Positions 1-64,000 of a DNA stretch of 64,000 nucleotides are shown piece after piece; the stretch's first letter is position 1, and the number at the start of each line of letters is the position of its first letter. The stretch is from positions 1 to 64,000 of the forward strand of contig NZ_JALJCL010000013.1 in assembly GCF_023698535.1 (NCBI RefSeq), written 5' to 3'. Below the pieces are notes generated by a model. That model was not told the DNA's origin. It made no database searches and saw nothing but the letters and a program-made list of their open reading frames with translations. The stretch is from Halorientalis regularis. GTDB lineage: Archaea > Halobacteriota > Halobacteria > Halobacteriales > Haloarculaceae. Made by a program: the position numbers and the translations under genes.

Positions 1-28
1 CTTTGAGAAATCGGGACGATTTCGCTAG

Positions 29-74
29 TGAAGCGGGAGATTTGGGTCATAGACAACTGAAGTCTCCCGCTTCA
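29..74. repeat. 12-bp inverted repeat (hairpin)
   Basis: A perfect 12-base arm at 29-40 (tgaagcgggaga) is mirrored at 63-74 (tctcccgcttca) around a 22-base spacer. It lies 3' of the membrane-protein gene that ends at 109, so it may terminate a transcript, or it may be the hairpin end of an IS200/IS605-like element lying left of the window. Nothing inside the window decides between the two. Confidence 0.55.
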
Positions 75-108
75 ACTCCTTCGATTTAGCGACCTATCCC
101 GACGCCGT

Positions 109-609
109 CTAGTGATTCAACACAGCCCTCTCATAACAGAGAACATCTGTTACTATAATCCGAGCTGATACAAGGAATGAGAAAATCAATCCAACGATAG
201 TAATTATTACAGCCCCGAAGACAATACCGAAGACATTCCCCATCAGGAGCGCAGTTATGGTCCCCACGAAACTGAACGCGAACTCTCCGTTCCGTAGTTT
301 TTCTTCTATTTCGTCTTTTGCATCATCCATCTCATGCAAGAGGCTCCATCTGTCAGTGCCAGGATCTTTGATTCCACTTTCTAAAATGTGCAGAACATCA
401 TCCCGGAAACTTCTCATCTCATCAGGTGAGCTGATGCGGAATATGACAAGACGAATCGCGCTATCGAAACTAACAATCTCACCAACTTTCCGAGGTAAAT
501 CCATCACATATAGAAAAATGGAAATGACGGCTAACAGAGGTAGTAACACTACTACGACTGCGGTCATGATGACAGCAGTAGAAACAACCGACCTCAATCG
601 GCTGAACAT
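109..609 (-). CDS. hypothetical membrane protein of an integrated element
   Basis: A 166-residue protein with no family I recognise. It has one strongly hydrophobic helix near residues 12-37 and a second hydrophobic block at about 111-153 that can hold one or two helices. Between them is a charged, mostly helical soluble segment of about 70 residues. Base composition is clearly AT-richer than the core chromosome, which fits acquired DNA. It lies just downstream of the integrase gene on the same strand (21-base gap) and is likely co-transferred cargo. Function unknown. Confidence 0.7.
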   Translation of the reverse strand: MFSRLRSVVSTAVIMTAVVVVLLPLLAVISIFLYVMDLPRKVGEIVSFDSAIRLVIFRISSPDEMRSFRDDVLHILESGIKDPGTDRWSLLHEMDDAKDEIEEKLRNGEFAFSFVGTITALLMGNVFGIVFGAVIITIVGLIFSFLVSARIIVTDVLCYERAVLNH

Positions 610-630
610 ATCTAAGCCACCGCACCCCTT

Positions 631-1635
631 TCAAATATCTCTTAGGTGACTTCTCCTCCTCTCGGCCTTCTCGTCGTGTGTTCCTTTGTCATAGTGTTTT
701 GATAAGACCCGACCACTCATATTCACCCTCTCACCAGTCACGTCCTTCGGTTGGCCTGCGTTCCGAGCCGCAGTGACGTACCCGCGACGAAGTGCGTGCG
801 GACTCACTGACCCTGGACACTGAGATGCACCGTTCCAAGTTGCCGCCTCGCACGTCTCGGGTTCTTCATCGAATGGGCAGGCGTTCTCGTAATGACACGG
901 ACGAGTCGCCGTATAGACCATCCGTTGAATCGTCGTCCGCGCTCGGCGTCCGTGATCGGTAGCTATCAACGGTTCTCTGCCGTACCCGTCAGCGACGGCG
1001 GGCCGGGCGTTCTCGATGTAATCCGCAACCACTCTCCCGTCGTCCTTCTCTATGAGTACATCACGCTCGCCCTTAGCCTTCTTTTTGAGTGGTGTCCCAG
1101 TCTCAGGCCGGTGGCGGATTTCAAGCGCGGGACGAACTTCATCGAAGTCGCTGACATCGAGCGCTCGCAGACCGCTGAGTCTCATTCCGGTCTTCCAGAG
1201 GATGAGGAAAATGACGTGCCGGTCGCTGGCGTACTCGAACTTCCCGAGATGTTCGAGTATTTTCTTCGACTCTTCGCGGGTCAGCAAGTCGTCACAGATT
1301 TCGTCCGACTCGTCGGTTTTCGGGATGCGGACCAACTCAGAGAGGCCCCTGGGAACTGCTTGAATCGTTTCGCAGAACTCGATGAATCCACGCACTGTCA
1401 CCATGTCGTTCCTGGCAGTGATCGTGGCGACATCGCTTAGACGAGATTCTCTGAACTGCTGAAGATGATCGGAGTCGAGATCCCGGAGGTCTGCGATGTT
1501 CCTGTCGTCCAACCACTCACAGAACTGTGCCAGGGTTGTGTCGTAATTGTAGAGAGTCTTCCGTGTGACGCTGTGCTTCTTGTCTTTCAGGTAGCGATTC
1601 TTCGCGTCCTCGGGTGGTGTTTGTTTCAGTGGCAT
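631..1635 (-). CDS. tyrosine recombinase / phage-type integrase
   Basis: A site-specific recombinase of 334 residues, expected to integrate or excise the element to its left. The N-terminal SAM-like core-binding domain spans about residues 10-105. The catalytic domain shows the box I arginine in TGMRLSGL (R152), the box II HALRR signature (H280, R283) and the nucleophilic tyrosine in KHYDK (Y315). Four cysteines (about 247, 253, 262, 273) lie between the boxes, an insert seen in many haloarchaeal XerC/D-like integrases and probably zinc-binding. It starts at ATG 1633-1635, about 30 bases from a structured RNA-like segment and the sulfatase remnant, the typical place for an attachment site. 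Confidence 0.93.
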   Translation of the reverse strand: MPLKQTPPEDAKNRYLKDKKHSVTRKTLYNYDTTLAQFCEWLDDRNIADLRDLDSDHLQQFRESRLSDVATITARNDMVTVRGFIEFCETIQAVPRGLSELVRIPKTDESDEICDDLLTREESKKILEHLGKFEYASDRHVIFLILWKTGMRLSGLRALDVSDFDEVRPALEIRHRPETGTPLKKKAKGERDVLIEKDDGRVVADYIENARPAVADGYGREPLIATDHGRRARTTIQRMVYTATRPCHYENACPFDEEPETCEAATWNGASQCPGSVSPHALRRGYVTAARNAGQPKDVTGERVNMSGRVLSKHYDKGTHDEKAERRRSHLRDI

Positions 1636-1664
1636 CGTTCTATCACGGCTACCCCGAGGAGAGC

Positions 1665-1842
1665 GCCGGTGAGTACAGACGGTGGCTACGCCAGTCCTTC
1701 GTGGCGGGGAATAGGCTCCTGCGTTGCGGCACGCGAGGGCGGGCGATGCGGTGCTGAAATCGCCCGACGGAGCGCGGGGGTTCCAAATCCCTCCACCGGC
1801 TCTTTTGGGTCGAACTCTCGTGAGGACGAGAGCGCCACGTGT
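1665..1842 (+). other. structured RNA-like segment, candidate attachment region
   Basis: No convincing protein gene occupies this stretch. GCCGGTG at 1665-1671 pairs perfectly with CACCGGC at 1794-1800, closing a multibranched fold. Inside lies GGGCGAT (1741-1747) with ATCGCCC (1759-1765), and a T-arm-like GGGGGTTCCAAATCCC precedes the closing strand. A further hairpin, CTCTCGT (1815-1821) with ACGAGAG (1826-1832), follows. It lies directly before an integrase gene. I read it as a degenerate tRNA-like or unknown ncRNA used as attB/attL, but it does not fold as an ordinary tRNA. Confidence 0.35.
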
Positions 1843-1860
1843 AGGATTCGAACCATCGTC

Positions 1861-2031
1861 TCACGCATACCCCTGGTTTTTCAGTCGCTGGCGGATGGAT
1901 TCGGGGACTGGTTCGTCTTCGACGGACCGGATGTCCAGATCGGCACGGAGGTCGTGGAGTCGTACCTTGGGGTCGCCGACGAACTCGTCGTACTGGAGCG
2001 TATCGAGGACGACGACGGCGACGTTGTCCAT
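1861..2031 (-). pseudogene. sulfatase remnant with large internal deletion
   Basis: A 56-residue reading frame that looks like the two ends of a sulfatase (alkaline-phosphatase superfamily) joined together. It begins MDNVAVVVLDTLQYD, the first strand with the metal-binding aspartate of haloarchaeal sulfatases. After a few residues it ends in PVPESIRQRLKNQGYA, the usual C-terminal helix of that family (I-x-x-R-L-x-x-L/Q-G-Y). Full-length members have about 400-480 residues, so almost the whole catalytic domain is missing. It lies beside the integrase region, so the deletion may have accompanied integration. A functional small protein cannot be excluded. Confidence 0.6.
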
Positions 2032-2181
2032 GGCCTCGGACGTGGGTGGCGGCGTCTGGTTAGGCGTCCCCTTCCGGATACCGTGTGTCGGGGAGTAGTC
2101 GATCCATACTGGGGCGGGGCGACGACGTTGGGCGCCGAAACGCCCTCAACCCTTAACAGTACACTCGCCGAAGGGGCTGTC

Positions 2182-3639
2182 ATGAGTGACGCCGATGTCG
2201 ATCGGGTTCGGGTGCTGCACGTCGACGACGATCCCGAAATCGTCGATCTGGCCGCGACCTTTCTCCGCCGTGAGGACGACCGTCTCGACGTGACATCCGC
2301 GGAGACCGCCGCCGAGGCACTCGACAGCGTCCGTGCGGGTGACGTTCACTGTCTCGTCAGCGACTATCACCTCCCCGATATGGACTGTGCCGAGTTCGTG
2401 ACGGCCGTCCACGACATCGACCCGGAGCTCCCGTGTATCCTCTTTACCGGCCGCGACCGCGCACGGATCGACGCCGACATCGAATCCGCCATCTCCGGCT
2501 ACCTGCAGAAGGGGTCGGGAACGGAGCGATACGCGACGCTGGCCTCGGAGATCCTCGCGGCCGTCGACCAGGGGAGTCGGGTCGACACCGACGGGGGGTC
2601 GGAACCCTCGGCACGACCCGAACTGGCCGACCTCGATCTGGGCGGGCAGGGGGCCGTCCTCGCGAACGCGCTCGACACCGTCCAGGACGGATTCTTCGTG
2701 TTAGACCGTGACCGAACCGTCGTCTACTGGAACGAGTCGATTCCCGGTGTGACCGGGTACGACGACGCCGACCTCGACGGGATGGATCCGACTGCCTTCT
2801 TCGCACCCGGAGACCGAGACCGAATCACCGACGCCATCGACGAGGCCTTCGAGACCGGGCGGGCGACGGTCGAGGCCGCCGTGCAGCGCCGCGACGGTGG
2901 CGAGGTGCCCGTCGAGTTCCGGAGCGCACGGCTGACCGACGACGCCGGTGCGACCGTCGGCGTCGCCGGTGTCGCCCGTGACATCTCCGACCGGATCGCG
3001 TACGAACGCGAACTCGAACGACAGAACGAGCGACTCGAAGAGCTGATCGGCGCGGTCTCACACGACCTTCGGAACCCGCTGAACGTCATCGCCGGCCGCC
3101 TCCAGCTGGCTCGCGAGATGGACGACGGGGAAGAACACTTCGAAGCGGTCGAGCGCTCGACCAACCGGATGGAGACGCTGATCGACGACCTCGTCATCCT
3201 CGCCCGGAAGGGCAAGCCGGTCGACGAGACCGAATCGCTGGCGCTGGCATCGCTGGTCGAGACCGTGTGGAGTGACTGCGGAACCGACGCGGCGTCGATC
3301 CACGTCGACACCGACCGGCGGCTCCTGGCGGACCGCGACCGGCTCCGCCGGCTCCTCGAACAGGTGCTGGACAATGCGGTGACACACGCCGGGCCGGACG
3401 TGACCGTGACCGTCGCCGACGTGGCCGACGGCTTCTACATCGCCGACGACGGGCCGGGCATTCCCGAGGACGACCGCGACCGCCTGCTCGAATACGGGGA
3501 GACGACCGATCACGAGGCCTCGGGGCTCGGGCTCGCGCTGGCTCGGCGGGTCGCCGAGGCCCACGGCTGGTCGCTCCGTATCGCGGACAGCACCGACGAC
3601 GGGACGCGCGTCGAAATCACCGGCATGGGCGGCGGGTGA
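2182..3639 (+). CDS. hybrid response regulator-PAS-histidine kinase
   Basis: A soluble signalling protein of 485 residues. An N-terminal receiver domain (about 7-130) has acidic residues D15/D16, the phospho-acceptor D61, T89 and K110. A PAS domain covers about 158-272. The HisKA dimerisation helix carries the phosphorylated histidine in AVSHDLRNPLN (H294). The HATPase domain follows, with N398 in the N box, DDGPGIPEDD as G1 and GLGLALARR as G2. The frame stays open upstream, but the methionine at 2182 starts the receiver fold and lies about 25 bases after a CCTTAAC TATA-like box, suggesting a leaderless transcript. No sensor or membrane helix is present, so the signal comes through PAS or a partner kinase. 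Confidence 0.9.
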   Translation: MSDADVDRVRVLHVDDDPEIVDLAATFLRREDDRLDVTSAETAAEALDSVRAGDVHCLVSDYHLPDMDCAEFVTAVHDIDPELPCILFTGRDRARIDADIESAISGYLQKGSGTERYATLASEILAAVDQGSRVDTDGGSEPSARPELADLDLGGQGAVLANALDTVQDGFFVLDRDRTVVYWNESIPGVTGYDDADLDGMDPTAFFAPGDRDRITDAIDEAFETGRATVEAAVQRRDGGEVPVEFRSARLTDDAGATVGVAGVARDISDRIAYERELERQNERLEELIGAVSHDLRNPLNVIAGRLQLAREMDDGEEHFEAVERSTNRMETLIDDLVILARKGKPVDETESLALASLVETVWSDCGTDAASIHVDTDRRLLADRDRLRRLLEQVLDNAVTHAGPDVTVTVADVADGFYIADDGPGIPEDDRDRLLEYGETTDHEASGLGLALARRVAEAHGWSLRIADSTDDGTRVEITGMGGG

Positions 3640-3640
3640 G

Positions 3641-4834
3641 TCACTCCCGTTCGGTCACGTTGCGGAGGACGCCGACCGTCCCCTGGAACTGGTCGTCGTC
3701 GTCGGTGATGACGGCGATGCTGGCCTCGTAACACCGTACCTCGTCGTCGACTGTCTGGGTCGCAAACTCGAGGATACCCCAGCGGCGGTCCCTGTCCGCG
3801 AGCAGATCGGCGACCAGTTCTCGGCCCCGTTCCAGGTCTTCTTCACGCATGAATCGGGAGATGTGGGTCCCTTCGACGAACTCCCGGTCGTAGCCGCTGT
3901 GTTCGAGGAAGGCCTGATTGACCCACGTGAGCCGCTCGTCGGGATCGAGCAGATACACCGGGTCCCCGACGTTCTCGACGACGCGCTGGTAGCCCTCCAG
4001 ATCCTGTTCGCGACGCTTGCGCTCGTCGATGGCCCGCGTCGTCACGACGAACCCGTTGACCAGCGGATCGTCGAGCAGATTCCGCCCGCGAGCTTCGAGC
4101 CAGCGCCAGTCGCCGTCGGCGTCTTCGATGCGGAATTCGGCGCTCGGTGAGCGTTTCGTGTCGATGACGCCGTCGTAGAAATCCTCGCGCAGGCGTCGCC
4201 AGTCGTCGGGGTGAATCCGGTCGTACGGGACGGTGCCTTTCAGGTCCTCGACCGGGTGGCCGAGGATTTCCGTGACCGTCTCGTTCTGGTAGGTGATCGC
4301 CGCGCCCGGGCGGACCACGCTGATCATATCCGGGTTGGCCTCCAGCAGGCGCTGGGCCTGCGCGCCGCGGCGCTTCTCGTCCATCTCGTCTCGATACTCC
4401 GTACAGAGCGCGACGACGTGTTCGGCGAGCGTCCCGGTCGGATCTTCCCCGTCGGTCGTCACGTAGTCGTCGACGCCCGCGGAGATGGCATCGCTGGCGA
4501 GTCCCTCGTCGCCGTCGGCGGCGAAGAGGACGATAGGCAGAGCGTCCTGATTTGCACGCACTGCCTCCACGAACGCGACCGGGTCGTACGCCGCGTCGTC
4601 CGTGCAGACGAGGCAGTCGAACGGGTCCTCCGTGTCGGCGAGCGGACTCCGCATCTGCGGGTCGATCCGCTGTTGTGCCTCGGCGATCCGTTCGATTCCG
4701 TCCTCGAACGTTTCCTCCACGACCAACCCCACCTCCGAGTCGACGCGCTCGAACCCCGCTCCGATCCAGTCCGCCACCTCCTCGTCACCGCCGACGTAAC
4801 ACACTCTGAGCGGACCCCGGCCGACCTGTACCAT
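3641..4834 (-). CDS. pseudo-receiver plus two PAS domains, no kinase domain
   Basis: A 397-residue sensory protein. Residues about 8-140 have a receiver-like fold with the strand FDCLVCTDD at the phospho-acceptor position and SAGVDDYVTTD at the C-terminal end, where the invariant lysine is not obvious. Two PAS domains follow (about 160-275, ending VTTRAIDERKRRE, and 280-397, ending VGVLRNVTERE). The protein stops after the second PAS, with no HisKA or ATPase domain, so it cannot be a kinase by itself and probably passes a signal by protein contact. It converges on the preceding hybrid kinase gene with a single base between the stops, so the two may form one circuit. Confidence 0.85.
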   Translation of the reverse strand: MVQVGRGPLRVCYVGGDEEVADWIGAGFERVDSEVGLVVEETFEDGIERIAEAQQRIDPQMRSPLADTEDPFDCLVCTDDAAYDPVAFVEAVRANQDALPIVLFAADGDEGLASDAISAGVDDYVTTDGEDPTGTLAEHVVALCTEYRDEMDEKRRGAQAQRLLEANPDMISVVRPGAAITYQNETVTEILGHPVEDLKGTVPYDRIHPDDWRRLREDFYDGVIDTKRSPSAEFRIEDADGDWRWLEARGRNLLDDPLVNGFVVTTRAIDERKRREQDLEGYQRVVENVGDPVYLLDPDERLTWVNQAFLEHSGYDREFVEGTHISRFMREEDLERGRELVADLLADRDRRWGILEFATQTVDDEVRCYEASIAVITDDDDQFQGTVGVLRNVTERE

Positions 4835-5059
4835 TGATCATCAACTGCGCACGTTTCGTGATAAGTGTTGGCAACACATCGAATCCCGCTCGCTGTTTAA
4901 ACCGGTTACACTTCTCTTCCCGTTTCATTCCACGGTGATAAGGGTGTGTATTATAGCGCCCATCTCACTGTATCGTGTATAGACGATCATGAGACTCGTA
5001 CGCTGCGCCGCCTGATCCGCCCCGAGTACGGCCGTTCGACCGCCACACACCGACGACAC

Positions 5060-5272
5060 ATGCCACACGACACGACAGACGCAAGTACCGATTTCGCACC
5101 GCTCGTTCCGACGATGCCCCGGTCCGCTACCTGGACCGACGGCGGTGCTGCCGAGACCGAACTGCGAGACCGTAACCGCCGAGCAAGCGGTCGGGCAGAT
5201 GCCACGGCGGCCGCGGCGGCGGACGCGTCGCTGGTGCCGGATCTACGCTCAGAAGAATCGGGGCCGATTTAA
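5060..5272 (+). CDS. possible small hypothetical protein
   Basis: A 70-residue frame, alanine- and charge-rich at its C-terminal end, with no recognisable domain. A TATA-like run (tattata) at about 4948 could drive it. It ends in the shared palindrome atttaaat that also carries the stop of the cox subunit III gene on the other strand. In DNA of this GC content such frames often arise by chance, so this is a weak call. The rest of 4835-5059 shows only AT-rich promoter-like sequence. Confidence 0.25.
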   Translation: MPHDTTDASTDFAPLVPTMPRSATWTDGGAAETELRDRNRRASGRADATAAAAADASLVPDLRSEESGPI

Positions 5273-6138
5273 ATGCCGAACTCCGCGCCGACGTAGAGGA
5301 CGACGACGAGGAAGATCCACACCACGTCGACGAAGTGCCAGTACATCGAGACTGTACTGACGGAGGTGTGCCGTTCGGCCGAGTACTGGCCCAGCAGGCC
5401 GCGGATGAACACGATGGACAGCAAAATCGCGCCAAGCGTCACGTGCAGTCCGTGCAGGCCCGTCAGGCCGAAGAAGGCGCTGCCGAAGACCGCGCCCTGG
5501 AAAGTCAGGCCCTTGTGGACGATGAACTCGTAGTACTCGTACACCTGCCCGCCGATGAAGACGACCCCGAGCAACAGGGTGGTCCCCAGCAGCCCGAGGA
5601 ACTGCTTGCGGTTGTTCTTCAGGAGGCCGGTGTGTGCGAAGTGCAGGGTGAAACTGCTGACCACCAGGATCAGCGTGTTCACGATCACCAGCGTCCCGAA
5701 CAGTTCCGGGAGGTTACCCGGGGGCCACGTGCCCGCCCGGATGAAGAAGTAGTAGACGAACCCGGCTCCGAAGGTGGCGATCTCCGTCCCGAGGAACAGT
5801 ATCATCGCCAGCCGCAGCGTCGAGTCGTCGTGCTCTCCCGTGCCGTGCTCCCAGAAGTTGACCACGAAGGCGTGATAGAGCCAGCCGTACAGGCCACCGA
5901 GGAACAGCACCGCGCTCGCGATGAAGGCCCCGGGTCCGACCATCGGGCCGACGATGGCGCTGTCACCGCGGCCCAGCACGTACAGCGCTGCGCCGATGTA
6001 GAAGCCACTGGCGCCGATGGCCGTGATGAACGGCCACCAGCTGGCTTCACCGAACCCGCGCGGCCAGTCCTCGACCGCGGGCAGGTGGTGACCGCCGTGG
6101 CCACCGTGGTCGTCCGAAGTATCGTCTGCGACGCCCAT
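5269..6138 (-). CDS. coxC: cytochrome c oxidase subunit III
   Basis: A 289-residue polytopic membrane protein with about seven transmembrane helices and the subunit III signatures FYIGAALYV, FLGTEIATFGAGFVYYFF, SFTLHFAH and GLHGLHVTLGA, ending with the HFVDVVWIFLV helix. It would be the third core subunit of a haem-copper terminal oxidase that reduces oxygen at the cell membrane. The frame is open for 30 more codons upstream, but the start at 6138 (MGVADDTSDDHGG) gives the usual histidine/aspartate-rich soluble N terminus. No subunit I or II gene is next to it, so this subunit is encoded alone. Confidence 0.92.
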   Translation of the reverse strand: MGVADDTSDDHGGHGGHHLPAVEDWPRGFGEASWWPFITAIGASGFYIGAALYVLGRGDSAIVGPMVGPGAFIASAVLFLGGLYGWLYHAFVVNFWEHGTGEHDDSTLRLAMILFLGTEIATFGAGFVYYFFIRAGTWPPGNLPELFGTLVIVNTLILVVSSFTLHFAHTGLLKNNRKQFLGLLGTTLLLGVVFIGGQVYEYYEFIVHKGLTFQGAVFGSAFFGLTGLHGLHVTLGAILLSIVFIRGLLGQYSAERHTSVSTVSMYWHFVDVVWIFLVVVLYVGAEFGI

Positions 6139-6287
6139 GTGTGTACGAGAGTTACGAGTCGACCGGTAAAAACCTGCCCAAGTCGTCGCCGCTGGACCCC
6201 ACTTCCGCCCGTTGCCGGCCACCCCCACGGCGACCTGCCCGTCCCATTCCGGAAGCTACTCCACCGGTCCATCCCAAGCGTCGACAG

Positions 6288-7685
6288 ATGGTGGGTTCGT
6301 CACTCCGTCGCCACTGTTGCCGCCTCCTCGTTCCGGTGCTCGCCGGCACCCTGTTCGTCGGGACCGCCGCGGCCCACGGCGGCAGTCTCGGTGCGGGTAG
6401 CCGGGAGTCCATCCGGATTCCGACCTGGCTGTTCCTGCTCACCGGCGGCGGCGCTATTGGGGCCTCGTTCCTGCTCTCTTCGTTCGTCACCGACCGACTA
6501 TTCATCCGGGAGTTCCACGGGTGGGGCCGCGATGCCGTCGTTCCCGCACGCCGCCTCCTCGTCGCACTCGGCCACCTTGCCGGCCTCGCCGGCCTCGCGG
6601 CCGTCGTCGTGGTCGGCTTTCTCGGTCCAGACGCCGCACTGGCCAATCTCGGCCTGTTGCTCGTCTGGGTCGGCTGGTGGGCCGGGTTCACCATGACGAC
6701 CTACCTCGTCGGGAACTCCTGGCCGATCCTCAACCCCTTCCGAACGATTACGAGCGCCCTCCCGACGCTCGACCGCGACTATCCGGACCGCTTCGGGGCC
6801 TGGCCAAGCGCCGTCGGCCTGCTCGCGCTGATCTGGCTCGAAGTCGTCAGTCCGCTGGCCGACGACCCCCGACTGCTCGCGACGACGGTCCTCGGCTACG
6901 GGGCCGTGACGCTCGCTGGCGCGGCCGTCTTCGGCCCCACCCAGTGGTTCGCCGACGCCGATCCCGTCGCCCGCGTCTTCCGGTACTACGGGCGGGTCGC
7001 GCCACTGACCCGGGACGACGACACGGGTCGCCTCCGGCTCCGGCTGCCCGGAAGCGCGCTCACGGACGCCCGACTCGTCGACGGCCTCGACGAGGTGGCC
7101 TTCGTGGTGGCCCTGGTGTGGGTCACCACCTACGACGGACTGGTCGCGACACCGCTGTGGCGCGGGTTCGCCACCTGGATCGTCGGCGTCGGCGTCCCGC
7201 CCGCGGTCCTGTACCCCGCCGCGCTGGTCGCCGGGTACCTGGCCTTCTTCGGGGCCTACTGGCTGGCGGCCCGCGGTGCGCGTCGACTGGCCGACTCGTA
7301 CGTCTCGACCCGTGTCCTGGCCCAGCGGTTCGCGCCGCCGCTACTGGCCATCGCCGCCGGCTATCACCTGGCCCACTACCTCGAATACTTCCTCTCGCTT
7401 GCCCCGGCCGCGCTCGCTGTTGCGCCGACACCCCTCTCCGGGCCCGCGACCGGGGAAGTTCCCATCGGGGTGGTCCCGGGCTGGTTCGGCGCGCTCAACC
7501 TCACCTTCGTCCTGCTGGGGCACCTGCTGGCGATCTGGGTCGCCCACGCCGCGGCCTTCGACCGGTTCCCCGGTCGACTCCAGGCCATCCGGAGCCAGTA
7601 CACGTTCACCCTGGTGATGATCTGTTACACCATGACCAGTCTCTGGATCGTCTCACAACCGAGTGTCACACCACCGTTCCTATGA
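6288..7685 (+). CDS. haloarchaeal polytopic membrane protein near coxC
   Basis: A 465-residue integral membrane protein with roughly 10-12 hydrophobic helices. A likely signal or first helix ends in GTAAAHGGSLG. A characteristic GNSWPILNPFRTI stretch follows the fourth helix, and histidines HLAHYLEYFLSL lie in a later helix. I do not know a biochemical function. The start at 6288 places the hydrophobic N terminus first. Its position, divergent from coxC (promoters share about 150 bases) and overlapping the next zinc-finger gene by ATGA, suggests a role in oxidase assembly or respiration. That role is inference from context only. Confidence 0.8.
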   Translation: MVGSSLRRHCCRLLVPVLAGTLFVGTAAAHGGSLGAGSRESIRIPTWLFLLTGGGAIGASFLLSSFVTDRLFIREFHGWGRDAVVPARRLLVALGHLAGLAGLAAVVVVGFLGPDAALANLGLLLVWVGWWAGFTMTTYLVGNSWPILNPFRTITSALPTLDRDYPDRFGAWPSAVGLLALIWLEVVSPLADDPRLLATTVLGYGAVTLAGAAVFGPTQWFADADPVARVFRYYGRVAPLTRDDDTGRLRLRLPGSALTDARLVDGLDEVAFVVALVWVTTYDGLVATPLWRGFATWIVGVGVPPAVLYPAALVAGYLAFFGAYWLAARGARRLADSYVSTRVLAQRFAPPLLAIAAGYHLAHYLEYFLSLAPAALAVAPTPLSGPATGEVPIGVVPGWFGALNLTFVLLGHLLAIWVAHAAAFDRFPGRLQAIRSQYTFTLVMICYTMTSLWIVSQPSVTPPFL

Positions 7686-8002
7686 CCGACACGACCCAGT
7701 CGACCGACCGATCAGGCACTGCCACCGGGGACGGACCGGAGATCCCCGACGAGTACGACCTCCCGCCCGACGCGGACCCGTCGGTCTGTGCCCACTGTGG
7801 CGCACCGTTCGCCGACGAGGAGCTGCTGGTGCTCCACCGCGGGATCGACCACGCCGATGCCCTCGACGACTCCGAGCGCGACGCCTTCGAAGACGCGTAC
7901 GAGAGCGAACGAGAGCGGCTGCGGTCGTTCAGGCTGAAAGCGCTCGGTGCACTGGTGTTGCTGTACTTCGGCCTGTTGATCACCTACTCCGTGTTCGCCT
8001 AG
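7682..8002 (+). CDS. small zinc-finger membrane-anchored protein
   Basis: A 106-residue protein. After an acidic disordered N terminus (about 35 residues) comes a C2H2-like finger, CAHCGAPFADEELLVLHRGIDH (two cysteines three apart and two histidines). A charged helical stretch rich in Glu and Arg follows, then one C-terminal transmembrane helix (ALGALVLLYFGLLITYSVF). Its ATG overlaps the stop of the preceding membrane-protein gene by four bases, so the two are translated from one transcript. It probably lies on the cytoplasmic membrane face as an accessory factor. The substrate or partner is unknown. Confidence 0.82.
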   Translation: MTDTTQSTDRSGTATGDGPEIPDEYDLPPDADPSVCAHCGAPFADEELLVLHRGIDHADALDDSERDAFEDAYESERERLRSFRLKALGALVLLYFGLLITYSVFA

Positions 8003-9063
8003 GCGTCGCGCTCGATCACGAAGCGGGTGAACTCCGCGAGCTGTCCTTTCGGTTCCGGGGCGAGGTCTAGTCCGTCGAGATGCCCCCGCGCTCGTTCCGA
8101 GAGCGACTGGGCCCGTTCCCGGGCGTACTCGACGGCTCCGGTCGACTGGTAGAGGTCGAGGACCCACTCGATCTCCTGGTCGGTGTTGTCGTCGGCCCAC
8201 AGGATCTCCTCGAGGCGAGCGGTGTCCTCGGGCATCGCGTTCTCGACGGCGTGGATGGCCATGAGCGTCTTTTTGCCCTCCCGGATGTCGTTGCCGAAGG
8301 CCTTGCCGAAGTCGCCGGCCCGGTCCAGCGAGTGTTCCACGTCGAGGATGTCGTCGCCGATCTGGAAGGCGATGGACATCTGCTGGGCGTATTTGGCGAC
8401 GGCTTCCTCGACCGCGTCGGACTGGCCGGTGACGACGGCCGCCAGCCGGGCCACGATCCGACCGAGACAACCGGTCTTGCAGGCCGACATCTCCAGATAC
8501 TGCGCCTCCGTGATGTCGATCTCCCGCTCGTTGTGCCAGGTGATGTCCATCCCCTGTCCGAGATGCGTGCGGTTGAGTTCGTGCATCAGCATCTCGTAGG
8601 CCGCCAGCCGGGTTTCGGCGTCGAGATCGCCCGGGTCGTGGGTGATGATCTTCAGCGGGAGGAAGTACATCGCGTTGCCGGCGTTCAGTGCGATGTCGGT
8701 CCCGAACACGTGGTGGATCGCCTCCTCGCCCCGCCGCATCGATGCCCCGTCTTCCACGTCGTCGACGATGATCGTCCCGTTGTGGAGGATCTCGGGGATG
8801 CAGGCGTAGGGCAGGTACTCCTCGGGTTCCTCGCCGAATGCCTCGACCAGCAGCAAGAACACGACGGCCCGCCACCGCTTGCCCCCTCTGTCCAGTAACT
8901 CCCAGATCGGGTCGGCCAGCGCGGCCTGGATCGCGTCCGGGTCGTACGCGTGGCTCGCCGGACCGAAAAATTCCGCGAGATACGCCTCGTCGACGACTCG
9001 CGGGAGCAACTCCTCGATGGCCTCGTCGACCACCGGTCGCCACTCCCTGAGCACGTCTCGCAT
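7999..9063 (-). CDS. idsA: polyprenyl (geranylgeranyl-type) diphosphate synthase
   Basis: A 354-residue trans-isoprenyl diphosphate synthase, condensing isopentenyl diphosphate with allylic diphosphates to make C20 (or longer) chains for archaeal ether lipids, carotenoids and quinones. The first aspartate-rich motif is DDVED (D101, D102, D105) and the second GDDILD (236-241). The basic GGKRWR motif (60-65) binds diphosphate. The start at 9063 removes nine weak upstream residues. Its stop overlaps that of the convergent zinc-finger gene by four bases. The exact chain length cannot be read from sequence. Confidence 0.93.
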   Translation of the reverse strand: MRDVLREWRPVVDEAIEELLPRVVDEAYLAEFFGPASHAYDPDAIQAALADPIWELLDRGGKRWRAVVFLLLVEAFGEEPEEYLPYACIPEILHNGTIIVDDVEDGASMRRGEEAIHHVFGTDIALNAGNAMYFLPLKIITHDPGDLDAETRLAAYEMLMHELNRTHLGQGMDITWHNEREIDITEAQYLEMSACKTGCLGRIVARLAAVVTGQSDAVEEAVAKYAQQMSIAFQIGDDILDVEHSLDRAGDFGKAFGNDIREGKKTLMAIHAVENAMPEDTARLEEILWADDNTDQEIEWVLDLYQSTGAVEYARERAQSLSERARGHLDGLDLAPEPKGQLAEFTRFVIERDA

Positions 9064-9186
9064 AACCGAAGGGTCACGCCCGCTCCCCAAAAGTGTTCAG
9101 AAACGCACCCTCCCCCGGGCCTCGTCACCGTCGCCCTTACTGGCGAGACCGCACGCTTTTGCATGGCGGGGCCCCACGGATCACCG

Positions 9187-9954
9187 ATGAGCGACCCAGC
9201 CGAACGGGCGACCGTCGGCGTCGTCGGGGAGCGGTCGGCCGACCGAGTCTCCGATGCCGTCACGGCCGCCGGCGGGACACCCGAGATCGGCGACCCCGAC
9301 ACCGTACTCGCGACCGAACCCGACGCTCTCGTCACCGCCGGCGAGGACGCGCTGTTTGCCCTCGCCGCACGGTCGGAGCTACCCGAAACTCCGGTACTCC
9401 CCGTCGAAGTGGGCTGTGGCGTCCGGTCGGTCCCACGGTCACGCGTCGAGGGCGCGATGGACACCCTCGTCGCCGGCGCCGGCCAGGTCGATTCCTATCC
9501 CGTCCTCGGCGTCCACGTCGGTGACGCCCGCCGGGCCCGCGCGCTCGCTGACGTGACGCTTCTCACCGCCGAACCAGCGCGCATCTCCGAGTACGCGGTT
9601 GCGACCGACGGAACCACCGTCGCGCAGTTCCGGGCCGACGGCGTGGTGGTCGCGACCCCCGCCGGTTCCCACGGGTACGCTCGCCGGGTCGACGCGCCCG
9701 TGGTCGCCCACGACACCGGCGTCGCGGCCGTCGCGCCCATTGCGCCGTTCGCGACCGACGACGATCACTGGATCCTCGACATCGATACCGTCTCGCTGCG
9801 CGTCGAGCGCGACGAAGTGCCCGTCGAGTTGCTGGCCGACGACCGCCGCGTCGACGAAATCGACCCCGGTGTGCCGGTCTCGCTCTCGGTCGTCGACACG
9901 CTCTCTGTCCTCTCGCTACCCGAGAGCAGTCACCCGTACACGGACCCGCGCTGA
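9187..9954 (+). CDS. degenerate NAD kinase-family protein
   Basis: A 255-residue protein with the fold pattern of ATP-NAD kinases. The C-terminal nucleotide-binding signature is kept as DGVVVATPAGSHGYA (151-165), the counterpart of D-x-x-x-x-x-TPTGSTAY. The catalytic GGDGT motif of the N-terminal domain is replaced by TAGED (50-54), so the usual catalytic aspartate context is lost. It may be an inactive or re-purposed paralogue, a sensor of NAD(P), or an enzyme with another substrate. An in-frame ATG eight codons upstream is possible. I prefer 9187, about 25-30 bases after an AT-poor promoter region, with moderate certainty. Confidence 0.7.
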   Translation: MSDPAERATVGVVGERSADRVSDAVTAAGGTPEIGDPDTVLATEPDALVTAGEDALFALAARSELPETPVLPVEVGCGVRSVPRSRVEGAMDTLVAGAGQVDSYPVLGVHVGDARRARALADVTLLTAEPARISEYAVATDGTTVAQFRADGVVVATPAGSHGYARRVDAPVVAHDTGVAAVAPIAPFATDDDHWILDIDTVSLRVERDEVPVELLADDRRVDEIDPGVPVSLSVVDTLSVLSLPESSHPYTDPR

Positions 9955-10011
9955 GCCGTCCGCGCGGACGGATTGGAAAAACACTAAAGCGTCACGGACG
10001 GAGATTCTGAT

Positions 10012-10452
10012 ATGCAACCTTCGGTAACGCTGTTCGGCCCGCTGGATGCCATCCTGGGTGGCCAGATGGAGTACGTCCTGTTGGCGCTCGCCGTGATCAA
10101 CATCGGAACCCGGGCGTTCACCTACCGGCAACACGTCACGCAGGCCGAGGAGGGCGGCGCAGAGGCGGTCACGCGGAACCCGATCCACGCCGCGAGCAAC
10201 GTCCTGTTCATCCTCGCGGCCTTCTACTACACGACGCTCCACGCCCACTCCGGCGTCGTCGTCTCCGTCCTCGTTGCCGGCGTCTTTATCGCCGACTTCT
10301 TCGAGTTCGAGGCCCGCAAGGTCGAAGCCCGACGCGGGATCGACATCGAACGACCCAAGGGAGCCATCGGCGCGTCCCTGCTCGCACTCGCATACATCAC
10401 GTACCTCAGCCTCTTTTTCCTCTTCGAAGGCCTCGTCGGGAAAGTCATCTGA
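10012..10452 (+). CDS. conserved haloarchaeal four-helix membrane protein
   Basis: A 146-residue protein with about four transmembrane helices (near 20-38, 63-80, 84-100 and 121-140) and a short charged cytoplasmic loop after each. There is no catalytic motif. Highly regular composition and a well-placed start (TATA-like aaaacactaaag 40 bases upstream) support a real gene. It looks like one of the haloarchaea-only membrane families encoded near the respiratory cytochrome b operon, and may belong to the same physiological unit. Function unknown. Confidence 0.8.
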   Translation: MQPSVTLFGPLDAILGGQMEYVLLALAVINIGTRAFTYRQHVTQAEEGGAEAVTRNPIHAASNVLFILAAFYYTTLHAHSGVVVSVLVAGVFIADFFEFEARKVEARRGIDIERPKGAIGASLLALAYITYLSLFFLFEGLVGKVI

Positions 10453-10885
10453 ACGCGGCTCGCTCTTTTTTCGGTCACCGGTCACCCGTCCACTGTGGGT
10501 CGGGTTTCGATGCGGAAGTGCTGTCGCGGTGGTGCCACTCCGCCGCATTCCCACGCCTGGACCGTGCTTCACACCCCTCCCTCGACACACCGCCGTCGTC
10601 GTGACCGGGTGGGGCGGCGACCTGCTCGCGTCGCCGGTCCGTGCTTTCTCCGAGGCCCCGGACGGCGTGATCGGAGCTCGATCACGTCTGTGGGGCACAC
10701 GCCTCGGCGGTCAGCCCCGGACGCGTCACCGGAGAGCGAACCGTCGACAGGCGTTCGCCGCGAGGCCCCCCTCAGCAGGGTGCCGACATACCTCTACGTG
10801 ACGGACGGTAGTGAGAAGCGAGTGGAGGCCGCACCGTCTCACGGCCAGTGAGACGGGCAGCCAAGAACTGTCGGTCTGAGTACGA
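10453..10885. other. 433-base gap without a supported gene
   Basis: Several reading frames run through this stretch but all are Arg/Pro-rich shadows typical of high-GC DNA, with no start or promoter support. A T-rich run (gctcttttttcgg, near 10461) follows the membrane-protein gene at 10452 and may terminate it. I see no tRNA, repeat or recognisable RNA. Confidence 0.5.
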
Positions 10886-11152
10886 TCAGCTACTGCGCTC
10901 GGCCCAGGCCTCGCGGGCCTGCTCGACCAGCGGGACGACGACCCAGAACGTCAGCGCGCCCAGGACCGCGAACCAGAACAGCGCGTCCTTCAGGAACAAC
11001 CCGATGCTGGCGTAGACGCCCGGGTCCGACGGCGGTGGCGCGAGCAACTGTCCCTCCGCGAAGCTTGCCGTGGTGTACCAGCCTGCTAGCACCATCCAGG
11101 CCAGTCCCGCGGTCGTCAGGATCCCGAGACCCTTGGCGAATTCGTCAGCCAT
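10886..11152 (-). CDS. small membrane protein, last gene of cytochrome b operon
   Basis: An 88-residue protein with two hydrophobic helices (about 9-30 and 51-75) and a charged C terminus. Its start overlaps the previous gene of the operon by eight bases, so translation is coupled. In haloarchaea the Rieske/cytochrome b operon commonly ends with two such small membrane proteins (a DUF7314-like family, from memory). It is probably a structural or assembly subunit of the quinol-halocyanin oxidoreductase. The family name is uncertain. Confidence 0.8.
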   Translation of the reverse strand: MADEFAKGLGILTTAGLAWMVLAGWYTTASFAEGQLLAPPPSDPGVYASIGLFLKDALFWFAVLGALTFWVVVPLVEQAREAWAERSS

Positions 11153-11543
11153 TATCTGTACCTTCGGCGGTGTCGTCTTTAGACTTTCCCATTCCCGCCG
11201 CGCGGAACCGCGTCGAGAACGCGTACGCGGCCGCTCCGGCCAGAATGAGACCGATGCCGAAAAGCGCCGCGACTGGCTGGATCGCCGAGAGCGACGCGGT
11301 CGCCCGGTTGGTCGCCGAGTCGAGTACCACGAACCCGCCGACGACCGTTGCGATGGCAAACAGCGTCGTGAACACCGTGATCGCCTTGTAGACTCGCATC
11401 GGAACTTCGATGTCGCGGTCGCTACTCCCGTCACCGTCCGTGCTTTCCTCCGCCGTTTCCCCCGACGGCCCACTGTCGGGTGTGTCGGCGGGTTCTACGT
11501 CTGGTGACGCCTCGGACGGATCGGGATCGTCGTCTGATATCAT
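11145..11543 (-). CDS. membrane protein of cytochrome b operon
   Basis: A 132-residue protein with a long acidic, disordered N terminus (about 1-48, rich in Asp, Ser, Pro), then two transmembrane helices (about 53-75 and 90-110) and a basic-acidic tail. It sits between the cytochrome b C-terminal gene and the final small membrane gene, all on the minus strand with short gaps. Such two-helix accessory proteins (DUF7315-like, from memory) occur only in haloarchaeal cytochrome b operons. It is presumably a subunit or assembly factor. Confidence 0.8.
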   Translation of the reverse strand: MISDDDPDPSEASPDVEPADTPDSGPSGETAEESTDGDGSSDRDIEVPMRVYKAITVFTTLFAIATVVGGFVVLDSATNRATASLSAIQPVAALFGIGLILAGAAAYAFSTRFRAAGMGKSKDDTAEGTDNG

Positions 11544-11586
11544 GGGAAAAATGCGAATAGGCAGTCGGGGGCGGCGGGACGGGCGG

Positions 11587-12348
11587 TTACTTCGGCGGCC
11601 GCAGCCGGTAGTAGCGACGGTTGAGGGTGAACATGTACCCCTCGCGCATCGACTTGAGGATCGCGTAGGCGATGAACCCGCCCACGAACGGGAGCAGGAA
11701 GGTCAGGTCGAACAGGAGGTGTGAGTCCATCGGCACTAGGTTCTTGACCGACAGCACGGCGACAGTGAACGCGAAGATCACACCGAAGACGCCGACCGAC
11801 GCCCAGAAGGGCTGTTCGACCGGCCGCCGGGCTGCGCCCTTGTTCAGGAACGGGACGATGGTGATCGCACCGACGACGACCAGGTTCGCCAGGACGCCGT
11901 AGGTCCGGTCGGCCATCAGGGACTTCCCGCCCAGCAACGCCAGGTCGGGATTGAGCGGCCCGAGTTTCAGGAGGCCAAAGGACCAGTAGAGATACCAGTC
12001 CGGCAGGATGACCGCGGGCGTACTCGAGGAGTTCGCCGGCGGCATCATCTCCGGGGGCAGCGTCGCCGAGAGGAACACGATCATGCCGACGAAGAAACTC
12101 GTCAGCGCGAGATTTCGGATCATCTCGTGGGGCCAGGCCGGGAAGCCCAGCACGTCACGCTCGACGTAACTGGACTCCTGGCGCAGGTCCTGGTCCTCGC
12201 GGCGCGCTCGCTCGAAGTACTCGTAGGTCAGCCGGGAGAGCCCCTGCGTGCGCTCCTTGCGCTCGCTCCAGGTGGGGGTCTCGTCGTCCGGCGGGACGAT
12301 GCCCGTACCTCCGTCCGTCTCCGTTTCGGGAGTGTCGTTGTCGCTCAT
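11587..12348 (-). CDS. cytochrome b C-terminal half (subunit IV-like)
   Basis: A 253-residue protein corresponding to the C-terminal half of cytochrome b, as plant PetD does. Residues about 1-75 are soluble and acidic. Then come four transmembrane helices. The quinol-site motif PEWY of the bc1/b6f family appears as PDWYLYWSF (about residue 113), a conservative Glu-to-Asp change. It pairs with the N-terminal cytochrome b encoded four bases upstream to form the two-chain haem-bearing core of the quinol:halocyanin oxidoreductase. Confidence 0.88.
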   Translation of the reverse strand: MSDNDTPETETDGGTGIVPPDDETPTWSERKERTQGLSRLTYEYFERARREDQDLRQESSYVERDVLGFPAWPHEMIRNLALTSFFVGMIVFLSATLPPEMMPPANSSSTPAVILPDWYLYWSFGLLKLGPLNPDLALLGGKSLMADRTYGVLANLVVVGAITIVPFLNKGAARRPVEQPFWASVGVFGVIFAFTVAVLSVKNLVPMDSHLLFDLTFLLPFVGGFIAYAILKSMREGYMFTLNRRYYRLRPPK

Positions 12349-12352
12349 TGTA

Positions 12353-13156
12353 TTAGTGTGGTTCCGCGATGCCCTGCATCCAGACGATGCCGATGTGGAC
12401 CGCGATCAGCCCGGTCACGAGGAACGGCAGGAAGAACACGTGCAGGATGTACATCCGTTGCAACGTGGCCTGCGTTAGCGTGAAGCCGCCGAACAGGAGT
12501 TGTGCCGTCCACTCACCCGCCAGCGGGATCGACAGCGCCATCTCGACGCCGATCTGACCCGCCCAGTAGCTCAGCTGGTTCCACGGGAGCAGGTAGCCGC
12601 TGTACCCGAACACCATCGTCATCGAGATCAGCACGATGCCGATGATCCAGTTGAGTTCGCGAGGCTCCTTGTACGCGCCCGTGAAGTAGACACGGAGCAT
12701 GTGCAGGAACACTGCTGCGGTCATCACCTGGGCGCTCCAGCGGTGGATCGACCGAAGCATGTACCCGAAGTTCAGGTCCTGCATAATGTATCGCAGGGAC
12801 TCGAACGCGACCGTCGGGTCGCCCGACGAACTGGCCGCGGCCGGCGCGTAGTAGAACCCGAGCAAGGCCCCGGATATCGCTGCGACCAGATACGCGATGG
12901 TCGAAAACGACCCGAGCGCGTACAGCGGGTACCAGTACCAGAACTTGTTGTCGAGCCCGTACTGCTCGGTGTGGCTCTTGGGCATCTGCATGTTGACCTT
13001 GTAGTAGAGGTCTTCCAGCAGTTCCAGGTAGTCGACCAACCGGAGCCGCTTGTCGAGCCACATCAACAGGGTGAGGTAGCGCTCCTCCAGCACCGTGAGG
13101 TCACGCTCCTCCATCCAGCCTCTGTGATCGTGTTCGTCTTTTTTCTCGAGACTCAT
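12353..13156 (-). CDS. cytochrome b N-terminal half (b6-like)
   Basis: A 267-residue protein with a long charged N-terminal extension (about 75 residues) and four transmembrane helices. Haem ligands are visible as two histidine pairs: H in SIHRWSAQ with H in FLHMLR (13 residues between) and H in YILHVFF with H in AVHIGIV (14 between). The 13/14 spacing is that of cytochrome b6 rather than mitochondrial cytochrome b. With the next gene it makes a split b6f-like cytochrome. It is flanked by Rieske and subunit IV-like genes with 2-4 base gaps in one operon. Confidence 0.92.
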   Translation of the reverse strand: MSLEKKDEHDHRGWMEERDLTVLEERYLTLLMWLDKRLRLVDYLELLEDLYYKVNMQMPKSHTEQYGLDNKFWYWYPLYALGSFSTIAYLVAAISGALLGFYYAPAAASSSGDPTVAFESLRYIMQDLNFGYMLRSIHRWSAQVMTAAVFLHMLRVYFTGAYKEPRELNWIIGIVLISMTMVFGYSGYLLPWNQLSYWAGQIGVEMALSIPLAGEWTAQLLFGGFTLTQATLQRMYILHVFFLPFLVTGLIAVHIGIVWMQGIAEPH

Positions 13157-13158
13157 TG

Positions 13159-14034
13159 TTATTCACCCGGCCGTGGAAGCGCCACGAATGACTTGCTGAC
13201 CGGACTGAACGGGTTGTACACCGACTGGTGGCACTGACAGTACACCCGGTCCTCCGCGCCGAACTTCGCGCTGCCCTCGTAGGTCTTGAACCCCGGAACA
13301 CAGCAGAAGTGGGTGCATTTGTTCAGCCAGGCCATGAAATCCTGTTCGGTCGCCGCGTCGAAAAAGTCTCGGACGTCCGCCGGGATGTCGCTGTAGCGAC
13401 CTTTGCCCTTGGCGACCTTCGAGACTTCCGGGCTGCGAAGCACCTGCACCGGGATGGTCTGCACGTCACCCTCGGAGCGCCACTGCCCCTTGGCGGGTTT
13501 GCCCAGACCGCTCTGTCCGATGCCGTTGCCCCAGCTCTCGTAGTCGTCGAAGTCGGACACGAAGAACTTCTCGCCGGCTTCCTTCGATTCGGACTGCCAG
13601 GCCAGCGACGCACCGGGAACGGCCCGGAAGAAGTTGTCCTGATCGGCGTCGGGAGTCAGTCCCTGCGCAGTCTGGATGCCGCAGTACTGGTACCAGGCCG
13701 ACGAGTACGTCGTCCCGTTGATCGTCGTCTCCGCGGTGGTGACTTCCCGACCCTGCACGGTCTCGGTCTTCACTTCGGGCCAGCGACCCTTCAGCGCACC
13801 CTCGGAGTCGATGGTCAGCGGGATCAGCGGCATCCCGCGGGGTGCCGGACCGTCCGTGTTCTCGATGCCGACGAACTGCGTGATCCCACCACCGACACCG
13901 GTCGGTGAGGTCGCCGTGTCCAGGGCGACCGCACCGCCGACACCGACGCTGGACAACGCAGCACTGCCGACGACGCCTTTCACGAAGCGCCGTCGACCCG
14001 TCTCGCTCGGATATTTGTCTTCGTCAAGTGGCAT
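13159..14034 (-). CDS. Rieske iron-sulfur protein
   Basis: A 291-residue Rieske protein, the electron carrier between quinol and halocyanin. The N terminus holds a twin-arginine signal (GRRRFVKGVVGSAALSSVGV), so it is exported folded and stays anchored by this helix. The 2Fe-2S ligands are in CTHFCCVPG and CQCHQSVYNP near residues 245-275 (Cys-x-His and Cys-x-x-His, plus the flanking disulfide cysteines). About 100 residues between the signal and the cluster domain are longer than in bacterial homologues, as in other haloarchaea. It lies between the small membrane gene and cytochrome b in one operon. Confidence 0.93.
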   Translation of the reverse strand: MPLDEDKYPSETGRRRFVKGVVGSAALSSVGVGGAVALDTATSPTGVGGGITQFVGIENTDGPAPRGMPLIPLTIDSEGALKGRWPEVKTETVQGREVTTAETTINGTTYSSAWYQYCGIQTAQGLTPDADQDNFFRAVPGASLAWQSESKEAGEKFFVSDFDDYESWGNGIGQSGLGKPAKGQWRSEGDVQTIPVQVLRSPEVSKVAKGKGRYSDIPADVRDFFDAATEQDFMAWLNKCTHFCCVPGFKTYEGSAKFGAEDRVYCQCHQSVYNPFSPVSKSFVALPRPGE

Positions 14035-14037
14035 AAA

Positions 14038-14427
14038 TTATCTCTTGTAGTAGGGATACAGCGCCCGTTTGACCCCTTCCCAGGGGCTCTCTTCTGTGAA
14101 CGACTCGCCGTCGACCTGATCCTCACGGATGTAGAGGTCCTCCCACTTGCGCCGACGCTTCTTGACGATCATCACGTCGGGGAGGAACTCCTTGCGGTAC
14201 AGCATGAGAATGAAGGCCAGGTCGATGAAGATCACCGCGAGGATGCCGCCGAGGAACATGTTCCCGACCTCGGACAGTCCCCAGCCGCCGATCAGGCCGT
14301 AGGTGAACAGGCCGACGAAGATGATCTCGACGACCGTCAGCAACACGATGGCCAGCGCGGCGGCCGTACTCTCTCTGGGCGGTTCGTACCTGTGGATGTC
14401 GCCGTAACTGCTACCGTCCGATGACAT
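14038..14427 (-). CDS. small membrane protein between halocyanin and Rieske genes
   Basis: A 129-residue protein with two transmembrane helices (about 23-46 and 55-77) followed by a basic then acidic cytoplasmic tail ending YPYYKR. It sits two bases after the halocyanin gene and three bases before the Rieske gene, so it is surely co-expressed with the complex. It resembles the haloarchaea-specific DUF7318-like family found at this position (name from memory). It is probably a structural subunit; no catalytic residues are seen. Confidence 0.82.
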   Translation of the reverse strand: MSSDGSSYGDIHRYEPPRESTAAALAIVLLTVVEIIFVGLFTYGLIGGWGLSEVGNMFLGGILAVIFIDLAFILMLYRKEFLPDVMIVKKRRRKWEDLYIREDQVDGESFTEESPWEGVKRALYPYYKR

Positions 14428-14429
14428 CG

Positions 14430-15080
14430 TTAGTCGTTCCCTCCTTTGGTGTGTGGCGATTCACCGTACTTCAGCAGGAAGAAGGTGAACACCAGCGACA
14501 CGAGCACCATCAGGATGGTCGCCAGACCGACGTAGTGGGCCTGGAAGGGCACGCCCATCTCGTGGAGGCTCTTCTCGCCGCCACCGCCGGCTTTCACCGT
14601 CGGGTAGTCCGATCCGACGACCACCGATCCTTTCATCCCGAGCCCCGCGTGGGGGCCACACTTGTAATTGAAGATACCGCTCTTCTCGAAGGTGTGTTCG
14701 TACTGGACACCGGAGCCACCGACGGCCGCTCCGGAATCGAGCGGGCCGCCGTCCGCGGAGACGACGTTGTGAGCGCCGCCGTTACCGGTCCACTCGAACT
14801 TGACGGTCGTTCCCTTGTCGACGTGGACGGCCGCCGGGTTGAATGCGTAGCCCTGGCTGCCGGCACCGACCTTGACCGTCACCTCTTTGTTACCTGTCTT
14901 GTCGGCGACGGACCCGCTGTAGCCGTTCGCGCCGTCGAGCCAGCCACCGAAGTCCGGCTTGGTTGCGCCGCCACCACCGCCGCCTTCGGAGGACGCGGCG
15001 GCTGTGCCTGTACTCGCAGACACGGCGGCGGTTGCGCCGGCAGCCCCGCCGGCTGTCCGGATAAAGTCCCGCCTGTTCAT
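14430..15080 (-). CDS. halocyanin with C-terminal membrane anchor
   Basis: A 216-residue blue copper protein. The N terminus is a Tat signal (MNRRDFIRTAGGAAGATAAV). The plastocyanin-like domain (about 65-158) keeps all four copper ligands: H104 in GGAHNVV, C141, H144 and M149 in the C-G-P-H...G-M-K loop. A glycine-rich linker leads to a transmembrane helix (about 182-204), so it is held at the membrane at both ends. As the first gene of the operon it is the likely electron acceptor of the cytochrome b/Rieske complex. The start at 15080 lies about 25 bases from a TATA box. Confidence 0.92.
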   Translation of the reverse strand: MNRRDFIRTAGGAAGATAAVSASTGTAAASSEGGGGGGATKPDFGGWLDGANGYSGSVADKTGNKEVTVKVGAGSQGYAFNPAAVHVDKGTTVKFEWTGNGGAHNVVSADGGPLDSGAAVGGSGVQYEHTFEKSGIFNYKCGPHAGLGMKGSVVVGSDYPTVKAGGGGEKSLHEMGVPFQAHYVGLATILMVLVSLVFTFFLLKYGESPHTKGGND

Positions 15081-15102
15081 GTACACATCAGACTCAGGAC
15101 TG

Positions 15103-15118
15103 GGTTTGTATAAACCCA
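15103..15118 (-). promoter_or_regulatory. TATA-box promoter of the halocyanin operon
   Basis: On the minus strand a TTTATACAAA-type TATA box is embedded in a 16-base near-palindrome (gggtttgtataaaccc). Its centre is about 30 bases from the halocyanin ATG, the spacing expected for a leaderless archaeal transcript. The palindrome could also be an operator. Confidence 0.6.
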
Positions 15119-15149
15119 CCGAATACGGCCCCGAGACCGGGGTTGACAC

Positions 15150-16040
15150 TCAGGAAACCGGTCCGGAACCGCGGGCCTCCTCGTCGCGCTCGTCGGCCGC
15201 TGTGGCGCCCCCGATCTCCGCCGTGGACTCGCCGCTCGCCCCCCCGGCCTCGTCGCGCCACTCTCCGTCCTCGACGGGGAGGAAGTCCGGTCGCTCGCCG
15301 TCCTCGATCCCGATGGCGCGCAACCGGTTGCGGTACTCCTCGGCCCGGAACCGGTCGGAGAGCCGGGCGTTCGCCACGGTGAAAAACAGGGCGACGCCGA
15401 TCACCAGGAAGCCGAACCCGGCGACGATAGCGACGACGTTCAGACCGAACACGATCCAGGCCCCGAGCAGGCCGATCCCGGCCAGCACCTGCATCCCGCC
15501 GACCAACTGGAGCATCAGGTTCCCGAGTTCGCCGCTCCCCTCGGGCACCTCCGTCGGCTGGGGGAGGACCTCGCCCTCCGGCATGTCGGGCACGTCGTAC
15601 TCGTCCATCGAACAGAGGGCGACGACGGGTTTTACGTCGCGCAGGACGGTGCCGAACCCCTCGACGCTGCCGTCCGGGTAGACGGCGGCGTACCCTTCGT
15701 CGGAGTAAGCGACCACTCGGCCGTCCTTCAGGCGCTCGACGCGTGCGAATACGTCGCGGACGACCACCCGATTCTTGAGGTCCGCCTCGACCCGGTCGAG
15801 CAACTCCTGGCCGGTAATCCACGTGTCGGGGTCGAACGCGGCCTCCCACTCGTCGGCGCTCATCTCGGCCATCTGCTCCGGGCCGAAGTCGTCGAAGTCG
15901 TACTGGGCCTCGACCTGTTCGCGCAACTCGTCGGTCGACACCGCCTCCGCTTCGTCCGGGCTCTCGCTCGCTGGCGCACCCGTCTCGGCGTCGTCTGGAC
16001 CGTCCTCGTCGCCGGCGGACGTCGACTCTGGATCGGCCAT
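15150..16040 (-). CDS. conserved haloarchaeal protein upstream of halocyanin operon
   Basis: A 296-residue protein with an acidic low-complexity N terminus (about 1-40) and a soluble domain of about 130 residues (containing TWITGQELLDRVEADLK and a strand-rich segment). Two or three closely spaced transmembrane helices (about 180-230) are followed by an acidic tail. The start at 16040 (MADPEST) is preferred over one 21 codons upstream because the latter has an arginine-rich, non-haloarchaeal composition. It is found next to the cytochrome b operon in haloarchaea (DUF7319-like, from memory). Role unknown, perhaps complex assembly. Confidence 0.78.
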   Translation of the reverse strand: MADPESTSAGDEDGPDDAETGAPASESPDEAEAVSTDELREQVEAQYDFDDFGPEQMAEMSADEWEAAFDPDTWITGQELLDRVEADLKNRVVVRDVFARVERLKDGRVVAYSDEGYAAVYPDGSVEGFGTVLRDVKPVVALCSMDEYDVPDMPEGEVLPQPTEVPEGSGELGNLMLQLVGGMQVLAGIGLLGAWIVFGLNVVAIVAGFGFLVIGVALFFTVANARLSDRFRAEEYRNRLRAIGIEDGERPDFLPVEDGEWRDEAGGASGESTAEIGGATAADERDEEARGSGPVS

Positions 16041-16134
16041 TTGGCGGCGATACGGGGGGAAGCCGTATACGCTTTCCGACCCGCGTTCCCCCGGTTTCGG
16101 CACGTTTTAGCGGCCCCTGTCCCTAGGCCTGGCT

Positions 16135-16620
16135 ATGGTCGCCCTGTCGGACGCGACGATCGCGACGCTCGTCCTCGTGGCGGTCTCGCTGAGCTTCCCC
16201 TGTTTCCTCTACGGGGCCTGGATCATGATCGACGCCGAGGACGTGACGTGGGGGGTATTGACCCACCATCTCAAGTTCATCGGGACCGGACTCACACTGA
16301 CCACGGTCCCGATGCTCCTGTGGATGGTCCCGCGGCTGTTCGATCAGATGGCCGGGGCCGCCGCGATACACGCGTTTCTCGGCCTGCAGGCCTACGCGAT
16401 GCTCGTGTTCGGCTTTACCGGTATCGTGCGTGTCTTCAGGGCGAAGTGGGCACACGACCTCTATCACGACTACGACGAGGACGTGTTGCTCGACGAGATT
16501 GGGTCCGACCGGATGCAGTTCTGGCGACGGCGCATCCGGATCGGCGTGTTCGGCTACACGTTCTTCTGGATTCTCGCCTACCTCGTCGGCGTCTCGCGGT
16601 ACGCGATCAAGTACCTCTAG
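16135..16620 (+). CDS. four-helix membrane protein divergent from respiratory cluster
   Basis: A 161-residue protein with four hydrophobic helices (about 7-30, 43-65, 78-100, 136-158) and histidines in THHLKF, IHAFLG and the cytosolic DLYHDYDED loop. The arrangement, four helices with histidines near helix ends, resembles small b-type or DUF7321-like membrane proteins, but I cannot place a haem with confidence. It diverges from the preceding gene with about 95 bases between starts and may share its control. Probably linked to the respiratory cluster by context. Confidence 0.78.
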   Translation: MVALSDATIATLVLVAVSLSFPCFLYGAWIMIDAEDVTWGVLTHHLKFIGTGLTLTTVPMLLWMVPRLFDQMAGAAAIHAFLGLQAYAMLVFGFTGIVRVFRAKWAHDLYHDYDEDVLLDEIGSDRMQFWRRRIRIGVFGYTFFWILAYLVGVSRYAIKYL

Positions 16621-16775
16621 AAGTGAGTGGCCGGAGACTCCGGCCAGGGGTGACAGGCTGGTCGTCGCCACGAGTGCCGGCGCGTCGCGTCCGCGGGAAG
16701 CCGTGCAGAACCTGTGAACCACCGGCCGGTCGGATCGGTCGACGATCAGCCGCGATACCGCGAGTAACGAATGCC

Positions 16776-17459
16776 TTACCAGGCCTCGCCACTGGCCAGG
16801 TCCACGTCGCCGTCCACTTTCGAGGACGGACAGATGTCTTCGAGAACACAGTCCGCACAGTCGGGGTTCCGTGCCGTACAGGTCGCCCGACCGTGGCTGA
16901 TCAGCAGGTGGGTGAAGTCCTGCCACTCCGACTCGGGCACGACTGGCATGAGGTCCTGCTCGATGGCTTCCGGGCGTTCCGCCTCGGTGATGCCCAGGCG
17001 GCGGGTCAGCCGCTGGACGTGCGTGTCGACGACGATCCCTTCGACGACCTCGTGGCCGTGCTGGAGGACGACGTTGGCCGTCTTCCGGCCGACGCCCTGG
17101 AGGTCGGTCAACTCGGCCATCGTGTCCGGGACCTCGCCGTCGTGGTCCTCGACGATGGTCCGACAGGCGTTCCTGATGTAACCGGCCTTGTTGTTGTAGT
17201 AGGTGATCGAGTTCAGGTCCTCGGCGAGTTCCTCCTGGTCGGCCGCGGCGTAGTCCGCGGCCGACTCGTACTTCTCGAAGAGGTGTTCGGTCTCCCCGTT
17301 GACCCGCTCGTCGGTACACTGGGCCGAGAGGATGACGGCGATCAGCAGTTCCAGTCGGTTCGAGAAGTTCAGCGAGATGGTCGTGTCGGGATACTCGTCG
17401 TGGAGTCGGTCGATGACCTCCTGTGTCTGGTCCTCGCGCGAGGAACGCGGCGTGCCCAT
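16776..17459 (-). CDS. nth: endonuclease III (DNA glycosylase/AP lyase)
   Basis: A 227-residue base-excision repair enzyme removing oxidised pyrimidines. The helix-hairpin-helix LQGVGRKTANVVL carries the catalytic lysine (GRK), and VVDTHVQR carries the catalytic aspartate. The C-terminal 4Fe-4S cluster loop is intact, with spacing C-x6-C-x2-C-x5-C (CTARNPDCADCVLEDIC). Length is normal for the family. A 150-base gap on its 3' side (16621-16775) holds no gene I can support. Confidence 0.95.
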   Translation of the reverse strand: MGTPRSSREDQTQEVIDRLHDEYPDTTISLNFSNRLELLIAVILSAQCTDERVNGETEHLFEKYESAADYAAADQEELAEDLNSITYYNNKAGYIRNACRTIVEDHDGEVPDTMAELTDLQGVGRKTANVVLQHGHEVVEGIVVDTHVQRLTRRLGITEAERPEAIEQDLMPVVPESEWQDFTHLLISHGRATCTARNPDCADCVLEDICPSSKVDGDVDLASGEAW

Positions 17460-17534
17460 GCTCGACTGGCGGTTCGCGGAGAACTTGGCACTATCGTTCG
17501 AGCGTGCGACCGCGTCGCGACCCGTCCGTGCCGT

Positions 17535-17912
17535 TCACCGGAGTCGCAACAGGGCCGGCACCACAGCCCGGGGTCGCGTTTCGACCGGTCCGAGCGACAG
17601 CGCCCAGCCGAGACGCCCCGGCGTGGCGTCCGCGCCGACGACTGCGAGCACCGCATCCCCGACCCGGATCTCGGCCGTTTCACCTGCTCCGTCGAGGATT
17701 CGGGCAAGTCGCCCGAGTTGGCCGCGCTCCGTGCGGCCGAGGCGGATGCCGGCCCAGACGGACGGGACCTGCACGCGGATGCGGTCGTCGACGGTGCTGA
17801 TCGCGAGGTCGACCCCGTCGACCGTCACGGAGAGGTTCGCAGTGATGTCGAGTCGGTCGCCAGCACGCGCGACCCGCGCGACCGTGGCGGCCAGATCACT
17901 GCTCGTTGCCAC
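17535..17912 (-). CDS. conserved haloarchaeal hypothetical protein
   Basis: A 125-residue soluble protein predicted to be mostly beta, with alternating strands (LDITANLSVTVDGVDLAIS, RIRVQVPSVWAGIRL, AEIRVGDAVLAVVG). No motif of a known enzyme family is visible. Its start lies two bases after the stop of the next small gene (17915), so the two form an operon. It is likely a haloarchaea-specific family. Function unknown. Confidence 0.7.
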   Translation of the reverse strand: MATSSDLAATVARVARAGDRLDITANLSVTVDGVDLAISTVDDRIRVQVPSVWAGIRLGRTERGQLGRLARILDGAGETAEIRVGDAVLAVVGADATPGRLGWALSLGPVETRPRAVVPALLRLR

Positions 17913-17914
17913 GC

Positions 17915-18139
17915 TCAGTCACGCTCTTGGGTGGTGATACGAACCGTGCCGTCCACCTGCCAGTGAGCGTGATCCGCGTCCTCGCCCACCTTGCTGGGGA
18001 CGGCTACCTCCATGTCCTCGAACTCGTAGACGATCTCGGCACCCCGACCGGTCAGTCGATCGTAGAGACCGATCGCGAGTTCCGGCCAACTGGTCGTTTC
18101 CTCTATCGTCTCGTCCGGGTTTGTATCAGACTCACTCAC
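17915..18139 (-). CDS. small conserved haloarchaeal protein
   Basis: A 74-residue acidic protein with an N-terminal helix (SWPELAIGLYDRLTGRGAEIVYEFEDMEV) and beta strands ending WQVDGTVRIT. This helix-plus-strand pattern (a membrane-face or lipid/protein-binding amphipathic helix) is common in short haloarchaeal proteins of unknown function. It is the first gene of a two-gene unit with the 125-residue protein downstream. A TATA-like atctaatcc/tataagtaa region lies just upstream (18140-18170). Confidence 0.72.
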   Translation of the reverse strand: MSESDTNPDETIEETTSWPELAIGLYDRLTGRGAEIVYEFEDMEVAVPSKVGEDADHAHWQVDGTVRITTQERD

Positions 18140-18242
18140 GTATCTAATCCAGGAGTGGTCTTACTTATAGTTACGCCGAGACCTGCACCGTTGCCACACG
18201 GCCGGCCCCCCTCGCACTGCCGAGCTGCGCTGGAGTGACACC

Positions 18243-19385
18243 CTACAGTCCGAGTTCGTCGCCCAGAATCGCGTGTTGAATCTCGCTGGTCCCCTCGCCG
18301 ATCTCCATGAGTTTGGCGTCGCAGTAGAACCGCTGAGGGGAGAAGTCCTCGGTGTACCCGTACCCACCGAGTACCTGCACGGCGTCCTCGGCGACTTCTC
18401 GGGAAATCTCGCTGGCGTCGAGTTTGGCCAGCGACGAGAGGCGGGTGGCGTCACCGCCGTCGTCGTAGGTCGTCGCGGCCTTGTGGGTCAGCAGGCGAGC
18501 GCGTTCGATCTTGCGGTCCATCGACACGAGTTTGTCCCGGATGGCGTCGAACTTCGAGATGGATTGCCCGAACTGTTCGCGCTCGCGTGCGTACTCGCGT
18601 GCGGCGTCGAACGCCCCCTGGGCGAGGCCGACCGAGAGCGCCGCGATGGAGATGCGGCCCCCGTCGAGCGTCTTCATCGTCTGGGTCCAGCCCTCGCCTT
18701 CGCCGCCGAGCAGGCGCTCCTCGGGGACCCAGCAGTCCTCGAACTGGATCTCACAGGTCGGCGAGGCGTTCAGCCCCATCTTGTCCCAGACGGTCGAGAC
18801 CGAGAACCCGTCGTCGGCCTCCGGGTCGACGATGAACGTGGAGATGCCGTCGTATCCGGCCTCGGGATCGGTGACGGCCTTCACGAGGATGGACTCGGCC
18901 ACGCTGGCGTTGGTGATGAACTGCTTGGTCCCGTTCAGGACGTAGCCGTCGCCGTCCCGCTCGGCGGTCGTCTGCATATTCGAGGCGTCGCTCCCCGAAC
19001 TGGGTTCGGTCAGGGCCCACGCGCCCATCCCGTCGCCCTCGGCGAGCGGGCGGAGCCACTCCTCTTTTTGCTCGTCGCTCCCGAAGGCCTCGATGGGTTT
19101 CGCGCCCAGCGACGTGTGGGCGACGAAGGAGAGGCCGACACTGCCCGAGACGCGGCCGAGTTCCTCGGCGACCAGCGCGTACATGAGGTAGTCGCCGCCG
19201 AGGCCGCCGTACTCCTCGGCGACGGGGACGCCCATCACGTCCAGGTCGGCCAGTTCGTCGAAAATCTCCGCGGGGAACCGGTGGTCGTCCTCGATGTCCT
19301 GTGCGATGGGGTCGATCTCTTCGGCACAGAACTCACGCACCGTCTCCCGGATCATCCGGTGTTCGTCGGGGAGATCGAAGTCCAT
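18243..19385 (-). CDS. acyl-CoA dehydrogenase
   Basis: A 380-residue flavoenzyme that oxidises acyl-CoA to enoyl-CoA in fatty-acid or branched-chain amino-acid breakdown. Signatures are [14 protein letters not shown], the FAD/substrate strand, and the C-terminal block [33 protein letters not shown]. The catalytic glutamate lies in the IGEGTSE region typical of short- or branched-chain dehydrogenases. The start at 19385 (MDFDLPDEH) is the standard N terminus; the longer frame upstream is noise that overlaps the divergent kinase gene. Substrate length cannot be fixed from sequence. Confidence 0.93.
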
Positions 19386-19479
19386 GGCGCTCCATAGCAC
19401 GGCGCCGACAAAAACTCTCGGCCGTCGACCCGGTTGCAGGGCCGAAAGGCTTTGTCCGTGGCCCGTCTCGCTTGAACCG

Positions 19480-20277
19480 ATGGCGATCCGTCGACTGCTC
19501 AGGGGCCAGCTCTCGGCAGCGGCGGTCGAACCGATCGTCGCGGCGGTCGCCCAGCGGTACGACCTGTCGGCCAACCGCGTGACCTTTCTGGAGGCGGACA
19601 ACTGGCTGTCGACCCCGCTGGTGATCGACGACGAAGTGTTCGTGAAGATCATTACTGACCGCCACTCACTCGTCCACGCGCTCCTGACGGCGGGTCGAAA
19701 CCTCGGGGCGTTCTCCAGCGGCACGGCGGGCTTTTTCGGCCACTACGACTCGCCGGTCGAGATGGCCGAACACGAACTCGCCGCGACCCAGCGGATGCGG
19801 GAACTCGGGGTCAACGTCCCCGAGCCCCTGGAGGCTTTCGAGGTCGACGGCTTCGGCGTCCTCGTCCTGGAGTACCTCCCCGAGTTCCGGACGCTCGACC
19901 AGCTGGACGCGGCGACCGTCGAGGGGCACGCCCCGGACCTGTTCGCGGCGCTCTCGACGATGCACGCCGACGGGCTGGTCCACGGCGACCTGCGGGCCGA
20001 GAACGTCCTCGTGGCCGACGGTGACCTCTACTTCATCGACGCGACGAACGTCCGCGGGGACGGCCTCGACGACGCACGAGCCTACGACGTGGCCTGTGCG
20101 CTGGGAGCGCTGGCACCCGAGATCGGTGCCAGAGCGGCCGTCGCGGCGGCACTGACCGCGTACTCGCCCGCAGACCTGCTCAACGCCCGGGCGTTTCTCG
20201 ATTTCGTCAACATCCGTCCGGACCACAGCTTCGACGCGGCCGCGGTCAAAGGCGAGATCGAGCGGGAGGCGACCTGA
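19480..20277 (+). CDS. RIO/Bud32-like protein kinase
   Basis: A 265-residue atypical kinase. The ATP-lysine is in the FVKIITD strand (K56). The catalytic loop reads HGDLRAENVL (H168, D170, N175), and the metal-binding aspartate lies in FIDATN (D187) in place of DFG. This is the pattern of RIO1/RIO2 and Bud32 families. There is no N-terminal winged helix as in RIO2, and no Kae1 fusion, so the target is unclear. It diverges from the acyl-CoA dehydrogenase gene with a 94-base shared promoter region. Confidence 0.85.
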   Translation: MAIRRLLRGQLSAAAVEPIVAAVAQRYDLSANRVTFLEADNWLSTPLVIDDEVFVKIITDRHSLVHALLTAGRNLGAFSSGTAGFFGHYDSPVEMAEHELAATQRMRELGVNVPEPLEAFEVDGFGVLVLEYLPEFRTLDQLDAATVEGHAPDLFAALSTMHADGLVHGDLRAENVLVADGDLYFIDATNVRGDGLDDARAYDVACALGALAPEIGARAAVAAALTAYSPADLLNARAFLDFVNIRPDHSFDAAAVKGEIEREAT

Positions 20278-20370
20278 CGGGCCCTCGACCGTGTCACCCC
20301 TAACGGCCGGCCTACTCCCCGGGTAGGCGGTGGATAGCTATCACGCTGGATTCGGAACCGCCGCGTGCCG

Positions 20371-20742
20371 ATGACTCGACGCACACGCCGACGACTGCTC
20401 GCTGGGACGGCCGCCGCCGCGCTGGCGGGCTGTGCCGGCCCGGAAGATAGCGGTAACGAAACCAGTCCCGACGGCGAAACGGGCGGTACGCCGGACGGTG
20501 GCGGGCCTGGCGGTACGCCCGAAGGAGATACGGCGACACCGACGATGCCGGGTGAGGGGACGACCACCGAGGAACCCATGTCGCCGGGCGAGGAGACGGA
20601 GACGAGAACCCTCGCGATGCCCGAAAACGAGACTACGACGACCGAAGACGGTGGGTTCCTCAGACCTGACCCCCGACCACCGAACCGCCAAGCGGGGATG
20701 GATTTTTATCCTCGCCGATGCAATTTTTGCCGGAGCTCATGA
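20371..20742 (+). CDS. short Tat-lipoprotein-like protein, possibly truncated
   Basis: A 123-residue frame beginning TRRTRRRLLAGTAAAALAGC, a twin-arginine signal with a lipobox (LAGC) typical of haloarchaeal lipoproteins. After the lipid cysteine there is only a low-complexity Gly/Thr/Pro/Glu linker of about 75 residues, then a short basic end (RRCNFCRSS) that overlaps the promoter and start of the aldehyde dehydrogenase gene. Lipoproteins of this kind normally carry a folded domain after the linker. This one seems to have lost it, so it may be a decayed gene. A GTG two codons upstream is an alternative start. Confidence 0.5.
   Translation: MTRRTRRRLLAGTAAAALAGCAGPEDSGNETSPDGETGGTPDGGGPGGTPEGDTATPTMPGEGTTTEEPMSPGEETETRTLAMPENETTTTEDGGFLRPDPRPPNRQAGMDFYPRRCNFCRSS
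20700..20710 (+). promoter_or_regulatory. TATA box of aldehyde dehydrogenase gene
   Basis: The AT-rich run tggatttttatcc lies about 30 bases before the ATG at 20739, as expected for a leaderless haloarchaeal promoter. It sits inside the C-terminal codons of the short lipoprotein frame, which argues that this frame's end is not strongly constrained. Confidence 0.6.
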
Positions 20743-22265
20743 GCCAGCAAATCCAGGGTCCGGCAGGCCACTACGTCGACGGCGAGTGGATCGAGAGCGG
20801 CGGCGAGCGGTTCGAGAGCGTCGATCCGGCGACCGGCGAGTCGTTGGGCGAGTTCTACCGCGGGACACCGGCCGAGGTCGAGCGCGCAGTGACCGCAGCC
20901 ACCGAGGCATTTCCGGCCTGGCGTGACCTCTCGTACGTCGACCGCGCGGAACACCTCTGGGAGGTGTTCCACGAACTCAGGGATCGCCACGCGGAACTGG
21001 GCGAGGTCGTCACCCGCGAGTGCGGGAAGGAGATCAGCGAGGGGAAAGCAGACGTGACCGAGGCCTGGCATATGGTCGAGTGGGCCGCGGGCAACGCTCG
21101 CCATCCCCACGGTGACGTGGTACCCAGCGAGATCGCCAGCAAGGACTCCTACATGCGGCGCAGTCCGCGCGGCGTCGTCGGCTGTATCACGCCGTGGAAC
21201 TTCCCCGTGGCCATCCCGTTCTGGCACATGGCCGTCGCCCTCGTGGAGGGCAACACCGTCGTCTGGAAGCCCGCCGAACAGACGCCGTGGTGCGGACAGG
21301 TGATCGCCGAGATGCTCGACGACGCCGGCGTCCCCGATGGCGTGTTCAACATGGTCCAGGGCTTCGGCGAGGCCGGCAACGCCATCGTCGAGGACGACCG
21401 CGTCGACACCGTCCTGTTCACCGGCTCGGCCGAGGTCGGTCACTCCATCGCGGACAAACTCGGGGGCGAACCCGGCCGGGAGGTGGCCCTGGAGATGGGC
21501 GGCAAAAACGCCATCGTGATCACAGAGGAGGCGGACATCGACGTAGCCGTCCACTCGGCGGTGATGTCGGCGTTCAAGACCACCGGCCAGCGCTGTGTCT
21601 CGGCCGAGCGCCTGATCGTCCACGATGCCGTCTACGACGAGTTCAAGCGGCGGTTCGTCGACCTCGCCGAGGACGTGGCGGTCGGCGACCCCCTCGACGA
21701 GTCGACGTTCATGGGCCCCGTCGTCGACGAGAGTCAGGTCGAGAAGTCCCACGAGTACAACCGACTGGCTCGTGAGGAGGGTGTCGACGTGCTGGTCGAC
21801 CGCTCCGAGCTGGCCGACGGAGAAATCCCCGACGGCAGTGACGACGGCTACTGGGTCGGCCCGTTCGTCTACGAGACCGAGTACGACCCCGAGATGCGCT
21901 GTCTCAAAGAGGAGGTGTTCGGCCCCCACGTCGCCCTGCTCCCCTACAGCGGGGACATCGAGCGTGCCGTCGAGATTCACAACGACGTGCCCTACGGGCT
22001 GGCGGGAGCCATCGTCTCGGAAAACTACCGGCAACTCAACTACTACCGCGACCACGGCGAGGTGGGGCTGGCCTACGCCAACCTGCCCTGCATCGGCGCG
22101 GAGGTGCAGTTGCCCTTCGGCGGCGTCAAGAAATCGGGCAAAGGCGCGCCGAGCGCCCGTGAGGTGATCGAGGCCGTCACCGAACGGACGGCGTGGACGC
22201 TCAACAACTCGACGGACATCGAGATGGCACAGGGGCTGTCGGCGGATATCACGACCGAGGAGTAA
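20739..22265 (+). CDS. NAD(P)-dependent aldehyde dehydrogenase
   Basis: A 508-residue aldehyde dehydrogenase oxidising an aldehyde to a carboxylate. The NAD-binding TPWNFPVAIP segment, the FTGSAEVG nucleotide loop, the general base in LEMGGKN and the catalytic cysteine in TGQRCVSAER are all intact. The family-specific LPFGGVKKSGKG near the C terminus is also present. The likely start is ATG 20739 (MSQQIQGP), preferred to one seven codons earlier because of promoter spacing. The closest type by reading is the semialdehyde/alpha-ketoglutarate semialdehyde group, but the substrate is not certain. Confidence 0.93.
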   Translation: MSQQIQGPAGHYVDGEWIESGGERFESVDPATGESLGEFYRGTPAEVERAVTAATEAFPAWRDLSYVDRAEHLWEVFHELRDRHAELGEVVTRECGKEISEGKADVTEAWHMVEWAAGNARHPHGDVVPSEIASKDSYMRRSPRGVVGCITPWNFPVAIPFWHMAVALVEGNTVVWKPAEQTPWCGQVIAEMLDDAGVPDGVFNMVQGFGEAGNAIVEDDRVDTVLFTGSAEVGHSIADKLGGEPGREVALEMGGKNAIVITEEADIDVAVHSAVMSAFKTTGQRCVSAERLIVHDAVYDEFKRRFVDLAEDVAVGDPLDESTFMGPVVDESQVEKSHEYNRLAREEGVDVLVDRSELADGEIPDGSDDGYWVGPFVYETEYDPEMRCLKEEVFGPHVALLPYSGDIERAVEIHNDVPYGLAGAIVSENYRQLNYYRDHGEVGLAYANLPCIGAEVQLPFGGVKKSGKGAPSAREVIEAVTERTAWTLNNSTDIEMAQGLSADITTEE

Positions 22266-22278
22266 CCCTCGAAACCGG

Positions 22279-22305
22279 CTCCAGCCGGCCGGCATCCCGG
22301 CCGGA
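22279..22305 (+). terminator. GC-rich hairpin after aldehyde dehydrogenase gene
   Basis: Just downstream of the stop, CCGGCCGG is mirrored by CCGGCCGG around a four-base loop (catc), giving a very stable hairpin. There is no clear T-run after it, so it may act as a 3' end or RNA-stability element rather than a classical terminator. Confidence 0.4.
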
Positions 22306-22400
22306 GTCGGTCTCGCCGACGGGACGAGGCGGCTGGCGTCTTTCGACGCCGCCGGACGGACCGAGCGGCGGTGGCCGAGCAGCGAGGCGGGCGCCTGTTA

Positions 22401-22437
22401 GTTGCCGGCGTGACGTGAAAAGCGCCGTACCGGCAAC
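22401..22437 (+). repeat. 8-bp inverted repeat in convergent gap
   Basis: GTTGCCGG at 22401-22408 is mirrored by CCGGCAAC at 22430-22437 with a 21-base loop. It lies between the convergent aldehyde dehydrogenase and nitrilase-family genes, where a bidirectional 3' end is expected. Nearby cataaatatt (about 22458) looks like an AT box without a gene behind it. Confidence 0.4.
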
Positions 22438-22476
22438 CACCGGTTGGGCTGCCCACCGCATAAATATTCGGACCGA

Positions 22477-23292
22477 TCACGTGTCTCGGCGGTCGGCCAG
22501 CGCGGGGAACTCTTCTCGGACCGACGCGACCTTCTCGGGGTCGAGGTCGGCCGTCACCAGCGTCGGGTCGTCGTCGGCACTCGCGAGCACCGTGCCCCAC
22601 GGATCGTAGACGGTCGAGCGCCCCAGCAGTTCCGCGTCCTCGAACGTCCCGCTCCCGTTGATCGTCGCCACGTAGGCGAGGTTCTCGACGGCGCGCGCTC
22701 GCGGGAGGAGTTGCCAGTGTTCGACCCGGGGGTACGGCCACGCGCTCGGGACGAGCACGAGCGTCGCGCCGTCGTCGACGAGGTCCCGGTACAGTTCGGG
22801 GAAGCGCAGGTCGTAACAGGTCGTGATCCCGATACCGAACCCCTCGAAGTCGACGACCGGCGCACGCTCGCCGGGGACCAGCAGGTCCGACTCGGCCGAA
22901 TCGTACCCGAAGAGGTGGTGTTTCCGGTAGACTGCGCGGCGCTGTCCGTCCCGGTCGAAAACGACGGCGGTGTTGGCCAGTCCGTCCTCGCTCGGCACCG
23001 TGAGATCGGTCCGTGCGGCCGTCGCGTCGAGATCTTCGACGACGGTACCGGCGAGGACGGCGATGTCGTGCTCGCGTGCGGCCGCGGCGAGTCGCTGGTG
23101 GGTCTCGCCGCCGACCGGTTCTGCGGTGCGGGCGTACAGGTCGAAGGCGAAGTAGCCGACCGAGAACAGTTCGGGGAGGGCCACGAGGTCCGCACCCGCG
23201 TCGGCAGCGCGCTCGACGGCGGCGACCCCACGGTCGACGTTGCCGCTCACGTCGCCGGGGTCGATGGACAGCTGGGCCAGCGCGACCTTCAC
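22477..23292 (-). CDS. carbon-nitrogen hydrolase (nitrilase superfamily)
   Basis: A 271-residue amidase-type hydrolase. The Glu-Lys-Cys triad is present: E41 in LPELF, K124 in YRKHHLFGY and C159 in TTCYDLRFPE. The DLRFPE context is that of the Nit/omega-amidase branch (nitrilase superfamily branch 10-like), so a deaminated amide such as 2-oxoglutaramate or deaminated glutathione is plausible. The substrate is not proven. Its start overlaps the stop of the upstream SRPBCC gene by four bases (ATGA), forming a two-gene operon. Confidence 0.9.
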   Translation of the reverse strand: MKVALAQLSIDPGDVSGNVDRGVAAVERAADAGADLVALPELFSVGYFAFDLYARTAEPVGGETHQRLAAAAREHDIAVLAGTVVEDLDATAARTDLTVPSEDGLANTAVVFDRDGQRRAVYRKHHLFGYDSAESDLLVPGERAPVVDFEGFGIGITTCYDLRFPELYRDLVDDGATLVLVPSAWPYPRVEHWQLLPRARAVENLAYVATINGSGTFEDAELLGRSTVYDPWGTVLASADDDPTLVTADLDPEKVASVREEFPALADRRDT

Positions 23293-23717
23293 GCCTCGAT
23301 CCCCAGGTCCTCGCGGATGGCGGCCTCGATGTTTTGGAGCTGTTCGTCCATGTTGCGCTTGAAGTACCGCTCGACGCCGGGCAGTTTGCCGTCGACGGTG
23401 AAGCGGTTTTCGACGCGGGTTCCCTCGTCGGTTTCGTGGAGTTCGTGTTCACCGACGACGCGCATCACCTTCGAACGACCGACGAACTCGACGTAGCGTG
23501 GCGGGTCGAAGGTCGTCTCCTCGGTCTCGATGGCGACGCGTCTGTCGATGACGGGGATCGGGAGCCTCACGTACCACGTCGCGGTGTGCTCACCCGTCTT
23601 CTCGAAATCGTCGACGACGCTGATCGGACGGGCCCGTTTCTCCGGGTCTGCGATGAACGACCATACGCGGTCCCGTTCGGCGGGCAACTCGAACGTCCGC
23701 TCGACCCGGACGGTCAT
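23289..23717 (-). CDS. SRPBCC / START-like (CoxG-type) protein
   Basis: A 142-residue protein of the helix-grip fold that binds hydrophobic ligands. It starts with the family pattern VERTFELPAERDRVWSFIADPEKRARPIS and ends in a long C-terminal helix (PGVERYFKRNMDEQLQNIEAAIRED). No enzymatic residues are identifiable; ligand unknown. It is co-translated with the nitrilase-family hydrolase through the four-base overlap. Confidence 0.85.
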   Translation of the reverse strand: MTVRVERTFELPAERDRVWSFIADPEKRARPISVVDDFEKTGEHTATWYVRLPIPVIDRRVAIETEETTFDPPRYVEFVGRSKVMRVVGEHELHETDEGTRVENRFTVDGKLPGVERYFKRNMDEQLQNIEAAIREDLGIEA

Positions 23718-23767
23718 AGCCTACCTTCGGACCGCCGGTCAAAAAAGAGTCCGACTTCCCTCGAGAC

Positions 23768-23992
23768 TCAACTTTGGGTGACGCGCCAGGTCGTCGACCG
23801 CGCACGGCCCCACTTCTCGATGTCCACGTCGTCGGATTTCTCTGCCAGTCGAGGGAGGCGCGCACCGACCTGTTTCGCCGAGAGTCCGATCTGCTCGGCA
23901 ATATTCTTGGCCCGGACGTAGGCTTCGTCCCCGCCGACCTGGTCACGGAGGTGCTCCAGGATACGCTGTTCCTCTTCGCTGAAATCGGCCAT
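23768..23992 (-). CDS. small winged-helix DNA-binding protein
   Basis: A 74-residue protein made of one winged helix-turn-helix: EEQRILEHLRDQV, then VRAKNIAEQIGLSAKQVGARLPRLAEK as the recognition region, and IEKWGRARSTTWRV as the wing. This small stand-alone wHTH is common to haloarchaea (a DUF7123-like family, from memory). It may be a regulator or chromatin-type protein. Target unknown. Confidence 0.82.
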   Translation of the reverse strand: MADFSEEEQRILEHLRDQVGGDEAYVRAKNIAEQIGLSAKQVGARLPRLAEKSDDVDIEKWGRARSTTWRVTQS

Positions 23993-24045
23993 GCCGAACG
24001 TAGGCGGTCCAGACGTTTAAGCTCTCGTTTTACCGAAACGCCTGC

Positions 24046-24231
24046 CTACGAGAAGACGTGAATCACGCCGACGGCGAGCGATCCGAACACGATTGCGAGG
24101 GCAAAGCCCCAGCCGGCCAACAGCTGTTGTGCGGCCGCCACGTACATCACGACTGCTCCGGCGATGCCGAGCGCCCCGAAGAGCAGTCCGAGGCCCAGCG
24201 CCTTGTCCGACTGTAGTCCGGTTTCTGCCAT
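24046..24231 (-). CDS. small two-helix membrane protein
   Basis: A 61-residue protein starting MAETGLQSDK, with two hydrophobic helices (about 12-35 and 40-59) and no charged loop of note. Haloarchaeal genomes carry many such short membrane proteins (DUF7525-like, from memory). The start at 24231 gives a compact hydrophobic protein; a longer frame upstream is arginine-rich noise. It diverges from the LEA14-like gene with a 127-base gap. Confidence 0.72.
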   Translation of the reverse strand: MAETGLQSDKALGLGLLFGALGIAGAVVMYVAAAQQLLAGWGFALAIVFGSLAVGVIHVFS

Positions 24232-24358
24232 TATCCGAGCTACCGGTAGCGCGTACTTAGTTTGTTCGAACCACGCTACTGCCGTCTGCGCCCCGTCTTG
24301 CCGGTGCTCCCACTGTCGGCCGGAAGACATATCCGATCAGTTGTACCACACCCCGCCA

Positions 24359-25561
24359 ATGGATACCGAACGGATTCGGTCGGCGTTTCTCGGCAGTAAG
24401 CGTCGCATAGCCGGGTCGGTCGGGGGTGGACTGGTCGTGCTGGTCGTCTTCGCCGTCCTTCTGGGCGTAATCGGCGTCCCCGGCGTCGGGGCCGTCGAGA
24501 ACCGCTTTGGCACCGTCAACGACTCCACCACCGTCATCGAGACGGATCTGGTCGTCACCAACCCCAACCCGGTCGGGGTCTCGCTGTCGGGCACCACGGT
24601 CGACTACACCGTGAAGATGAACGACGTGTCCATGGCTTCCGGACAGAAAGCGGGCCTCGCCATCGAGTCCGGCAACTCGACGCTCCCCTTCCGGACCTAC
24701 ATGCAAAACGACCGCATTCCGCCGTGGTGGCACTCCCACATCGAGAACCGCGAGCGGACCGAGGTCGTGATCGACGCCGTCGTCAGGTCGGGCCTGCTCG
24801 GGGGTCGCCAGATCAGCCTCCCGCAGAACCGAACCATCGAGACCGACCTGCTCGGCCAGTTCAACTCCTCGGAGACGCGCCCCATCGAAGCGGACCGTCC
24901 GTTCCCCTCGGACCCGATCCTGTTCGTCAACGAGACGAGCGCCCGCTGGGACCGGGCGGACCTCTCCCGTGAACGCACGCCCATCGCGATGTCGTTCCGG
25001 GCGTACAACCCCAAACAGTACCCCTACGCCGTCTCCGAACTCGGGTACACGATCACGATGAACGACGTACAGGTCGGCGAGGGCAGTAGCGAGGACGTGG
25101 CGACGATCCTGCCCCGGACCACCCAGCGCATCCGGGCCGACGTCGCCATCCGAAACCAGAACCTCGACGACTGGTGGGTGACCCACCTCCGAAACGGGCA
25201 GGTGACCGACCTGGAGATCCAGTTCTACGCCGTCGTCGACCCCGCCGACGACGCCCTCGAGGGTGGACTCGGAGACACCGGATCGTTCCGGATCCCACTG
25301 GACCCACTCGACTACCGGACCACCATCGAGACCGACATGTTCGGCACGAAAACCGAAAGCGCGAGCGGGAGCGCCGATACCGGCAGTGACGACGGCGGCC
25401 AGTCGACTCCCACGGACTCGGCGGACCGGAGTGCAGACGGCGGCTCGTCCGAAACGACCGCCGAGGACGGTTCCACCACGGAGACCGCAGACGGGACCGA
25501 CGGTGACACCGGCGGGTCGGTCACGACGACGACCGACGACGACGGCGGACTGCTGGGCTGA
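24359..25561 (+). CDS. membrane-anchored LEA14/WHy-domain protein
   Basis: A 400-residue protein with a signal-anchor helix at about 22-45, then two LEA14-like (WHy) domains of about 130 residues each. The repeats are seen as TDLVVTNPNPVGVSLSGTTVDYTVKMND and AMSFRAYNPKQYPYAVSELGYTITMND, and both continue to a WW-rich stretch (IPPWWHSHIEN; LDDWWVTHLRN). A long Ser/Thr/Asp/Gly tail (about 340-400) ends the protein. LEA14 domains relate to desiccation or osmotic stress. The protein probably faces outside the cell. An in-frame duplication is the simplest origin of the two domains. Confidence 0.85.
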   Translation: MDTERIRSAFLGSKRRIAGSVGGGLVVLVVFAVLLGVIGVPGVGAVENRFGTVNDSTTVIETDLVVTNPNPVGVSLSGTTVDYTVKMNDVSMASGQKAGLAIESGNSTLPFRTYMQNDRIPPWWHSHIENRERTEVVIDAVVRSGLLGGRQISLPQNRTIETDLLGQFNSSETRPIEADRPFPSDPILFVNETSARWDRADLSRERTPIAMSFRAYNPKQYPYAVSELGYTITMNDVQVGEGSSEDVATILPRTTQRIRADVAIRNQNLDDWWVTHLRNGQVTDLEIQFYAVVDPADDALEGGLGDTGSFRIPLDPLDYRTTIETDMFGTKTESASGSADTGSDDGGQSTPTDSADRSADGGSSETTAEDGSTTETADGTDGDTGGSVTTTTDDDGGLLG

Positions 25562-25702
25562 CTTAAAACACCATGTCATCCCGCGGACAGGGCTTTATCG
25601 GACGCATCGAAACGTGTGGTTGCATGACACGGAGTGCTGACGCTCCTGGTCGCGTTCTTCGAGGGTAACGAGGATCGCGACACCGGGAAGGGTGTTACGG
25701 CG

Positions 25703-26122
25703 ATGGGGGATCGCATCCGGGTCGAGGTCGACGGGGTGACCCACGAGTTGACCCGCGAACAGGCGACCGAACTCAGGGGGAAGATCGACGACGCGCTGAC
25801 GCGTCGCCAGGAGTACCTGCACACCGCAGGCGAGTACCGCGACGACGGCGCGTACGTCGTCTCCAGACGTGGCGCCGACTCGGCCGGCAACAGCAAAGTG
25901 TTCGAGAGTTTCGAACAGGTGCGCCGGCTCTACGAGCGACTGCCGACGGAGTTCACGGCCGACGCGGTCAGTCGGTCCGGCATCACCGGCTCGCGCCGGC
26001 ACATGCTCGTGCGCCACTACGCGGAACATCCGGCGTTCGACTGTACGATCACGCGCCGGAGTCCGCTGACGGTGCGGAAGACGACGGCCGACGGCACCGG
26101 CGACGAAGCGACAGCGGACTAA
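25703..26122 (+). CDS. conserved haloarchaeal hypothetical protein
   Basis: A 139-residue soluble protein with an N-terminal strand-helix unit (RIRVEVDGVTHELTREQATELRGKIDDAL) similar to small haloarchaeal DUF families, then a helix-rich part and a basic C terminus. The start at 25703 begins the regular fold. Upstream in-frame codons are of a different composition. The family is probably haloarchaea-specific (DUF7528-like, from memory). No catalytic motif; function unknown. Confidence 0.72.
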   Translation: MGDRIRVEVDGVTHELTREQATELRGKIDDALTRRQEYLHTAGEYRDDGAYVVSRRGADSAGNSKVFESFEQVRRLYERLPTEFTADAVSRSGITGSRRHMLVRHYAEHPAFDCTITRRSPLTVRKTTADGTGDEATAD

Positions 26123-26175
26123 CTCGCTTCGCTCGCCAATCGGTCACGTCGTTTCAAAAAAGAGACAGCGGTGCG

Positions 26176-27210
26176 TTACTGGATCTCCGTGTGAACGGAC
26201 TCCTCGTTGAGTGCCAGGTTCGTCGCGATCTCGGCGTTCCGGACGGCGTACTGCGCGGTCTGCTGGAGGCTGACCAGTACTTCCCGGATCCGGAGCAGTT
26301 CCTCGTTTTCCATCTCCGGGAGGTCACTCAGGATGTCCTGCTCGCGGTTGCCGATCTCGGCGTACAGCTCCCGGACCTCGATGGCGGCGTCGTAGTCGCG
26401 TTCGACGGCGGCGGTGACGGCCATCTCGGTGATTTCGTTGACCTGATCGGTGAACTCCCGGATGCGCCGCATGGTCGAGGACTCGACGTTGAGCGCGTGG
26501 CCCTCCGTTTCGAGGACGATCTCGGCGATGTCCTCGGCGTTGTCCGCGGTGAGTTCGAGGTTCTTCGCGATGGACCGGTACCCGATCAGCGGGAAGCCGT
26601 TGTCCAGCCCGACCGCCCGTGCGAGGTTGGGGTTCTGGTAGGCCGTGAAGATCAGGCGGAGCAGGAGGACGAAGATCTTGTTGGCCTGTCGTTCTCGGTT
26701 CAACGCCCGCTGGGCGAGGTCGGGGTTGCCGTGGGCCAGCGCCTTGACGCCCTCGTTGCGCATCGTCGAGCCCGTGGATTCCAGCCGTTCCAGCAGGTTG
26801 TCCAGCGTGAAGTCCTCGGGGTCGACCGAACAGCGGATGGCGATGCGTTCGGGCGTCTCCTCGATGACGCCCAGGCCCATCAGCTGGGTCTCGGCGTTGT
26901 AGACGGCGTTGATGTGTTCGGACTTGAGGGTCCCGTCCTCCCCGGCCTCGACGTGGATGATGCGCCGGCCGAGGACGTACTGGGCCACGATGGCTCGCTC
27001 GACGGCGTCCGCGTCCAGATCCTCGGTGTAGATGATCGCTTCAGATTCCTCGGTCTGCACCGACTCGGGCATCACGGTGAGCGTCCCTTTGCCGCCGATG
27101 CGCAGAGACACCTCATCGCCTTTCTCGACGTTGTGCTCGGACGCCCACTCCGCCGGTAAGGTCATCGCCAGCGTGGAGGGACCGAGCCGCTGCACTTTCC
27201 GCGTTTCCAT
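26176..27210 (-). CDS. phoU: AbrB-PhoU phosphate-uptake regulator
   Basis: A 344-residue protein. Residues 1-45 form an AbrB/SpoVT swapped-hairpin DNA-binding domain (RKVQRLGPSTLAMTLPAEWASEHNVEKGDEV). Two PhoU helical-bundle domains follow, with the repeated metal-site pattern, for example LELTADNAEDIAEIVLE. This AbrB-PhoU fusion is the archaeal form that joins sensing of the Pst phosphate transporter with transcription control. No pst genes are adjacent. An AT-rich promoter (gattaag, tatagataag) lies within 60 bases upstream, so it has its own promoter. Confidence 0.92.
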   Translation of the reverse strand: METRKVQRLGPSTLAMTLPAEWASEHNVEKGDEVSLRIGGKGTLTVMPESVQTEESEAIIYTEDLDADAVERAIVAQYVLGRRIIHVEAGEDGTLKSEHINAVYNAETQLMGLGVIEETPERIAIRCSVDPEDFTLDNLLERLESTGSTMRNEGVKALAHGNPDLAQRALNRERQANKIFVLLLRLIFTAYQNPNLARAVGLDNGFPLIGYRSIAKNLELTADNAEDIAEIVLETEGHALNVESSTMRRIREFTDQVNEITEMAVTAAVERDYDAAIEVRELYAEIGNREQDILSDLPEMENEELLRIREVLVSLQQTAQYAVRNAEIATNLALNEESVHTEIQ

Positions 27211-27313
27211 ACTCCCTTTGTGATACCCCAGCGACCTTAATCTTATCTATACACCACTTAATCCGCTGACGAATGTAATAGTGCTTGATCGATCAGGCAG
27301 AAATTCCACGTTC

Positions 27314-28381
27314 CTAAATCACTTGCATCAGCCGTCGCTCGTACCGGCCGACACGGACCTGGAGCCACCCGCGGAGTTCCTCGTCGAGGTCGCTGTCGCC
27401 GGTATCGACGCGAAGCGTCCCAATTTCGTCGAGCTTGGACTTCGAGGCGACGACTTCGAGATCACACTGTTCGATGACGGCCGGCGAGAGTTGCTGGTTC
27501 CCGCGGCCGAAGACGAACCCCTGCCCGCCGATGGGTGAGACGACGATGACGTTCTCCTCGCCCAGCGCGTCGAGAATCTCGCGCTCGCTCGCGTCCGCGA
27601 TCAGCACGTCGCCGTCCCGCCACACGTCGACGCCGAGCGGCGAGCCCTCGAAGTCGAGGTGCTCTTTGACCGCGCCGACCGTACTCCCGGGGCCGAGGAC
27701 GTAGGTCACGCCGTCGCGGGCCTCGCGGGCGACGCCCTCCGCGAGGCTCTCGACAGTACCGCCGCCCAACTGCTTGCTGGCCTGGCGCTGTTCGGCCGCC
27801 GGGACGCGCACCACCGCGCGCAACTCCGTGTGGACCTCGCCCTCGCGGTACTCGTCCTCGTCGATGTCGTTGACCTCGGCGCGCTCCGTGTCCGCGAAGG
27901 TCGCGGCGATCTGGCCCGCGGCCCGCGGCGTGACCCCGAACACCGACGAGTAGACCTTCACGCCCGCGGGGACACCCAGCATCGGTAGGTCGGCGTCGCG
28001 CTCCTGGATCGTCTCCGCTACGTCGACGGCGGTCCCGTCGCCGCCGACGAACAGGATCAGATCGACACCGCGATCCAGGAAGTCCGCGGCGGCGGCCCGC
28101 GTGTCGGCCGCCGTGGTCTCGTCGCGCTCGGGCGCGCCGACGACGGTCGGCTCGAAGCCGGCCTCGCGAGCGAGTCCCGCACCCATCGGGTCCTCGTAGG
28201 TACAAATCTCGGTCTCGGGGGCGAGTTCGTGGAGCCGGTCGAGGGCCGCACGAGCACGCGATGGCGCGCGTGGTTCCGCACCGCGTGCGCGCGCTTCGTC
28301 AACTTTCCCGTCCGTCCCCTTCAGCCCGACGCGGCCACCCATCCCAGCAATGGGGTTGACGACGACCCCGATGGTTCGCAT
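27314..28381 (-). CDS. ATP-NAD kinase-like (AcoX-type) protein
   Basis: A 355-residue protein with the nucleotide-kinase motif GGDGT at 113-117 (FVGGDGTAVD) and an N-terminal NPIAGMGGRVGLKGTDG loop. This long form with the GMGG-GLKGTDG element is the AcoX-like branch of the NAD/diacylglycerol-kinase superfamily. A glycine-rich QQLSPAVI stretch (GRGNQQLSP) near the C terminus fits the same branch. The substrate is unknown; NAD phosphorylation is possible but unproven. The start at 28381 (MRTIGVVVNP) begins the fold directly. Confidence 0.85.
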   Translation of the reverse strand: MRTIGVVVNPIAGMGGRVGLKGTDGKVDEARARGAEPRAPSRARAALDRLHELAPETEICTYEDPMGAGLAREAGFEPTVVGAPERDETTAADTRAAAADFLDRGVDLILFVGGDGTAVDVAETIQERDADLPMLGVPAGVKVYSSVFGVTPRAAGQIAATFADTERAEVNDIDEDEYREGEVHTELRAVVRVPAAEQRQASKQLGGGTVESLAEGVAREARDGVTYVLGPGSTVGAVKEHLDFEGSPLGVDVWRDGDVLIADASEREILDALGEENVIVVSPIGGQGFVFGRGNQQLSPAVIEQCDLEVVASKSKLDEIGTLRVDTGDSDLDEELRGWLQVRVGRYERRLMQVI

Positions 28382-28513
28382 TATCGGACGTACCCGCGGG
28401 AGGGTCAAAAGCCGTCCGCTGACGGCAGGCCAGTCACTCCCGACCTTCCGACTGACGAGACGCTCCGCTCGTGGTTCGGGATTCTTAAGACCCAGCGGTC
28501 GGAACGGCCGATC

Positions 28514-28654
28514 ATGAACGCGATACTCTCGACTGCCGCCACGAACGCGACGGAGCCGGGCGTCCAGACGGCCGTCATCAACAGCGCCGGGGCCCTCGTC
28601 GGCCTGGTGAGCCTCCTGCTCGCCGCCGCGTGGATCGCCTACCTCTACCGCTGA
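28514..28654 (+). CDS. 46-residue single-helix membrane protein
   Basis: A very short protein, mostly one C-terminal transmembrane helix (GALVGLVSLLLAAAWIAYLYR) after an alanine/threonine/asparagine-rich N terminus. The start lies about 27 bases after a TATA-like box (attcttaag, 28480-28488), the right distance for a leaderless haloarchaeal gene, which is the main support. It ends one base before the convergent CinA-like gene. Function unknown. Confidence 0.55.
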   Translation: MNAILSTAATNATEPGVQTAVINSAGALVGLVSLLLAAAWIAYLYR

Positions 28655-28655
28655 C

Positions 28656-29351
28656 TCACTCCTTCTCCGGTTTCTCGACCCGGTCGGCCAGCCACGCGGC
28701 TGCCTCTCGAACCTCGGTCTCGTCGGTACTCTCCAGCTTGATCTCGACCGTCTCGCCGGGGTAGCTCCCCACTTTCACGTCGAAGCGGTCGCGAACGTCG
28801 CGGATCCGGGTGAGCAGGGCACTCTCGGGTTCGTCGGCCTCGACGGTCTCGACGTGGCGGCGCTCGCCGGAGAATCGATCGGCGACCGCCTCGAACATCG
28901 TCTTCATCTCGTCTGGGACCCCCGGCAGGACGTACACCGATCCGAGGACACAGCCGGGTGCGACGCCCTCGCGGTTCGGCAGCATCTCCGCGCCCGCCGG
29001 GATGTCGGCGGTCCCTTCCGCGAGGTCCTCGTGGGAGTATCCTCCGTACTCTTCGAGCCAGGCGAGGGCTTCCTCGCTCCGTGTCACTTCGCGACCGAAG
29101 GCCGCGGCGACGCCGTCCATCGTCACGTCGTCGTGGGTCGGCCCCAGTCCGCCGGTGACGACGACGGCATCGTACTCGGCGCGGTACTCGTTGACCACGC
29201 GGGCGATCTCCCCGATCCGATCCGGGACGACCGTCACTCGCTCGACGGTCGCACCCCGCTCGGTCAGCCGCTCGCCGAGCCAGGCGGCGTTCGTGTTGAC
29301 CGTGTCCCCGGCGAGCAACTCGTCGCCCACCGTGACCAGCGCGACGCGCAT
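28656..29351 (-). CDS. CinA-type molybdopterin-binding domain protein
   Basis: A 231-residue protein of the MoCF_biosynth (MoaB/MogA) fold as in CinA. The ligand-binding motif VVVTGGLGPTHDDVT is complete and the N terminus shows the VGDELLAGDTVNTNAAWL pattern of CinA. The C-terminal amidohydrolase domain of bacterial CinA is absent, as in archaeal relatives. It could be a nicotinamide-nucleotide or molybdopterin-related enzyme. The exact reaction is not determined. Confidence 0.87.
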   Translation of the reverse strand: MRVALVTVGDELLAGDTVNTNAAWLGERLTERGATVERVTVVPDRIGEIARVVNEYRAEYDAVVVTGGLGPTHDDVTMDGVAAAFGREVTRSEEALAWLEEYGGYSHEDLAEGTADIPAGAEMLPNREGVAPGCVLGSVYVLPGVPDEMKTMFEAVADRFSGERRHVETVEADEPESALLTRIRDVRDRFDVKVGSYPGETVEIKLESTDETEVREAAAWLADRVEKPEKE

Positions 29352-29382
29352 ACCTCGGGTTAGCGACCCGCGAATAAAAGTC

Positions 29383-30018
29383 CTACAGTCCGGCCACGTC
29401 GGGTTCCTCGGTCCGGATGTCCTCGACTTCCAGGTGATCGAGGACGTTGACGAAGGCTCCGGGGTCGGGGACGAGGAAGATCCGAATCCGGAACTCCCGG
29501 CGCGGTTCGGTCACGTCGACCTGTGAGTCCAGCACGATGGCCAGCGAGTCGTCGGTGATGTGCGAGAGGTTCGACGTCATCAATTCGCGGCCGGTCCCGC
29601 GTTCGAGGTCCGGCGTCCCCATCTCGATGGAGCGTCCCAGGGTGTTGGCCAGGCCGTCGATGAACCCGGAGGTGAAGATGTTACACATCTCCTGGAGGGC
29701 GCTCTCGTGGAACTGGTTCAACTCGCCGTCGACGTCCCGCCCGGTCATGTGTTCGGCGACGTTGACCGCCGTCTCCATCCCGAATGTCATGACGAAGTAG
29801 CCGTATGGGGGTTCGGTCAACTTGATCGAGGCACAGAACACGTGCTCGTCGCCCAGCTCGTCGGGGATGTCGCCCGGCTCGACCATCGAGAGGCTCTTGA
29901 CCGCGACCGACGCGTCGAGCCCCGCGAGTGACGACAGGGAGTCGGCGACGTTACCCGCACCGCTCTCCATCAGGACGTTGATGATCCGGAGCTTCCGCAC
30001 GTCGATCAACAGCGGCAT
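29383..30018 (-). CDS. cheC: CheC-family chemotaxis phosphatase-like protein
   Basis: A 211-residue protein of the CheC/FliY family, with the repeat E-x-x-N segment ESALQEMCNIFTSGFIDGLANTLG (about 104-127). The second active-site helix expected near the N terminus appears as ESGAGNVADSLSSLAGL. CheC proteins remove phosphate from CheY and couple to CheD. No che or archaellum genes are adjacent, so it is an isolated chemotaxis gene. The degree of catalytic activity cannot be judged. Confidence 0.85.
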   Translation of the reverse strand: MPLLIDVRKLRIINVLMESGAGNVADSLSSLAGLDASVAVKSLSMVEPGDIPDELGDEHVFCASIKLTEPPYGYFVMTFGMETAVNVAEHMTGRDVDGELNQFHESALQEMCNIFTSGFIDGLANTLGRSIEMGTPDLERGTGRELMTSNLSHITDDSLAIVLDSQVDVTEPRREFRIRIFLVPDPGAFVNVLDHLEVEDIRTEEPDVAGL

Positions 30019-30074
30019 TCACAGTGGGGACGTCGGCCGCCCGGTTCAAGCTTTTGGCCGCTTCGAGCCCCGAA

Positions 30075-30842
30075 CTACCGCATTCCCGGCGGCGGCCCGT
30101 CGTCGTCGAAGTCGTCGTCCGTGTCTACGTCCAGCCCGACCTCCTCGCGTCTGCTTTCGAGCGCGCGGATTTGCCGGAGGTAGTACAGCGTGCCACCAAC
30201 GCCGAGTAGCAGGGCGATCACCACGAGTCCGCCGAACAACCACAGGTCACGTTCCAGATACCACCGGATCGACAGCGACCGCTGCTCTACGTCGCCCCAG
30301 GTGAGCGTCACGCGGTCGTTCCTGAGCGTCCGCTCGTACCCGCCGGGGCTGACCTGCGCGAGGATCGGAACACGGACACGAGCGCTCCCGGGGAGCGTCA
30401 CCACGTACCGCCCCGAGAGGAAGGTCGGGAGACCGAAGCTCTTCCCGTTCCGGGGCGCGGAGAACGCCACCTTCCCGGAGACGTTCTCGCCGGGGAACGA
30501 GACGGTCATCCGCTTGCGGCTCAGCTCCACGTCCTCGGCGGTGAGGTTCCGGACGGTCCCGTTCTCGAACTGGAACTTCAGGCCCTCGATCTCCAGGGGG
30601 TGCTCCGTTCCCAGCGCGTCCCGGTCGTAGAGTTCGATGGACGACCGGTTCTCGACGCGGTAGACGGCCTCGTAGCGCGTGTCGTTGATGTCGATGGTCG
30701 CGTTCGCGTCGGTCGACCAGTCGTACGAGACGTTCTTGCCCAGCGCCTCGGCGTCGGGTTCTCCGGGGCCCAGCACCGAACAGCCCGCGAGCGTGACGAG
30801 GGCCGCGAGCGCGACGACTCCGAGGACGAGGCGGCGATTCAT
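30075..30842 (-). CDS. DUF5803-type lipoprotein with C-terminal helix
   Basis: A 255-residue membrane-anchored protein with a lipoprotein signal (RRLVLGVVALAALVTLAGC), an extracellular beta-rich domain of about 180 residues, and a transmembrane helix near 205-228 followed by an acidic cytoplasmic tail. The family (DUF5803, from memory) is haloarchaeal. Its start overlaps the stop of the DUF2110-like gene by four bases, so it is co-translated within the TFE operon. Function unknown. Confidence 0.8.
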   Translation of the reverse strand: MNRRLVLGVVALAALVTLAGCSVLGPGEPDAEALGKNVSYDWSTDANATIDINDTRYEAVYRVENRSSIELYDRDALGTEHPLEIEGLKFQFENGTVRNLTAEDVELSRKRMTVSFPGENVSGKVAFSAPRNGKSFGLPTFLSGRYVVTLPGSARVRVPILAQVSPGGYERTLRNDRVTLTWGDVEQRSLSIRWYLERDLWLFGGLVVIALLLGVGGTLYYLRQIRALESRREEVGLDVDTDDDFDDDGPPPGMR

Positions 30843-31504
30843 GGGACGACGGCGAGAATTTCCGAGGGCAGGTGTGTGCCGATGCTGGCGAGCAGTCCCG
30901 GCGGGTCGGTCCCCTCCTTGCAGATCACCGACTGTTCGAGCAAGCCCTGGCGCTCGACGGTCACGATGTCTTGGGCGTGGCCCGCGCGGTTGACGGTGGC
31001 CCGCACCTCCGCCCGGGTCGCGCTGTTGACGTTGACCCGACCGGTTCCGCGCGTCCAGTCGTACAACTCGTCGCGCTGATCGTCCGAGAGGCGGGGCGAG
31101 TCGCCGTAGACGAACGAAAGCGGGAGATGCTGGACGAGGCCGAACCGCGTGCGGATCTGCTCGGGCGAGCCCTGTCCGAGACCGATCTCGTCGGCCGGAA
31201 TCCGGACCGCCTGACCGGCGTCGAGGACGAACCCGTCCTCGTCCCAGGATTCGAGGGTGCCGACGTAAGTCTCGCCGGCCTCGAAGTCTTGCGTGATCGC
31301 CCCCCACTCCTCGCGGAGCAGGTTCCGGGCGACCACAGCGTCCTCGCCCTCCAGCGTGACCGAGGGGAAGTCGTCGTCCCGGCGGCCGACCTCGTAGGTC
31401 ACGTCCAGATCGCCGACGGTGTTTTGGATCAAAGAGCCCAGTCCGTCGAGTGCGCGTTCGCGGGCGTCACCGCCGACGTAGCACTTCGTTGCGAGGACGA
31501 CCAT
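30839..31504 (-). CDS. DUF2110-family protein
   Basis: A 221-residue archaeal protein. The middle has a small beta-barrel that looks like an RNA-binding (S1/OB-like) strand set (ETYVGTLESWDEDGFVLDAG), and the C terminus continues with a helix-strand domain (RGTGRVNVNSATRAEVRATVNRAG). DUF2110 proteins lie next to TFE in many archaea. An RNA- or transcription-linked role is suggested but not established. The ATG (31502-31504) overlaps the TFE stop by one base, so the genes are strictly coupled. Confidence 0.83.
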   Translation of the reverse strand: MVVLATKCYVGGDARERALDGLGSLIQNTVGDLDVTYEVGRRDDDFPSVTLEGEDAVVARNLLREEWGAITQDFEAGETYVGTLESWDEDGFVLDAGQAVRIPADEIGLGQGSPEQIRTRFGLVQHLPLSFVYGDSPRLSDDQRDELYDWTRGTGRVNVNSATRAEVRATVNRAGHAQDIVTVERQGLLEQSVICKEGTDPPGLLASIGTHLPSEILAVVP

Positions 31505-32037
31505 CAGGCTTCGGTCTCTTCTCGCTCGACGTTCAGTTCGTCGCGCAGGGCGTCGATGCGGTCCTCCATGGCCTGGACCAGCGCCGTGTTCTCCATGGCG
31601 TCGACCGACGAGCCACACTCGGGACACTCGAACCCGAAGTCCATCGCCTCGTCGAACTCGAAGCGGATGCCACAGACCTCACAGAGGTAGAACTCGTTTT
31701 CGTGTTCGTACTGCTCGCGGTCCTCGAGCGCGTCCAGCAGGCGGTACATCTCCTCTTCGAGTTTCTCGGGGATCTTGTCGTACTCGAACGTCCAGAGGTA
31801 GGTCAGCCACCCCGAGTCCTCGTCGCGGAGCCGTCGATAGCTCGCCAGATCGTTCTCGTAGAGAATGAAGAGGGCGCGGCGAACGTCGTTGAGCTCCAGC
31901 CCCAACTCTTCCGCGAGCTCCTCGTCCGTCACCTCGCCGTCCGGCGGTGCGGCCGCGACGGGCATCCCCTTCGGGCCCACCAGTTCGTGGAGGTACTTCT
32001 GTATGACCGGGTCCTCCAGGAGTTCCTCAAAAGCCAT
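31504..32037 (-). CDS. tfe: transcription factor E (TFIIE alpha)
   Basis: A 177-residue basal transcription factor that stabilises open promoter complexes with TBP, TFB and RNA polymerase. The N-terminal extended winged helix is visible (DEELAEELGLELNDVRRALFILYENDLASYRR). A coiled linker follows, then a zinc ribbon with CEVCG and CPECG cysteine pairs (about 119-142). The acidic C-terminal tail is short. It is the first gene of the TFE-DUF2110-DUF5803 operon. Confidence 0.95.
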   Translation of the reverse strand: MAFEELLEDPVIQKYLHELVGPKGMPVAAAPPDGEVTDEELAEELGLELNDVRRALFILYENDLASYRRLRDEDSGWLTYLWTFEYDKIPEKLEEEMYRLLDALEDREQYEHENEFYLCEVCGIRFEFDEAMDFGFECPECGSSVDAMENTALVQAMEDRIDALRDELNVEREETEA

Positions 32038-32140
32038 TGGTGTATCTATCCGTGCCTAGTTCGTTTAAAAGCACCGAACCGGGTTCACGACTGGGTGCGC
32101 TCCCGGGCCTGCCCGGGTCCGGCGTGTCTGTCGTCGCCGG

Positions 32141-32689
32141 CTACTCGTCGTCGGCCTCGACGACACGCTTCCCGACCGCCTGCGGGACGACCACTTTCTC
32201 GGCGTCTTCGAACTCCCGGTCGAGTTCGCGTCCCTCGAACAGGCGGTCGAGAAAGACCGCGAGCGAGGCGATCTCGGAGTGGGGCTGGTTGGTCACGCCG
32301 ACATTCCAGTCGGCCGCTTCGTACACGTCGAAGGGGATTTTTTCCGCGCCGACGACCACGAGCAGCGGTTCCCGTCGCTCGCGGTGGGCCTCCCGGATCT
32401 CGGCTTCCACGTTCTGGACTTCCAGCCCGTACATCGTGAGGTGGACGATCTCTCCCTCCCACTCCCGGAGGATCGATCGCCAGGACTCGACGGTGTCGAC
32501 GGCGAAGGGGCCGCCGAAGCGCTCGGTGATGTCCGCGACGGTCTCGGCCCGGTTCGCGCCGTCGCCGGCGAGGATCACGCGGTCGGCCCCCAGCGCCCGC
32601 GCGGTCAGCCCGACGTGGGTCGTGATCCGCTCGTCCCGGCCCGGCCGGTGGCCGAGTCTGAGTACCGCGACCTCGGGATCTCCCTGCAT
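32141..32689 (-). CDS. trm56: tRNA (cytidine-56-2'-O)-methyltransferase
   Basis: A 182-residue SPOUT-class methyltransferase that 2'-O-methylates C56 in the tRNA T-loop. The archaea-specific family is recognised from the start EVAVLRLGHRPGRDERITTHVGLTARALGA and the SAM-binding knot LLVVVGAEKIPFDVYEAADWNVGVTNQPHSEIASLAVFLDRL. Length matches typical Trm56. Flanked by TFE operon genes on the same strand. Confidence 0.93.
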   Translation of the reverse strand: MQGDPEVAVLRLGHRPGRDERITTHVGLTARALGADRVILAGDGANRAETVADITERFGGPFAVDTVESWRSILREWEGEIVHLTMYGLEVQNVEAEIREAHRERREPLLVVVGAEKIPFDVYEAADWNVGVTNQPHSEIASLAVFLDRLFEGRELDREFEDAEKVVVPQAVGKRVVEADDE

Positions 32690-32817
32690 ATGCCCCCGAA
32701 GAACGCTGCCCGGTTAGGGGGTTTCGATCCGTCGATTGCGCCGTTGCCCCTTCGCCCGCCGACCGTGCCCGTTCCGAGGATGCAAAGAGTTACACAACCG
32801 CCGGGAAAGGAACCGCC

Positions 32818-33135
32818 ATGCGCCCGCTCTCCGTCGCTGCGATCCCGGATATCGCGATCCTGGCGGTGATGATCGTCTTCTGGTCGGTGATGATCGTCGC
32901 CACCTATCTGACCAACTCCGACGTGCTGTTCGCGAAACGTGCGCCCGAGAGCCGACGCGAGCGGCTTGTGACGACCTGTGCGCTGGCCACGCTCGGCTCC
33001 TTTCTCGCGGGAACGGTGCTGGCTCCGCCCGACCCGTTCAGCCAGGTCCTGTGGAATCTCGGGGGACTCGTCCTGACGATTCCGGCCGCCCTCCTGTACG
33101 TGACCTACGGGGCGGAGTTCCGCCGGGCTCTCTGA
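32818..33135 (+). CDS. three-helix membrane protein
   Basis: A 105-residue protein with about three hydrophobic helices (about 9-30, 50-68, 77-97) and no motif I recognise. It starts one base after the repeat of pyrimidine-rich leader sequence and ends just before a strong palindrome (33143-33164), which gives support for a discrete transcript. It diverges from the trm56 gene. Function unknown. Confidence 0.72.
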   Translation: MRPLSVAAIPDIAILAVMIVFWSVMIVATYLTNSDVLFAKRAPESRRERLVTTCALATLGSFLAGTVLAPPDPFSQVLWNLGGLVLTIPAALLYVTYGAEFRRAL

Positions 33136-33142
33136 ACCGTCC

Positions 33143-33164
33143 GCCACACGCTGTAGCGTGTGGC
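33143..33164 (+). terminator. palindromic hairpin after membrane-protein gene
   Basis: GCCACACGCT and AGCGTGTGGC form perfect 10-base arms around a two-base centre, seven bases after the stop at 33135. In hairpin form this is about nine pairs with a four-base loop. No T-run follows, so it is better read as a 3' processing or stability element, or a dyad operator. Confidence 0.45.
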
Positions 33165-33274
33165 ACCGGTGGGAACTCGGTCGGGCAACGGCGAGGACTG
33201 ACCGCCCGGGGTCGGGATGGGCTAATGGTCGTCCGCTGACTGCCGCTCCCGTCTTCCGGACGGCGTCCGTGTCG

Positions 33275-33968
33275 TCATCGCTGGGACCGTTCGCCGGCGG
33301 CTCCATCGCGGCGATGCTCTCGAACGGCAGGGCCAGCCGATCCGGTGACGGTTCGGCCCGACCGATTCCGTGGCTCGCCCTCTCCCAGCCCGTCGGTCCC
33401 GTCGCCGACCACCCGCGTGTCGAGCGCGGTGGTCATGCTACCGGTCGTGAAGAACGCGGGGCCGTCGGCTTCGGTGTAGACGCCCATACGTCGACGAGGG
33501 GAGTGAGACGGCCGAACAGCGCGATGTCGATCCCGCTCAGTTCGCTCTCGTCGTGGCCGGGGTGCTGTGGACCGTGCCCAGCAGGGCGGTGGTCTCGCCG
33601 GCGAGCAGTTGCCCTGCCGTCTCGGGCAGGCAGGTGGACGTGACGCGTTCCGGCTCCTGGCCCACGGGGGCGGCGGGAACCACTTCGTCGATGCGGACGT
33701 GTGTCTCGCTGGTCGTCCCGTAGAGACACCAGCCGACCTCCGTACGCTCGTCGTAGTGGCTGGCGAAGGCGGCACGCTCCGCCTCGCCGATCACGACCGT
33801 GCGGCCGCCGCTGTCGTAGGCCATCGCGCCCATCGCGAGGCCGACGCTTCCGACCTACCAGGCGACGCCAGCGCCGAGTACCACGAATCCGGCCGCGAAC
33901 ACGAGGGTCAACCGGGCGAGCGTGCGCTCACTGGTCCGGGTCGCGAGCCACTCGCACGGGCCGGTCAT
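33275..33968 (-). pseudogene. JAMM/MPN metalloprotease-like membrane gene with three lesions
   Basis: A gene that is clearly broken. It starts MTGPCEWLATRTSERTLARL with a transmembrane helix and is then cut by an in-frame TAG (33855-33857). The frame resumes VGSVGLAMGAMAYDSGG and continues as a JAB/MPN domain (EVGWCLYG). At about 33563 one base is missing inside the JAMM zinc motif: restoring a C turns HSTP into HSHPGHDESELSGID, the exact HxHP...SxxD signature. A second base is missing near 33484, where VDVW runs out of frame before GVYTEADGPAFFTTG. The protein cannot be made as read. All three lesions in one gene make assembly error less likely than decay. Confidence 0.8.
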
Positions 33969-34221
33969 CGCCGCTCCCTGGCCGGATGTACGGCCGTTCG
34001 TCGACACTGGGCGTCGGGGCTCGTTCGCGTTCCTGCAATCATCTGCACACCTGCGACGTGTGCCGGCTGCACGTGGGGATGGAATAAGGCTACTTGCAGG
34101 CTGGCGACGGGTACTGACCGGGTGGCTACGGACGGTCGCTCGGGCCCGGGAAACTCACGAATCGTGTGGCAGCCCTGGCACCATTCACAAGTGTCTTGAC
34201 CGGTGGTTTCGCAGGAATTGT

Positions 34222-35151
34222 ATGGACCTGACAGGAAAAGCCCTCCTGGTGACCGGCGGCGCGGGCTTCGTCGGCTCACACCTCTGTGAACGGCTGGTCG
34301 AGGACAACGATGTGCGGGCAGTCGACGATTGCTCGAACGGCGACCCCTCGTGGGTCCCCGACGGCGTCGAGTTCGTCGAGGGGGACCTCACCGACCCCGC
34401 GGTGGCCGAGGCGGTCATCACCGAGGATCTGGACGGCGTCTTCCACTTCGCGGCCGATAGAACCGTGGACACCGACGACCCGCGCGCCCAGTACGAACTC
34501 AACGGCGACCTCACGCTCACGGTGCTGGAGCGGATGCGCGAGGTCGGCGTCGACAACATCGCCTTCACCTCATCCTCGACGGTGTACGGGGAAGCGCCCC
34601 GCCCCACGCCCGAAGACTTCGCACCGATGGAGCCCATCTCGGCCTACGGCGCGAGCAAGCTCTCCGAGGAGTCGCTCATCTCCGTCTACGCCAAGAGCTA
34701 CGGGATGACCGCGTGGGTCTACCGTTTCGCCAACATCGTCGGCCCCCGCCTCCAGAAGGGCGCGGTGATCCCCGACTTCATTCACAAGCTCCGGGAGAAC
34801 CCGGACTCGCTCGAAATTCTCGGCGACGGTCGCCAGGAGAAGTCGTACATGCACGTCAAATCCTGCGTCGACGCCATGTGTCACGTCGTCGAGAACGCCG
34901 ACGCCGACCTGAACGTCTACAACCTCGGGACCCGGACGACCACGTCGGTCACCACCATCGCCGACATCGTGAGCGACGCGATGGGGCTCGATCCCGACTA
35001 CGAGTTCACGGGCGGCGACCGCGGCTGGGTCGGCGACGTGCCCCGAATGCGACTGTCCATCGAGAAACTGGCGGCGCTTGGCTGGAGGCCCGACGACTCC
35101 AGCGACGACGCCGTGCGCAAGGCCGCCGAAGAACTCGTGCAGGAGCACTGA
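34222..35151 (+). CDS. NAD-dependent epimerase/dehydratase (GalE-like)
   Basis: A 309-residue extended short-chain dehydrogenase acting on a nucleotide sugar. The Rossmann motif GGAGFVGSH (12-20), the serine in SSSTVYG (about 118-119) and the YxxxK pair (Y142, K146) are intact. The substrate end (GDGRQEKSYMHV, then NLGTRTTTSV) fits UDP-glucose/galacturonate 4-epimerases. It may feed S-layer or archaellum glycosylation. The downstream glycosyltransferases lie 4 kb away and are not in the same transcript. Confidence 0.9.
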   Translation: MDLTGKALLVTGGAGFVGSHLCERLVEDNDVRAVDDCSNGDPSWVPDGVEFVEGDLTDPAVAEAVITEDLDGVFHFAADRTVDTDDPRAQYELNGDLTLTVLERMREVGVDNIAFTSSSTVYGEAPRPTPEDFAPMEPISAYGASKLSEESLISVYAKSYGMTAWVYRFANIVGPRLQKGAVIPDFIHKLRENPDSLEILGDGRQEKSYMHVKSCVDAMCHVVENADADLNVYNLGTRTTTSVTTIADIVSDAMGLDPDYEFTGGDRGWVGDVPRMRLSIEKLAALGWRPDDSSDDAVRKAAEELVQEH

Positions 35152-35209
35152 CCGACGACCCGAGGCGCCCAACGGCAGTCCTTTTATCGCCCGGTTCGTA
35201 GCCAGCCGC

Positions 35210-35968
35210 GTGCAGGTCGTCGGGTACGACACGGGTGTCGGTGACGACCGCGAGCCTGCGCTACGACTCGCGACGGCCGAGGGGCTCGACCGGCTGTCGC
35301 TCGCGCCGGGGACCGGCCTCGCCTACACCCTCGACGAGCGCCACTGCGCCGGCACGATCAGCGACGGCACCCACGAGGCCTGCTCGAACCCGACGGCACC
35401 GTACTGCGACGACCACACGAGCCGGTGGGCCTGCGCCCGCTGTGTCGGGAACTGCGACCTCCCGCTCCCGTCCTGCCGGGAGGAACACGCGGTCTACCTC
35501 GCCGCGTTCGCCCCGGCGACGTTCAAGGTCGGCGTGACTCGCTCGTGGCGACTCGACACCCGCCTGCGCGAGCAGGGGACCGACAGGGCGGCCCACCTCC
35601 GGACGGTCGCCGACGGCCGGATCGCCCGGCAGGTCGAGGCCGACATCGCCCGCGAGGTCGGCGACCGGGTGCGGGTTCCGACGAAGATCGAGGGCCTCCA
35701 CCGCGACGTGGACGAGGCGGCGTGGCGCGACCTGCTGGCCGACTACGATCCAAAGGAGACCTACGACTTCGACTGCGGGTTCGTGCTGGCCGACCGGCCG
35801 GTCGCGGAGACGCTGCTGACCGGTACTGTGCGGGGCACCCAGGGCCGGGTCCTCGTCCTCGACAACGGCGGGACGACTTTCGCCGTGGACATGCGAGATC
35901 TGGTGGGCTACGATCTCTCGGCGGGCGGGACGGATCGGGAGTTGCAGGCCAGTCTCGGCGCGTTCTGA
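35210..35968 (+). CDS. DUF2797-family zinc-binding protein
   Basis: A 252-residue haloarchaeal protein that likely begins with GTG at 35210, placed about 28 bases after a TATA-like box (ccttttatcg). The centre holds a cysteine/histidine cluster (HCAG...YCDDH...WACARCVGNC...C...EEH) that can bind two zincs. The C-terminal part is a beta-strand-rich domain with FDCGFVLADRPVAETLLTGTVRGTQGRVLVLDNG. DUF2797 function is unknown. A GTG start is unusual but fits the reading and the promoter spacing. Confidence 0.8.
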   Translation: MQVVGYDTGVGDDREPALRLATAEGLDRLSLAPGTGLAYTLDERHCAGTISDGTHEACSNPTAPYCDDHTSRWACARCVGNCDLPLPSCREEHAVYLAAFAPATFKVGVTRSWRLDTRLREQGTDRAAHLRTVADGRIARQVEADIAREVGDRVRVPTKIEGLHRDVDEAAWRDLLADYDPKETYDFDCGFVLADRPVAETLLTGTVRGTQGRVLVLDNGGTTFAVDMRDLVGYDLSAGGTDRELQASLGAF

Positions 35969-36028
35969 TTCCTTCGCCCCAGTCGTGTTTCACACAAAAC
36001 ACTTACCGTGAACCACGGATCGTCGTGT

Positions 36029-37048
36029 ATGGAGCGTGAAACGAAACTCCTGGGCGCGGCGGGGGCGGTCCTCGTCGCGGCCGCCCTGTTCGTCGCCGTT
36101 GCGCCGGGTGCGCTGGCCGACGCGACGCCCGACCCGCCGCCCTCCGAACTCTCGGTTCGAGAACAGACCATCGCCGCCGGCGACGTGACCGGCGGGACCG
36201 CCACGCTGTCCGTGCGGAGTCGTCTCTCCCACGACGGCGGCCCCGGCGAGAACGTGACGGTGCTGGTCCGTGCGGTCGACCTCGACACCGATCTGGTGGC
36301 CGCGGAGACCACCGAGGAAGTCGGCTCGGTCCAGGGGACCCGCGAGGTTCCGGTCGTCCAGAACATCAGCGTCGACCGCGAGGGCGACTACCGGATCGAG
36401 ACCATCGTCTACCAGGACGGCGAGCGGGTCGCCTCGGGCAGGAAGACAGTCCGTGGCGTCGGCGGCCTCCAGCCGGCCTACGCCCGGACCGGCGTGGAGT
36501 TCCACAGCTTCGAGGGCTTCGGCTCGGGGCAGCTGCCCCCGATCCAGTTCTCCATCGCCGAGACCGAGGGGGCGTCGGCCACGCTGAACGTCACCGCCTA
36601 CCTGACCAACACCGGTGACGTAGCCAACGATCAGTTGCGGATCACCTTCCTGGCCCGGCAGGCCGACTCGAACATCGTCGCCGACCGGTCGGTCAGGCGG
36701 GTCGGGTCGATTCGACCGGGGCGGACGGCCATGCCCTCGACGCTGCTGACGGTGCCCGACGACTACAACTACAAGCTGATGGCGATGATCCAGGCCGACG
36801 ACGTGCTCGTCGGGACGGCCCAGGCTACCGCGACGCTGAACCCGAACCAGACGGTGACGGTCGACACCACCAACTCGTCGGCCGATACGCTCGACACGAG
36901 CGACTTCGAGACCGACGAGGGCGTCCAGCGGACCGAGCGCGCGCCGGACGAGCGCGGGACGACGTCCAGTTCGGGTCCCGGGTTCGGCGTCGGCGCCGTC
37001 GCCGTCGCCGTCCTCGTCGTCGCGATCTACGCACGGAGGTTCCAATGA
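36029..37048 (+). CDS. exported beta-rich membrane protein (DUF7490-like)
   Basis: A 339-residue protein with a signal helix (LLGAAGAVLVAAALFVAVAPGALA) and two extracellular Ig-like or beta-sandwich domains of about 120 residues. The second contains NVTAYLTNTGDVANDQLRITFLARQ. A threonine/serine/acidic linker follows, then a short C-terminal helix with a positive end, a PGF-CTERM-like tail in position but without the PGF residues. Anchored outside the cell. Its stop overlaps the ATG of the next gene (ATGA). Function unknown. Confidence 0.75.
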   Translation: MERETKLLGAAGAVLVAAALFVAVAPGALADATPDPPPSELSVREQTIAAGDVTGGTATLSVRSRLSHDGGPGENVTVLVRAVDLDTDLVAAETTEEVGSVQGTREVPVVQNISVDREGDYRIETIVYQDGERVASGRKTVRGVGGLQPAYARTGVEFHSFEGFGSGQLPPIQFSIAETEGASATLNVTAYLTNTGDVANDQLRITFLARQADSNIVADRSVRRVGSIRPGRTAMPSTLLTVPDDYNYKLMAMIQADDVLVGTAQATATLNPNQTVTVDTTNSSADTLDTSDFETDEGVQRTERAPDERGTTSSSGPGFGVGAVAVAVLVVAIYARRFQ

Positions 37049-37359
37049 CAGATTCGACCGACCCGACCGACGACGCACCGACCGCCGATCCGTCGCCCGC
37101 AGGCTCGGACGCGTCCGGCCCGATGGACGGCGAGATGAGTGTCTTCGAACAGCTCCAGTGGGGCGCGCTGGTGCTGCTGATCGTCGCCGCCATCTGGGCG
37201 ACCGCGCAGTTCTACCTGAGCGCGACCCGGGCCATCGAGGTCTGGGTCGGGACGGGGTACCAGCCCGTCGTGATGGCCGCGTTCAACCTCGCCGTGCTGT
37301 TGAGCGCGGTCGCGGGCATCGCCCGACTGGCCCGCCGGCTGGGATCGGTGCCGACCTGA
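37045..37359 (+). CDS. small two-helix membrane protein
   Basis: A 104-residue protein with an acidic disordered N terminus (about 1-32), then two transmembrane helices (about 40-60 and 76-95). It is coupled to the exported protein upstream by a four-base overlap. I read the two as a membrane pair; the family is probably haloarchaea-specific. Function unknown. Confidence 0.75.
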   Translation: MTDSTDPTDDAPTADPSPAGSDASGPMDGEMSVFEQLQWGALVLLIVAAIWATAQFYLSATRAIEVWVGTGYQPVVMAAFNLAVLLSAVAGIARLARRLGSVPT

Positions 37360-37408
37360 GTCGTCGGACACGACAATCCTTTTCCCAGCCGCTCCCGAAC
37401 CGGAACCC

Positions 37409-37891
37409 ATGGCAGAGGACGATCCTTCCGAGGAGACAGAAGCAGAGAGCGAAGCCCCCGAGAGCGAAGCGCCCGAGAGCGAGGGCGAAGAGAAGTCCTT
37501 CCGCGAGCGGGTCGAGGAGATCCGCCAGCAGCGAGCCGAGGAAGGCGAGGGCGAAGAAGGCGAAGGCATGAGTCGCGAGGAGCGCCTCGAAGAGATGATG
37601 GGCGGCGGTGGCGGCCCCGGCGGCATGGGCGGTGGCGGCGGGGGCAACCCGTTCGCGCAGATGATGGGCGGCATGATGGGCGGCGGTCCCGGCGGTGGCA
37701 TGGGTCCCGGCGGTGGCGGCCCTGGCGGCATGGGTCCCGGCGGCGGCGGTCCCGGCGGCGAAGGCCGCGGTCGTGAACAGGAGGGTGGCAGTGACAACGA
37801 GGAGCTGACCCGCGAAGTCCGCAAGCTCCGCGACGAGGTTCACGACGTGCGCCGCACCCTCGACCGGATCGCCGACGCGCTCGAAGACTGA
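37409..37891 (+). CDS. glycine/methionine-rich low-complexity protein
   Basis: A 160-residue protein. Residues 1-60 are extremely acidic, with tandem copies of ESEAPESEAPESE and a charged helix. Residues about 62-125 are almost pure Gly/Met/Pro (short units of GGPGGMG and MGPGGGGPGG), and the last 35 residues form an amphipathic coiled coil (LTREVRKLRDEVHDVRRTLDRIADAL). Such architecture fits a self-associating or scaffold protein, comparable in style with chaperone Gly/Met tails, but I know no named homologue. The codon repeats are imperfect, so slippage is plausible. Confidence 0.75.
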   Translation: MAEDDPSEETEAESEAPESEAPESEGEEKSFRERVEEIRQQRAEEGEGEEGEGMSREERLEEMMGGGGGPGGMGGGGGGNPFAQMMGGMMGGGPGGGMGPGGGGPGGMGPGGGGPGGEGRGREQEGGSDNEELTREVRKLRDEVHDVRRTLDRIADALED

Positions 37892-37941
37892 CGCCGCTCG
37901 CGGTGTCGAACTTTTCCCTTTTTCGGCCAGTCAGCACCTGC

Positions 37942-39012
37942 TCAGGCCCGTGGCAGGACCATCCGGACCCGGCTGCCGTCGTCGGTCTCGATGTGGAGGT
38001 CGCCCTCGGACCGTTCGACGAACCAGTCGACCAGCCACAGGCCGAGTCCGTTGCTGTGTTCGAGTGCGGATTCGGCGGGCAACTCCCGCATGTCGAGTTC
38101 GTGGTCCGGAATCCCAGGGCCGTCGTCGCTCACTGTCACCGCCACGGTCCCGTCCCCGTTCGTGACGGTCACGTCGACGGTCGGTTCGGGACTGTCGTTG
38201 TGGACGATTGCGTTCTCGACGACGTTCTCGACTGCGACCTCGAACATGCTGCCGACGGTGACCGGTGCGGCGTCGGGCGTGGTGACCGTGACCGACGCGT
38301 CCGTGTGGACGGCAGCGAGGTCCTCTGTGACGCGCTCGACGACCTCGCTCGCGTCGGCGACGATCCGGTCGTCGGTCCGCAGGACGGACTCCATCTGTCG
38401 GCCCTGCTCGGCCAGTTCGACGATCCGGTCGACGTGTTGACGGATGGTCTCGACGTCCCCGTCGTCGGCGTCGAGTGCGCCTATCTGTCCCTCGAGGACG
38501 GTCGCGTGGTTACGCAGGTCGTGTCGGAGGACGCGGTTGACGACGGAGAGCCCGGCCGCAAGCTGTTCGGCTTCCTGTCGGGCGCCTTCGCTGCGTTCGC
38601 GTTCGAGCCGTCGTTCGGCGTCGTAGATCCCGATGAGACCGCCGTCGAGCAGGCCGCCGGCCGCCCAGCCCACGAACAGATCCACCGTCGAGCCCAACCT
38701 GACGCCCTCGACGGCGTTCAGGTATCCGTTCAGCGCGCCGCCGATACCCAGGGCGGCCGCACCGACGAACGCCCAGGCCGCGACGCGCGTGAGGTACCTC
38801 GCACGGTCGCGGTCCGCCTGGACCCAGACAGCGACCGCGACCAGCAGGACGATCACCGCGGCCGGAGCGATCAGCCAGACCGCGACTGTCACGTCCGCCG
38901 CGCCCGACCCGAGAATCAGGGCCACGTTCGTGGCCAGCAGCAGGACGGACACGAGCAGGAGCGACGCCACTCCGAAACCGACTCTCCGTCGCTCGTCCCT
39001 ATTCTTGATCAT
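37942..39012 (-). CDS. membrane histidine kinase
   Basis: A 356-residue sensor kinase with about four N-terminal transmembrane helices (about 12-33, 43-63, 80-98, 112-130). The HisKA-like segment VVNRVLRHDLRNHATVLEG carries the phospho-acceptor H164. The HATPase domain shows N in VENAIVHND, DDGPGIPDHE and GLGLWLVDW. No receiver or PAS domain is present, so signals are read by the membrane helices. No cognate response regulator gene is adjacent. Confidence 0.9.
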   Translation of the reverse strand: MIKNRDERRRVGFGVASLLLVSVLLLATNVALILGSGAADVTVAVWLIAPAAVIVLLVAVAVWVQADRDRARYLTRVAAWAFVGAAALGIGGALNGYLNAVEGVRLGSTVDLFVGWAAGGLLDGGLIGIYDAERRLERERSEGARQEAEQLAAGLSVVNRVLRHDLRNHATVLEGQIGALDADDGDVETIRQHVDRIVELAEQGRQMESVLRTDDRIVADASEVVERVTEDLAAVHTDASVTVTTPDAAPVTVGSMFEVAVENVVENAIVHNDSPEPTVDVTVTNGDGTVAVTVSDDGPGIPDHELDMRELPAESALEHSNGLGLWLVDWFVERSEGDLHIETDDGSRVRMVLPRA

Positions 39013-39101
39013 GATCTGCGGGCCGTCGACTCGTCGGGTCGAAGTCGGCCACGGTAATGAAGCCTGCTCACGGCACGAGACTCGAAGTCCCCTCGATCTC
39101 C

Positions 39102-40208
39102 CTACAGCAACATTTCGTAGACCTCGGAGAGTTTGTCGACGGCGTGGTCGACGCTGACGGCGTCCCGGCGGTCGAGGCAGTGCTCGCGCAACGCGTCGCG
39201 CTCGGCGAGCGTCCGTTCGATGGCCGCCCGGAACCGATCGGCGTCACCCGGCGGCGCGCGGTAGCCGGTCTCACCGGTGACGACGGTATCGGAGAGCGCG
39301 CCGGCGTCGACGGCCGCCACGGGTGTTCCGCAGGCGTTGGCCTCCAGTGCCACCAGCCCCTGTGTCTCTACGGGGCTGGGGAACGCGAACACGTCGAGCG
39401 CGCTGTAGAACGCGGGGAGGTCCTCCCTGTCGAGGAAGCCCAGGAATCGCACGTCCACGTCGGCGTCGGCGGCCTGCTTCTCCAGCCGGTCCCGAGCCGG
39501 GCCGTCGCCGCCGAACACGACGGTCACGTCCATCCCGTCGGTGGCTTCGACGATGAGGTCGAGTTGCTTCTCGTATCCGTGCCGTCCGGTGTAGCCGACC
39601 AGTGGCTTCCCGGTGTCGAGATCGTGGGCCTCGGCGAACCGGCTCGTGTCTACCGGGCCGAACCGGTCGGTGTCGACGCCGTTGGGGACGACCTCGACCG
39701 CCGTCCGGACGCCGATCTCCCGGAGGTGGTGACGGGCGGGTTCGCTCGGGACGACCACCATCTCCGCCCGGTTGAGATACCACTTCTCGTAGGCCCGTGC
39801 GGCACGCTCGACGGGCGAGCGGAGCCACCCCTCCGCGATGTAGTCGGCGTACTCGGCCGTCGGCGTGTGATACGAGGCGACCAGCGGGACGCCGTGGCTC
39901 CGGGCGAACCTCAGGCCGCTGAGGCCGAGCAGGAACGGGGTGTGGGTGTGAACCAGCTCGGGGTCGGCCGCCGTGATGTCGTCGGGGACACCCGGAACCG
40001 CAGCGTTGAACTCGTCGTAGAACGGAAATTCGATGCTCCTGACCGGGTGTTCGTCCTCACCGGGCTCGTAATCGTTGGTCCCCGGATAGACGATAGGCAT
40101 CCGCCCGCCCCGCTCCGCCCACCGTTTCCGCCAGGTCTGGACCGTGTAGGTCACGCCGTTGACCGTCGGCAGATACGTGTCGGTGAAGACGGCGACGGTC
40201 CGACCCAT
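39102..40208 (-). CDS. family 4 glycosyltransferase
   Basis: A 368-residue retaining GT-B glycosyltransferase. The acceptor-side N terminus is typical (FTDTYLPTVNGVTYTVQTWRKRW) and the donor side shows the VVFGGDGPARDRLEKQA strand and the nucleotide-sugar glutamate motif FPSPVETQGLVALEANACGTPVAAV. It may act in cell-surface glycan or glycolipid synthesis. The start at 40208 (MGRTVAVFTDTYLP) is preferred. The second glycosyltransferase gene lies 25 bases upstream on the same strand, so they form a pair. Confidence 0.9.
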   Translation of the reverse strand: MGRTVAVFTDTYLPTVNGVTYTVQTWRKRWAERGGRMPIVYPGTNDYEPGEDEHPVRSIEFPFYDEFNAAVPGVPDDITAADPELVHTHTPFLLGLSGLRFARSHGVPLVASYHTPTAEYADYIAEGWLRSPVERAARAYEKWYLNRAEMVVVPSEPARHHLREIGVRTAVEVVPNGVDTDRFGPVDTSRFAEAHDLDTGKPLVGYTGRHGYEKQLDLIVEATDGMDVTVVFGGDGPARDRLEKQAADADVDVRFLGFLDREDLPAFYSALDVFAFPSPVETQGLVALEANACGTPVAAVDAGALSDTVVTGETGYRAPPGDADRFRAAIERTLAERDALREHCLDRRDAVSVDHAVDKLSEVYEMLL

Positions 40209-40233
40209 CGCCGGACCGTTCGACGACCGGTCT

Positions 40234-41295
40234 CTAATACGTTGTGTCATCGACGAGATCATGATAGATACCTTTCAGCTCCTGCCCGACGCGTCCGAGC
40301 GCGTGCTCTTCGGCCGTCTCGCGGGCGTTCTCACCGAGTCGCTCGCGCAGATCCGGGTTCGCCGCCAGTTCCGCGAGCGCGTCCCGGAACTCCGCGCGTG
40401 TCTCACACTTCAGGCAGTCCTCGCCGTGCGTGTAGAACTCCTCGAACACCGGAATATCCCGGAGGACGACGGCTTTCCGGCAAGCCATCGCCTCCAGCAC
40501 GGCGATGCCCTGATTTTCGGCTTTCGTCGGGAACAGGTACACGTCGCCGGCACCGAACGCGCCCCGTTTGTCGTCGATCCAGCCGGTGAACGTGAGGTTC
40601 TCGGGCGGGTCCTGCGTCCACTCCCTGACGGTCTGTGACGCCTGTGGCCCCGTGTCGTAGGGCCCGAACCAGGCGAACTCGTAGTCGGTCTCCTGGGCCA
40701 GGCGACAGAACGTCGTCAGCCCCTTGCGCTCGAAGACGTTGCCGACCGAGAAGACCACCATCCCCTCCAGATCGAACCGGTCGCGGTACTCCTGCCGGCA
40801 GTCCTCGTACCCCTCCAGGGAGTCGAGGTCGACCCCGTTGCTGATCGGGCGGATCGGTGCGTCCACGGGGTAGGATCCGATGGTTCGTCTCGTGTACTCG
40901 CTCGGACAGAGGACCAGGTCCGCCAGGGAGTAGAACCACTGCAGGTAGCGCTGCAGTGGGTCGGCCAGATACGTGGATCCGCGAAAGCTCTCGGCGAAGT
41001 CCTCGCTGGTGACGTGTGAGTGCAAGACCAGCGGGACGCCGTTGCGGCGCGCGTACCGGGCGACCGCGACCGTCCCCGGCCCGATCATGTTGCAGTGGGC
41101 CAGATCGAAATCGGCGAAGGCGTCGCCGTCGGTCACGGCACGTCGCAGTCCACTCACCGGATCGCCACCGGCCCACGGCGACGTGCGCACGTCCACGTCC
41201 GTCTCGGCGAGCGCACGGCGCTGCTGTTCGACGGCCGTCCCGATGCCGCTCCGGTCGAGTTTCCCTGCGAGTTCCAGGTAGTTGAGCGCCTGCAC
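40234..41295 (-). CDS. family 4 glycosyltransferase, GTG start
   Basis: A 353-residue GT-B glycosyltransferase, starting with GTG at 41293-41295 (MQALNYLELAGKLDRSGIGTAVEQQRRAL). Signatures are VLHSHVTSEDFAESF, CPSEYTRRTIG, SVGNVFERKGLTTFCRLA and the donor-binding FPTKAENQGIAVLEAMACRKAVV. There is no ATG before the conserved N terminus, so GTG is needed. Together with the next gene it likely builds a short glycan. The acceptor and donor sugars are not known. Confidence 0.88.
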   Translation of the reverse strand: MQALNYLELAGKLDRSGIGTAVEQQRRALAETDVDVRTSPWAGGDPVSGLRRAVTDGDAFADFDLAHCNMIGPGTVAVARYARRNGVPLVLHSHVTSEDFAESFRGSTYLADPLQRYLQWFYSLADLVLCPSEYTRRTIGSYPVDAPIRPISNGVDLDSLEGYEDCRQEYRDRFDLEGMVVFSVGNVFERKGLTTFCRLAQETDYEFAWFGPYDTGPQASQTVREWTQDPPENLTFTGWIDDKRGAFGAGDVYLFPTKAENQGIAVLEAMACRKAVVLRDIPVFEEFYTHGEDCLKCETRAEFRDALAELAANPDLRERLGENARETAEEHALGRVGQELKGIYHDLVDDTTY

Positions 41296-41403
41296 AGGCG
41301 AGGCGAGACGAGCGTGGGAAAAAACCCTACCGAAAGAACACGATGGACGGCGCCGCGACGGCAAACAGAACCTATACCCCGTCTCGCCCGGTGAGTCACG
41401 GGT

Positions 41404-41688
41404 ATGCCCAGCGAGGAGCAACTGGCCGCCGAGCGCATCGAGCGCCTCCAGGCGCTCGCGAAGGCCGCTACGTCCGCGGGCGAGACCGACCGCGCCCGGG
41501 CGTACGTCCGCCGGGCCCGCCGCGTCGCCGAGCGCAACCGGCTCTCGCTCCCGCCCGAATTCAAGCGGTTCACCTGCGACCGCTGTGACGCCTACCTCCA
41601 GCCCGGCGTGAACGCCCGCGTCCGGACCCGGGACGGCCACGTCGTGGTCACCTGTGACTGTGGCGGACACGCGAGATACCCGTACTGA
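41404..41688 (+). CDS. rnp4: RNase P protein subunit Rpp21 (Rnp4)
   Basis: A 94-residue archaeal RNase P subunit needed for maturation of tRNA 5' ends. The helical N terminus (AAERIERLQALAKAATSAGETDRARAYVRRARRVAERNRL) leads to a zinc ribbon with the CDRC and CDCG cysteine pairs (about 58-61 and 83-86). The size and order fit the family exactly. It is followed on the same strand by YhbY-like and MscS genes. Confidence 0.93.
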   Translation: MPSEEQLAAERIERLQALAKAATSAGETDRARAYVRRARRVAERNRLSLPPEFKRFTCDRCDAYLQPGVNARVRTRDGHVVVTCDCGGHARYPY

Positions 41689-41782
41689 CCGCGCGGGCCG
41701 ACGGAGCGCGGTAGTGAGACCTGCTCCCACACGCTCGGTCGGTGATAGCTTTTAAGAACGGTTGCCGTATAGTGAAGACGAC

Positions 41783-42031
41783 ATGACCGAACAGGAGAAG
41801 CGCCGGCGGATGCACGACCTGGACGTGACCGTCTGGGTCGGGAAGCACGGGGTCGAGTCCGTCGTCGAGGAGCTGTCGGACCAGCTCGACGACCGCGACA
41901 TGGTGAAAGTCAAGTTCCTCCGTGCGGCGCGTGGGGGGACCACGACCGAGGACTTGGCCGAGGACCTGGCCGAGCGGGTCAGCGGTGACCTCGCCCGGAC
42001 CCGGGGGCACACGGCGGTGATCGAGCGGTGA
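41783..42031 (+). CDS. YhbY/CRM-domain RNA-binding protein
   Basis: An 82-residue protein made of one CRM (CRS1-YhbY) domain. The conserved core VTVWVGKHGVESVVEELSDQL with GKHG, and the basic LARTRGHTAVIER end, are visible. It probably binds pre-rRNA or ribosome precursors. The preferred start is ATG 41783 (MTEQEKRRRMHD) although an ATG seven codons upstream exists. Its stop overlaps the GTG of the MscS gene by four bases. Confidence 0.87.
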   Translation: MTEQEKRRRMHDLDVTVWVGKHGVESVVEELSDQLDDRDMVKVKFLRAARGGTTTEDLAEDLAERVSGDLARTRGHTAVIER

Positions 42032-42912
42032 TCCTGCTGCAGTCCGCGAACACGTTTCTCGCGGATCAACTCGCACAATTCGGCCTCCCCGCGGCCGGCG
42101 CGGTCGGCTCGGCCATCACGTTTCTCATCGCGTTTCTCGTCCTCTATCTGGTGGGCCGGACCGTCGTCGCCCCCCTGATCAATCGGGTGCTGAAGCGACG
42201 GGATCTCGACGCACACGCGCGCAAGCCGCTCGTGAAACTCGTGCGGATCGTGACCGCCTTTGCCGCCGTCGCGATCGCCTTCACCTTCGCCGGCTACGGC
42301 AACATCCTCACCGCCATCGCGACCATCGGCGCGGCCGCCACACTGGCGATCGGTTTCGCGATGCAGGACGTCCTGAGCAACTTCGTCGCCGGCGTGTTCA
42401 TCTACACGGACAAGCCCTTCCGCATCGGCGACTGGATCGAGTGGGACGGCTACTCGGGGGTCGTCGAGGACATCTCCCTGCGCGTGACGCGGGTCCGCAC
42501 GTTCGACAACGAACTCCTGACGGTCCCGAACTCCCAGCTGACCGGCGGCGTCATCAAGAACCCCGTCGCCAAGGAACAACTCCGCCTGAAGTTCCTGTTC
42601 GGTATCGGCTACGACGACGACATCGACGAAGCGACCGAGATCATCGTCGAGGAAGCCGAGAACCACGACGGGATCATGAACGACCCCGAACCCTCCGTGC
42701 GCCTGACCGAACTCGGTGACTCCTCGGTCGGGTTGCAATCGCGCATCTGGATCGACAATCCGAGTCGTGCGGACTTCGTGAAGGTCCGCGGCGAGTACGT
42801 CACCGCCGTGAAAGAGCGGTTCGACGAGGAAGGAATCGACATCCCCTACCCGAACCGCACCATCGGCGGCGACCTGTCCATCGAGAACGTCGACGGCCTC
42901 GTGGAGTCCTGA
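42028..42912 (+). CDS. mscS: MscS-type mechanosensitive channel
   Basis: A 294-residue small-conductance mechanosensitive channel. Three transmembrane helices are followed by a pore helix (ATIGAAATLAIGFAMQDVLSNFVAGVFI), the beta domain (PFRIGDWIEWDGYSGVVEDISLRVTRVRTFDNELLTVPNSQL) and the C-terminal alpha-beta domain (FLFGIGYDDDIDEA). It protects against osmotic downshock. The GTG start is shared with the stop of the CRM gene (GTGA), so the three RNA/osmotic genes are in one operon. Confidence 0.93.
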   Translation: MILLQSANTFLADQLAQFGLPAAGAVGSAITFLIAFLVLYLVGRTVVAPLINRVLKRRDLDAHARKPLVKLVRIVTAFAAVAIAFTFAGYGNILTAIATIGAAATLAIGFAMQDVLSNFVAGVFIYTDKPFRIGDWIEWDGYSGVVEDISLRVTRVRTFDNELLTVPNSQLTGGVIKNPVAKEQLRLKFLFGIGYDDDIDEATEIIVEEAENHDGIMNDPEPSVRLTELGDSSVGLQSRIWIDNPSRADFVKVRGEYVTAVKERFDEEGIDIPYPNRTIGGDLSIENVDGLVES

Positions 42913-42927
42913 CCGAGAGCGGCGGAC

Positions 42928-43803
42928 TCACTGATTCTCGTCGTAGTAACTGTATTCGCTCTCGGTGAAGTAGGCGACGTGGCCGTAGTTCAGCAGCGCC
43001 ACGAACACCGCGCCACCGACGACGTTTCCGGCGGTCGTCCAGAGGAGGAAGTGCCCGAAGTCGGCCAGCGTGACGGCCGGTCCGAGGGCGATGGCGCTCA
43101 GCACTTCGGTCGTCCCGAGCAGGGCGTGGTGGAAAGGGGCGAATCCGATACCGGCGGTGACGATGATGATGACGAGGACGCGACTGGTCGTGTCCTGACA
43201 GCCGGCGACGAGCCACGTCACCAGCCCCATGAGCCAGCCGGCGATGACGGCGCTGAGGAAGATCGCCGGTCCGGCCGGGTCGACCAGTTCCGTCGCGAGC
43301 GTGGTGAAAGCCGCGCCACCGGCGATCTCGAGCGTCGGGCCGAGCATGGCGATCAGGACGACGAATCCGGCGCAGCCGAGGAGGTTCGAGACGTAGACAG
43401 CCGCCCACAGCTCGCCGAGGTCACGGAGCGAGGCCCGCCCGTCCAGCACCGGCAGGATGGCCATGGTGGTGTGGGCCGTAAACAGCTCCGTCTGGCCGAG
43501 GATGACGAACAGGAAGCCGATGGTCGAGACCGAGCCGAGGGTCAGTCGGGCGACAACGGGCGACGAGAATCCGTTCGACAGCGACAGCACCATCCCCATG
43601 AACAGCGCGCCGAAACTCACGTTCAGTCCGGCCGAGACGCCGGAGATAAACACTGCTGGCGTCGGCCGTCTGATCTCCTGGAGTGCGTTCCGGATCTCGC
43701 GCTGGAGGATGTCGTGGTAGGAGAGAGAGTCGTCGAGTCGTTCCCGTTCCGGTCGGTCCGACGTGACGCCGCTTCTCGGCTCAGTGTCGTCACTCCGAGT
43801 CAT
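42928..43803 (-). CDS. formate/nitrite transporter (FNT)-family channel
   Basis: A 291-residue FNT-type membrane channel with six helices and an N-terminal acidic tail. The broken-helix motifs appear as SAGLNVSFGALFMGM and YVSNLLGCAGFVVL, and a late helix holds HHALLGTTEVL. Family members move small anions such as formate or nitrite with a proton. The start at 43803 begins just before the first amphipathic helix. It converges on the MscS gene with a 15-base gap. Confidence 0.87.
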   Translation of the reverse strand: MTRSDDTEPRSGVTSDRPERERLDDSLSYHDILQREIRNALQEIRRPTPAVFISGVSAGLNVSFGALFMGMVLSLSNGFSSPVVARLTLGSVSTIGFLFVILGQTELFTAHTTMAILPVLDGRASLRDLGELWAAVYVSNLLGCAGFVVLIAMLGPTLEIAGGAAFTTLATELVDPAGPAIFLSAVIAGWLMGLVTWLVAGCQDTTSRVLVIIIVTAGIGFAPFHHALLGTTEVLSAIALGPAVTLADFGHFLLWTTAGNVVGGAVFVALLNYGHVAYFTESEYSYYDENQ

Positions 43804-43897
43804 GCTGGTACGCGAAACGAAGGTTCCAGTCGGGACCGGAAGCGCGAGGTGAAAAAGGTTGCTGGCTTTCGGCCGGGCTGTCACCGTCGACGCCCGG

Positions 43898-44260
43898 CTA
43901 TCGATATTCGCTCACGCAGAAGTCGTTTCCCTCCGGGCCTTCCATCACGGCCCACGTCGCAGTGTGGGGCTCGGACTCCTCGGTTTTGGTCTCCCGGACC
44001 GAAGCACCGAGGTCCCGGAGTCGTTCGACGGTCCCCTCTCGATCCGAAGTCGACAGATCGAGGTGGATCGGCAGGTCACATTCGGTCCTCTTCGGCTGTT
44101 GCTCGAACAGTAGATCCGGGCCGTCACCGGGCCGGTCGACGATCTCGGGATCGAGGGCGGGCGGCAGTTCAGGGCGCTCGCCGTCCAGTGCGGCCGCCCA
44201 GAACGCGGCCGGTTCGTTCGGGTCTGAACAAGCGAAGGTAATAAACTCTAGTTCAGTCAT
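43898..44260 (-). CDS. VOC (glyoxalase-like) domain protein
   Basis: A 120-residue protein of the vicinal-oxygen-chelate fold, with the two beta-alpha-beta units (LEFITFACSDPNEPAAFWAAAL and IHLDLSTSDREGTVERLRDLG, then PEGNDFCVSEYR). Possible metal ligands are H in IHLDL and E in MEGPEGNDFC, with only partial conservation. No substrate can be assigned. It lies on the minus strand with no close partner. Confidence 0.85.
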   Translation of the reverse strand: MTELEFITFACSDPNEPAAFWAAALDGERPELPPALDPEIVDRPGDGPDLLFEQQPKRTECDLPIHLDLSTSDREGTVERLRDLGASVRETKTEESEPHTATWAVMEGPEGNDFCVSEYR

Positions 44261-44365
44261 GCGTTGTGAAAATAACTCGGCCAGGACATGTCACTGGTGA
44301 CGGCGGAACGTTCTGCCAGTGTCGTGAGTTTGGTCGTTGGCGGTCGGCTGGTTGAATGCCAGCAT

Positions 44366-44464
44366 CCGGCGCGCGAAGCGCGCCGGTTCCACGCGAGCGC
44401 CTCCGGCGCTCGCGCCTTTTTCGCCCACGTTTTTGCCGCGAGTGGTAGCGGCGAAGCCGCTACC
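44366..44464. repeat. three tandem perfect GC-rich hairpins
   Basis: Three consecutive inverted repeats: CCGGCGCGC-gaa-GCGCGCCGG (44366-44386, 9-bp arms); a 10-bp arm pair CGCGAGCGCC/GGCGCTCGCG with loop tcc (44392-44414); and GGTAGCGGC-gaa-GCCGCTACC (44444-44464, 9-bp arms). The first two are followed by T tracts on the plus strand (cctttttc, cgttttt). They sit between the VOC gene and the SRP RNA, so they probably end the SRP RNA transcript and/or insulate the gene. All have three-base loops. Confidence 0.75.
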
Positions 44465-44484
44465 CGAGCGGGAAAAAGGTGGTA

Positions 44485-44800
44485 TGAGTGGAATGGACCT
44501 CGGGTTTGCCCGGCGTTCGGGCGCGGGTAATCCCGCGTGCCTCCTCCACCCCGCGACCCTACGAGCGACGGGTGTCCGGTGATCCGCTGCTCGCTTCCGC
44601 GCCTGACGGGGTATCTCCGATCAACCCCACCGGATCGCCCCTGCAGGCGAGCCCGTGGGGACCGCCGCCCCCGCAGGACGAGGCTTCGACGTTGGCTTGC
44701 GGGGCCCGCGTCCGTCTGACCGGACGCCCCCGAGCTTCGGTCCCCGCTAAAGACCATATCGCGGGTTCCGAGCAGGGCCTAACTGCCCGACCTAGTCCAC
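44485..44800 (-). ncRNA. signal recognition particle RNA (7S)
   Basis: The RNA of archaeal SRP, read on the minus strand. The conserved helix 8 reads GTCAGGCGCGGAAGCGAGC (about 44589-44610), matching the SRP consensus with its GGAAG loop. The Alu-end loops (GGGCAGTTAGGCCCTGCTCGG) lie at the 5' end. Helix 1 can form between AGTGGAC near the 5' end and GGTCCATTCCACT at the 3' end, which fixes the approximate limits. A TATA-like ccttatg (about 44821-44827) lies 25 bases upstream. A minus-strand T-run (cctttttccc, about 44470-44480) follows the 3' end. Confidence 0.87.
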
Positions 44801-44899
44801 TTTCCCCTTATCCGGAGCCCCATAAGGGCCTTTCGGATGCGCTCCCATCGTCCGGTTTCGACGGGGGCTGGAGACTGTCCGAGTCACGACACGGGCCGG

Positions 44900-45295
44900 T
44901 CACATCAGTCCCAGCGCGCGGGCGAACCACGCCGACCCGGCGGGGACGAGGACGCTCACGCCGGCGACGACCCAGCGGTGGGCGGTGTCGATGGCGATCA
45001 CGTCGACGCGGGCTGTGAGCGCCCACGCGAGAGCGATTACGGTGATCGCCGCGCCGAGAACGAGCGCGACGCCGGCGGCCATCGCCGGATCGGAGCGGCC
45101 TTCACGACCCGCGGCCAGCGCGATGAGGGTCACCATGGCGAACAGGGCAGCCAGCAGGGGGTTGACCGCGCCGGACCCGTAGTAGAGGCCGACGCCGCCG
45201 GCGTCCACGACGAGGACGTAGGGCGCACCCAGGGCCAGGAGGACGGCCAGACAGCCGACGATACCGACGAGCGGGGCGATCCGGAGGTCGTCCAT
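44900..45295 (-). CDS. four-helix membrane protein
   Basis: A 131-residue protein with four hydrophobic helices (about 6-30, 45-62, 70-90, 106-128) and a small charged loop (AAGREGRSDP). It resembles haloarchaeal-only membrane families of about this size (DUF7548-like, from memory). No motif suggests an activity. It diverges from the coiled-coil gene that starts at 45406. Confidence 0.75.
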   Translation of the reverse strand: MDDLRIAPLVGIVGCLAVLLALGAPYVLVVDAGGVGLYYGSGAVNPLLAALFAMVTLIALAAGREGRSDPAMAAGVALVLGAAITVIALAWALTARVDVIAIDTAHRWVVAGVSVLVPAGSAWFARALGLM

Positions 45296-45405
45296 ACCCG
45301 TACTGGCAGGTGACCGGACTTAACCGCGGCGTTGTGCCGTCGGCCGACCCACCATCGCGCCGCCCAGCCGAAACGGCCACAAGTGTGCGCGCGAAACGGC
45401 TTCAC

Positions 45406-45720
45406 ATGGTCGGACTCGGTGACACGAAAAAGAAGATCGAGAAGATGATCTCGGCGGCGGAGGAGCTGTACGAGAAGATGAATCAGTTGCGGGCACAGGT
45501 CGACGACCTCCGGTCGAAAGTCGAACAGACCAGCGAGCAGGTCGACGCGATGGAACACGACCTCGACGAACAGCGCGTGCTGATCGAACGGATGGCCCGC
45601 GAGCAGGGGATCGACGTGGACGAAGTCCTCGCCGAGGCCGCCATCGAGGATGCCGACGCCGAGGACAGTGCCGAGACCAGCGGCGCAGCGGGCGGGAGCG
45701 CGGCCGAACCCGAGGACTGA
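45406..45720 (+). CDS. DUF5798-type coiled-coil protein
   Basis: A 104-residue protein, almost wholly a coiled coil (KKKIEKMISAAEELYEKMNQLRAQVDDLRSKVEQTSEQVDAMEHDLDEQRVLIERMARE), ending in an acidic disordered tail. The family (DUF5798, from memory) is haloarchaeal. Long helix-only proteins like this often act as dimeric scaffolds. No catalytic site. The start at 45406 gives the helix without an arginine-rich lead. Confidence 0.82.
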   Translation: MVGLGDTKKKIEKMISAAEELYEKMNQLRAQVDDLRSKVEQTSEQVDAMEHDLDEQRVLIERMAREQGIDVDEVLAEAAIEDADAEDSAETSGAAGGSAAEPED

Positions 45721-45738
45721 CTCCGGGGTACGCCCGCC

Positions 45739-46149
45739 TCAGTCCACGAGCCGCTGGTGTTCGACTTTCAGACAGCGATCCTGCACCACGCTGTGCCCGG
45801 CGTCTTCGGCGCGGGCGGCCGCCTCGTCGTCCTCGATGCCCAGTTGCATCCAGACGACCGCTACGTCCTCCCGTTCGAGGACCGCGTCGACGATGCCCGC
45901 CACTTCCTCGCTGGGGCGGAACACGTCGACGATGTCGATCTTTTCCTCGACGTCGGCCAGTGAATCGACGGCCGTTCGGCCCAGTATCTCGTCGGCATAG
46001 GGGTTGACCGGGATAATCTCGTAGCCGTGGCGTTGCATGTACGCGGGGACGTCGTGGGCGGCTTTGCCGGCGGTCGACGAACAGCCGACGACGGCGATGG
46101 TTTCGAGGTCGAGTATCTCACGGAGTTCGTCGTCTGTCTCGACTGACAT
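45739..46149 (-). CDS. CoA-binding domain protein
   Basis: A 136-residue protein of the YccU/CoA-binding Rossmann family. The N-terminal nucleotide-binding loop TIAVVGCSSTAGKAAHDVPAYMQRHGYEIIPVNP is typical of the family and PSEEVAGIVDAVL follows. The catalytic partner of succinyl-CoA synthetases is not fused, so the protein may store or sense CoA. The start at 46149 is a good fit (MSVETDDELREIL). Confidence 0.88.
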   Translation of the reverse strand: MSVETDDELREILDLETIAVVGCSSTAGKAAHDVPAYMQRHGYEIIPVNPYADEILGRTAVDSLADVEEKIDIVDVFRPSEEVAGIVDAVLEREDVAVVWMQLGIEDDEAAARAEDAGHSVVQDRCLKVEHQRLVD

Positions 46150-46207
46150 GGGAGAACCGAGGACGGGCGCGATCAAAAGACTGCTGGCGACGGGGGCCGG
46201 CCCGGAG

Positions 46208-46843
46208 TCAGGGGCCGACAGTTTCGGTGTCGACGCCGGGCAACTGGAGGGTGACCGAGCGGTCCTCGTCGGTGCGGACGACGCCGTCGAACAGCTGGAT
46301 GAGCGTGTTCATCGTCTCCTCGTCGTGAGCCGTCGACTCGATGACGTGGATGCCGACGGCGTCGGCGTTCTCGATGCGGCTGGTGAACACGTGCATGAAC
46401 CGGAAGACGGTCTGGAGGTTCGAGTAGAGCAGGAGCGTCGACAGCGAGTCGACCATCACGCGGTTGCGTTTGCTGTTGCGGTTGCGATAGAACTCCTCGA
46501 CGAACTCGGAGAACTTGATCCCGATGCCGGTCATGTCGACCGGCGAGGAGGCGTACTTGACGACGTCCGTATCCGAGGCCGACTGACCCTGGTGTTTGGT
46601 GACGCAGTCGACAACACCGATGTGTGCCTCGTCGGGGTCGGTGAGCAGGGAGCGATAGTCCGTCAGCACGCGGTCGGAGTTGTCCCGCGTCGTGACAATG
46701 ATCGACCCCTCCCCCTGTTCGGACCCGGTTTCGAGTGCACCCATCGCTAACTCGCGCTTGCCCGACAGCGGCGGCCCGGCGACGAGAATGTTGGTCCCGG
46801 GGTCGACCGTCGCGTTTCCGAACTCCGTACCCAGATCGTACAT
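46208..46843 (-). CDS. RadA/KaiC-like ATPase (HTR-like)
   Basis: A 211-residue RecA-superfamily protein. The Walker A motif is GPPLSGKRE (23-31, with the unusual PPLSGK), and the Walker B strand is NRVMVDSLSTLLLYS. There are no later KaiC motifs or DNA-binding extensions. Related single-domain ATPases (RAD55/HTR-like) are common in archaea and some link to signalling or archaellum control. Its role here is unknown. It is flanked by a strong AT-rich promoter (46880-46935). Confidence 0.82.
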   Translation of the reverse strand: MYDLGTEFGNATVDPGTNILVAGPPLSGKRELAMGALETGSEQGEGSIIVTTRDNSDRVLTDYRSLLTDPDEAHIGVVDCVTKHQGQSASDTDVVKYASSPVDMTGIGIKFSEFVEEFYRNRNSKRNRVMVDSLSTLLLYSNLQTVFRFMHVFTSRIENADAVGIHVIESTAHDEETMNTLIQLFDGVVRTDEDRSVTLQLPGVDTETVGP

Positions 46844-46972
46844 GGAATGGCCTCGTTGAGAGCACTCGACCACGAGCAACCGAACGCGGCCGATATTGGT
46901 ATACTATACTGTGCTGCCGGCATACATATATGCTTTTGTGTACTGACCGCTGCTGACCGCCCGCGGACGCGG

Positions 46973-47833
46973 TTACGCCAGCGTTACTGCACGCCCGACC
47001 ACGAAGGCGACTGCCGCCAAGAACATCCCGTATTTGAGGTGGGACTGGCTGGCCGTCGGATCACCGAATCCCTCGTAGCCCGCGTACAGCATCACCAGAT
47101 CCGCCGGCACCACGACCACGAGGTAGCCCACCCCGAACGTCCCAAGCAGATACGGCACCGGACTCGCCACGACCGCGACGGCCAGCAGCCCCGCCGCGAG
47201 ACCGAGCGCCCGCTGCTCCCCCAGCGCAATCGGCAGTGTGTTCAGCCCCTCCTCGCGGTCGCCTGCCACGTCCTCCACGTCCTTGATGACCTCCCGAGCG
47301 AGTGTCGACAGCGCGGCCAGCAAAAAGAGGACCACGACCGAGGCCAGAACGGTGGTATCGACCGGCCAGACCGCCGCAGTCCCGAACAGGAACGTACTCC
47401 CACCGAGATACGCCACCAGCGTGTTTCCGACACCCGGGAGCCCCTTGAACACTTCCGTGTACGTGATCAGCGCGAGCAGGTTGAACACGGCGATGCCGAT
47501 GGCCAGGAGCGGCAACAGCGCCAGAACGAGTACGACCGCGACGAGAAACATGCCAGCACTGAACACGAGCGCCCCACGGGGCGAGACCGCGCCCCGCGGA
47601 ATCGGACGGTCCGGCGCGTTGATCCGGTCGATCTCACGGTCGAAGTAGTCGTTGATGGCGTTGCCGGCCCCGGTGGCCAGCACCGTCGCGACGACGGCCG
47701 CGAGGACCGGCAGGGTCGGAAGCGAGCTACCGACGGCCACGAATGCACCGATGAACGTCAGCACGCCGGCCGCGATGGCGTTGACCGGCCGCGTCAACTC
47801 TACCAGGCCGCGAACGCGCTCCACCGTTCCCAT
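46973..47833 (-). CDS. UbiA-type geranylgeranyltransferase (DGGGP synthase)
   Basis: A 286-residue membrane prenyltransferase that adds the second geranylgeranyl chain to GGGP, giving DGGGP, a core step in archaeal ether-lipid synthesis. The first aspartate-rich motif is NDYFDREIDRINAPDRPIPRG and the second is REVIKDVEDVAGDREEGLNTLP. About eight helices are present. It lies apart from the isoprenyl synthase at 7999-9063, which supplies the donor. Assignment to DGGGPS rather than a quinone prenyltransferase is likely but not proven. Confidence 0.88.
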   Translation of the reverse strand: MGTVERVRGLVELTRPVNAIAAGVLTFIGAFVAVGSSLPTLPVLAAVVATVLATGAGNAINDYFDREIDRINAPDRPIPRGAVSPRGALVFSAGMFLVAVVLVLALLPLLAIGIAVFNLLALITYTEVFKGLPGVGNTLVAYLGGSTFLFGTAAVWPVDTTVLASVVVLFLLAALSTLAREVIKDVEDVAGDREEGLNTLPIALGEQRALGLAAGLLAVAVVASPVPYLLGTFGVGYLVVVVPADLVMLYAGYEGFGDPTASQSHLKYGMFLAAVAFVVGRAVTLA

Positions 47834-47972
47834 GTGCTGTCCTCCCGACGACCAACTGATAAACCACCCGATACGGCACGCCAGTGGCCCGCTCCGGAAC
47901 CGTGCCCCTACGTCTCATCGACCGACGACAACCGAGTGGTTTAACACGGCAGGTTGATTACCGAGCGACCGA

Positions 47973-48047
47973 GGGCGCTTAGCTCAGTCTGGACAGAGTA
48001 CTTGGCTTCGGACCAAGCTGTCGCGGGTTCAAATCCTGCAGCGCCCA
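47973..48047 (+). tRNA. trnR: tRNA-Arg (anticodon TCG)
   Basis: A complete tRNA of 75 bases. The acceptor stem GGGCGCT pairs with AGCGCCC, and the D arm is GCTC...GAGT. The anticodon arm is CTTGG-CTTCGGA-CCAAG with anticodon TCG. The T arm is GCGGG-TTCAAAT-CCTGC (one wobble). The terminal CCA is not encoded (atca follows). Accessory genes with lower GC begin after it, so its 3' end is a plausible integration target. Confidence 0.97.
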
Positions 48048-48372
48048 TCATTCTGCGTAACGGCCCACATTTCCGGGACGGCGACGGGACGCTTATAAAC
48101 ACATCCCGATTCTGCCGGTTTGATTTCGTTACGTTCCATAACGGGGGTGTTCGCCGTCGTGCGATTCGCCTGCATTTACTGGACGGCGCTGGCCCATAAT
48201 TCTGTGGATCAGTCAAGCACAGAACATAAATCACCCCGGAAAATGACTCTCAGTTGGTTCCGTACCCGGTCGCTATCGCACTTGATGTACCAGGAATCCC
48301 AGTTGGGACTCCCAGCAGAAGGGTAGGCACTGGTGACCTGTACTTTTGAGAGCAGCGCGAATATGACGAGTC
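48048..48372. other. 325-base region after tRNA-Arg, no gene
   Basis: GC content drops here and no frame with a credible start exists; frames on the minus strand are antisense to the tRNA or the glycohydrolase. AT boxes such as cttataaac (about 48093) and cataaatc (about 48226) look like promoters, possibly for the glycohydrolase at 48373. It marks the entrance to the accessory region. I see no integrase or attachment repeat within it. Confidence 0.5.
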
Positions 48373-49290
48373 GTGACACGTACTGAACGAGCGAGGGGGG
48401 CGCTACTTGGCCTGGCCTGTGGCGATGCGCTCGGACGACCCGTCGAGTTCAATTCGGCCGCACAGATCGAACAGCGGCATGACCGCTTGACGGAGATGCT
48501 CGGGCACGGTACGCACGGCCAGCCGCCGGGCACGATCACTGACGACACCGAGATGGCGCTGTGCATTGCCAGAAGCCTCGCTGAGCGCGGGCAATTCGAC
48601 CCCGAGGATATCGCGGCGCGGTTCGTCGAGTGGTACGATAGCGGTCCGTTCGACATCGGAGTGATGACCGCAGATGCATTGCGGCAGATCAAGTCCGGAG
48701 CATCGTTGGACGAGGCCGGACAGATGGTCTGGGAGCAACGACCGGAAGGCCAAAACGCGGGCAACGGAAGCGTGATGCGATGTGTTCCGCACGCACTGGC
48801 GTTCGCCGACGGTCACGAGACCCTCGTCGAGGTGAGTCGACAGTCCTCATCAATCACGCACGCCGACCCGCGATGTACGACTGGGTGCGCGATCCTGAAC
48901 AGTACTGTCGCCGGACTGATCGAAGGTCGCGACGATGCGCTCGCGGATTCACTCTCAGCTCTCCACGACGTGCCCGCGGAACTTCGCGACGCACTCGCGC
49001 CGATCCCGGACGGTATCGAAGAGAGGGAGCTCGCTTCGAGTGGCTACGTCGTCCACACGCTCCAGACGGCGCTCTACCTCGGCCTCACCGCGGACTCTGC
49101 CGAAGAAACGATCGTTACTGCGGTGAACATGGGCGACGACACCGACACCGTGGGAGCAGTCACAGGCGCGGTCGCCGGCGCTCGGTTCGGTGTCGATAGC
49201 CTCCCCGACCGTTGGTTTGAAGAACTCGACTGCGAGGTAGAACTCCGCTCGTTGGCGACGACATTGTACGAGGACCCGATCACATCGTGA
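48373..49290 (+). CDS. ADP-ribosylglycohydrolase (DraG-like)
   Basis: A 305-residue ADP-ribosyl hydrolase of the DraG/ARH fold. The two metal-binding motifs are TITDDTEMAL (T56, D57, D58) and MGDDTDTVGAVTGAVAGA near the C terminus; HADPRC is the usual third element. It would remove ADP-ribose from protein or nucleic acid. The start is GTG at 48373 because no in-frame ATG precedes the conserved MTRTERARGALLGLACGDALG. No ADP-ribosyltransferase gene lies close by. First gene of the accessory region. Confidence 0.9.
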   Translation: MTRTERARGALLGLACGDALGRPVEFNSAAQIEQRHDRLTEMLGHGTHGQPPGTITDDTEMALCIARSLAERGQFDPEDIAARFVEWYDSGPFDIGVMTADALRQIKSGASLDEAGQMVWEQRPEGQNAGNGSVMRCVPHALAFADGHETLVEVSRQSSSITHADPRCTTGCAILNSTVAGLIEGRDDALADSLSALHDVPAELRDALAPIPDGIEERELASSGYVVHTLQTALYLGLTADSAEETIVTAVNMGDDTDTVGAVTGAVAGARFGVDSLPDRWFEELDCEVELRSLATTLYEDPITS

Positions 49291-49474
49291 GCATGCAGCG
49301 AAACTGCCATACAGAGACGTGGGAGACGGACCTTCGGCGCGTCGAGTACGATGTCGATCGGGGGCAACGAGCCGTCGAATCCCAGGTACTCCCTAGCGAG
49401 ACCGGGGACCGGCTAGAAACCGGTTGGTGACGGTGAAAAGAGACGGAGAATGGCGAGATGGAAATAGTTATTAC

Positions 49475-49621
49475 TCAGAGGTCGCCGATGAGCTCTGTCT
49501 GGGCGATAGCCAGGTTCTTTTCCTGTTCCGTCGGCTCGGAGTCATCCTCGCCGGAGATCATCTCTACGACGTCCTGTTCGTCTTCCGGAACCTCGACATC
49601 GGCTTGTTCGTCGTCGGGCAT
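49475..49621 (-). CDS. 48-residue acidic protein
   Basis: A short frame that gives a strikingly acidic peptide (MPDDEQADVEVPEDEQDVVE...) ending in NLAIAQTELIGDL, which looks like an amphipathic helix. It starts at ATG 49621 and stops at 49475; a leaderless promoter may lie within the AT-rich stretch upstream (49630-49660). The composition fits haloarchaeal protein, unlike the competing plus-strand frame over the same bases. Perhaps an antitoxin-like or regulatory peptide; function unknown. Confidence 0.55.
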   Translation of the reverse strand: MPDDEQADVEVPEDEQDVVEMISGEDDSEPTEQEKNLAIAQTELIGDL

Positions 49622-49712
49622 AGTCGTCCGTTGGCTAGCTACTGCAAACAATTTTCTGCTCGATTTGGAAAGTCGGCTGAGACTTTACTGATTCCGGGAC
49701 CGAACTACGGTG

Positions 49713-49835
49713 TCAGCAGAGCAGGAGGTACAGCCAGTATAGGAGTTCGGCGATGCTGTCGTATACTTCAATTATCAATCAGGAACGGGAGTACCGATCC
49801 GGTCAAGGAATCGACTGGTGGACTCCCGTTCGTAT
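49713..49835 (-). pseudogene. remnant of an AAA ATPase gene 3' end
   Basis: The minus strand encodes EVYDSIAELLYWLYLLLC and a stop, near-identical to EVRDGIVELPYWLYLLLC at the C terminus of the ATPase at 55262-56860. DNA of 49712-49762 and 55261-55311 is identical for the first 28 bases and differs by only a few changes after that. Further upstream, SRFLDRIGTPVP corresponds to VDFVFEIGDTPVP of the intact protein, but stops and deletions separate the two parts. It is thus the decayed tail of a second copy, or of a partial duplication, of that gene. Confidence 0.75.
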
Positions 49836-50071
49836 CCTGCCCGGAAGTCGAACTACTACTGTCTATGGGCCTAATAGCTCATTCCAGAACTTATCGTTTA
49901 AATCGGCTGAGGCGCGTACCTTTGAGCGAAGAAGTTGGATTTCACACGAATTGAATTTATCCTGCAACATAGACATCCGTCATTGCCGACTCACTGCTGA
50001 ATTCAGCCTATTATTTGGCCAAGTAGATCCTGCGCAGAAGGCTTATCGGCCTGACTGACCTATATAAAGCG
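49836..50071. other. AT-rich gap before Hsp20 gene, promoter
   Basis: GC content falls to about 45%, and no frame of haloarchaeal character is present. The strong TATA box cctatataaag (about 50059-50068) lies only four bases before the first ATG of the Hsp20-type gene, so either transcription starts within that gene or the box serves a later start. Confidence 0.45.
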
Positions 50072-50425
50072 ATGAGACGGAATCCGGACGACGACGAAGA
50101 CCCGTTCGGCGATCACTTTGGCGGAATTAACGAAATGTTCTCCGAGATGGCCGGCGAAGAGACGGAACCTATTGATGTCCACGAATACGACGATGAGCTT
50201 CGTGTCGTCGCAGATATTCCAGAGGCAAACCAGGATGAGATTGATATCCAGTGCGATGGGCGGATTCTAGCGATCCGTGTCGCTCGTGACCCACGGCCGG
50301 TAATCAAGCGCATCAATCTTCCAGCGTACGTCGACGATCAATCCGCGGAGATGGGGTACAATAGTGGGATTCTGGAAATCACGCTCGGCCAGACAACCGA
50401 TCCTGCTAATATCGGGTTCCAGTAA
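50072..50425 (+). CDS. Hsp20/alpha-crystallin-type protein (GvpH-like)
   Basis: A 117-residue small heat-shock protein. The alpha-crystallin domain lies at about 32-110 (IDVHEYDDELRVVADIPEANQDEIDIQCDGRILAIRV), with the last strand GILEITLGQ. It lacks the C-terminal I-x-I motif. It could be a chaperone or a gas-vesicle-type GvpH-like protein, but no gvp genes are present. The position of the TATA box (50059-50068) suggests that a start further inside, such as Met-21 (INEMFSEMAG), is possible. Confidence 0.8.
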   Translation: MRRNPDDDEDPFGDHFGGINEMFSEMAGEETEPIDVHEYDDELRVVADIPEANQDEIDIQCDGRILAIRVARDPRPVIKRINLPAYVDDQSAEMGYNSGILEITLGQTTDPANIGFQ

Positions 50426-50498
50426 AACGAAGCTGGGCGAAATTCGTTCTATAGTCTCTGATTGATAGTTCTCAGCAGGTGCCGTTATCAGTCTGACC

Positions 50499-50645
50499 TC
50501 AAAACTCGTACTGCGCCACTTCTGTGGACCCACACTCAGGGCACTTCATAGTTGGATCGTCGATTCTGAAACCACAGTGGCGACACTCACAAAATTGACT
50601 CCGCTGTCCCCGTCGTGTGACTATATGCGTAATCCGGTTGATCAT
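50499..50645 (-). CDS. 48-residue zinc-ribbon protein
   Basis: A short gene too small for the usual cut-off. From ATG 50645 it reads MINRITHIVTRRGQRSQF and then two cysteine pairs (CRHCGF and CPECGS) with the expected spacing of a rubredoxin-like zinc ribbon, ending VAQYEF. The motif spacing makes chance unlikely. It lies on the minus strand, convergent with the Hsp20-type gene. It may bind nucleic acid or protein; function unknown. Confidence 0.72.
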   Translation of the reverse strand: MINRITHIVTRRGQRSQFCECRHCGFRIDDPTMKCPECGSTEVAQYEF

Positions 50646-50882
50646 GACTATCGGTGCATAGGCGAGAACGGGTAAATAGGCCCGCCAGCCACACCGAAAC
50701 TGAAAACCACAGGACGGAACGCCGGTGACGAAACCCGTGTCAGCCGGATGTCTGACCCCTCAGTACACTGGTGGCCTGTTCCACAGAAGTCTGAAACATC
50801 TTCAGTACGGTGGCAAGCCAATATAGTATAGGGCAAATACCAATTCCATTGGGAACGGCAGCCATGTGGGTGCCAGCTAGAC

Positions 50883-51077
50883 TCATTCGAGTGTAACTCT
50901 ATCAGTGTCCGTTGGTTCCTGCCTAGTTCCGTTCACTTGTTCCTCGACAGTCGCACAGTAGTCCGCAGCGGCTTGTTGGGCTGTCTCGCCTGTTCCAGTT
51001 GCGTCGACGCCGTGTTGGGTGGCTGTCCATCGCTCGCCGGTCTTCGTGAGTCGGATCGTCGTCCAGTAGTGGGACAT
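50883..51077 (-). CDS. small hypothetical protein (HicB-like fold?)
   Basis: A 64-residue protein with the strand-strand-helix pattern YWTTIRLTKTGERWTATQHGVDATGTGETAQQAAADYCATVEEQ, which is typical of the HicB/RNase-H-like antitoxin fold. There is no HicA toxin next to it, so a stand-alone regulator or an orphan antitoxin are possible. The remaining bases, 50646-50882 and 51078-51322, hold no gene I can support. Confidence 0.5.
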   Translation of the reverse strand: MSHYWTTIRLTKTGERWTATQHGVDATGTGETAQQAAADYCATVEEQVNGTRQEPTDTDRVTLE

Positions 51078-51322
51078 ACCATTGCTGGCAGCGGTGCAGT
51101 ATTAGCTCTTGCAGGGGGATTTCCGGAAATCTGGGATGGGTATCAGGGCCATCCAACCTACTAGTTCGTCACTTCTGAACCAGTTTCAGGAGATCTCCAT
51201 GGCGTAGGAGGGGGATAGAACAGTTCCCATGGAGCTTGTTTCAGGGAAGGTGGAGGTGAACGTCTGCTCAGTGTGTCTGCATATCTATCATAAGATCGCC
51301 TGCCACTGCGGGCTGAACACGG

Positions 51323-51640
51323 TTACGCCCAGTTGTGGTTTTCCCAGCCCTCGTAGTGTTTCAGTCGGCTCTTGATCTCAAGCGGGTCCCAGTCACACTC
51401 GTGGTAGAGGACATCGGCCAGTTGACTGAACTCGCTGTTGTCGAGTTCGATCCCTCGGTTACCTCGGTTCGTGATGTAGGGTTTGGACCGCAGATCGTCG
51501 AATATATCGCTAGCAGTGGGGTAGTCACTTGTCTCGATAGCAGCAATAGAGATGAGATTCTCTTCAACGATAGGTGACCCCCACCGATGCTCAGCTATCA
51601 TCGCGGCGAGGAGAGCACATTTCACCGACGGCTTACGCAT
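51323..51640 (-). CDS. conserved hypothetical protein
   Basis: A 105-residue helical protein (MRKPSVKCALLAAMIAEHRWGSPIVEENLISIA...). It contains a helix-turn-helix-like run (YPTASDIFDDLRSKPYITNRGNRGIELDNSEFSQLADVLYHECDW) and ends with a small tryptophan-rich tail (HYEGWENHNWA). The sequence resembles short proteins of haloarchaeal plasmids and islands. No function assigned. It diverges from the wHTH regulator at 51735. Confidence 0.68.
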   Translation of the reverse strand: MRKPSVKCALLAAMIAEHRWGSPIVEENLISIAAIETSDYPTASDIFDDLRSKPYITNRGNRGIELDNSEFSQLADVLYHECDWDPLEIKSRLKHYEGWENHNWA

Positions 51641-51734
51641 ATCCCTCGTTTCCTACCCCTTCCTGATAAGAGTACGTTAACGCGCAGTTACGTTCGGGGA
51701 AACAGCTATATGCGTACACCGGTAAACCAGAAAC

Positions 51735-52079
51735 ATGAGCGAGTCATCGCAGACACACCCGGCAGCGGAGAAGGATACCAAGGAAGCCCGCTTAGAGAAT
51801 CCGAGCGGCGTCCTCTATCTTTTTCAGCACGAGAGCGTCCCGATCCTCATCGATGCCATCCTCACCCTTCCGCCGGGGCGGGAGTTCACCAAGACAGAAC
51901 TGGCGGATCACGCTGGTGTGACCCGGCAGACAGTGAGCAAATACATCGATCTCTTGGTAGAAACCGATATCATTGAGGAAGTAGCGAACTCATCACCTCG
52001 CCGGTATCGAGTCGCCAAGAGCGATGTTGTGCAGGAACTGTTCGAACTGAACAGTGCGCTGAACGCGGCCGGTGAGTAA
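51735..52079 (+). CDS. winged-helix transcriptional regulator
   Basis: A 114-residue protein with one winged helix-turn-helix (FTKTELADHAGVTRQTVSKYIDLLVETDIIEEV, about 50-82, wing SSPRRYRVAKSD). Its N-terminal 25 residues are acidic and disordered, and a short C-terminal helix (VQELFELNSALNAA) may dimerise. Type resembles the haloarchaeal MarR/ArsR-like family. Its target may be the neighbouring small genes, with which it shares a 94-base divergent promoter. Confidence 0.82.
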   Translation: MSESSQTHPAAEKDTKEARLENPSGVLYLFQHESVPILIDAILTLPPGREFTKTELADHAGVTRQTVSKYIDLLVETDIIEEVANSSPRRYRVAKSDVVQELFELNSALNAAGE

Positions 52080-52194
52080 CTCCAAGCCTCAATTTGCGTG
52101 CCCATCAGATTGGTGGGTTCGTGCGTCTGATTCGGGCGATGCATCGTCTGAATTGAGCGTAGATGTGATGCGGGGAGTCGCCCTGCCGTCTGAG

Positions 52195-52479
52195 CTATTG
52201 AGCTTCCAGGCGGTTTTGAATCGGCGACGGGAACGAGCCTTCGGCAATGGTGTACAGTCCGAGCCCCAGAAAGACGAGGACCGGGATGAGTGTGAATACA
52301 GGGAGCGCGCTCGTTAACGTCGTTGACAAGAGGGCGAAGACGATGACCGGCGTGAGAAGCAATATCCCGAACGTTACGAGGGCCCGGAACACTGGTGGTC
52401 TCCGCCCGGTTCGATACACAGCGATACCACAGGCGGCTGCAAACGCAACCACGAGCAAACCGAGGAGGGCTACGACCAT
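52195..52479 (-). CDS. three-helix membrane protein
   Basis: A 94-residue protein with hydrophobic helices (about 2-22, 32-54 and 58-78) and short basic loops (RTGRRPP). No known family. It stands alone on the minus strand, convergent with the wHTH gene. Function unknown. Confidence 0.68.
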   Translation of the reverse strand: MVVALLGLLVVAFAAACGIAVYRTGRRPPVFRALVTFGILLLTPVIVFALLSTTLTSALPVFTLIPVLVFLGLGLYTIAEGSFPSPIQNRLEAQ

Positions 52480-52866
52480 GTATCGATATCTAACATCAGC
52501 ACATATGCACTTTCGGGAGCCAGTTGTGATCGTCTCCCCTACTGAACGGATCGAAACGGGAAAACAGGCGTGTAAACCATGATACAGCGCCCTTAGTAAC
52601 TCGGCTATTACTTGTTTGAACCCGGAGTGGTTTCCTGAATGAATCGAATCAGGTATTCCTGCTAATGTGAGGAAATCGTGGGTTGTAGAGACGATCCATC
52701 CTATTGTTGTCGGTGGCGATTTGAACAGGTCGAGGATTTGGACCGAATGAGGGGTGCTACGGTGGAAGATCCCAGATTCAAAAGGTTAAAATAGACAAAA
52801 TTTCAAGCCATTCTGGCTGAGCGACTTCCCCACTCGGCCTGCTGGCACTCAAACCCCCACCCACCC
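52480..52866. other. 387-base gap with PadR promoter
   Basis: No gene can be supported. The last 80 bases hold the AT-rich ttcaaaaggttaaaatagacaaa (52780-52803), a good TATA region for the PadR-like gene. The rest, about 45-50% GC, has only short frames and no repeat I can detect by eye. Confidence 0.5.
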
Positions 52867-53196
52867 ATGAGTCAGACCACAACGGAGTCGACAGACGACG
52901 TATCGGCAACAGACCTAACGGCGTTTCAGAAAGAAGCACTGTTCGCTATCGCCCGTCTGGAAGCCAGCGAGAACGATTCCTACGGCCTCGGTATCAAGCG
53001 TCAACTGGCGGAGCGTCTCGGTGAAGACGTTAATCACGGCCGGCTTTACCCCAACCTCGACGACCTCGTCGAGCAGGGGATTCTCCAGAAGGCACAGATG
53101 GACAAGCGGACGAACAGATACACGCTCACCGACGACGGGAAAGAGTTGCTCAGAGACTACCGGGACTACGTGACCGAGACCGTCGCAAGCCTCTAG
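52867..53196 (+). CDS. PadR-family transcriptional regulator
   Basis: A 109-residue winged-helix regulator of the PadR type: EALFAIARLEASENDSYGLGIKRQL, GRLYPNLDDLVEQGILQKAQMDKRTNRYTLTDDGKELL. The C-terminal dimerisation helix is short, as in the subfamily 2 forms. It sits beside the MFS transporter gene (convergent, 115-base gap), the common arrangement of a repressor with an efflux pump. The effector is unknown. Confidence 0.87.
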   Translation: MSQTTTESTDDVSATDLTAFQKEALFAIARLEASENDSYGLGIKRQLAERLGEDVNHGRLYPNLDDLVEQGILQKAQMDKRTNRYTLTDDGKELLRDYRDYVTETVASL

Positions 53197-53311
53197 AGCA
53201 GCGTATTGGCGTAAATTTTGGATCAAAGGGATGAATCGCCACTCACCAGGCTCGCTAAATCGACCACCGAGCTACTGTCTCAGTTCTGGCTGAATCAGGG
53301 ACGAGTTGAGG

Positions 53312-54520
53312 TTAGTTGCGAAATGAGAGATAGAGAAGTCCGCCTGTCGCTGTTACGAGTATTCCAGTACCGAGCATCAGTGTTCGGTATCCTTCGACAG
53401 TGCTCACGAAGAACGCATCAGCGACGAACGTAAACCCGACCGCCCCGATTGTCTGTCCGAGACGAAGCATACTGGTTCGTACCCCCATCATCCCAGCACG
53501 GAGGTCGTCCGAGACAAGCGTAACCACCTTCATATCGATGGACGGCAACGCGAGCCCGATCCCGATGCCGAACCCGAGTAACGCGATCGCTATTACCGCT
53601 GTCGTGGAGGACCGCCAGATGATAAGCAAGCCCGAGCCGAAGGCGACGAATCCCAACGATATCAATTCCGGAGCGGTCCACCGCCTGGAAAACCGTCCAT
53701 ACAGCGATGACGTGACAGCATTCGCCAGCGCTGCGATGGCCAGTATCAACCCGATTGCCGAGGAGGTCAATCCAAATTCGTCGCTCAACAGCAGCGGCAA
53801 CGCTGTTACCACGGCGCCATAGTAGATGAACACCGCCAAGAACATTGCAGCGAACAGCGCGAGTGCTTCTGGCAACTGAATCACCGCATAGATTCGGGTA
53901 ATATACGTGGAGAGCTGGACGTCTGACGCACCGGTCGAGTTATCCAATGTTACCACTGCGAGAATCCCAACGGGGATCGAAACCCCAAAAAAGAGAAATG
54001 GGACGCTCCACCGTACCGTTGCGAGTACACCACCGAGTAGCGGATAGAAGGCTGCACCAACGCCGATCATACTACCGTTGATGCCGATGAGGGTATCGCG
54101 ACGGTTCCCATCATAGATATCACCGATCAGGGTAACCGCGAGCATCACGAGTGCCGTGGCCCCGATGCCCTGGAGGAATCGCAGTCCCAGGGCCACGGGA
54201 AGACTCGTCGTAAAGGCGATTCCAGCGCCGGCAATGCCGAACGTGAAAAGTAGTGGAACCAGCACCCACTTCCGACCGATTCGGTCGGCTGCGTAGCCGA
54301 TAAAGGGAGTGAGGAAGATTCCAGGGATCGAATAGGCGGTGATGAAGAGTCCGACCGCTGCATCTGAAACACCGAAGACTTCGCGGAGTTCTGGGAGGAG
54401 GGGGCTGATTAGTGAAACGCCCATGACACCGATTAATGAACTCGAGATGATGACATAGAATACGACGGAGTACCACGGGATCTCTGACCCACCCGTGTCT
54501 CCGCCCGGGTTTTCGTCCAT
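53312..54520 (-). CDS. MFS drug/solute exporter
   Basis: A 402-residue major-facilitator protein with 12 transmembrane helices. The loop 2-3 motif GYAADRIGRKWVL is intact, and PLLGGVLATVRWSVPF is near the antiporter motif C region of drug exporters. The N-terminal 18 residues are an acidic tail. It may expel toxic compounds under control of the adjacent PadR-like regulator. Substrate unknown. Confidence 0.88.
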   Translation of the reverse strand: MDENPGGDTGGSEIPWYSVVFYVIISSSLIGVMGVSLISPLLPELREVFGVSDAAVGLFITAYSIPGIFLTPFIGYAADRIGRKWVLVPLLFTFGIAGAGIAFTTSLPVALGLRFLQGIGATALVMLAVTLIGDIYDGNRRDTLIGINGSMIGVGAAFYPLLGGVLATVRWSVPFLFFGVSIPVGILAVVTLDNSTGASDVQLSTYITRIYAVIQLPEALALFAAMFLAVFIYYGAVVTALPLLLSDEFGLTSSAIGLILAIAALANAVTSSLYGRFSRRWTAPELISLGFVAFGSGLLIIWRSSTTAVIAIALLGFGIGIGLALPSIDMKVVTLVSDDLRAGMMGVRTSMLRLGQTIGAVGFTFVADAFFVSTVEGYRTLMLGTGILVTATGGLLYLSFRN

Positions 54521-54731
54521 AGCCGGTATTGATGAGACCGACGTGTGTTTCTCTTATACGACTGCGGTTTCCGGAGACAGGGTCATCCGCATTGCAGAGT
54601 AGCCGCTAACTGACAACGTTTCGTTTCCGTCAGCGTCTGTCCGCCGTCAAGTTCCTGCTCCCACTCGTTGGGTTCGACGACGATACCGACCGATGTGCTC
54701 CCTGTGAGAGGGACCAACCTCTTCTCAGGAG

Positions 54732-55100
54732 TCAGAAGGCGACGACGAGTACGGCGAAAAACGCCAGGCCAACGAGTAGCGAGATGAAACCGTATGCTGC
54801 CCAGATTAGTCGTCTGGTACGTGTCTGCTCGACGGAGACAAGTCCCAGATCAGCACCCCAGTCGATCGGCGGGCGAAGATCCTCGTGTGAACCATTGAGT
54901 GCCAGCCAGAGCAAAAACAGCCCGATGACCGATGCAGCGGTGCCGAGTGGTACCGTAATGAGCCAGTCGGTCGAGACCACATGGAGACTGGACAGCGCAC
55001 CAACAAAAACAGGGAGGTAGAGACTTGGTGAGTCCTTTCTGCTTACTACAGTCGGGAATTGAGTACGCAGCAAACTCGCATAGGCGCAACCCTGCTGCAC
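54732..55100 (-). CDS. three-helix membrane protein
   Basis: A 122-residue protein with three hydrophobic segments (about 27-45, 48-67 and 98-120) and an acidic middle loop (NGSHEDLRPPIDWGADLGLVSVEQTRTRR). The N-terminal 25 residues are less typical of haloarchaeal proteins, so the real start may be further in. It looks like a haloarchaeal hypothetical of islands. The gap 54521-54731 and the next, 55101-55261, hold no gene I support. Confidence 0.62.
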   Translation of the reverse strand: MQQGCAYASLLRTQFPTVVSRKDSPSLYLPVFVGALSSLHVVSTDWLITVPLGTAASVIGLFLLWLALNGSHEDLRPPIDWGADLGLVSVEQTRTRRLIWAAYGFISLLVGLAFFAVLVVAF

Positions 55101-55261
55101 ACGCCCTGTACCGAGTGGAGCGAGAAAGTGAAAAGAGGTTGGAATCGATGTATAACACCCTCTAGACGAATACGTTGGCGTATCCTCTCGTTCCCCCTAT
55201 TTTGCACGAATGTCCCTTGTCTTAGATATCAGAGGAAATCACGACGGTCCAGAACCCGGCG

Positions 55262-56860
55262 TCAGCAGAGCAGGAGGTACAGCCAGTACGGGAGTTCGAC
55301 GATGCCGTCGCGGACCTCACTAATGGGTTCGGAACCGCGGATGGTGTCGCCGGTCAGGACGAACCCGATTGGAGCGTCGTAGGCACCTGTGAATTCCTCG
55401 CCGGCGGCTAATGCGTCGTCGCGCTCGCGGGGTCGGTACGCAAGGCCGACGGGAACTGGCGTATCCCCTATCTCGAAGACGAAGTCGACCTCGCCGTTGC
55501 GGCCACGCCAGTACTGAACGGTCGGGTCTACGTCGTTGCCCTGCTGGGCGTTGATCCCGTACGCGAAGCGCATCGTGTGGTCGAACGCGGCGACGCGTGC
55601 GAGTTCTGCTTCTCGGTCGAAGTCGTTCCGGACGGTCGACGGGTCGCCGTCGGCGAGCGCGGTCACCAGCCCGGTGTCGCGAAGGAACAGTCGCACGGAC
55701 CGCGGGCGGCTGTTGTCGTACTCGGTGACGCCGGTCAGGACGTACAGTTCGGCGAGCGCCGAGAGGTAGCTATCGGCGATCGTTCGCCGGTCGACGTCGA
55801 AGAGGTCGACGAGTTCCTGGTAGCGAATCGGTTCGACGCCGCGGTTGCGAGCGGCGAGCGCACAGAGGCGTTCCAGGTCGGCGATGGTCTTGATCGACTC
55901 GAAGTCTGGGACCTCCTGGTAGAGCGCGTTACGTACGTCGTCGCGAAGTCGTGCGTAGTCGTCGGCGGTGAGGTCTCGCGCTGACTCTACGACGCCATCG
56001 CGCTCGTAGCTGATGACGCCGCCCATCGCGAGGTATTCCACGACCTGTGATTGAATGCGGCGAGCATCGGCCGCTACCTGCTCGTACTTGCTCTCGAGTT
56101 CGTCGATCAAGGGGTCGATGTCTCCGGTGTCCATCGCGGTGGGGAGGCTGCGTTCGCCCGTTCGCAGTGAACTGGGACTGACGCGAGTTTCGCCGGTCTC
56201 GAGTTCGGGATACACCGCAAAGACGTAGTCGCGGAACTTCTCCGGGAGGACAGGTTGAGTGTCGTAGGCGCCATCGTCGAAGCCGACGCGATCCAGTTCG
56301 CGTTCGACCTGGAGGCCGGCGCTGGCAGTAACGACGACGTGGCGGTCCTGGTTGTCTGCGAGGAGTTCCGAGACGACCGTTCCCCAGCCGTCGACAGCTG
56401 GTTTGTTCGGGTGTTCGATCCGGTGAACGTCGTCGAGCAACACGATCTCCGGTCGGTCGCTATCGGTACGGCCCAGGATTCGTGTCTCGTAGTAACGGAT
56501 AGCCTGTCGGAGTTGGTCGTCGGAGTCGAGCTGGTAGAGCGGGTCCGCGTCGAAGGGGAGGTAGAGAAACCGCTCCGGTGAATCGCCTGCTTCGATCCGG
56601 TGCTTGATGAACGCGTGCAGGAGCGTCGTTTTCCCGACGCCGCTGCGACCGACGAGTGCGAACAGTTGCTGGCCTTCGACACGGTTCCCTGATTCGTCGG
56701 GTCGCGCCAGGTGGTAGAAGTCGCTCTTGTGGCGGTCGGGCAGGGAAAACGCGGCCGCTCCCTCGTCCCACCAGGGGTTGTGCTCGTGTAGCGACCGGAT
56801 GAGGCTGTCGCCCGCATCGAGAGCCATATGGAATTCTCTGTCCTGGATCAAGAAGCCCAT
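55262..56860 (-). CDS. AAA ATPase with DUF4143/nuclease-like C terminus
   Basis: A 532-residue STAND/archaeal-type ATPase. Walker A is GRSGVGKTTL (71-80), Walker B EIVLLDDVHR (138-147). A winged-helix region follows (RYQELVDLFDVDRRTIADSYLSALAELYVL). The C-terminal domain has the DUF4143-like NGEVDFVFEIG strand, but the usual lysine of the nuclease-type E-V-D...x-K site is not evident. It belongs to the archaeal ATPase group often found in mobile or toxin-like contexts. The start at 56860 is preferred. It diverges from the VWA gene across 292 bases. Confidence 0.85.
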   Translation of the reverse strand: MGFLIQDREFHMALDAGDSLIRSLHEHNPWWDEGAAAFSLPDRHKSDFYHLARPDESGNRVEGQQLFALVGRSGVGKTTLLHAFIKHRIEAGDSPERFLYLPFDADPLYQLDSDDQLRQAIRYYETRILGRTDSDRPEIVLLDDVHRIEHPNKPAVDGWGTVVSELLADNQDRHVVVTASAGLQVERELDRVGFDDGAYDTQPVLPEKFRDYVFAVYPELETGETRVSPSSLRTGERSLPTAMDTGDIDPLIDELESKYEQVAADARRIQSQVVEYLAMGGVISYERDGVVESARDLTADDYARLRDDVRNALYQEVPDFESIKTIADLERLCALAARNRGVEPIRYQELVDLFDVDRRTIADSYLSALAELYVLTGVTEYDNSRPRSVRLFLRDTGLVTALADGDPSTVRNDFDREAELARVAAFDHTMRFAYGINAQQGNDVDPTVQYWRGRNGEVDFVFEIGDTPVPVGLAYRPRERDDALAAGEEFTGAYDAPIGFVLTGDTIRGSEPISEVRDGIVELPYWLYLLLC

Positions 56861-57152
56861 CGTAATGGTTCTTTTGACCGAACTATCGTCGTACAAACGG
56901 AGGTTACCCCCTGAAACGTGGCCGAGATAAACGGTTCTACCGACATGAACTATAAGCCACATCACGGTGTTGTTTGTATCAACCAGACACTCACCGCTAT
57001 TCGGATTTGCGACAGATTTAAATCATTATAGCGAAAACAAATGGGTGCATTCGGAGAATAAGGAACATCCAGATGTCGGTTACGAGTGCCACTCCCGAGT
57101 CAGTTCGTCGAACGCCCGTCGGTCGCCCGGGGCACGGCGGCCAGCCCGATCC
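56861..57152. promoter_or_regulatory. divergent AT-rich promoter region
   Basis: This 292-base gap between the ATPase gene (minus) and the VWA gene (plus) is AT-rich (about 48% GC). On the plus strand, atttaaatcattatagcg (57016-57033) can be a TATA box, leaving a leader of about 100 bases before the VWA start. On the minus strand gttcttttgacc and cgaactatcg lie near the ATPase start. Common control of both directions is possible. Confidence 0.45.
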
Positions 57153-59261
57153 ATGAATTCGAATCACACCGACCTTCGCGACGGAGTGCGCAGCGATCTC
57201 ACCGTCGAGTTCGTCACACAGCGCACACTCGAAAGCTGCGGCGAGACCGTCCAACGTCTCGTCGTAACCACCGACGACGGGGAAGAACACGAACTGGTCG
57301 TCACTCCGGCGCGGAGCCCGATCGGCGGCCTCGAGACCGGGAATCGGTACGACTTCCACGATATCGTCGGCTGTGCACCCGTCGACAAAGCGGCATCCGC
57401 GCCTGCGAGGTGCCCGGACTGTGGGGACCGGCTTCGAGAGGGAACGACGGTCGACGCAATCGGCGACGCTGTGACCGAGGCGGCTACGACGCTAGAGCTC
57501 TCGGACGTGTTCGGCGTCGTAGGCGAAGAGACGACCGTCACGCCGGTCCGTGACGACGACACGAACGTCGACGACTGGCAGCCGCGCCCCCAGAATAACC
57601 AAACCCAGGCCGTTACCGCTCCAGACTACGTTTGTGATGCCTGTGGGCGGCACGTCAGTCAGCACGAACTACGCAGCCACGAAGACGCAACGGCGGATAA
57701 CGCGCAGATAATGGCGGACCACGCCCCTGCGGCTAGTGCTGATATGGCCAGTCCCGAGACGGTCGGGCTGGCGGCCGGCGGGGCGAAAGACGTCACGAAC
57801 TTCCGGGAGAACGCCGAGAGCGGCTACACGCCACAACCCGAGGCAATCAGCGACGAGGGGCTGTTCTACGACTACTACTTCGAGACGGGCGCGCCGACGG
57901 AGACGGACGCGCTGTTCGCGCCGCGATACGCAGCGGCCGTGAGCGAACACCCGATCTCCGGTGAAACCGAGCGCTATCTGTCGGTCGGGCTGGACTCGAC
58001 GCTCTCGGTGGCGGAGTTCGAACGCCCCCGACTGGATCTGGTCGCCGTACTCGATGTTTCCGGGTCGATGAACAGCGAGTTCGACGGGTACTACTACGAT
58101 GAACACGGGCGCAAACGCGAGGCCGAGAACGACGCCACGACGAAACTGGCAGCCGCCACTCAATCGCTCTGTGCACTGACCGAGCAGCTCTGCGACGACG
58201 ACCGGCTGGGCGTCGTGCTGTACAACAACCGGGCGCACGTCGCGAAACCACTCCGGGACGTCGGATCGACGGACATGGATGCGATCCGGCGACACATCGG
58301 CGAGGTCAGTGCGGGCGGCGGAACGAACCTCGAAGACGGCTTCGAGGCTGCCTGGGACATGCTCGCTGACGGTGAACCCCGCGAAGATCTCGAACGGCGC
58401 GTCGTGTTCATGACCGACATGATGCCCAATATGGGCGCAACCGACGAAAGCGAGCTCACCGACTTGTTCGCCGACGCGGCCGACCGTGGCATCCACACGA
58501 CGTTCATCGGGATGGGGCTGGACGCCAATGCCGAACTTGCCGACGCGCTGTCGGGGATTCGGGGTGCGAATCACTACTTCGTTCACTCGGCGACGGAGTT
58601 CGAGCAGCGCCTGGGCGAGGAATTCGCGTACATGGTCACACCGCTGGTCTATGACCTTGGGCTGGAACTGGAGACCGACGAATGCGAGATCGCCGCGGTA
58701 CACGGGTCCCCGTCAGCCGACGACGCGACCGGGGAGCTGATGCACGTCACCACGCTGTTCCCCTCGGCCAAGGACGACGGGGAAGCCCGTGGCGGCGTGG
58801 TCCTGCTCCGACTGGATGGCGGAGTCGGGCCGGTGAACGTCGACCTGATCGCGTCCTGGACCGAACGCGACGGGAGCGAGCACTCCCAGCGGGTGACCGT
58901 CGCGCTCCCCGACGGCACGGAGTCGTTCGACCACGACGGCGTTCGGAAGGCCGTCGCGCTGGCCCGCTACGCCAGGGAACTCCGCTCGTGGGCGAGAAAC
59001 GTCCACGAGCGCGCTGCGTCGACCAACGGGGTCGACGATTGGCTGCCGACCGACCAGCGGGGCGAACACGAACGGGAATCCGTGCCGCTAGGCGTCCCGG
59101 ATGAGTACACGGCACGGTTCGAGCAACTCCGGGCGTATCTGGACGCCGAGATGCAGGCTGTCGGCGACGACGACATGGAACAGGAACTGGCGCTGCTCGA
59201 CATGCTCCTCGAGCACGGTGCGAACAGAAACCCCGACACGAACCAGGAATCCGAGAGGTGA
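57153..59261 (+). CDS. VWA-domain protein with Zn-ribbon cysteines
   Basis: A 702-residue protein and first gene of the suspected conflict operon. Residues about 1-185 form a novel N-terminal part with two CxxC pairs (87-90 and 161-164) that can hold one zinc. The VWA domain spans about 292-490, with the MIDAS residues intact: D301-x-S303-x-S305, T391 in GGGTNLEDG and D422 in FMTDMMPN. After it comes a beta-rich region (about 500-590) and a helical C terminus. VWA proteins bind partners by metal-dependent contacts, often with AAA ATPases. Its stop is seven bases before the next gene, so they are co-transcribed. Confidence 0.8.
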   Translation: MNSNHTDLRDGVRSDLTVEFVTQRTLESCGETVQRLVVTTDDGEEHELVVTPARSPIGGLETGNRYDFHDIVGCAPVDKAASAPARCPDCGDRLREGTTVDAIGDAVTEAATTLELSDVFGVVGEETTVTPVRDDDTNVDDWQPRPQNNQTQAVTAPDYVCDACGRHVSQHELRSHEDATADNAQIMADHAPAASADMASPETVGLAAGGAKDVTNFRENAESGYTPQPEAISDEGLFYDYYFETGAPTETDALFAPRYAAAVSEHPISGETERYLSVGLDSTLSVAEFERPRLDLVAVLDVSGSMNSEFDGYYYDEHGRKREAENDATTKLAAATQSLCALTEQLCDDDRLGVVLYNNRAHVAKPLRDVGSTDMDAIRRHIGEVSAGGGTNLEDGFEAAWDMLADGEPREDLERRVVFMTDMMPNMGATDESELTDLFADAADRGIHTTFIGMGLDANAELADALSGIRGANHYFVHSATEFEQRLGEEFAYMVTPLVYDLGLELETDECEIAAVHGSPSADDATGELMHVTTLFPSAKDDGEARGGVVLLRLDGGVGPVNVDLIASWTERDGSEHSQRVTVALPDGTESFDHDGVRKAVALARYARELRSWARNVHERAASTNGVDDWLPTDQRGEHERESVPLGVPDEYTARFEQLRAYLDAEMQAVGDDDMEQELALLDMLLEHGANRNPDTNQESER

Positions 59262-59268
59262 CTCACCG

Positions 59269-61050
59269 ATGCACGTGTTCGCCTTCGATCGCGACTGGAC
59301 CGTCGACGTGAATCCGCACCCGCGACACGAGGCCGTGCCGCTAGAGTGGGTCAAGCATCTCGCCCACGAGACCCATCACGCAGTGTACGCGATCGGGAAT
59401 CAAGACCTTGCCGAGGAAGCGGCGATCCCCGGCGTGGTCGACATCGTCGGTCGCCACGCCGACAACTGGGACGAGTGGCTCGGCGGCAAACAGCCCGATG
59501 GATACTACGAACGATTCCCGACCCGCCGCGAACGCCTGTCACTCATCGCCGACCTGCATCCCGACGCCGACGAATACGTCGTCGTCGACGACCTCGACCT
59601 GAGCGATATCGCCGGCTGGGCGCACTACCACGCCTGGGAGTTCGTCCCAGCCGTGGAACGCGGGGAGATACATCCGGACCTCCCTTGGGCTCGCGAGCCT
59701 GTCGCCGACGGTGGATATCCGACGAGTGCGGGCATCATCCCGGTCGACGCCGCCGATCTCGCGGAGTTCATCGACGAGTATGCTGACGCGCCGGCGTTCG
59801 AACTCAGGTACGATGATGAGAGTTCGGAGCGCACCTACCTGTTGGCCGATATCTCGGTGATCGACCGGACGGTCGAGCGCCCAGCTGCTGCACCGGCGAT
59901 TCGGTGTCACCCAGCTTCGCCACGAGCTGATCCGTTCTCGGTGCGCGTCGATGCCGTCGAGCAACTGTCGACTGTCGATCCACCGGCAGAGGCGTTCACC
60001 GCGGCCGCCGAGGCGCCAACCGAACGCGCGACCGCGCTCCGGCGACTGGCCGAGGCGAAACCCGACGCAGTCACTGTCTCTGCGGTCCTCACGTTGCTGG
60101 ACAATCAAAACGAAGACTCCCGGCAGGACGCGCTCAGAGCGTTGCGCCTCGTGGCGGATAATCGTCCCGAGGACTGCACGCCAGCGATTCCGATCCTCCG
60201 GTCGCTGTTACAGCGCGACGACCTCGCTGCGCCCGCCGATGCACTCGGAACACTCCAAGCGATCGGCGAAACCGACCCCGCTGACATCGCGCCACTGACC
60301 GAGGAGATCAGGACGTATCTCGGTGCAGCCGACGACGCGGTTCGACGCGAGTCCGTCCGATGCATCGCCGCGATCGCAGACGGTGACCCAGCGGACGCAG
60401 TCGACGCTGTGCCCGCGCTCGCAACCGTCATCGAAGACCAGGCTGACGGGTTGCCGTACGCGGTGTACACGCTCTCCTGTGTCACCCAAGAGTTCCCGGA
60501 AGCGGTCGAACCGGCGGCTGGTGCACTCGGTGACGTAATCGCTGACGCCACACAGCAGGATTCCGTCCGGCTGAACGCGACCGCAGCGCTCGGCCGCATC
60601 GTCGGTGAACACCCGGACACCGGGCTCGACATCGTCGACGATGTCGCGGCCCTGTTCGACGCCGACAATCGTAAACTCAGGAACAACGCCGTCGGACTGG
60701 TCGGTGACGTCGCCACGGTCCACACCGACGTCGTCGAACCATACACCGACGACATCGGATCGTTGTTGACTGTCGACGACACGTACACGCGGATCAACGC
60801 GAGTGCGGCGCTCGCTCGCATCGCCGAAGACTTCCCGGACGAGGTGGCCCCGCTTGCACCGCAATTCCGTACGTTGCTCGACGACGACCATCCGGTCGTC
60901 CGGAAAAACGCGTGCTGGGCGCTCGGCCACCTCGGCGACGACACGGCAAAATCGACGCTAGAAACGATCAGCGAGACGGACGACGACGAAGACGTCCGGA
61001 CCCGGGCCATGTGGGCGGTCGCTCAGATCGAAGGTGCACACGACCCGTAA
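59269..61050 (+). CDS. HAD-like N-terminal domain fused to HEAT repeats
   Basis: A 593-residue fusion. Residues 1-130 look like a HAD-superfamily domain: motif I FAFDRDWTV (D7, D9, T11, as D-x-D-x-T), a degenerate motif II (AIGNQD) and motif IV VVVDDLDL (D107, D108). About 230-590 is an array of roughly eight HEAT/armadillo-like repeats (ALRALRLVADNRPEDC, SVRCIAAIADGDPAD, NAVGLVGDVATVHTDV, NASAALARIAEDFPDE, NACWALGHLGDD). HEAT arrays bind proteins or nucleic acids. Phosphatase activity is possible but not proven. The fusion is unusual to me. Seven bases after the VWA gene. Confidence 0.75.
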   Translation: MHVFAFDRDWTVDVNPHPRHEAVPLEWVKHLAHETHHAVYAIGNQDLAEEAAIPGVVDIVGRHADNWDEWLGGKQPDGYYERFPTRRERLSLIADLHPDADEYVVVDDLDLSDIAGWAHYHAWEFVPAVERGEIHPDLPWAREPVADGGYPTSAGIIPVDAADLAEFIDEYADAPAFELRYDDESSERTYLLADISVIDRTVERPAAAPAIRCHPASPRADPFSVRVDAVEQLSTVDPPAEAFTAAAEAPTERATALRRLAEAKPDAVTVSAVLTLLDNQNEDSRQDALRALRLVADNRPEDCTPAIPILRSLLQRDDLAAPADALGTLQAIGETDPADIAPLTEEIRTYLGAADDAVRRESVRCIAAIADGDPADAVDAVPALATVIEDQADGLPYAVYTLSCVTQEFPEAVEPAAGALGDVIADATQQDSVRLNATAALGRIVGEHPDTGLDIVDDVAALFDADNRKLRNNAVGLVGDVATVHTDVVEPYTDDIGSLLTVDDTYTRINASAALARIAEDFPDEVAPLAPQFRTLLDDDHPVVRKNACWALGHLGDDTAKSTLETISETDDDEDVRTRAMWAVAQIEGAHDP

Positions 61051-61120
61051 CGGCGCGAAGGTTCTTCTGACAGAGCGATGAACATAGCGCACCCACTCGG
61101 CGGGGTTCCCTTTCCTACCA

Positions 61121-61621
61121 ATGTCAACACCAGACTCAGACGGCACTCCCAACTACTGGATAACGACCGCGAGTCCGACGATCGAAGCCGTCGTGAACCC
61201 GCTGACGGCAGCCTGTACCGAAGCCGGGTACGTTCCCGACGTCGTTCGGATCTTGGACAATCCCACTGTCCGCGAAAGCAGTGCGCGAGCTGCCGAGTTG
61301 GCGGGAGAGCTCGTCGCTGCACACGCAGGTGAAGAACCCGACATCGACCGCATCACGATCGAAACCGAACGTAATTTTGAAGCCATCGTCGACTACCACC
61401 GACACGCGGTCGAAGACGCTCACGACGACGGTGCGACAGTCGCGATCGACGTGACGCCCGGCCGGAAGTTCATGTCCGCGATCGCCTTCCAGGCTGGCAT
61501 CCAGTTCGACGCTGACCACGTGTACTATCTGCATCTCCACTCCAGCGACTACTACAATCGGGTCTATCCCGAGATCCCCAGGCCCGGTGTCGACCTCGTG
61601 GACTTCACGGAGGTATTCTGA
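61121..61621 (+). CDS. stand-alone CARF-like Rossmann domain protein
   Basis: A 166-residue protein that reads like a CARF (CRISPR-associated Rossmann fold) domain without an effector. The N-terminal strand-loop WITTASPTIEAVVNPLTAACTEAGYVPD is the usual first half. The ligand-loop motif is VAIDVTPGRKFMSA (107-120, the counterpart of D-x-TGG-x-K-x-M-S), followed by ADHVYYLHLHSSDYYNRVYPEIPRPGVDLVDF, also typical. CARF domains bind cyclic oligoadenylates or related messengers. No HTH, HEPN or other domain is attached. Its stop overlaps the ATG of the PIN gene by one base. A 70-base gap separates it from the HEAT gene. Confidence 0.75.
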   Translation: MSTPDSDGTPNYWITTASPTIEAVVNPLTAACTEAGYVPDVVRILDNPTVRESSARAAELAGELVAAHAGEEPDIDRITIETERNFEAIVDYHRHAVEDAHDDGATVAIDVTPGRKFMSAIAFQAGIQFDADHVYYLHLHSSDYYNRVYPEIPRPGVDLVDFTEVF

Positions 61622-62664
61622 TGCTACTGGCACGCTCATCTCTGATGTTACTGCTCAACGCGTTGTACGACCATGGGCAGACCACGATCACAGTCGAACA
61701 TCCGTCGGACGAGATCGGGGAACTACTGCGTATCCGACTCGACGATACGACCGAAGCGACCGTGAGCATCACCGCCGATCGCTACGAGTACGAGGACCGC
61801 CGCGCCGAGGTCGAGCGTGAGTACGGCGACGCCGCCTACGAGGACCTGCCCCAGCCTCAGGATTACGTTCGAACGCTTATCGCCGGCGGGCTGTTCGACG
61901 TAGCTAACAAAGACGAGATCGACGAGTTCCTGCGACGACACGGCACGCCGGACTTGGAGGCTGGACACGATCCAGTGATGGCCGGGATCGACACGAACCT
62001 GTTTGGCTGGCAACTACCCTCGGTCCTGGATCTCGACCCCGATGCCGAGCAATATCACCGATCCAACGGCAGACCGCCCGTGACCGGATTCGTCCTCTCC
62101 TCGGGCGTCAAAGAAGAACTGGACTGGCACTACAAGCACTACGACACTCGAGAGCTGACGCGGGCCTTCGGCGACGAGTTCGAGCGCCTCGACAACCAGC
62201 CCGCCGGGGAGAACCGCGAGGGGTTCCTCGGGTTGTATCAGTTCCGCCGGTTGATGGCGCGACGGCAGACTGACTTCGCGTACAGCGATACCGGTGACGC
62301 CGAGATCGTCGAGGGATACGTCGACTACCAGGACGAACACCGGAAGGAAGTCCTGCTGTTCAGCAACGACACGGGCTTCGTTGAGCGCGCCAACGACGCG
62401 GGCGTCAAAGCTCAGAAGGTCGCCTTCCCGCCGAACGTTCCGAAGCGGGCGACTGTCCAGTGGGAAACGCTGTGTGATCTACTGTACGTTGCAGCTGTCA
62501 TCTTCGGTGTCATCGTGCTTCCGAAGGCGACGCTATACGGTGTCTGGAACGGAAAGAACGGATCACATTGGAAAAATCAGAAATTGGTCATCGAAAACCG
62601 AAGCCCGAAACTCGAAGCACAACTCGACCGCGATAGCCGAATCGTGGACGCGTACGACGGGTAA
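61621..62664 (+). CDS. PIN-domain nuclease partnered with CARF protein
   Basis: A 347-residue protein. The N-terminal 115 residues are of unknown fold, with a helical winged-helix-like stretch (DYVRTLIAGGLFDVANKDEIDEFLRRHG). The PIN domain follows: D124 in AGIDTNLF, E165/E166 in SSGVKEELDW, and D250 in LLFSNDTGFVERANDAG. A C-terminal segment of about 60 residues has a hydrophobic helix (VAAVIFGVIVLPKATLYGVW) that could contact the membrane. PIN domains are metal-dependent RNases. The one-base stop/start overlap with the CARF gene implies strict co-translation and probable complex formation. Confidence 0.72.
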   Translation: MLLARSSLMLLLNALYDHGQTTITVEHPSDEIGELLRIRLDDTTEATVSITADRYEYEDRRAEVEREYGDAAYEDLPQPQDYVRTLIAGGLFDVANKDEIDEFLRRHGTPDLEAGHDPVMAGIDTNLFGWQLPSVLDLDPDAEQYHRSNGRPPVTGFVLSSGVKEELDWHYKHYDTRELTRAFGDEFERLDNQPAGENREGFLGLYQFRRLMARRQTDFAYSDTGDAEIVEGYVDYQDEHRKEVLLFSNDTGFVERANDAGVKAQKVAFPPNVPKRATVQWETLCDLLYVAAVIFGVIVLPKATLYGVWNGKNGSHWKNQKLVIENRSPKLEAQLDRDSRIVDAYDG

Positions 62665-62709
62665 GGTTCCCGAGTATCGCAGATTCTCCGGCGTAGCCGC
62701 TCGCATCCC

Positions 62710-63198
62710 CTACTCTCCGATCTCCTGTAGTTTGTTTTGGACTTGCGTGTACACTGTCGGATGAAGGTTCATTCCTTCGTTGACGAGATCGTACAGGACA
62801 TCACTGGCTTCTGTTGGTGACAGCACACCCTCTTTTGCGCATTTTAGCAGCAGTGTGGTCACCCACCAACACTCGACGCCATGACTCCGGGCAACTTGGA
62901 TCAGTCCCTTGTCGTTGGCCAGAAGTACTTCTTCGCCTTCGTCGGCCAACAAAACCACAGCCGCGTCCGTGACGGCGATCCCCTCCATCGCGGCTACTTC
63001 CTCGGCCTGTGCCGGCGTCTCGCACACTGTGACATCCTCCAAAAACGAGCGAAGCGGGGCGGTGCCTCTTTGCCCCTCGGCAATGACTTCTTCTCTCACC
63101 CCGTCAGGTGTTCGGATTTCGTCGAAGACAGCAGAGACGAGATCGAGGCGGCCGATCCGCGCCAGCGGGATCAGCGCAGACGAATCCACGACGACCAT
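62710..63198 (-). CDS. vapC: VapC-like PIN toxin
   Basis: A 162-residue PIN-domain protein of the COG2405 type (DUF3368-like). The acidic sites are D5 in VVVDSSALIPLA, E38-E39 in GVREEVIAEG, D77 in AVTDAAVVLLAD and D94 in LLANDKGLIQVA. It would cleave RNA when not bound by antitoxin. Its ATG overlaps the stop of the antitoxin gene by one base, the standard layout of a toxin-antitoxin pair. It converges on the PIN/CARF operon. Confidence 0.88.
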   Translation of the reverse strand: MVVVDSSALIPLARIGRLDLVSAVFDEIRTPDGVREEVIAEGQRGTAPLRSFLEDVTVCETPAQAEEVAAMEGIAVTDAAVVLLADEGEEVLLANDKGLIQVARSHGVECWWVTTLLLKCAKEGVLSPTEASDVLYDLVNEGMNLHPTVYTQVQNKLQEIGE

Positions 63199-63491
63199 CA
63201 GAGGCGCTCCAAATCGCGTTCGAGGTCCTCGGTCGTGTACCCGATATCGATGCCCTCCTCAGCGGCGAGCGAGAGCATTTCGACGTACGACACGTCGGCC
63301 ACGTCGGCCGCGCGACGAATTGTAATCTCATGCTCACGGAGTTGCTCCAGTGCCTTCTCTTTTCGCCAGTCCGCCAACCCACGGCGGATAAGACGGCGAA
63401 GCACCTCTGATCTGTCCGCGGTCAACTCCGCTTCGAGTTCAGCCAAGACTTCTTCATCGTCCTCTGGGATTCGGGTCGTGACCGTCTTCAT
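63198..63491 (-). CDS. vapB: UPF0175/RHH-type antitoxin
   Basis: A 97-residue antitoxin. The N terminus is a ribbon-helix-helix (KTVTTRIPEDDEEVLAELEAELTADRSEVLRRLIRRGL), expected to bind its own promoter. The C-terminal part is the UPF0175 pattern (KALEQLREHEITIRRAADVADVSYVEMLSLAAEEGIDI). The promoter is AT-rich (tacgttacgatacagcataatcgtaacg at 63502-63529, an imperfect palindrome that may be the operator). Confidence 0.88.
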   Translation of the reverse strand: MKTVTTRIPEDDEEVLAELEAELTADRSEVLRRLIRRGLADWRKEKALEQLREHEITIRRAADVADVSYVEMLSLAAEEGIDIGYTTEDLERDLERL

Positions 63492-63501
63492 CGTTACAAC
63501 A

Positions 63502-63530
63502 AGGTACGTTACGATACAGCATAATCGTAA
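63502..63530 (-). promoter_or_regulatory. candidate operator of the VapBC-like pair
   Basis: An imperfect dyad (gttacgat...atcgtaac, 63508-63530) lies just upstream of the antitoxin ATG and contains AT-rich sequence. RHH antitoxins commonly bind such dyads to autoregulate. Inference from position and symmetry only. Confidence 0.5.
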
Positions 63531-63591
63531 CGGTAGCTCCGCCGCGTACCGCTGTTTTCAGGCCGACGTGTGGGAGTGACTATGACCACAG

Positions 63592-63936
63592 TCAATATTC
63601 GGCGAGACTGCGGTTCTGCGCGGACCTCGTCGCTCGCCCGACCTGGATGTACTCAAAGCGACCTGGGTCGTCGACGCTTGATTGAATGTGGTCTAACGTA
63701 TCATCGTTCATCGACGCGATTTCGATCACCGTCAACGGGCGTTGCGTGAGCGCGTAACTGCTGGCGAACCCGGTTGGCTTTACGACGAGTACAGACTCGG
63801 AGTCGGCATCCCTGAGTATGAGTTCTGCGTCTCGGTGGGTGTGGACCGTCGCCGACAGTTCTTCGACCGGGAACAACACTGACGCGTCGTCGTAATCAAG
63901 GTAGTCACCAGCGTTGTGATAATGCCCTATGTACAT
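63592..63936 (-). CDS. hypothetical protein
   Basis: A 114-residue soluble protein, MYIGHYHNAGDYLDYDDASVLFPVEELSATVHTHRD..., of no family I recognise. Regular strand pattern (AELILRDADSESVLVVKPTGF, TVIEIASMND) and acidic composition support a real gene, with an AT-rich promoter directly upstream (63937-63960, tatactggtaaatattaatt). It is the last gene in the window, on the same strand as the VapBC-like pair. Bases 63937-64000 hold only this promoter. Confidence 0.62.
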   Translation of the reverse strand: MYIGHYHNAGDYLDYDDASVLFPVEELSATVHTHRDAELILRDADSESVLVVKPTGFASSYALTQRPLTVIEIASMNDDTLDHIQSSVDDPGRFEYIQVGRATRSAQNRSLAEY

Positions 63937-64000
63937 ATACTGGTAAATATTAATTACTCCTGTTTATTCCTTGTGGCAGTGCTAATAGTCGCAGACGCAA

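Follow-up and report, generated by a model that had tools for sequence, protein, structure and literature searches.

The locus analysed here raises the question of what is accomplished by a protein in which a HAD-like domain is followed by a long HEAT-repeat array, and in which pathway such a protein would act. The gene lies in a 64,000-nucleotide stretch of Halorientalis regularis DNA (hereafter the window), and its features and neighbours are listed in Table 1. The longest mechanical ORF of the gene begins at 59101; the homologues begin at an ATG matching 59269, and this start codon lies 7 bp past the stop codon of the preceding VWA gene. Within the product, Pfam detects HEAT-type repeats only, and the HAD-like and middle regions have no family match in Pfam, NCBIfam, PADLOC or PHROGs.

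Table 1. Positions of the HAD-HEAT gene, its domains and its neighbours in the window
Feature	Position	Strand	Basis or remark
ADP-ribosylglycohydrolase (ARH/DraG-like)	48373..49290	+	only one found in the genome
Divergent AAA_14-DUF4143 ATPase	55262..56965	-	position conserved in lineage 1
VWA-domain protein	56967..59261	+	MIDAS DVSGS at residue 363; possible true start 57153
HAD-HEAT gene	59269-61050	+	593 aa plus stop
HAD-like domain, residues 1-140	59269..59688	+	conservation, AF2, Foldseek to annotated viral HADs
HAD-like motifs			I D7-R8-D9-W10-T11; II position I42-G43-N44; III R86; IV D107-D108 (plus D110)
Middle beta-rich domain (MID), residues 149-237	59713..59979	+	conserved together with the HEAT array
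HEAT/ARM-type array, residues 241-593	59989..61047	+	Pfam, AlphaFold model, Foldseek
CARF-domain protein (PADLOC CARF_m1 family)	61121..61621	+	E 1.3e-57; motif DVTPGRK
PIN-domain nuclease	61621..62664	+	PIN_4; CARF_m1--CARF_PIN E 4e-30

Residues 1-214 were searched against 392 haloarchaeal genomes, and relatives were detected in 61 of these. In an alignment of 60 relatives, D7, R8 and D9 are identical in all rows, each of which was required to contain DRD, and R86, D107 and D108 are conserved at 97%, 98% and 97%, respectively; the DRD filter removed five matches, each of them a MID/HEAT protein without a HAD domain, a fragment or an unrelated protein. Additionally, all six residues are invariant in a diverse alignment of 34 rows with 35-85% identity to the window protein. 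The sequence-only reading had regarded the N-terminal DxDxT (F6-D7-R8-D9-W10-T11) and the DD pair (D107-D108) as HAD motifs I and IV, and both withstood this comparison: D7, D9, D107 and D108 are conserved among the homologues and sit in a confidently modelled structure where HAD motifs would be expected. Neither of the outcomes that this reading had set as grounds against it, loss of these aspartates or a better fit of residues 1-200 to another fold, was observed. Motif I (DxDx[TSV]) is present at the end of strand 1, R86 of motif III is the first residue of helix 86-96, which precedes strand 4, and the acidic pair of motif IV follows strand 102-106. The same reading had judged motif II to be weak, and correctly so: the canonical Thr/Ser is absent and Ile42 takes its place in the window protein and in all 31 HEAT-fused proteins. 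Thr/Ser is kept in 20 stand-alone HAD relatives, and Ile42 also occurs in some stand-alone relatives. Because the motif II Thr/Ser is missing from the HEAT-fused members, their domain is classed as HAD-like by descent and not as a canonical active HAD, and the replacement of Thr by Ile may have changed or abolished its phosphatase activity.

Structural modelling of the whole HAD-HEAT protein gave a mean AlphaFold pLDDT of 90.9, and the isolated HAD domain was also modelled confidently (AF2), with core blocks mostly at pLDDT 93-97. In the model, motif I lies at strand 1, motif II at strand 2, motif III at the helix preceding strand 4 and motif IV at strand 4 itself; the topology agrees with that of a HAD apart from strand 3, for which a helix is predicted. 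The best Foldseek match in a viral library was the uncharacterised Alphaspiravirus protein J7Q7K5 (E 7e-7, rmsd 2.4, 27% identity), a 111-aa archaeal virus protein which, unlike HAD-HEAT, carries no HEAT array; annotated HADs followed at probability 0.84-0.99 and E 0.003 or worse. A Foldseek search of the HAD domain against the PDB yielded no match below E 1e-3, which counts against the explanation preferred below; the support from Foldseek for a HAD-like fold is only moderate. A PDB profile search returned only helical proteins of designed origin and a single weak hit, judged spurious, a PHROGs search gave nothing significant, and tblastn for phage relatives found none. The assignment of the N-terminal region as HAD-like is nonetheless upheld by the conserved aspartates and the placement of the motifs in a confident model.

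The fusion of this domain to a HEAT array likewise stands, given significant Pfam matches (HEAT_2 2e-18, HEAT_EZ 5e-18) and 19 helices modelled across residues 250-590. These correspond to about nine HEAT/ARM repeats (241-590), so that the array proposed from the sequence is real and its estimate of roughly eight repeats is slightly low. The C-terminal repeats carry an Arg-x-Asn ladder with 37-residue spacing (N436/N473/N510/N547 and R471/R508/R545), in which each Asn is conserved at 86-100%. Foldseek matches the array to the importin-alpha, Vac8 and beta-catenin solenoids, and its modelled resemblance to the peptide-binding solenoids of importin-alpha and Vac8 counts in favour of the preferred explanation. 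Furthermore, MID and the HEAT array are conserved even in proteins without a HAD domain (evidence loci L060, L061 and L062).

In a tree of 71 HAD domains, in which many forks are unresolved, a supported branch separates the HEAT-fused members from the Thr42 stand-alone members, a pattern consistent with one fusion followed by losses or gene splits; the HAD-HEAT gene is split at two different points in L062 and L083. No member of the HAD-like family was found outside Halobacteria in the searches made, the contig scan relying on one motif from haloarchaeal rows and thus being liable to miss distant relatives, and, in a sample drawn from the wider phylum, all matches belonged to the order of the window organism itself. 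Two further arrangements were observed. In Halovenus rubra (L047:7551-14025), HAD and HEAT occur together as separate genes, a stand-alone HAD being followed by a Cdc48-like AAA ATPase and a 1137-aa HEAT protein at distances of 85 and 63 bp, and in L086:7953-8864 the HAD domain is fused to a different C-terminal region that replaces MID-HEAT.

The full locus order in lineage 1 is a divergent AAA-DUF4143 gene followed by VWA, HAD-MID-HEAT, (ARH), CARF and PIN. The VWA protein has zinc-ribbon-like Cys pairs upstream of its MIDAS, and a MIDAS-bearing VWA is present in 24/24 relatives. The CARF and PIN proteins match the PADLOC CARF_m1/CARF_PIN models (PDLC01972, PDLC01973) and correspond to the two halves of the CARF_PIN model, although in the locus these are two separate genes, the PIN start codon overlapping the CARF stop codon by one base. 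A DVTPGRK-type motif is found in 13 of 15 CARF proteins, and among 18 PIN proteins the SND motif is universal and G[LIV]DTN occurs in 10. A second PIN-domain protein with a weak match to PIN-TPR-GreABC is encoded just downstream of the operon on the opposite strand (62710-63198). Cas10 was detected in none of the 18 carrier genomes tested, the control genomes being positive, and cyclic oligoadenylate from type III CRISPR is therefore an unlikely trigger of the CARF-PIN pair. Ligand sensing is the presumed role of CARF proteins outside CRISPR, most of which have no known ligand; the repeated coupling of CARF-PIN to ARH in genomes without Cas10 offers a concrete candidate pathway for the CARF ligand.

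The association of these loci with ADP-ribosylglycohydrolase (ARH) was not expected. An ARH gene lies within 2 kb at no fewer than 25 of 58 HAD places in the 392 genomes (at least 25/58), against about 0.08% expected per place by chance, and at the genome level ARH occurs in 47/61 genomes with HAD and 109/331 without (p about 1e-10, phylogeny not corrected for). The coupling takes several forms. In lineage 2, ARH precedes HAD-HEAT, usually with a 4-bp overlap and often near an AspBHI-N/HNH restriction gene. Overlaps of 1-4 bp couple ARH upstream of HAD-HEAT in L033, L089, L091, L092, L094 and L097, upstream of a stand-alone HAD in L043 and L130, and downstream in L084, where VWA, HAD-HEAT, ARH, CARF and PIN follow one another in a single run; in Halorientalis marina, the gene to which ARH is coupled is the divergent AAA gene. 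Most of these ARH relatives keep the TDDT-type and GDDTD-type motifs, and ARH scores as DraG-like, below the DraG cut-off. Among the ARH matches listed, 14/55 places have a CARF gene no more than 2 kb from ARH, and because some of these are in genomes or places without HAD, the link between ARH and CARF-PIN does not depend on HAD alone. Other enzymes join some loci: in L036/L037 (7.2-8.6 kb), a Nudix gene without HTH shares 25 bp with a stand-alone HAD, which fits ADP-ribose breakdown, and a calcineurin-type phosphoesterase is found in five lineage-1 loci (L062, L082, L083, L085 and L086).

Additional conserved elements were observed around these genes. The lineage-1 ARH (L072:9558-11411, residues about 300-617; also L073, L075, L076 and L079) ends in a conserved domain of about 300 aa that none of Pfam, NCBIfam and PADLOC recognises. 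A conserved gene of about 373-497 aa lies between HAD-HEAT/phosphoesterase and CARF or ARH (L081:5103-6593, L082:11243-12364 and L086:9713-11206); family searches with it gave nothing significant, and the L081 protein also had no match in the PDB. In a separate study, a transposase disrupts the predicted ADP-ribosylglycohydrolase Hlac_2793 in the Halorubrum lacusprofundi strain that is susceptible to virus, this being one of many changes in that strain (PMC10544981).

We infer from these associations that HAD-HEAT would be part of a haloarchaeal ADP-ribose module comprising ARH, a phosphate step by HAD, target holding by HEAT and VWA, and a CARF-PIN effector, a proposal to which we give roughly an even chance. 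ARH would strip ADP-ribose from modified macromolecules, and the HAD domain might act on a phosphate of the same pathway, e.g. that of a phosphorylated adduct or of ribose-5-phosphate or AMP derived from ADP-ribose. A modified or misfolded protein target would be held by the HEAT array together with the VWA protein, and CARF-PIN would serve as a ligand-gated RNase effector in a second line. Such an arrangement suggests a module that undoes or senses ADP-ribosylation, perhaps during virus attack. An extension of this scheme, which we consider quite unlikely, is an archaeal immune system whose alarm signal comes from ADP-ribose chemistry: proteins modified by a virus would be bound by VWA/HEAT, ARH and HAD would release from them a nucleotide derived from ADP-ribose, and CARF would sense this nucleotide, not cyclic oligoadenylate, and switch on PIN. 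Several observations count against the module, among them the motif II Ile of the HEAT-fused members. No ARH was recognised near most stand-alone HADs in L045-L059, and neither a viral trigger nor a target of an ADP-ribosyltransferase came to light. In the window itself, the ARH gene lies about 10 kb from HAD-HEAT, a gene that ARH adjoins in relatives; the operon has no ARH between HAD-HEAT and CARF, as is also the case in the close Halorientalis persicus copy (L124), and the ARH gene of L071 is internally deleted. The core operon may thus work without ARH, or may be decaying.

The loss of the motif II Thr/Ser invites the alternative that the HEAT-fused HAD is a non-catalytic or altered domain binding a phosphorylated ligand or ADP-ribose, from which HEAT relays to VWA/CARF-PIN, so that the protein is a sensor or scaffold. 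Ile at position 42 in every HEAT-fused member, where 20 stand-alone relatives keep Thr/Ser, and the absence of the HAD domain from some MID-HEAT proteins (L060, L061) speak for such a role; however, Ile42 is shared by some stand-alone relatives, and the near invariance of D7, D9, R86, D107 and D108 exceeds the usual needs of mere binding, and we regard this alternative as possible though doubtful. That the genes merely share a loose defence island, with HAD-HEAT acting alone on an unrelated metabolic or protein phosphate, would accommodate the stand-alone HADs with unrelated neighbours (L036-L059) and the transposases and restriction genes nearby, yet appears improbable in view of the tight ARH coupling that recurs in several arrangements and its enrichment over chance.

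The sequence-only reading had suggested a nucleic-acid end or a phage protein as the target, and a closely related scenario is that HAD removes a 2' or 3' phosphate from RNA/DNA ends made by PIN, in the manner of Swiss-Army-Knife RNA repair. A PIN nuclease is indeed present in the operon, and by motif layout HAD_SAK_2 (PF18143) is the nearest HAD: it shares the DxDx[TV] motif I, the DD motif IV, a WAT-like motif II in stand-alone members and a compact domain with no room for a large cap, and by eye WATGN...EA..P then DD resembles its WATTW..AN..P then DD. In contrast to HAD_SAK_2, HAD-HEAT has Arg and not Lys at motif III, and the HEAT-fused members have Ile at motif II. Membership of that family was rejected, since PF18143 matches 0/34 relatives and hhalign gave a probability below 1%, in a comparison that is insensitive and lacks a positive control; the comparison proteins were from Streptomyces, retrieved with a HAD_SAK_2-like query, most of them matching PF18143 in Pfam and two scoring above the cut-off. 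Furthermore, the neighbours scanned included no recognisable ligase or kinase, and end processing leaves the ARH linkage unexplained. This scenario is thus decidedly improbable, and the targets suggested earlier are not supported as such; the gene neighbourhood points to ADP-ribose chemistry instead of nucleic-acid ends.

The closest known counterparts of the proposed ADP-ribose module are the predicted bacterial ARG-centric systems, described in section 3.8 of Iyer et al. 2022 (PMC9503650) as combining ADP-ribosylglycohydrolase, a phosphatase, a vWA peptide-binding protein and nuclease effectors, and predicted computationally to counter viral ADP-ribosylation. A Nudix- or WYL-HTH regulator accompanies about 42% of them (PMC9503650), and that section names bacterial lineages only and makes no mention of HEAT or CARF-PIN. 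The haloarchaeal locus has in common with the systems set out there ARH, a putative phosphatase gene, a vWA protein, calcineurin phosphatases, nuclease effectors and variable modules. It differs in being archaeal, in its HAD-like family outside Pfam fused to HEAT, in its CARF-PIN effector and divergent AAA-DUF4143, and in the occasional loss of ARH. When the components are compared individually, the vWA/peptide-binding chaperone is present, the coupled phosphatase may be represented by the HAD-like domain (of putative activity) and, in the five lineage-1 loci, by the calcineurin-type enzyme, and an in-operon ARH is found in many relatives but not in the window. A coupled ADP-ribosyltransferase or sirtuin would not be expected in such a system; none was seen among the neighbours scanned, which were a part of the total, and the X373 gene and the C-terminal domain of ARH gave no family match. 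The locus was not classified as an ARG-centric member, as the window operon is without ARH and no Nudix- or WYL-HTH regulator was recognised among the neighbours scanned. By analogy, the best reading is that it represents an archaeal counterpart of the bacterial ARG, phosphatase and vWA systems (PMC9503650), which would extend the predicted systems countering ADP-ribosylation to archaea and adds a HAD-like family without a Pfam model. While the HAD-HEAT fusion alone is a modest curiosity, its recurrent linkage with ARH, and with a CARF-PIN pair independent of Cas10, is of note, and on this evidence the haloarchaeal locus would appear to work like an ARG-centric system, its components being of similar kinds but differently built.
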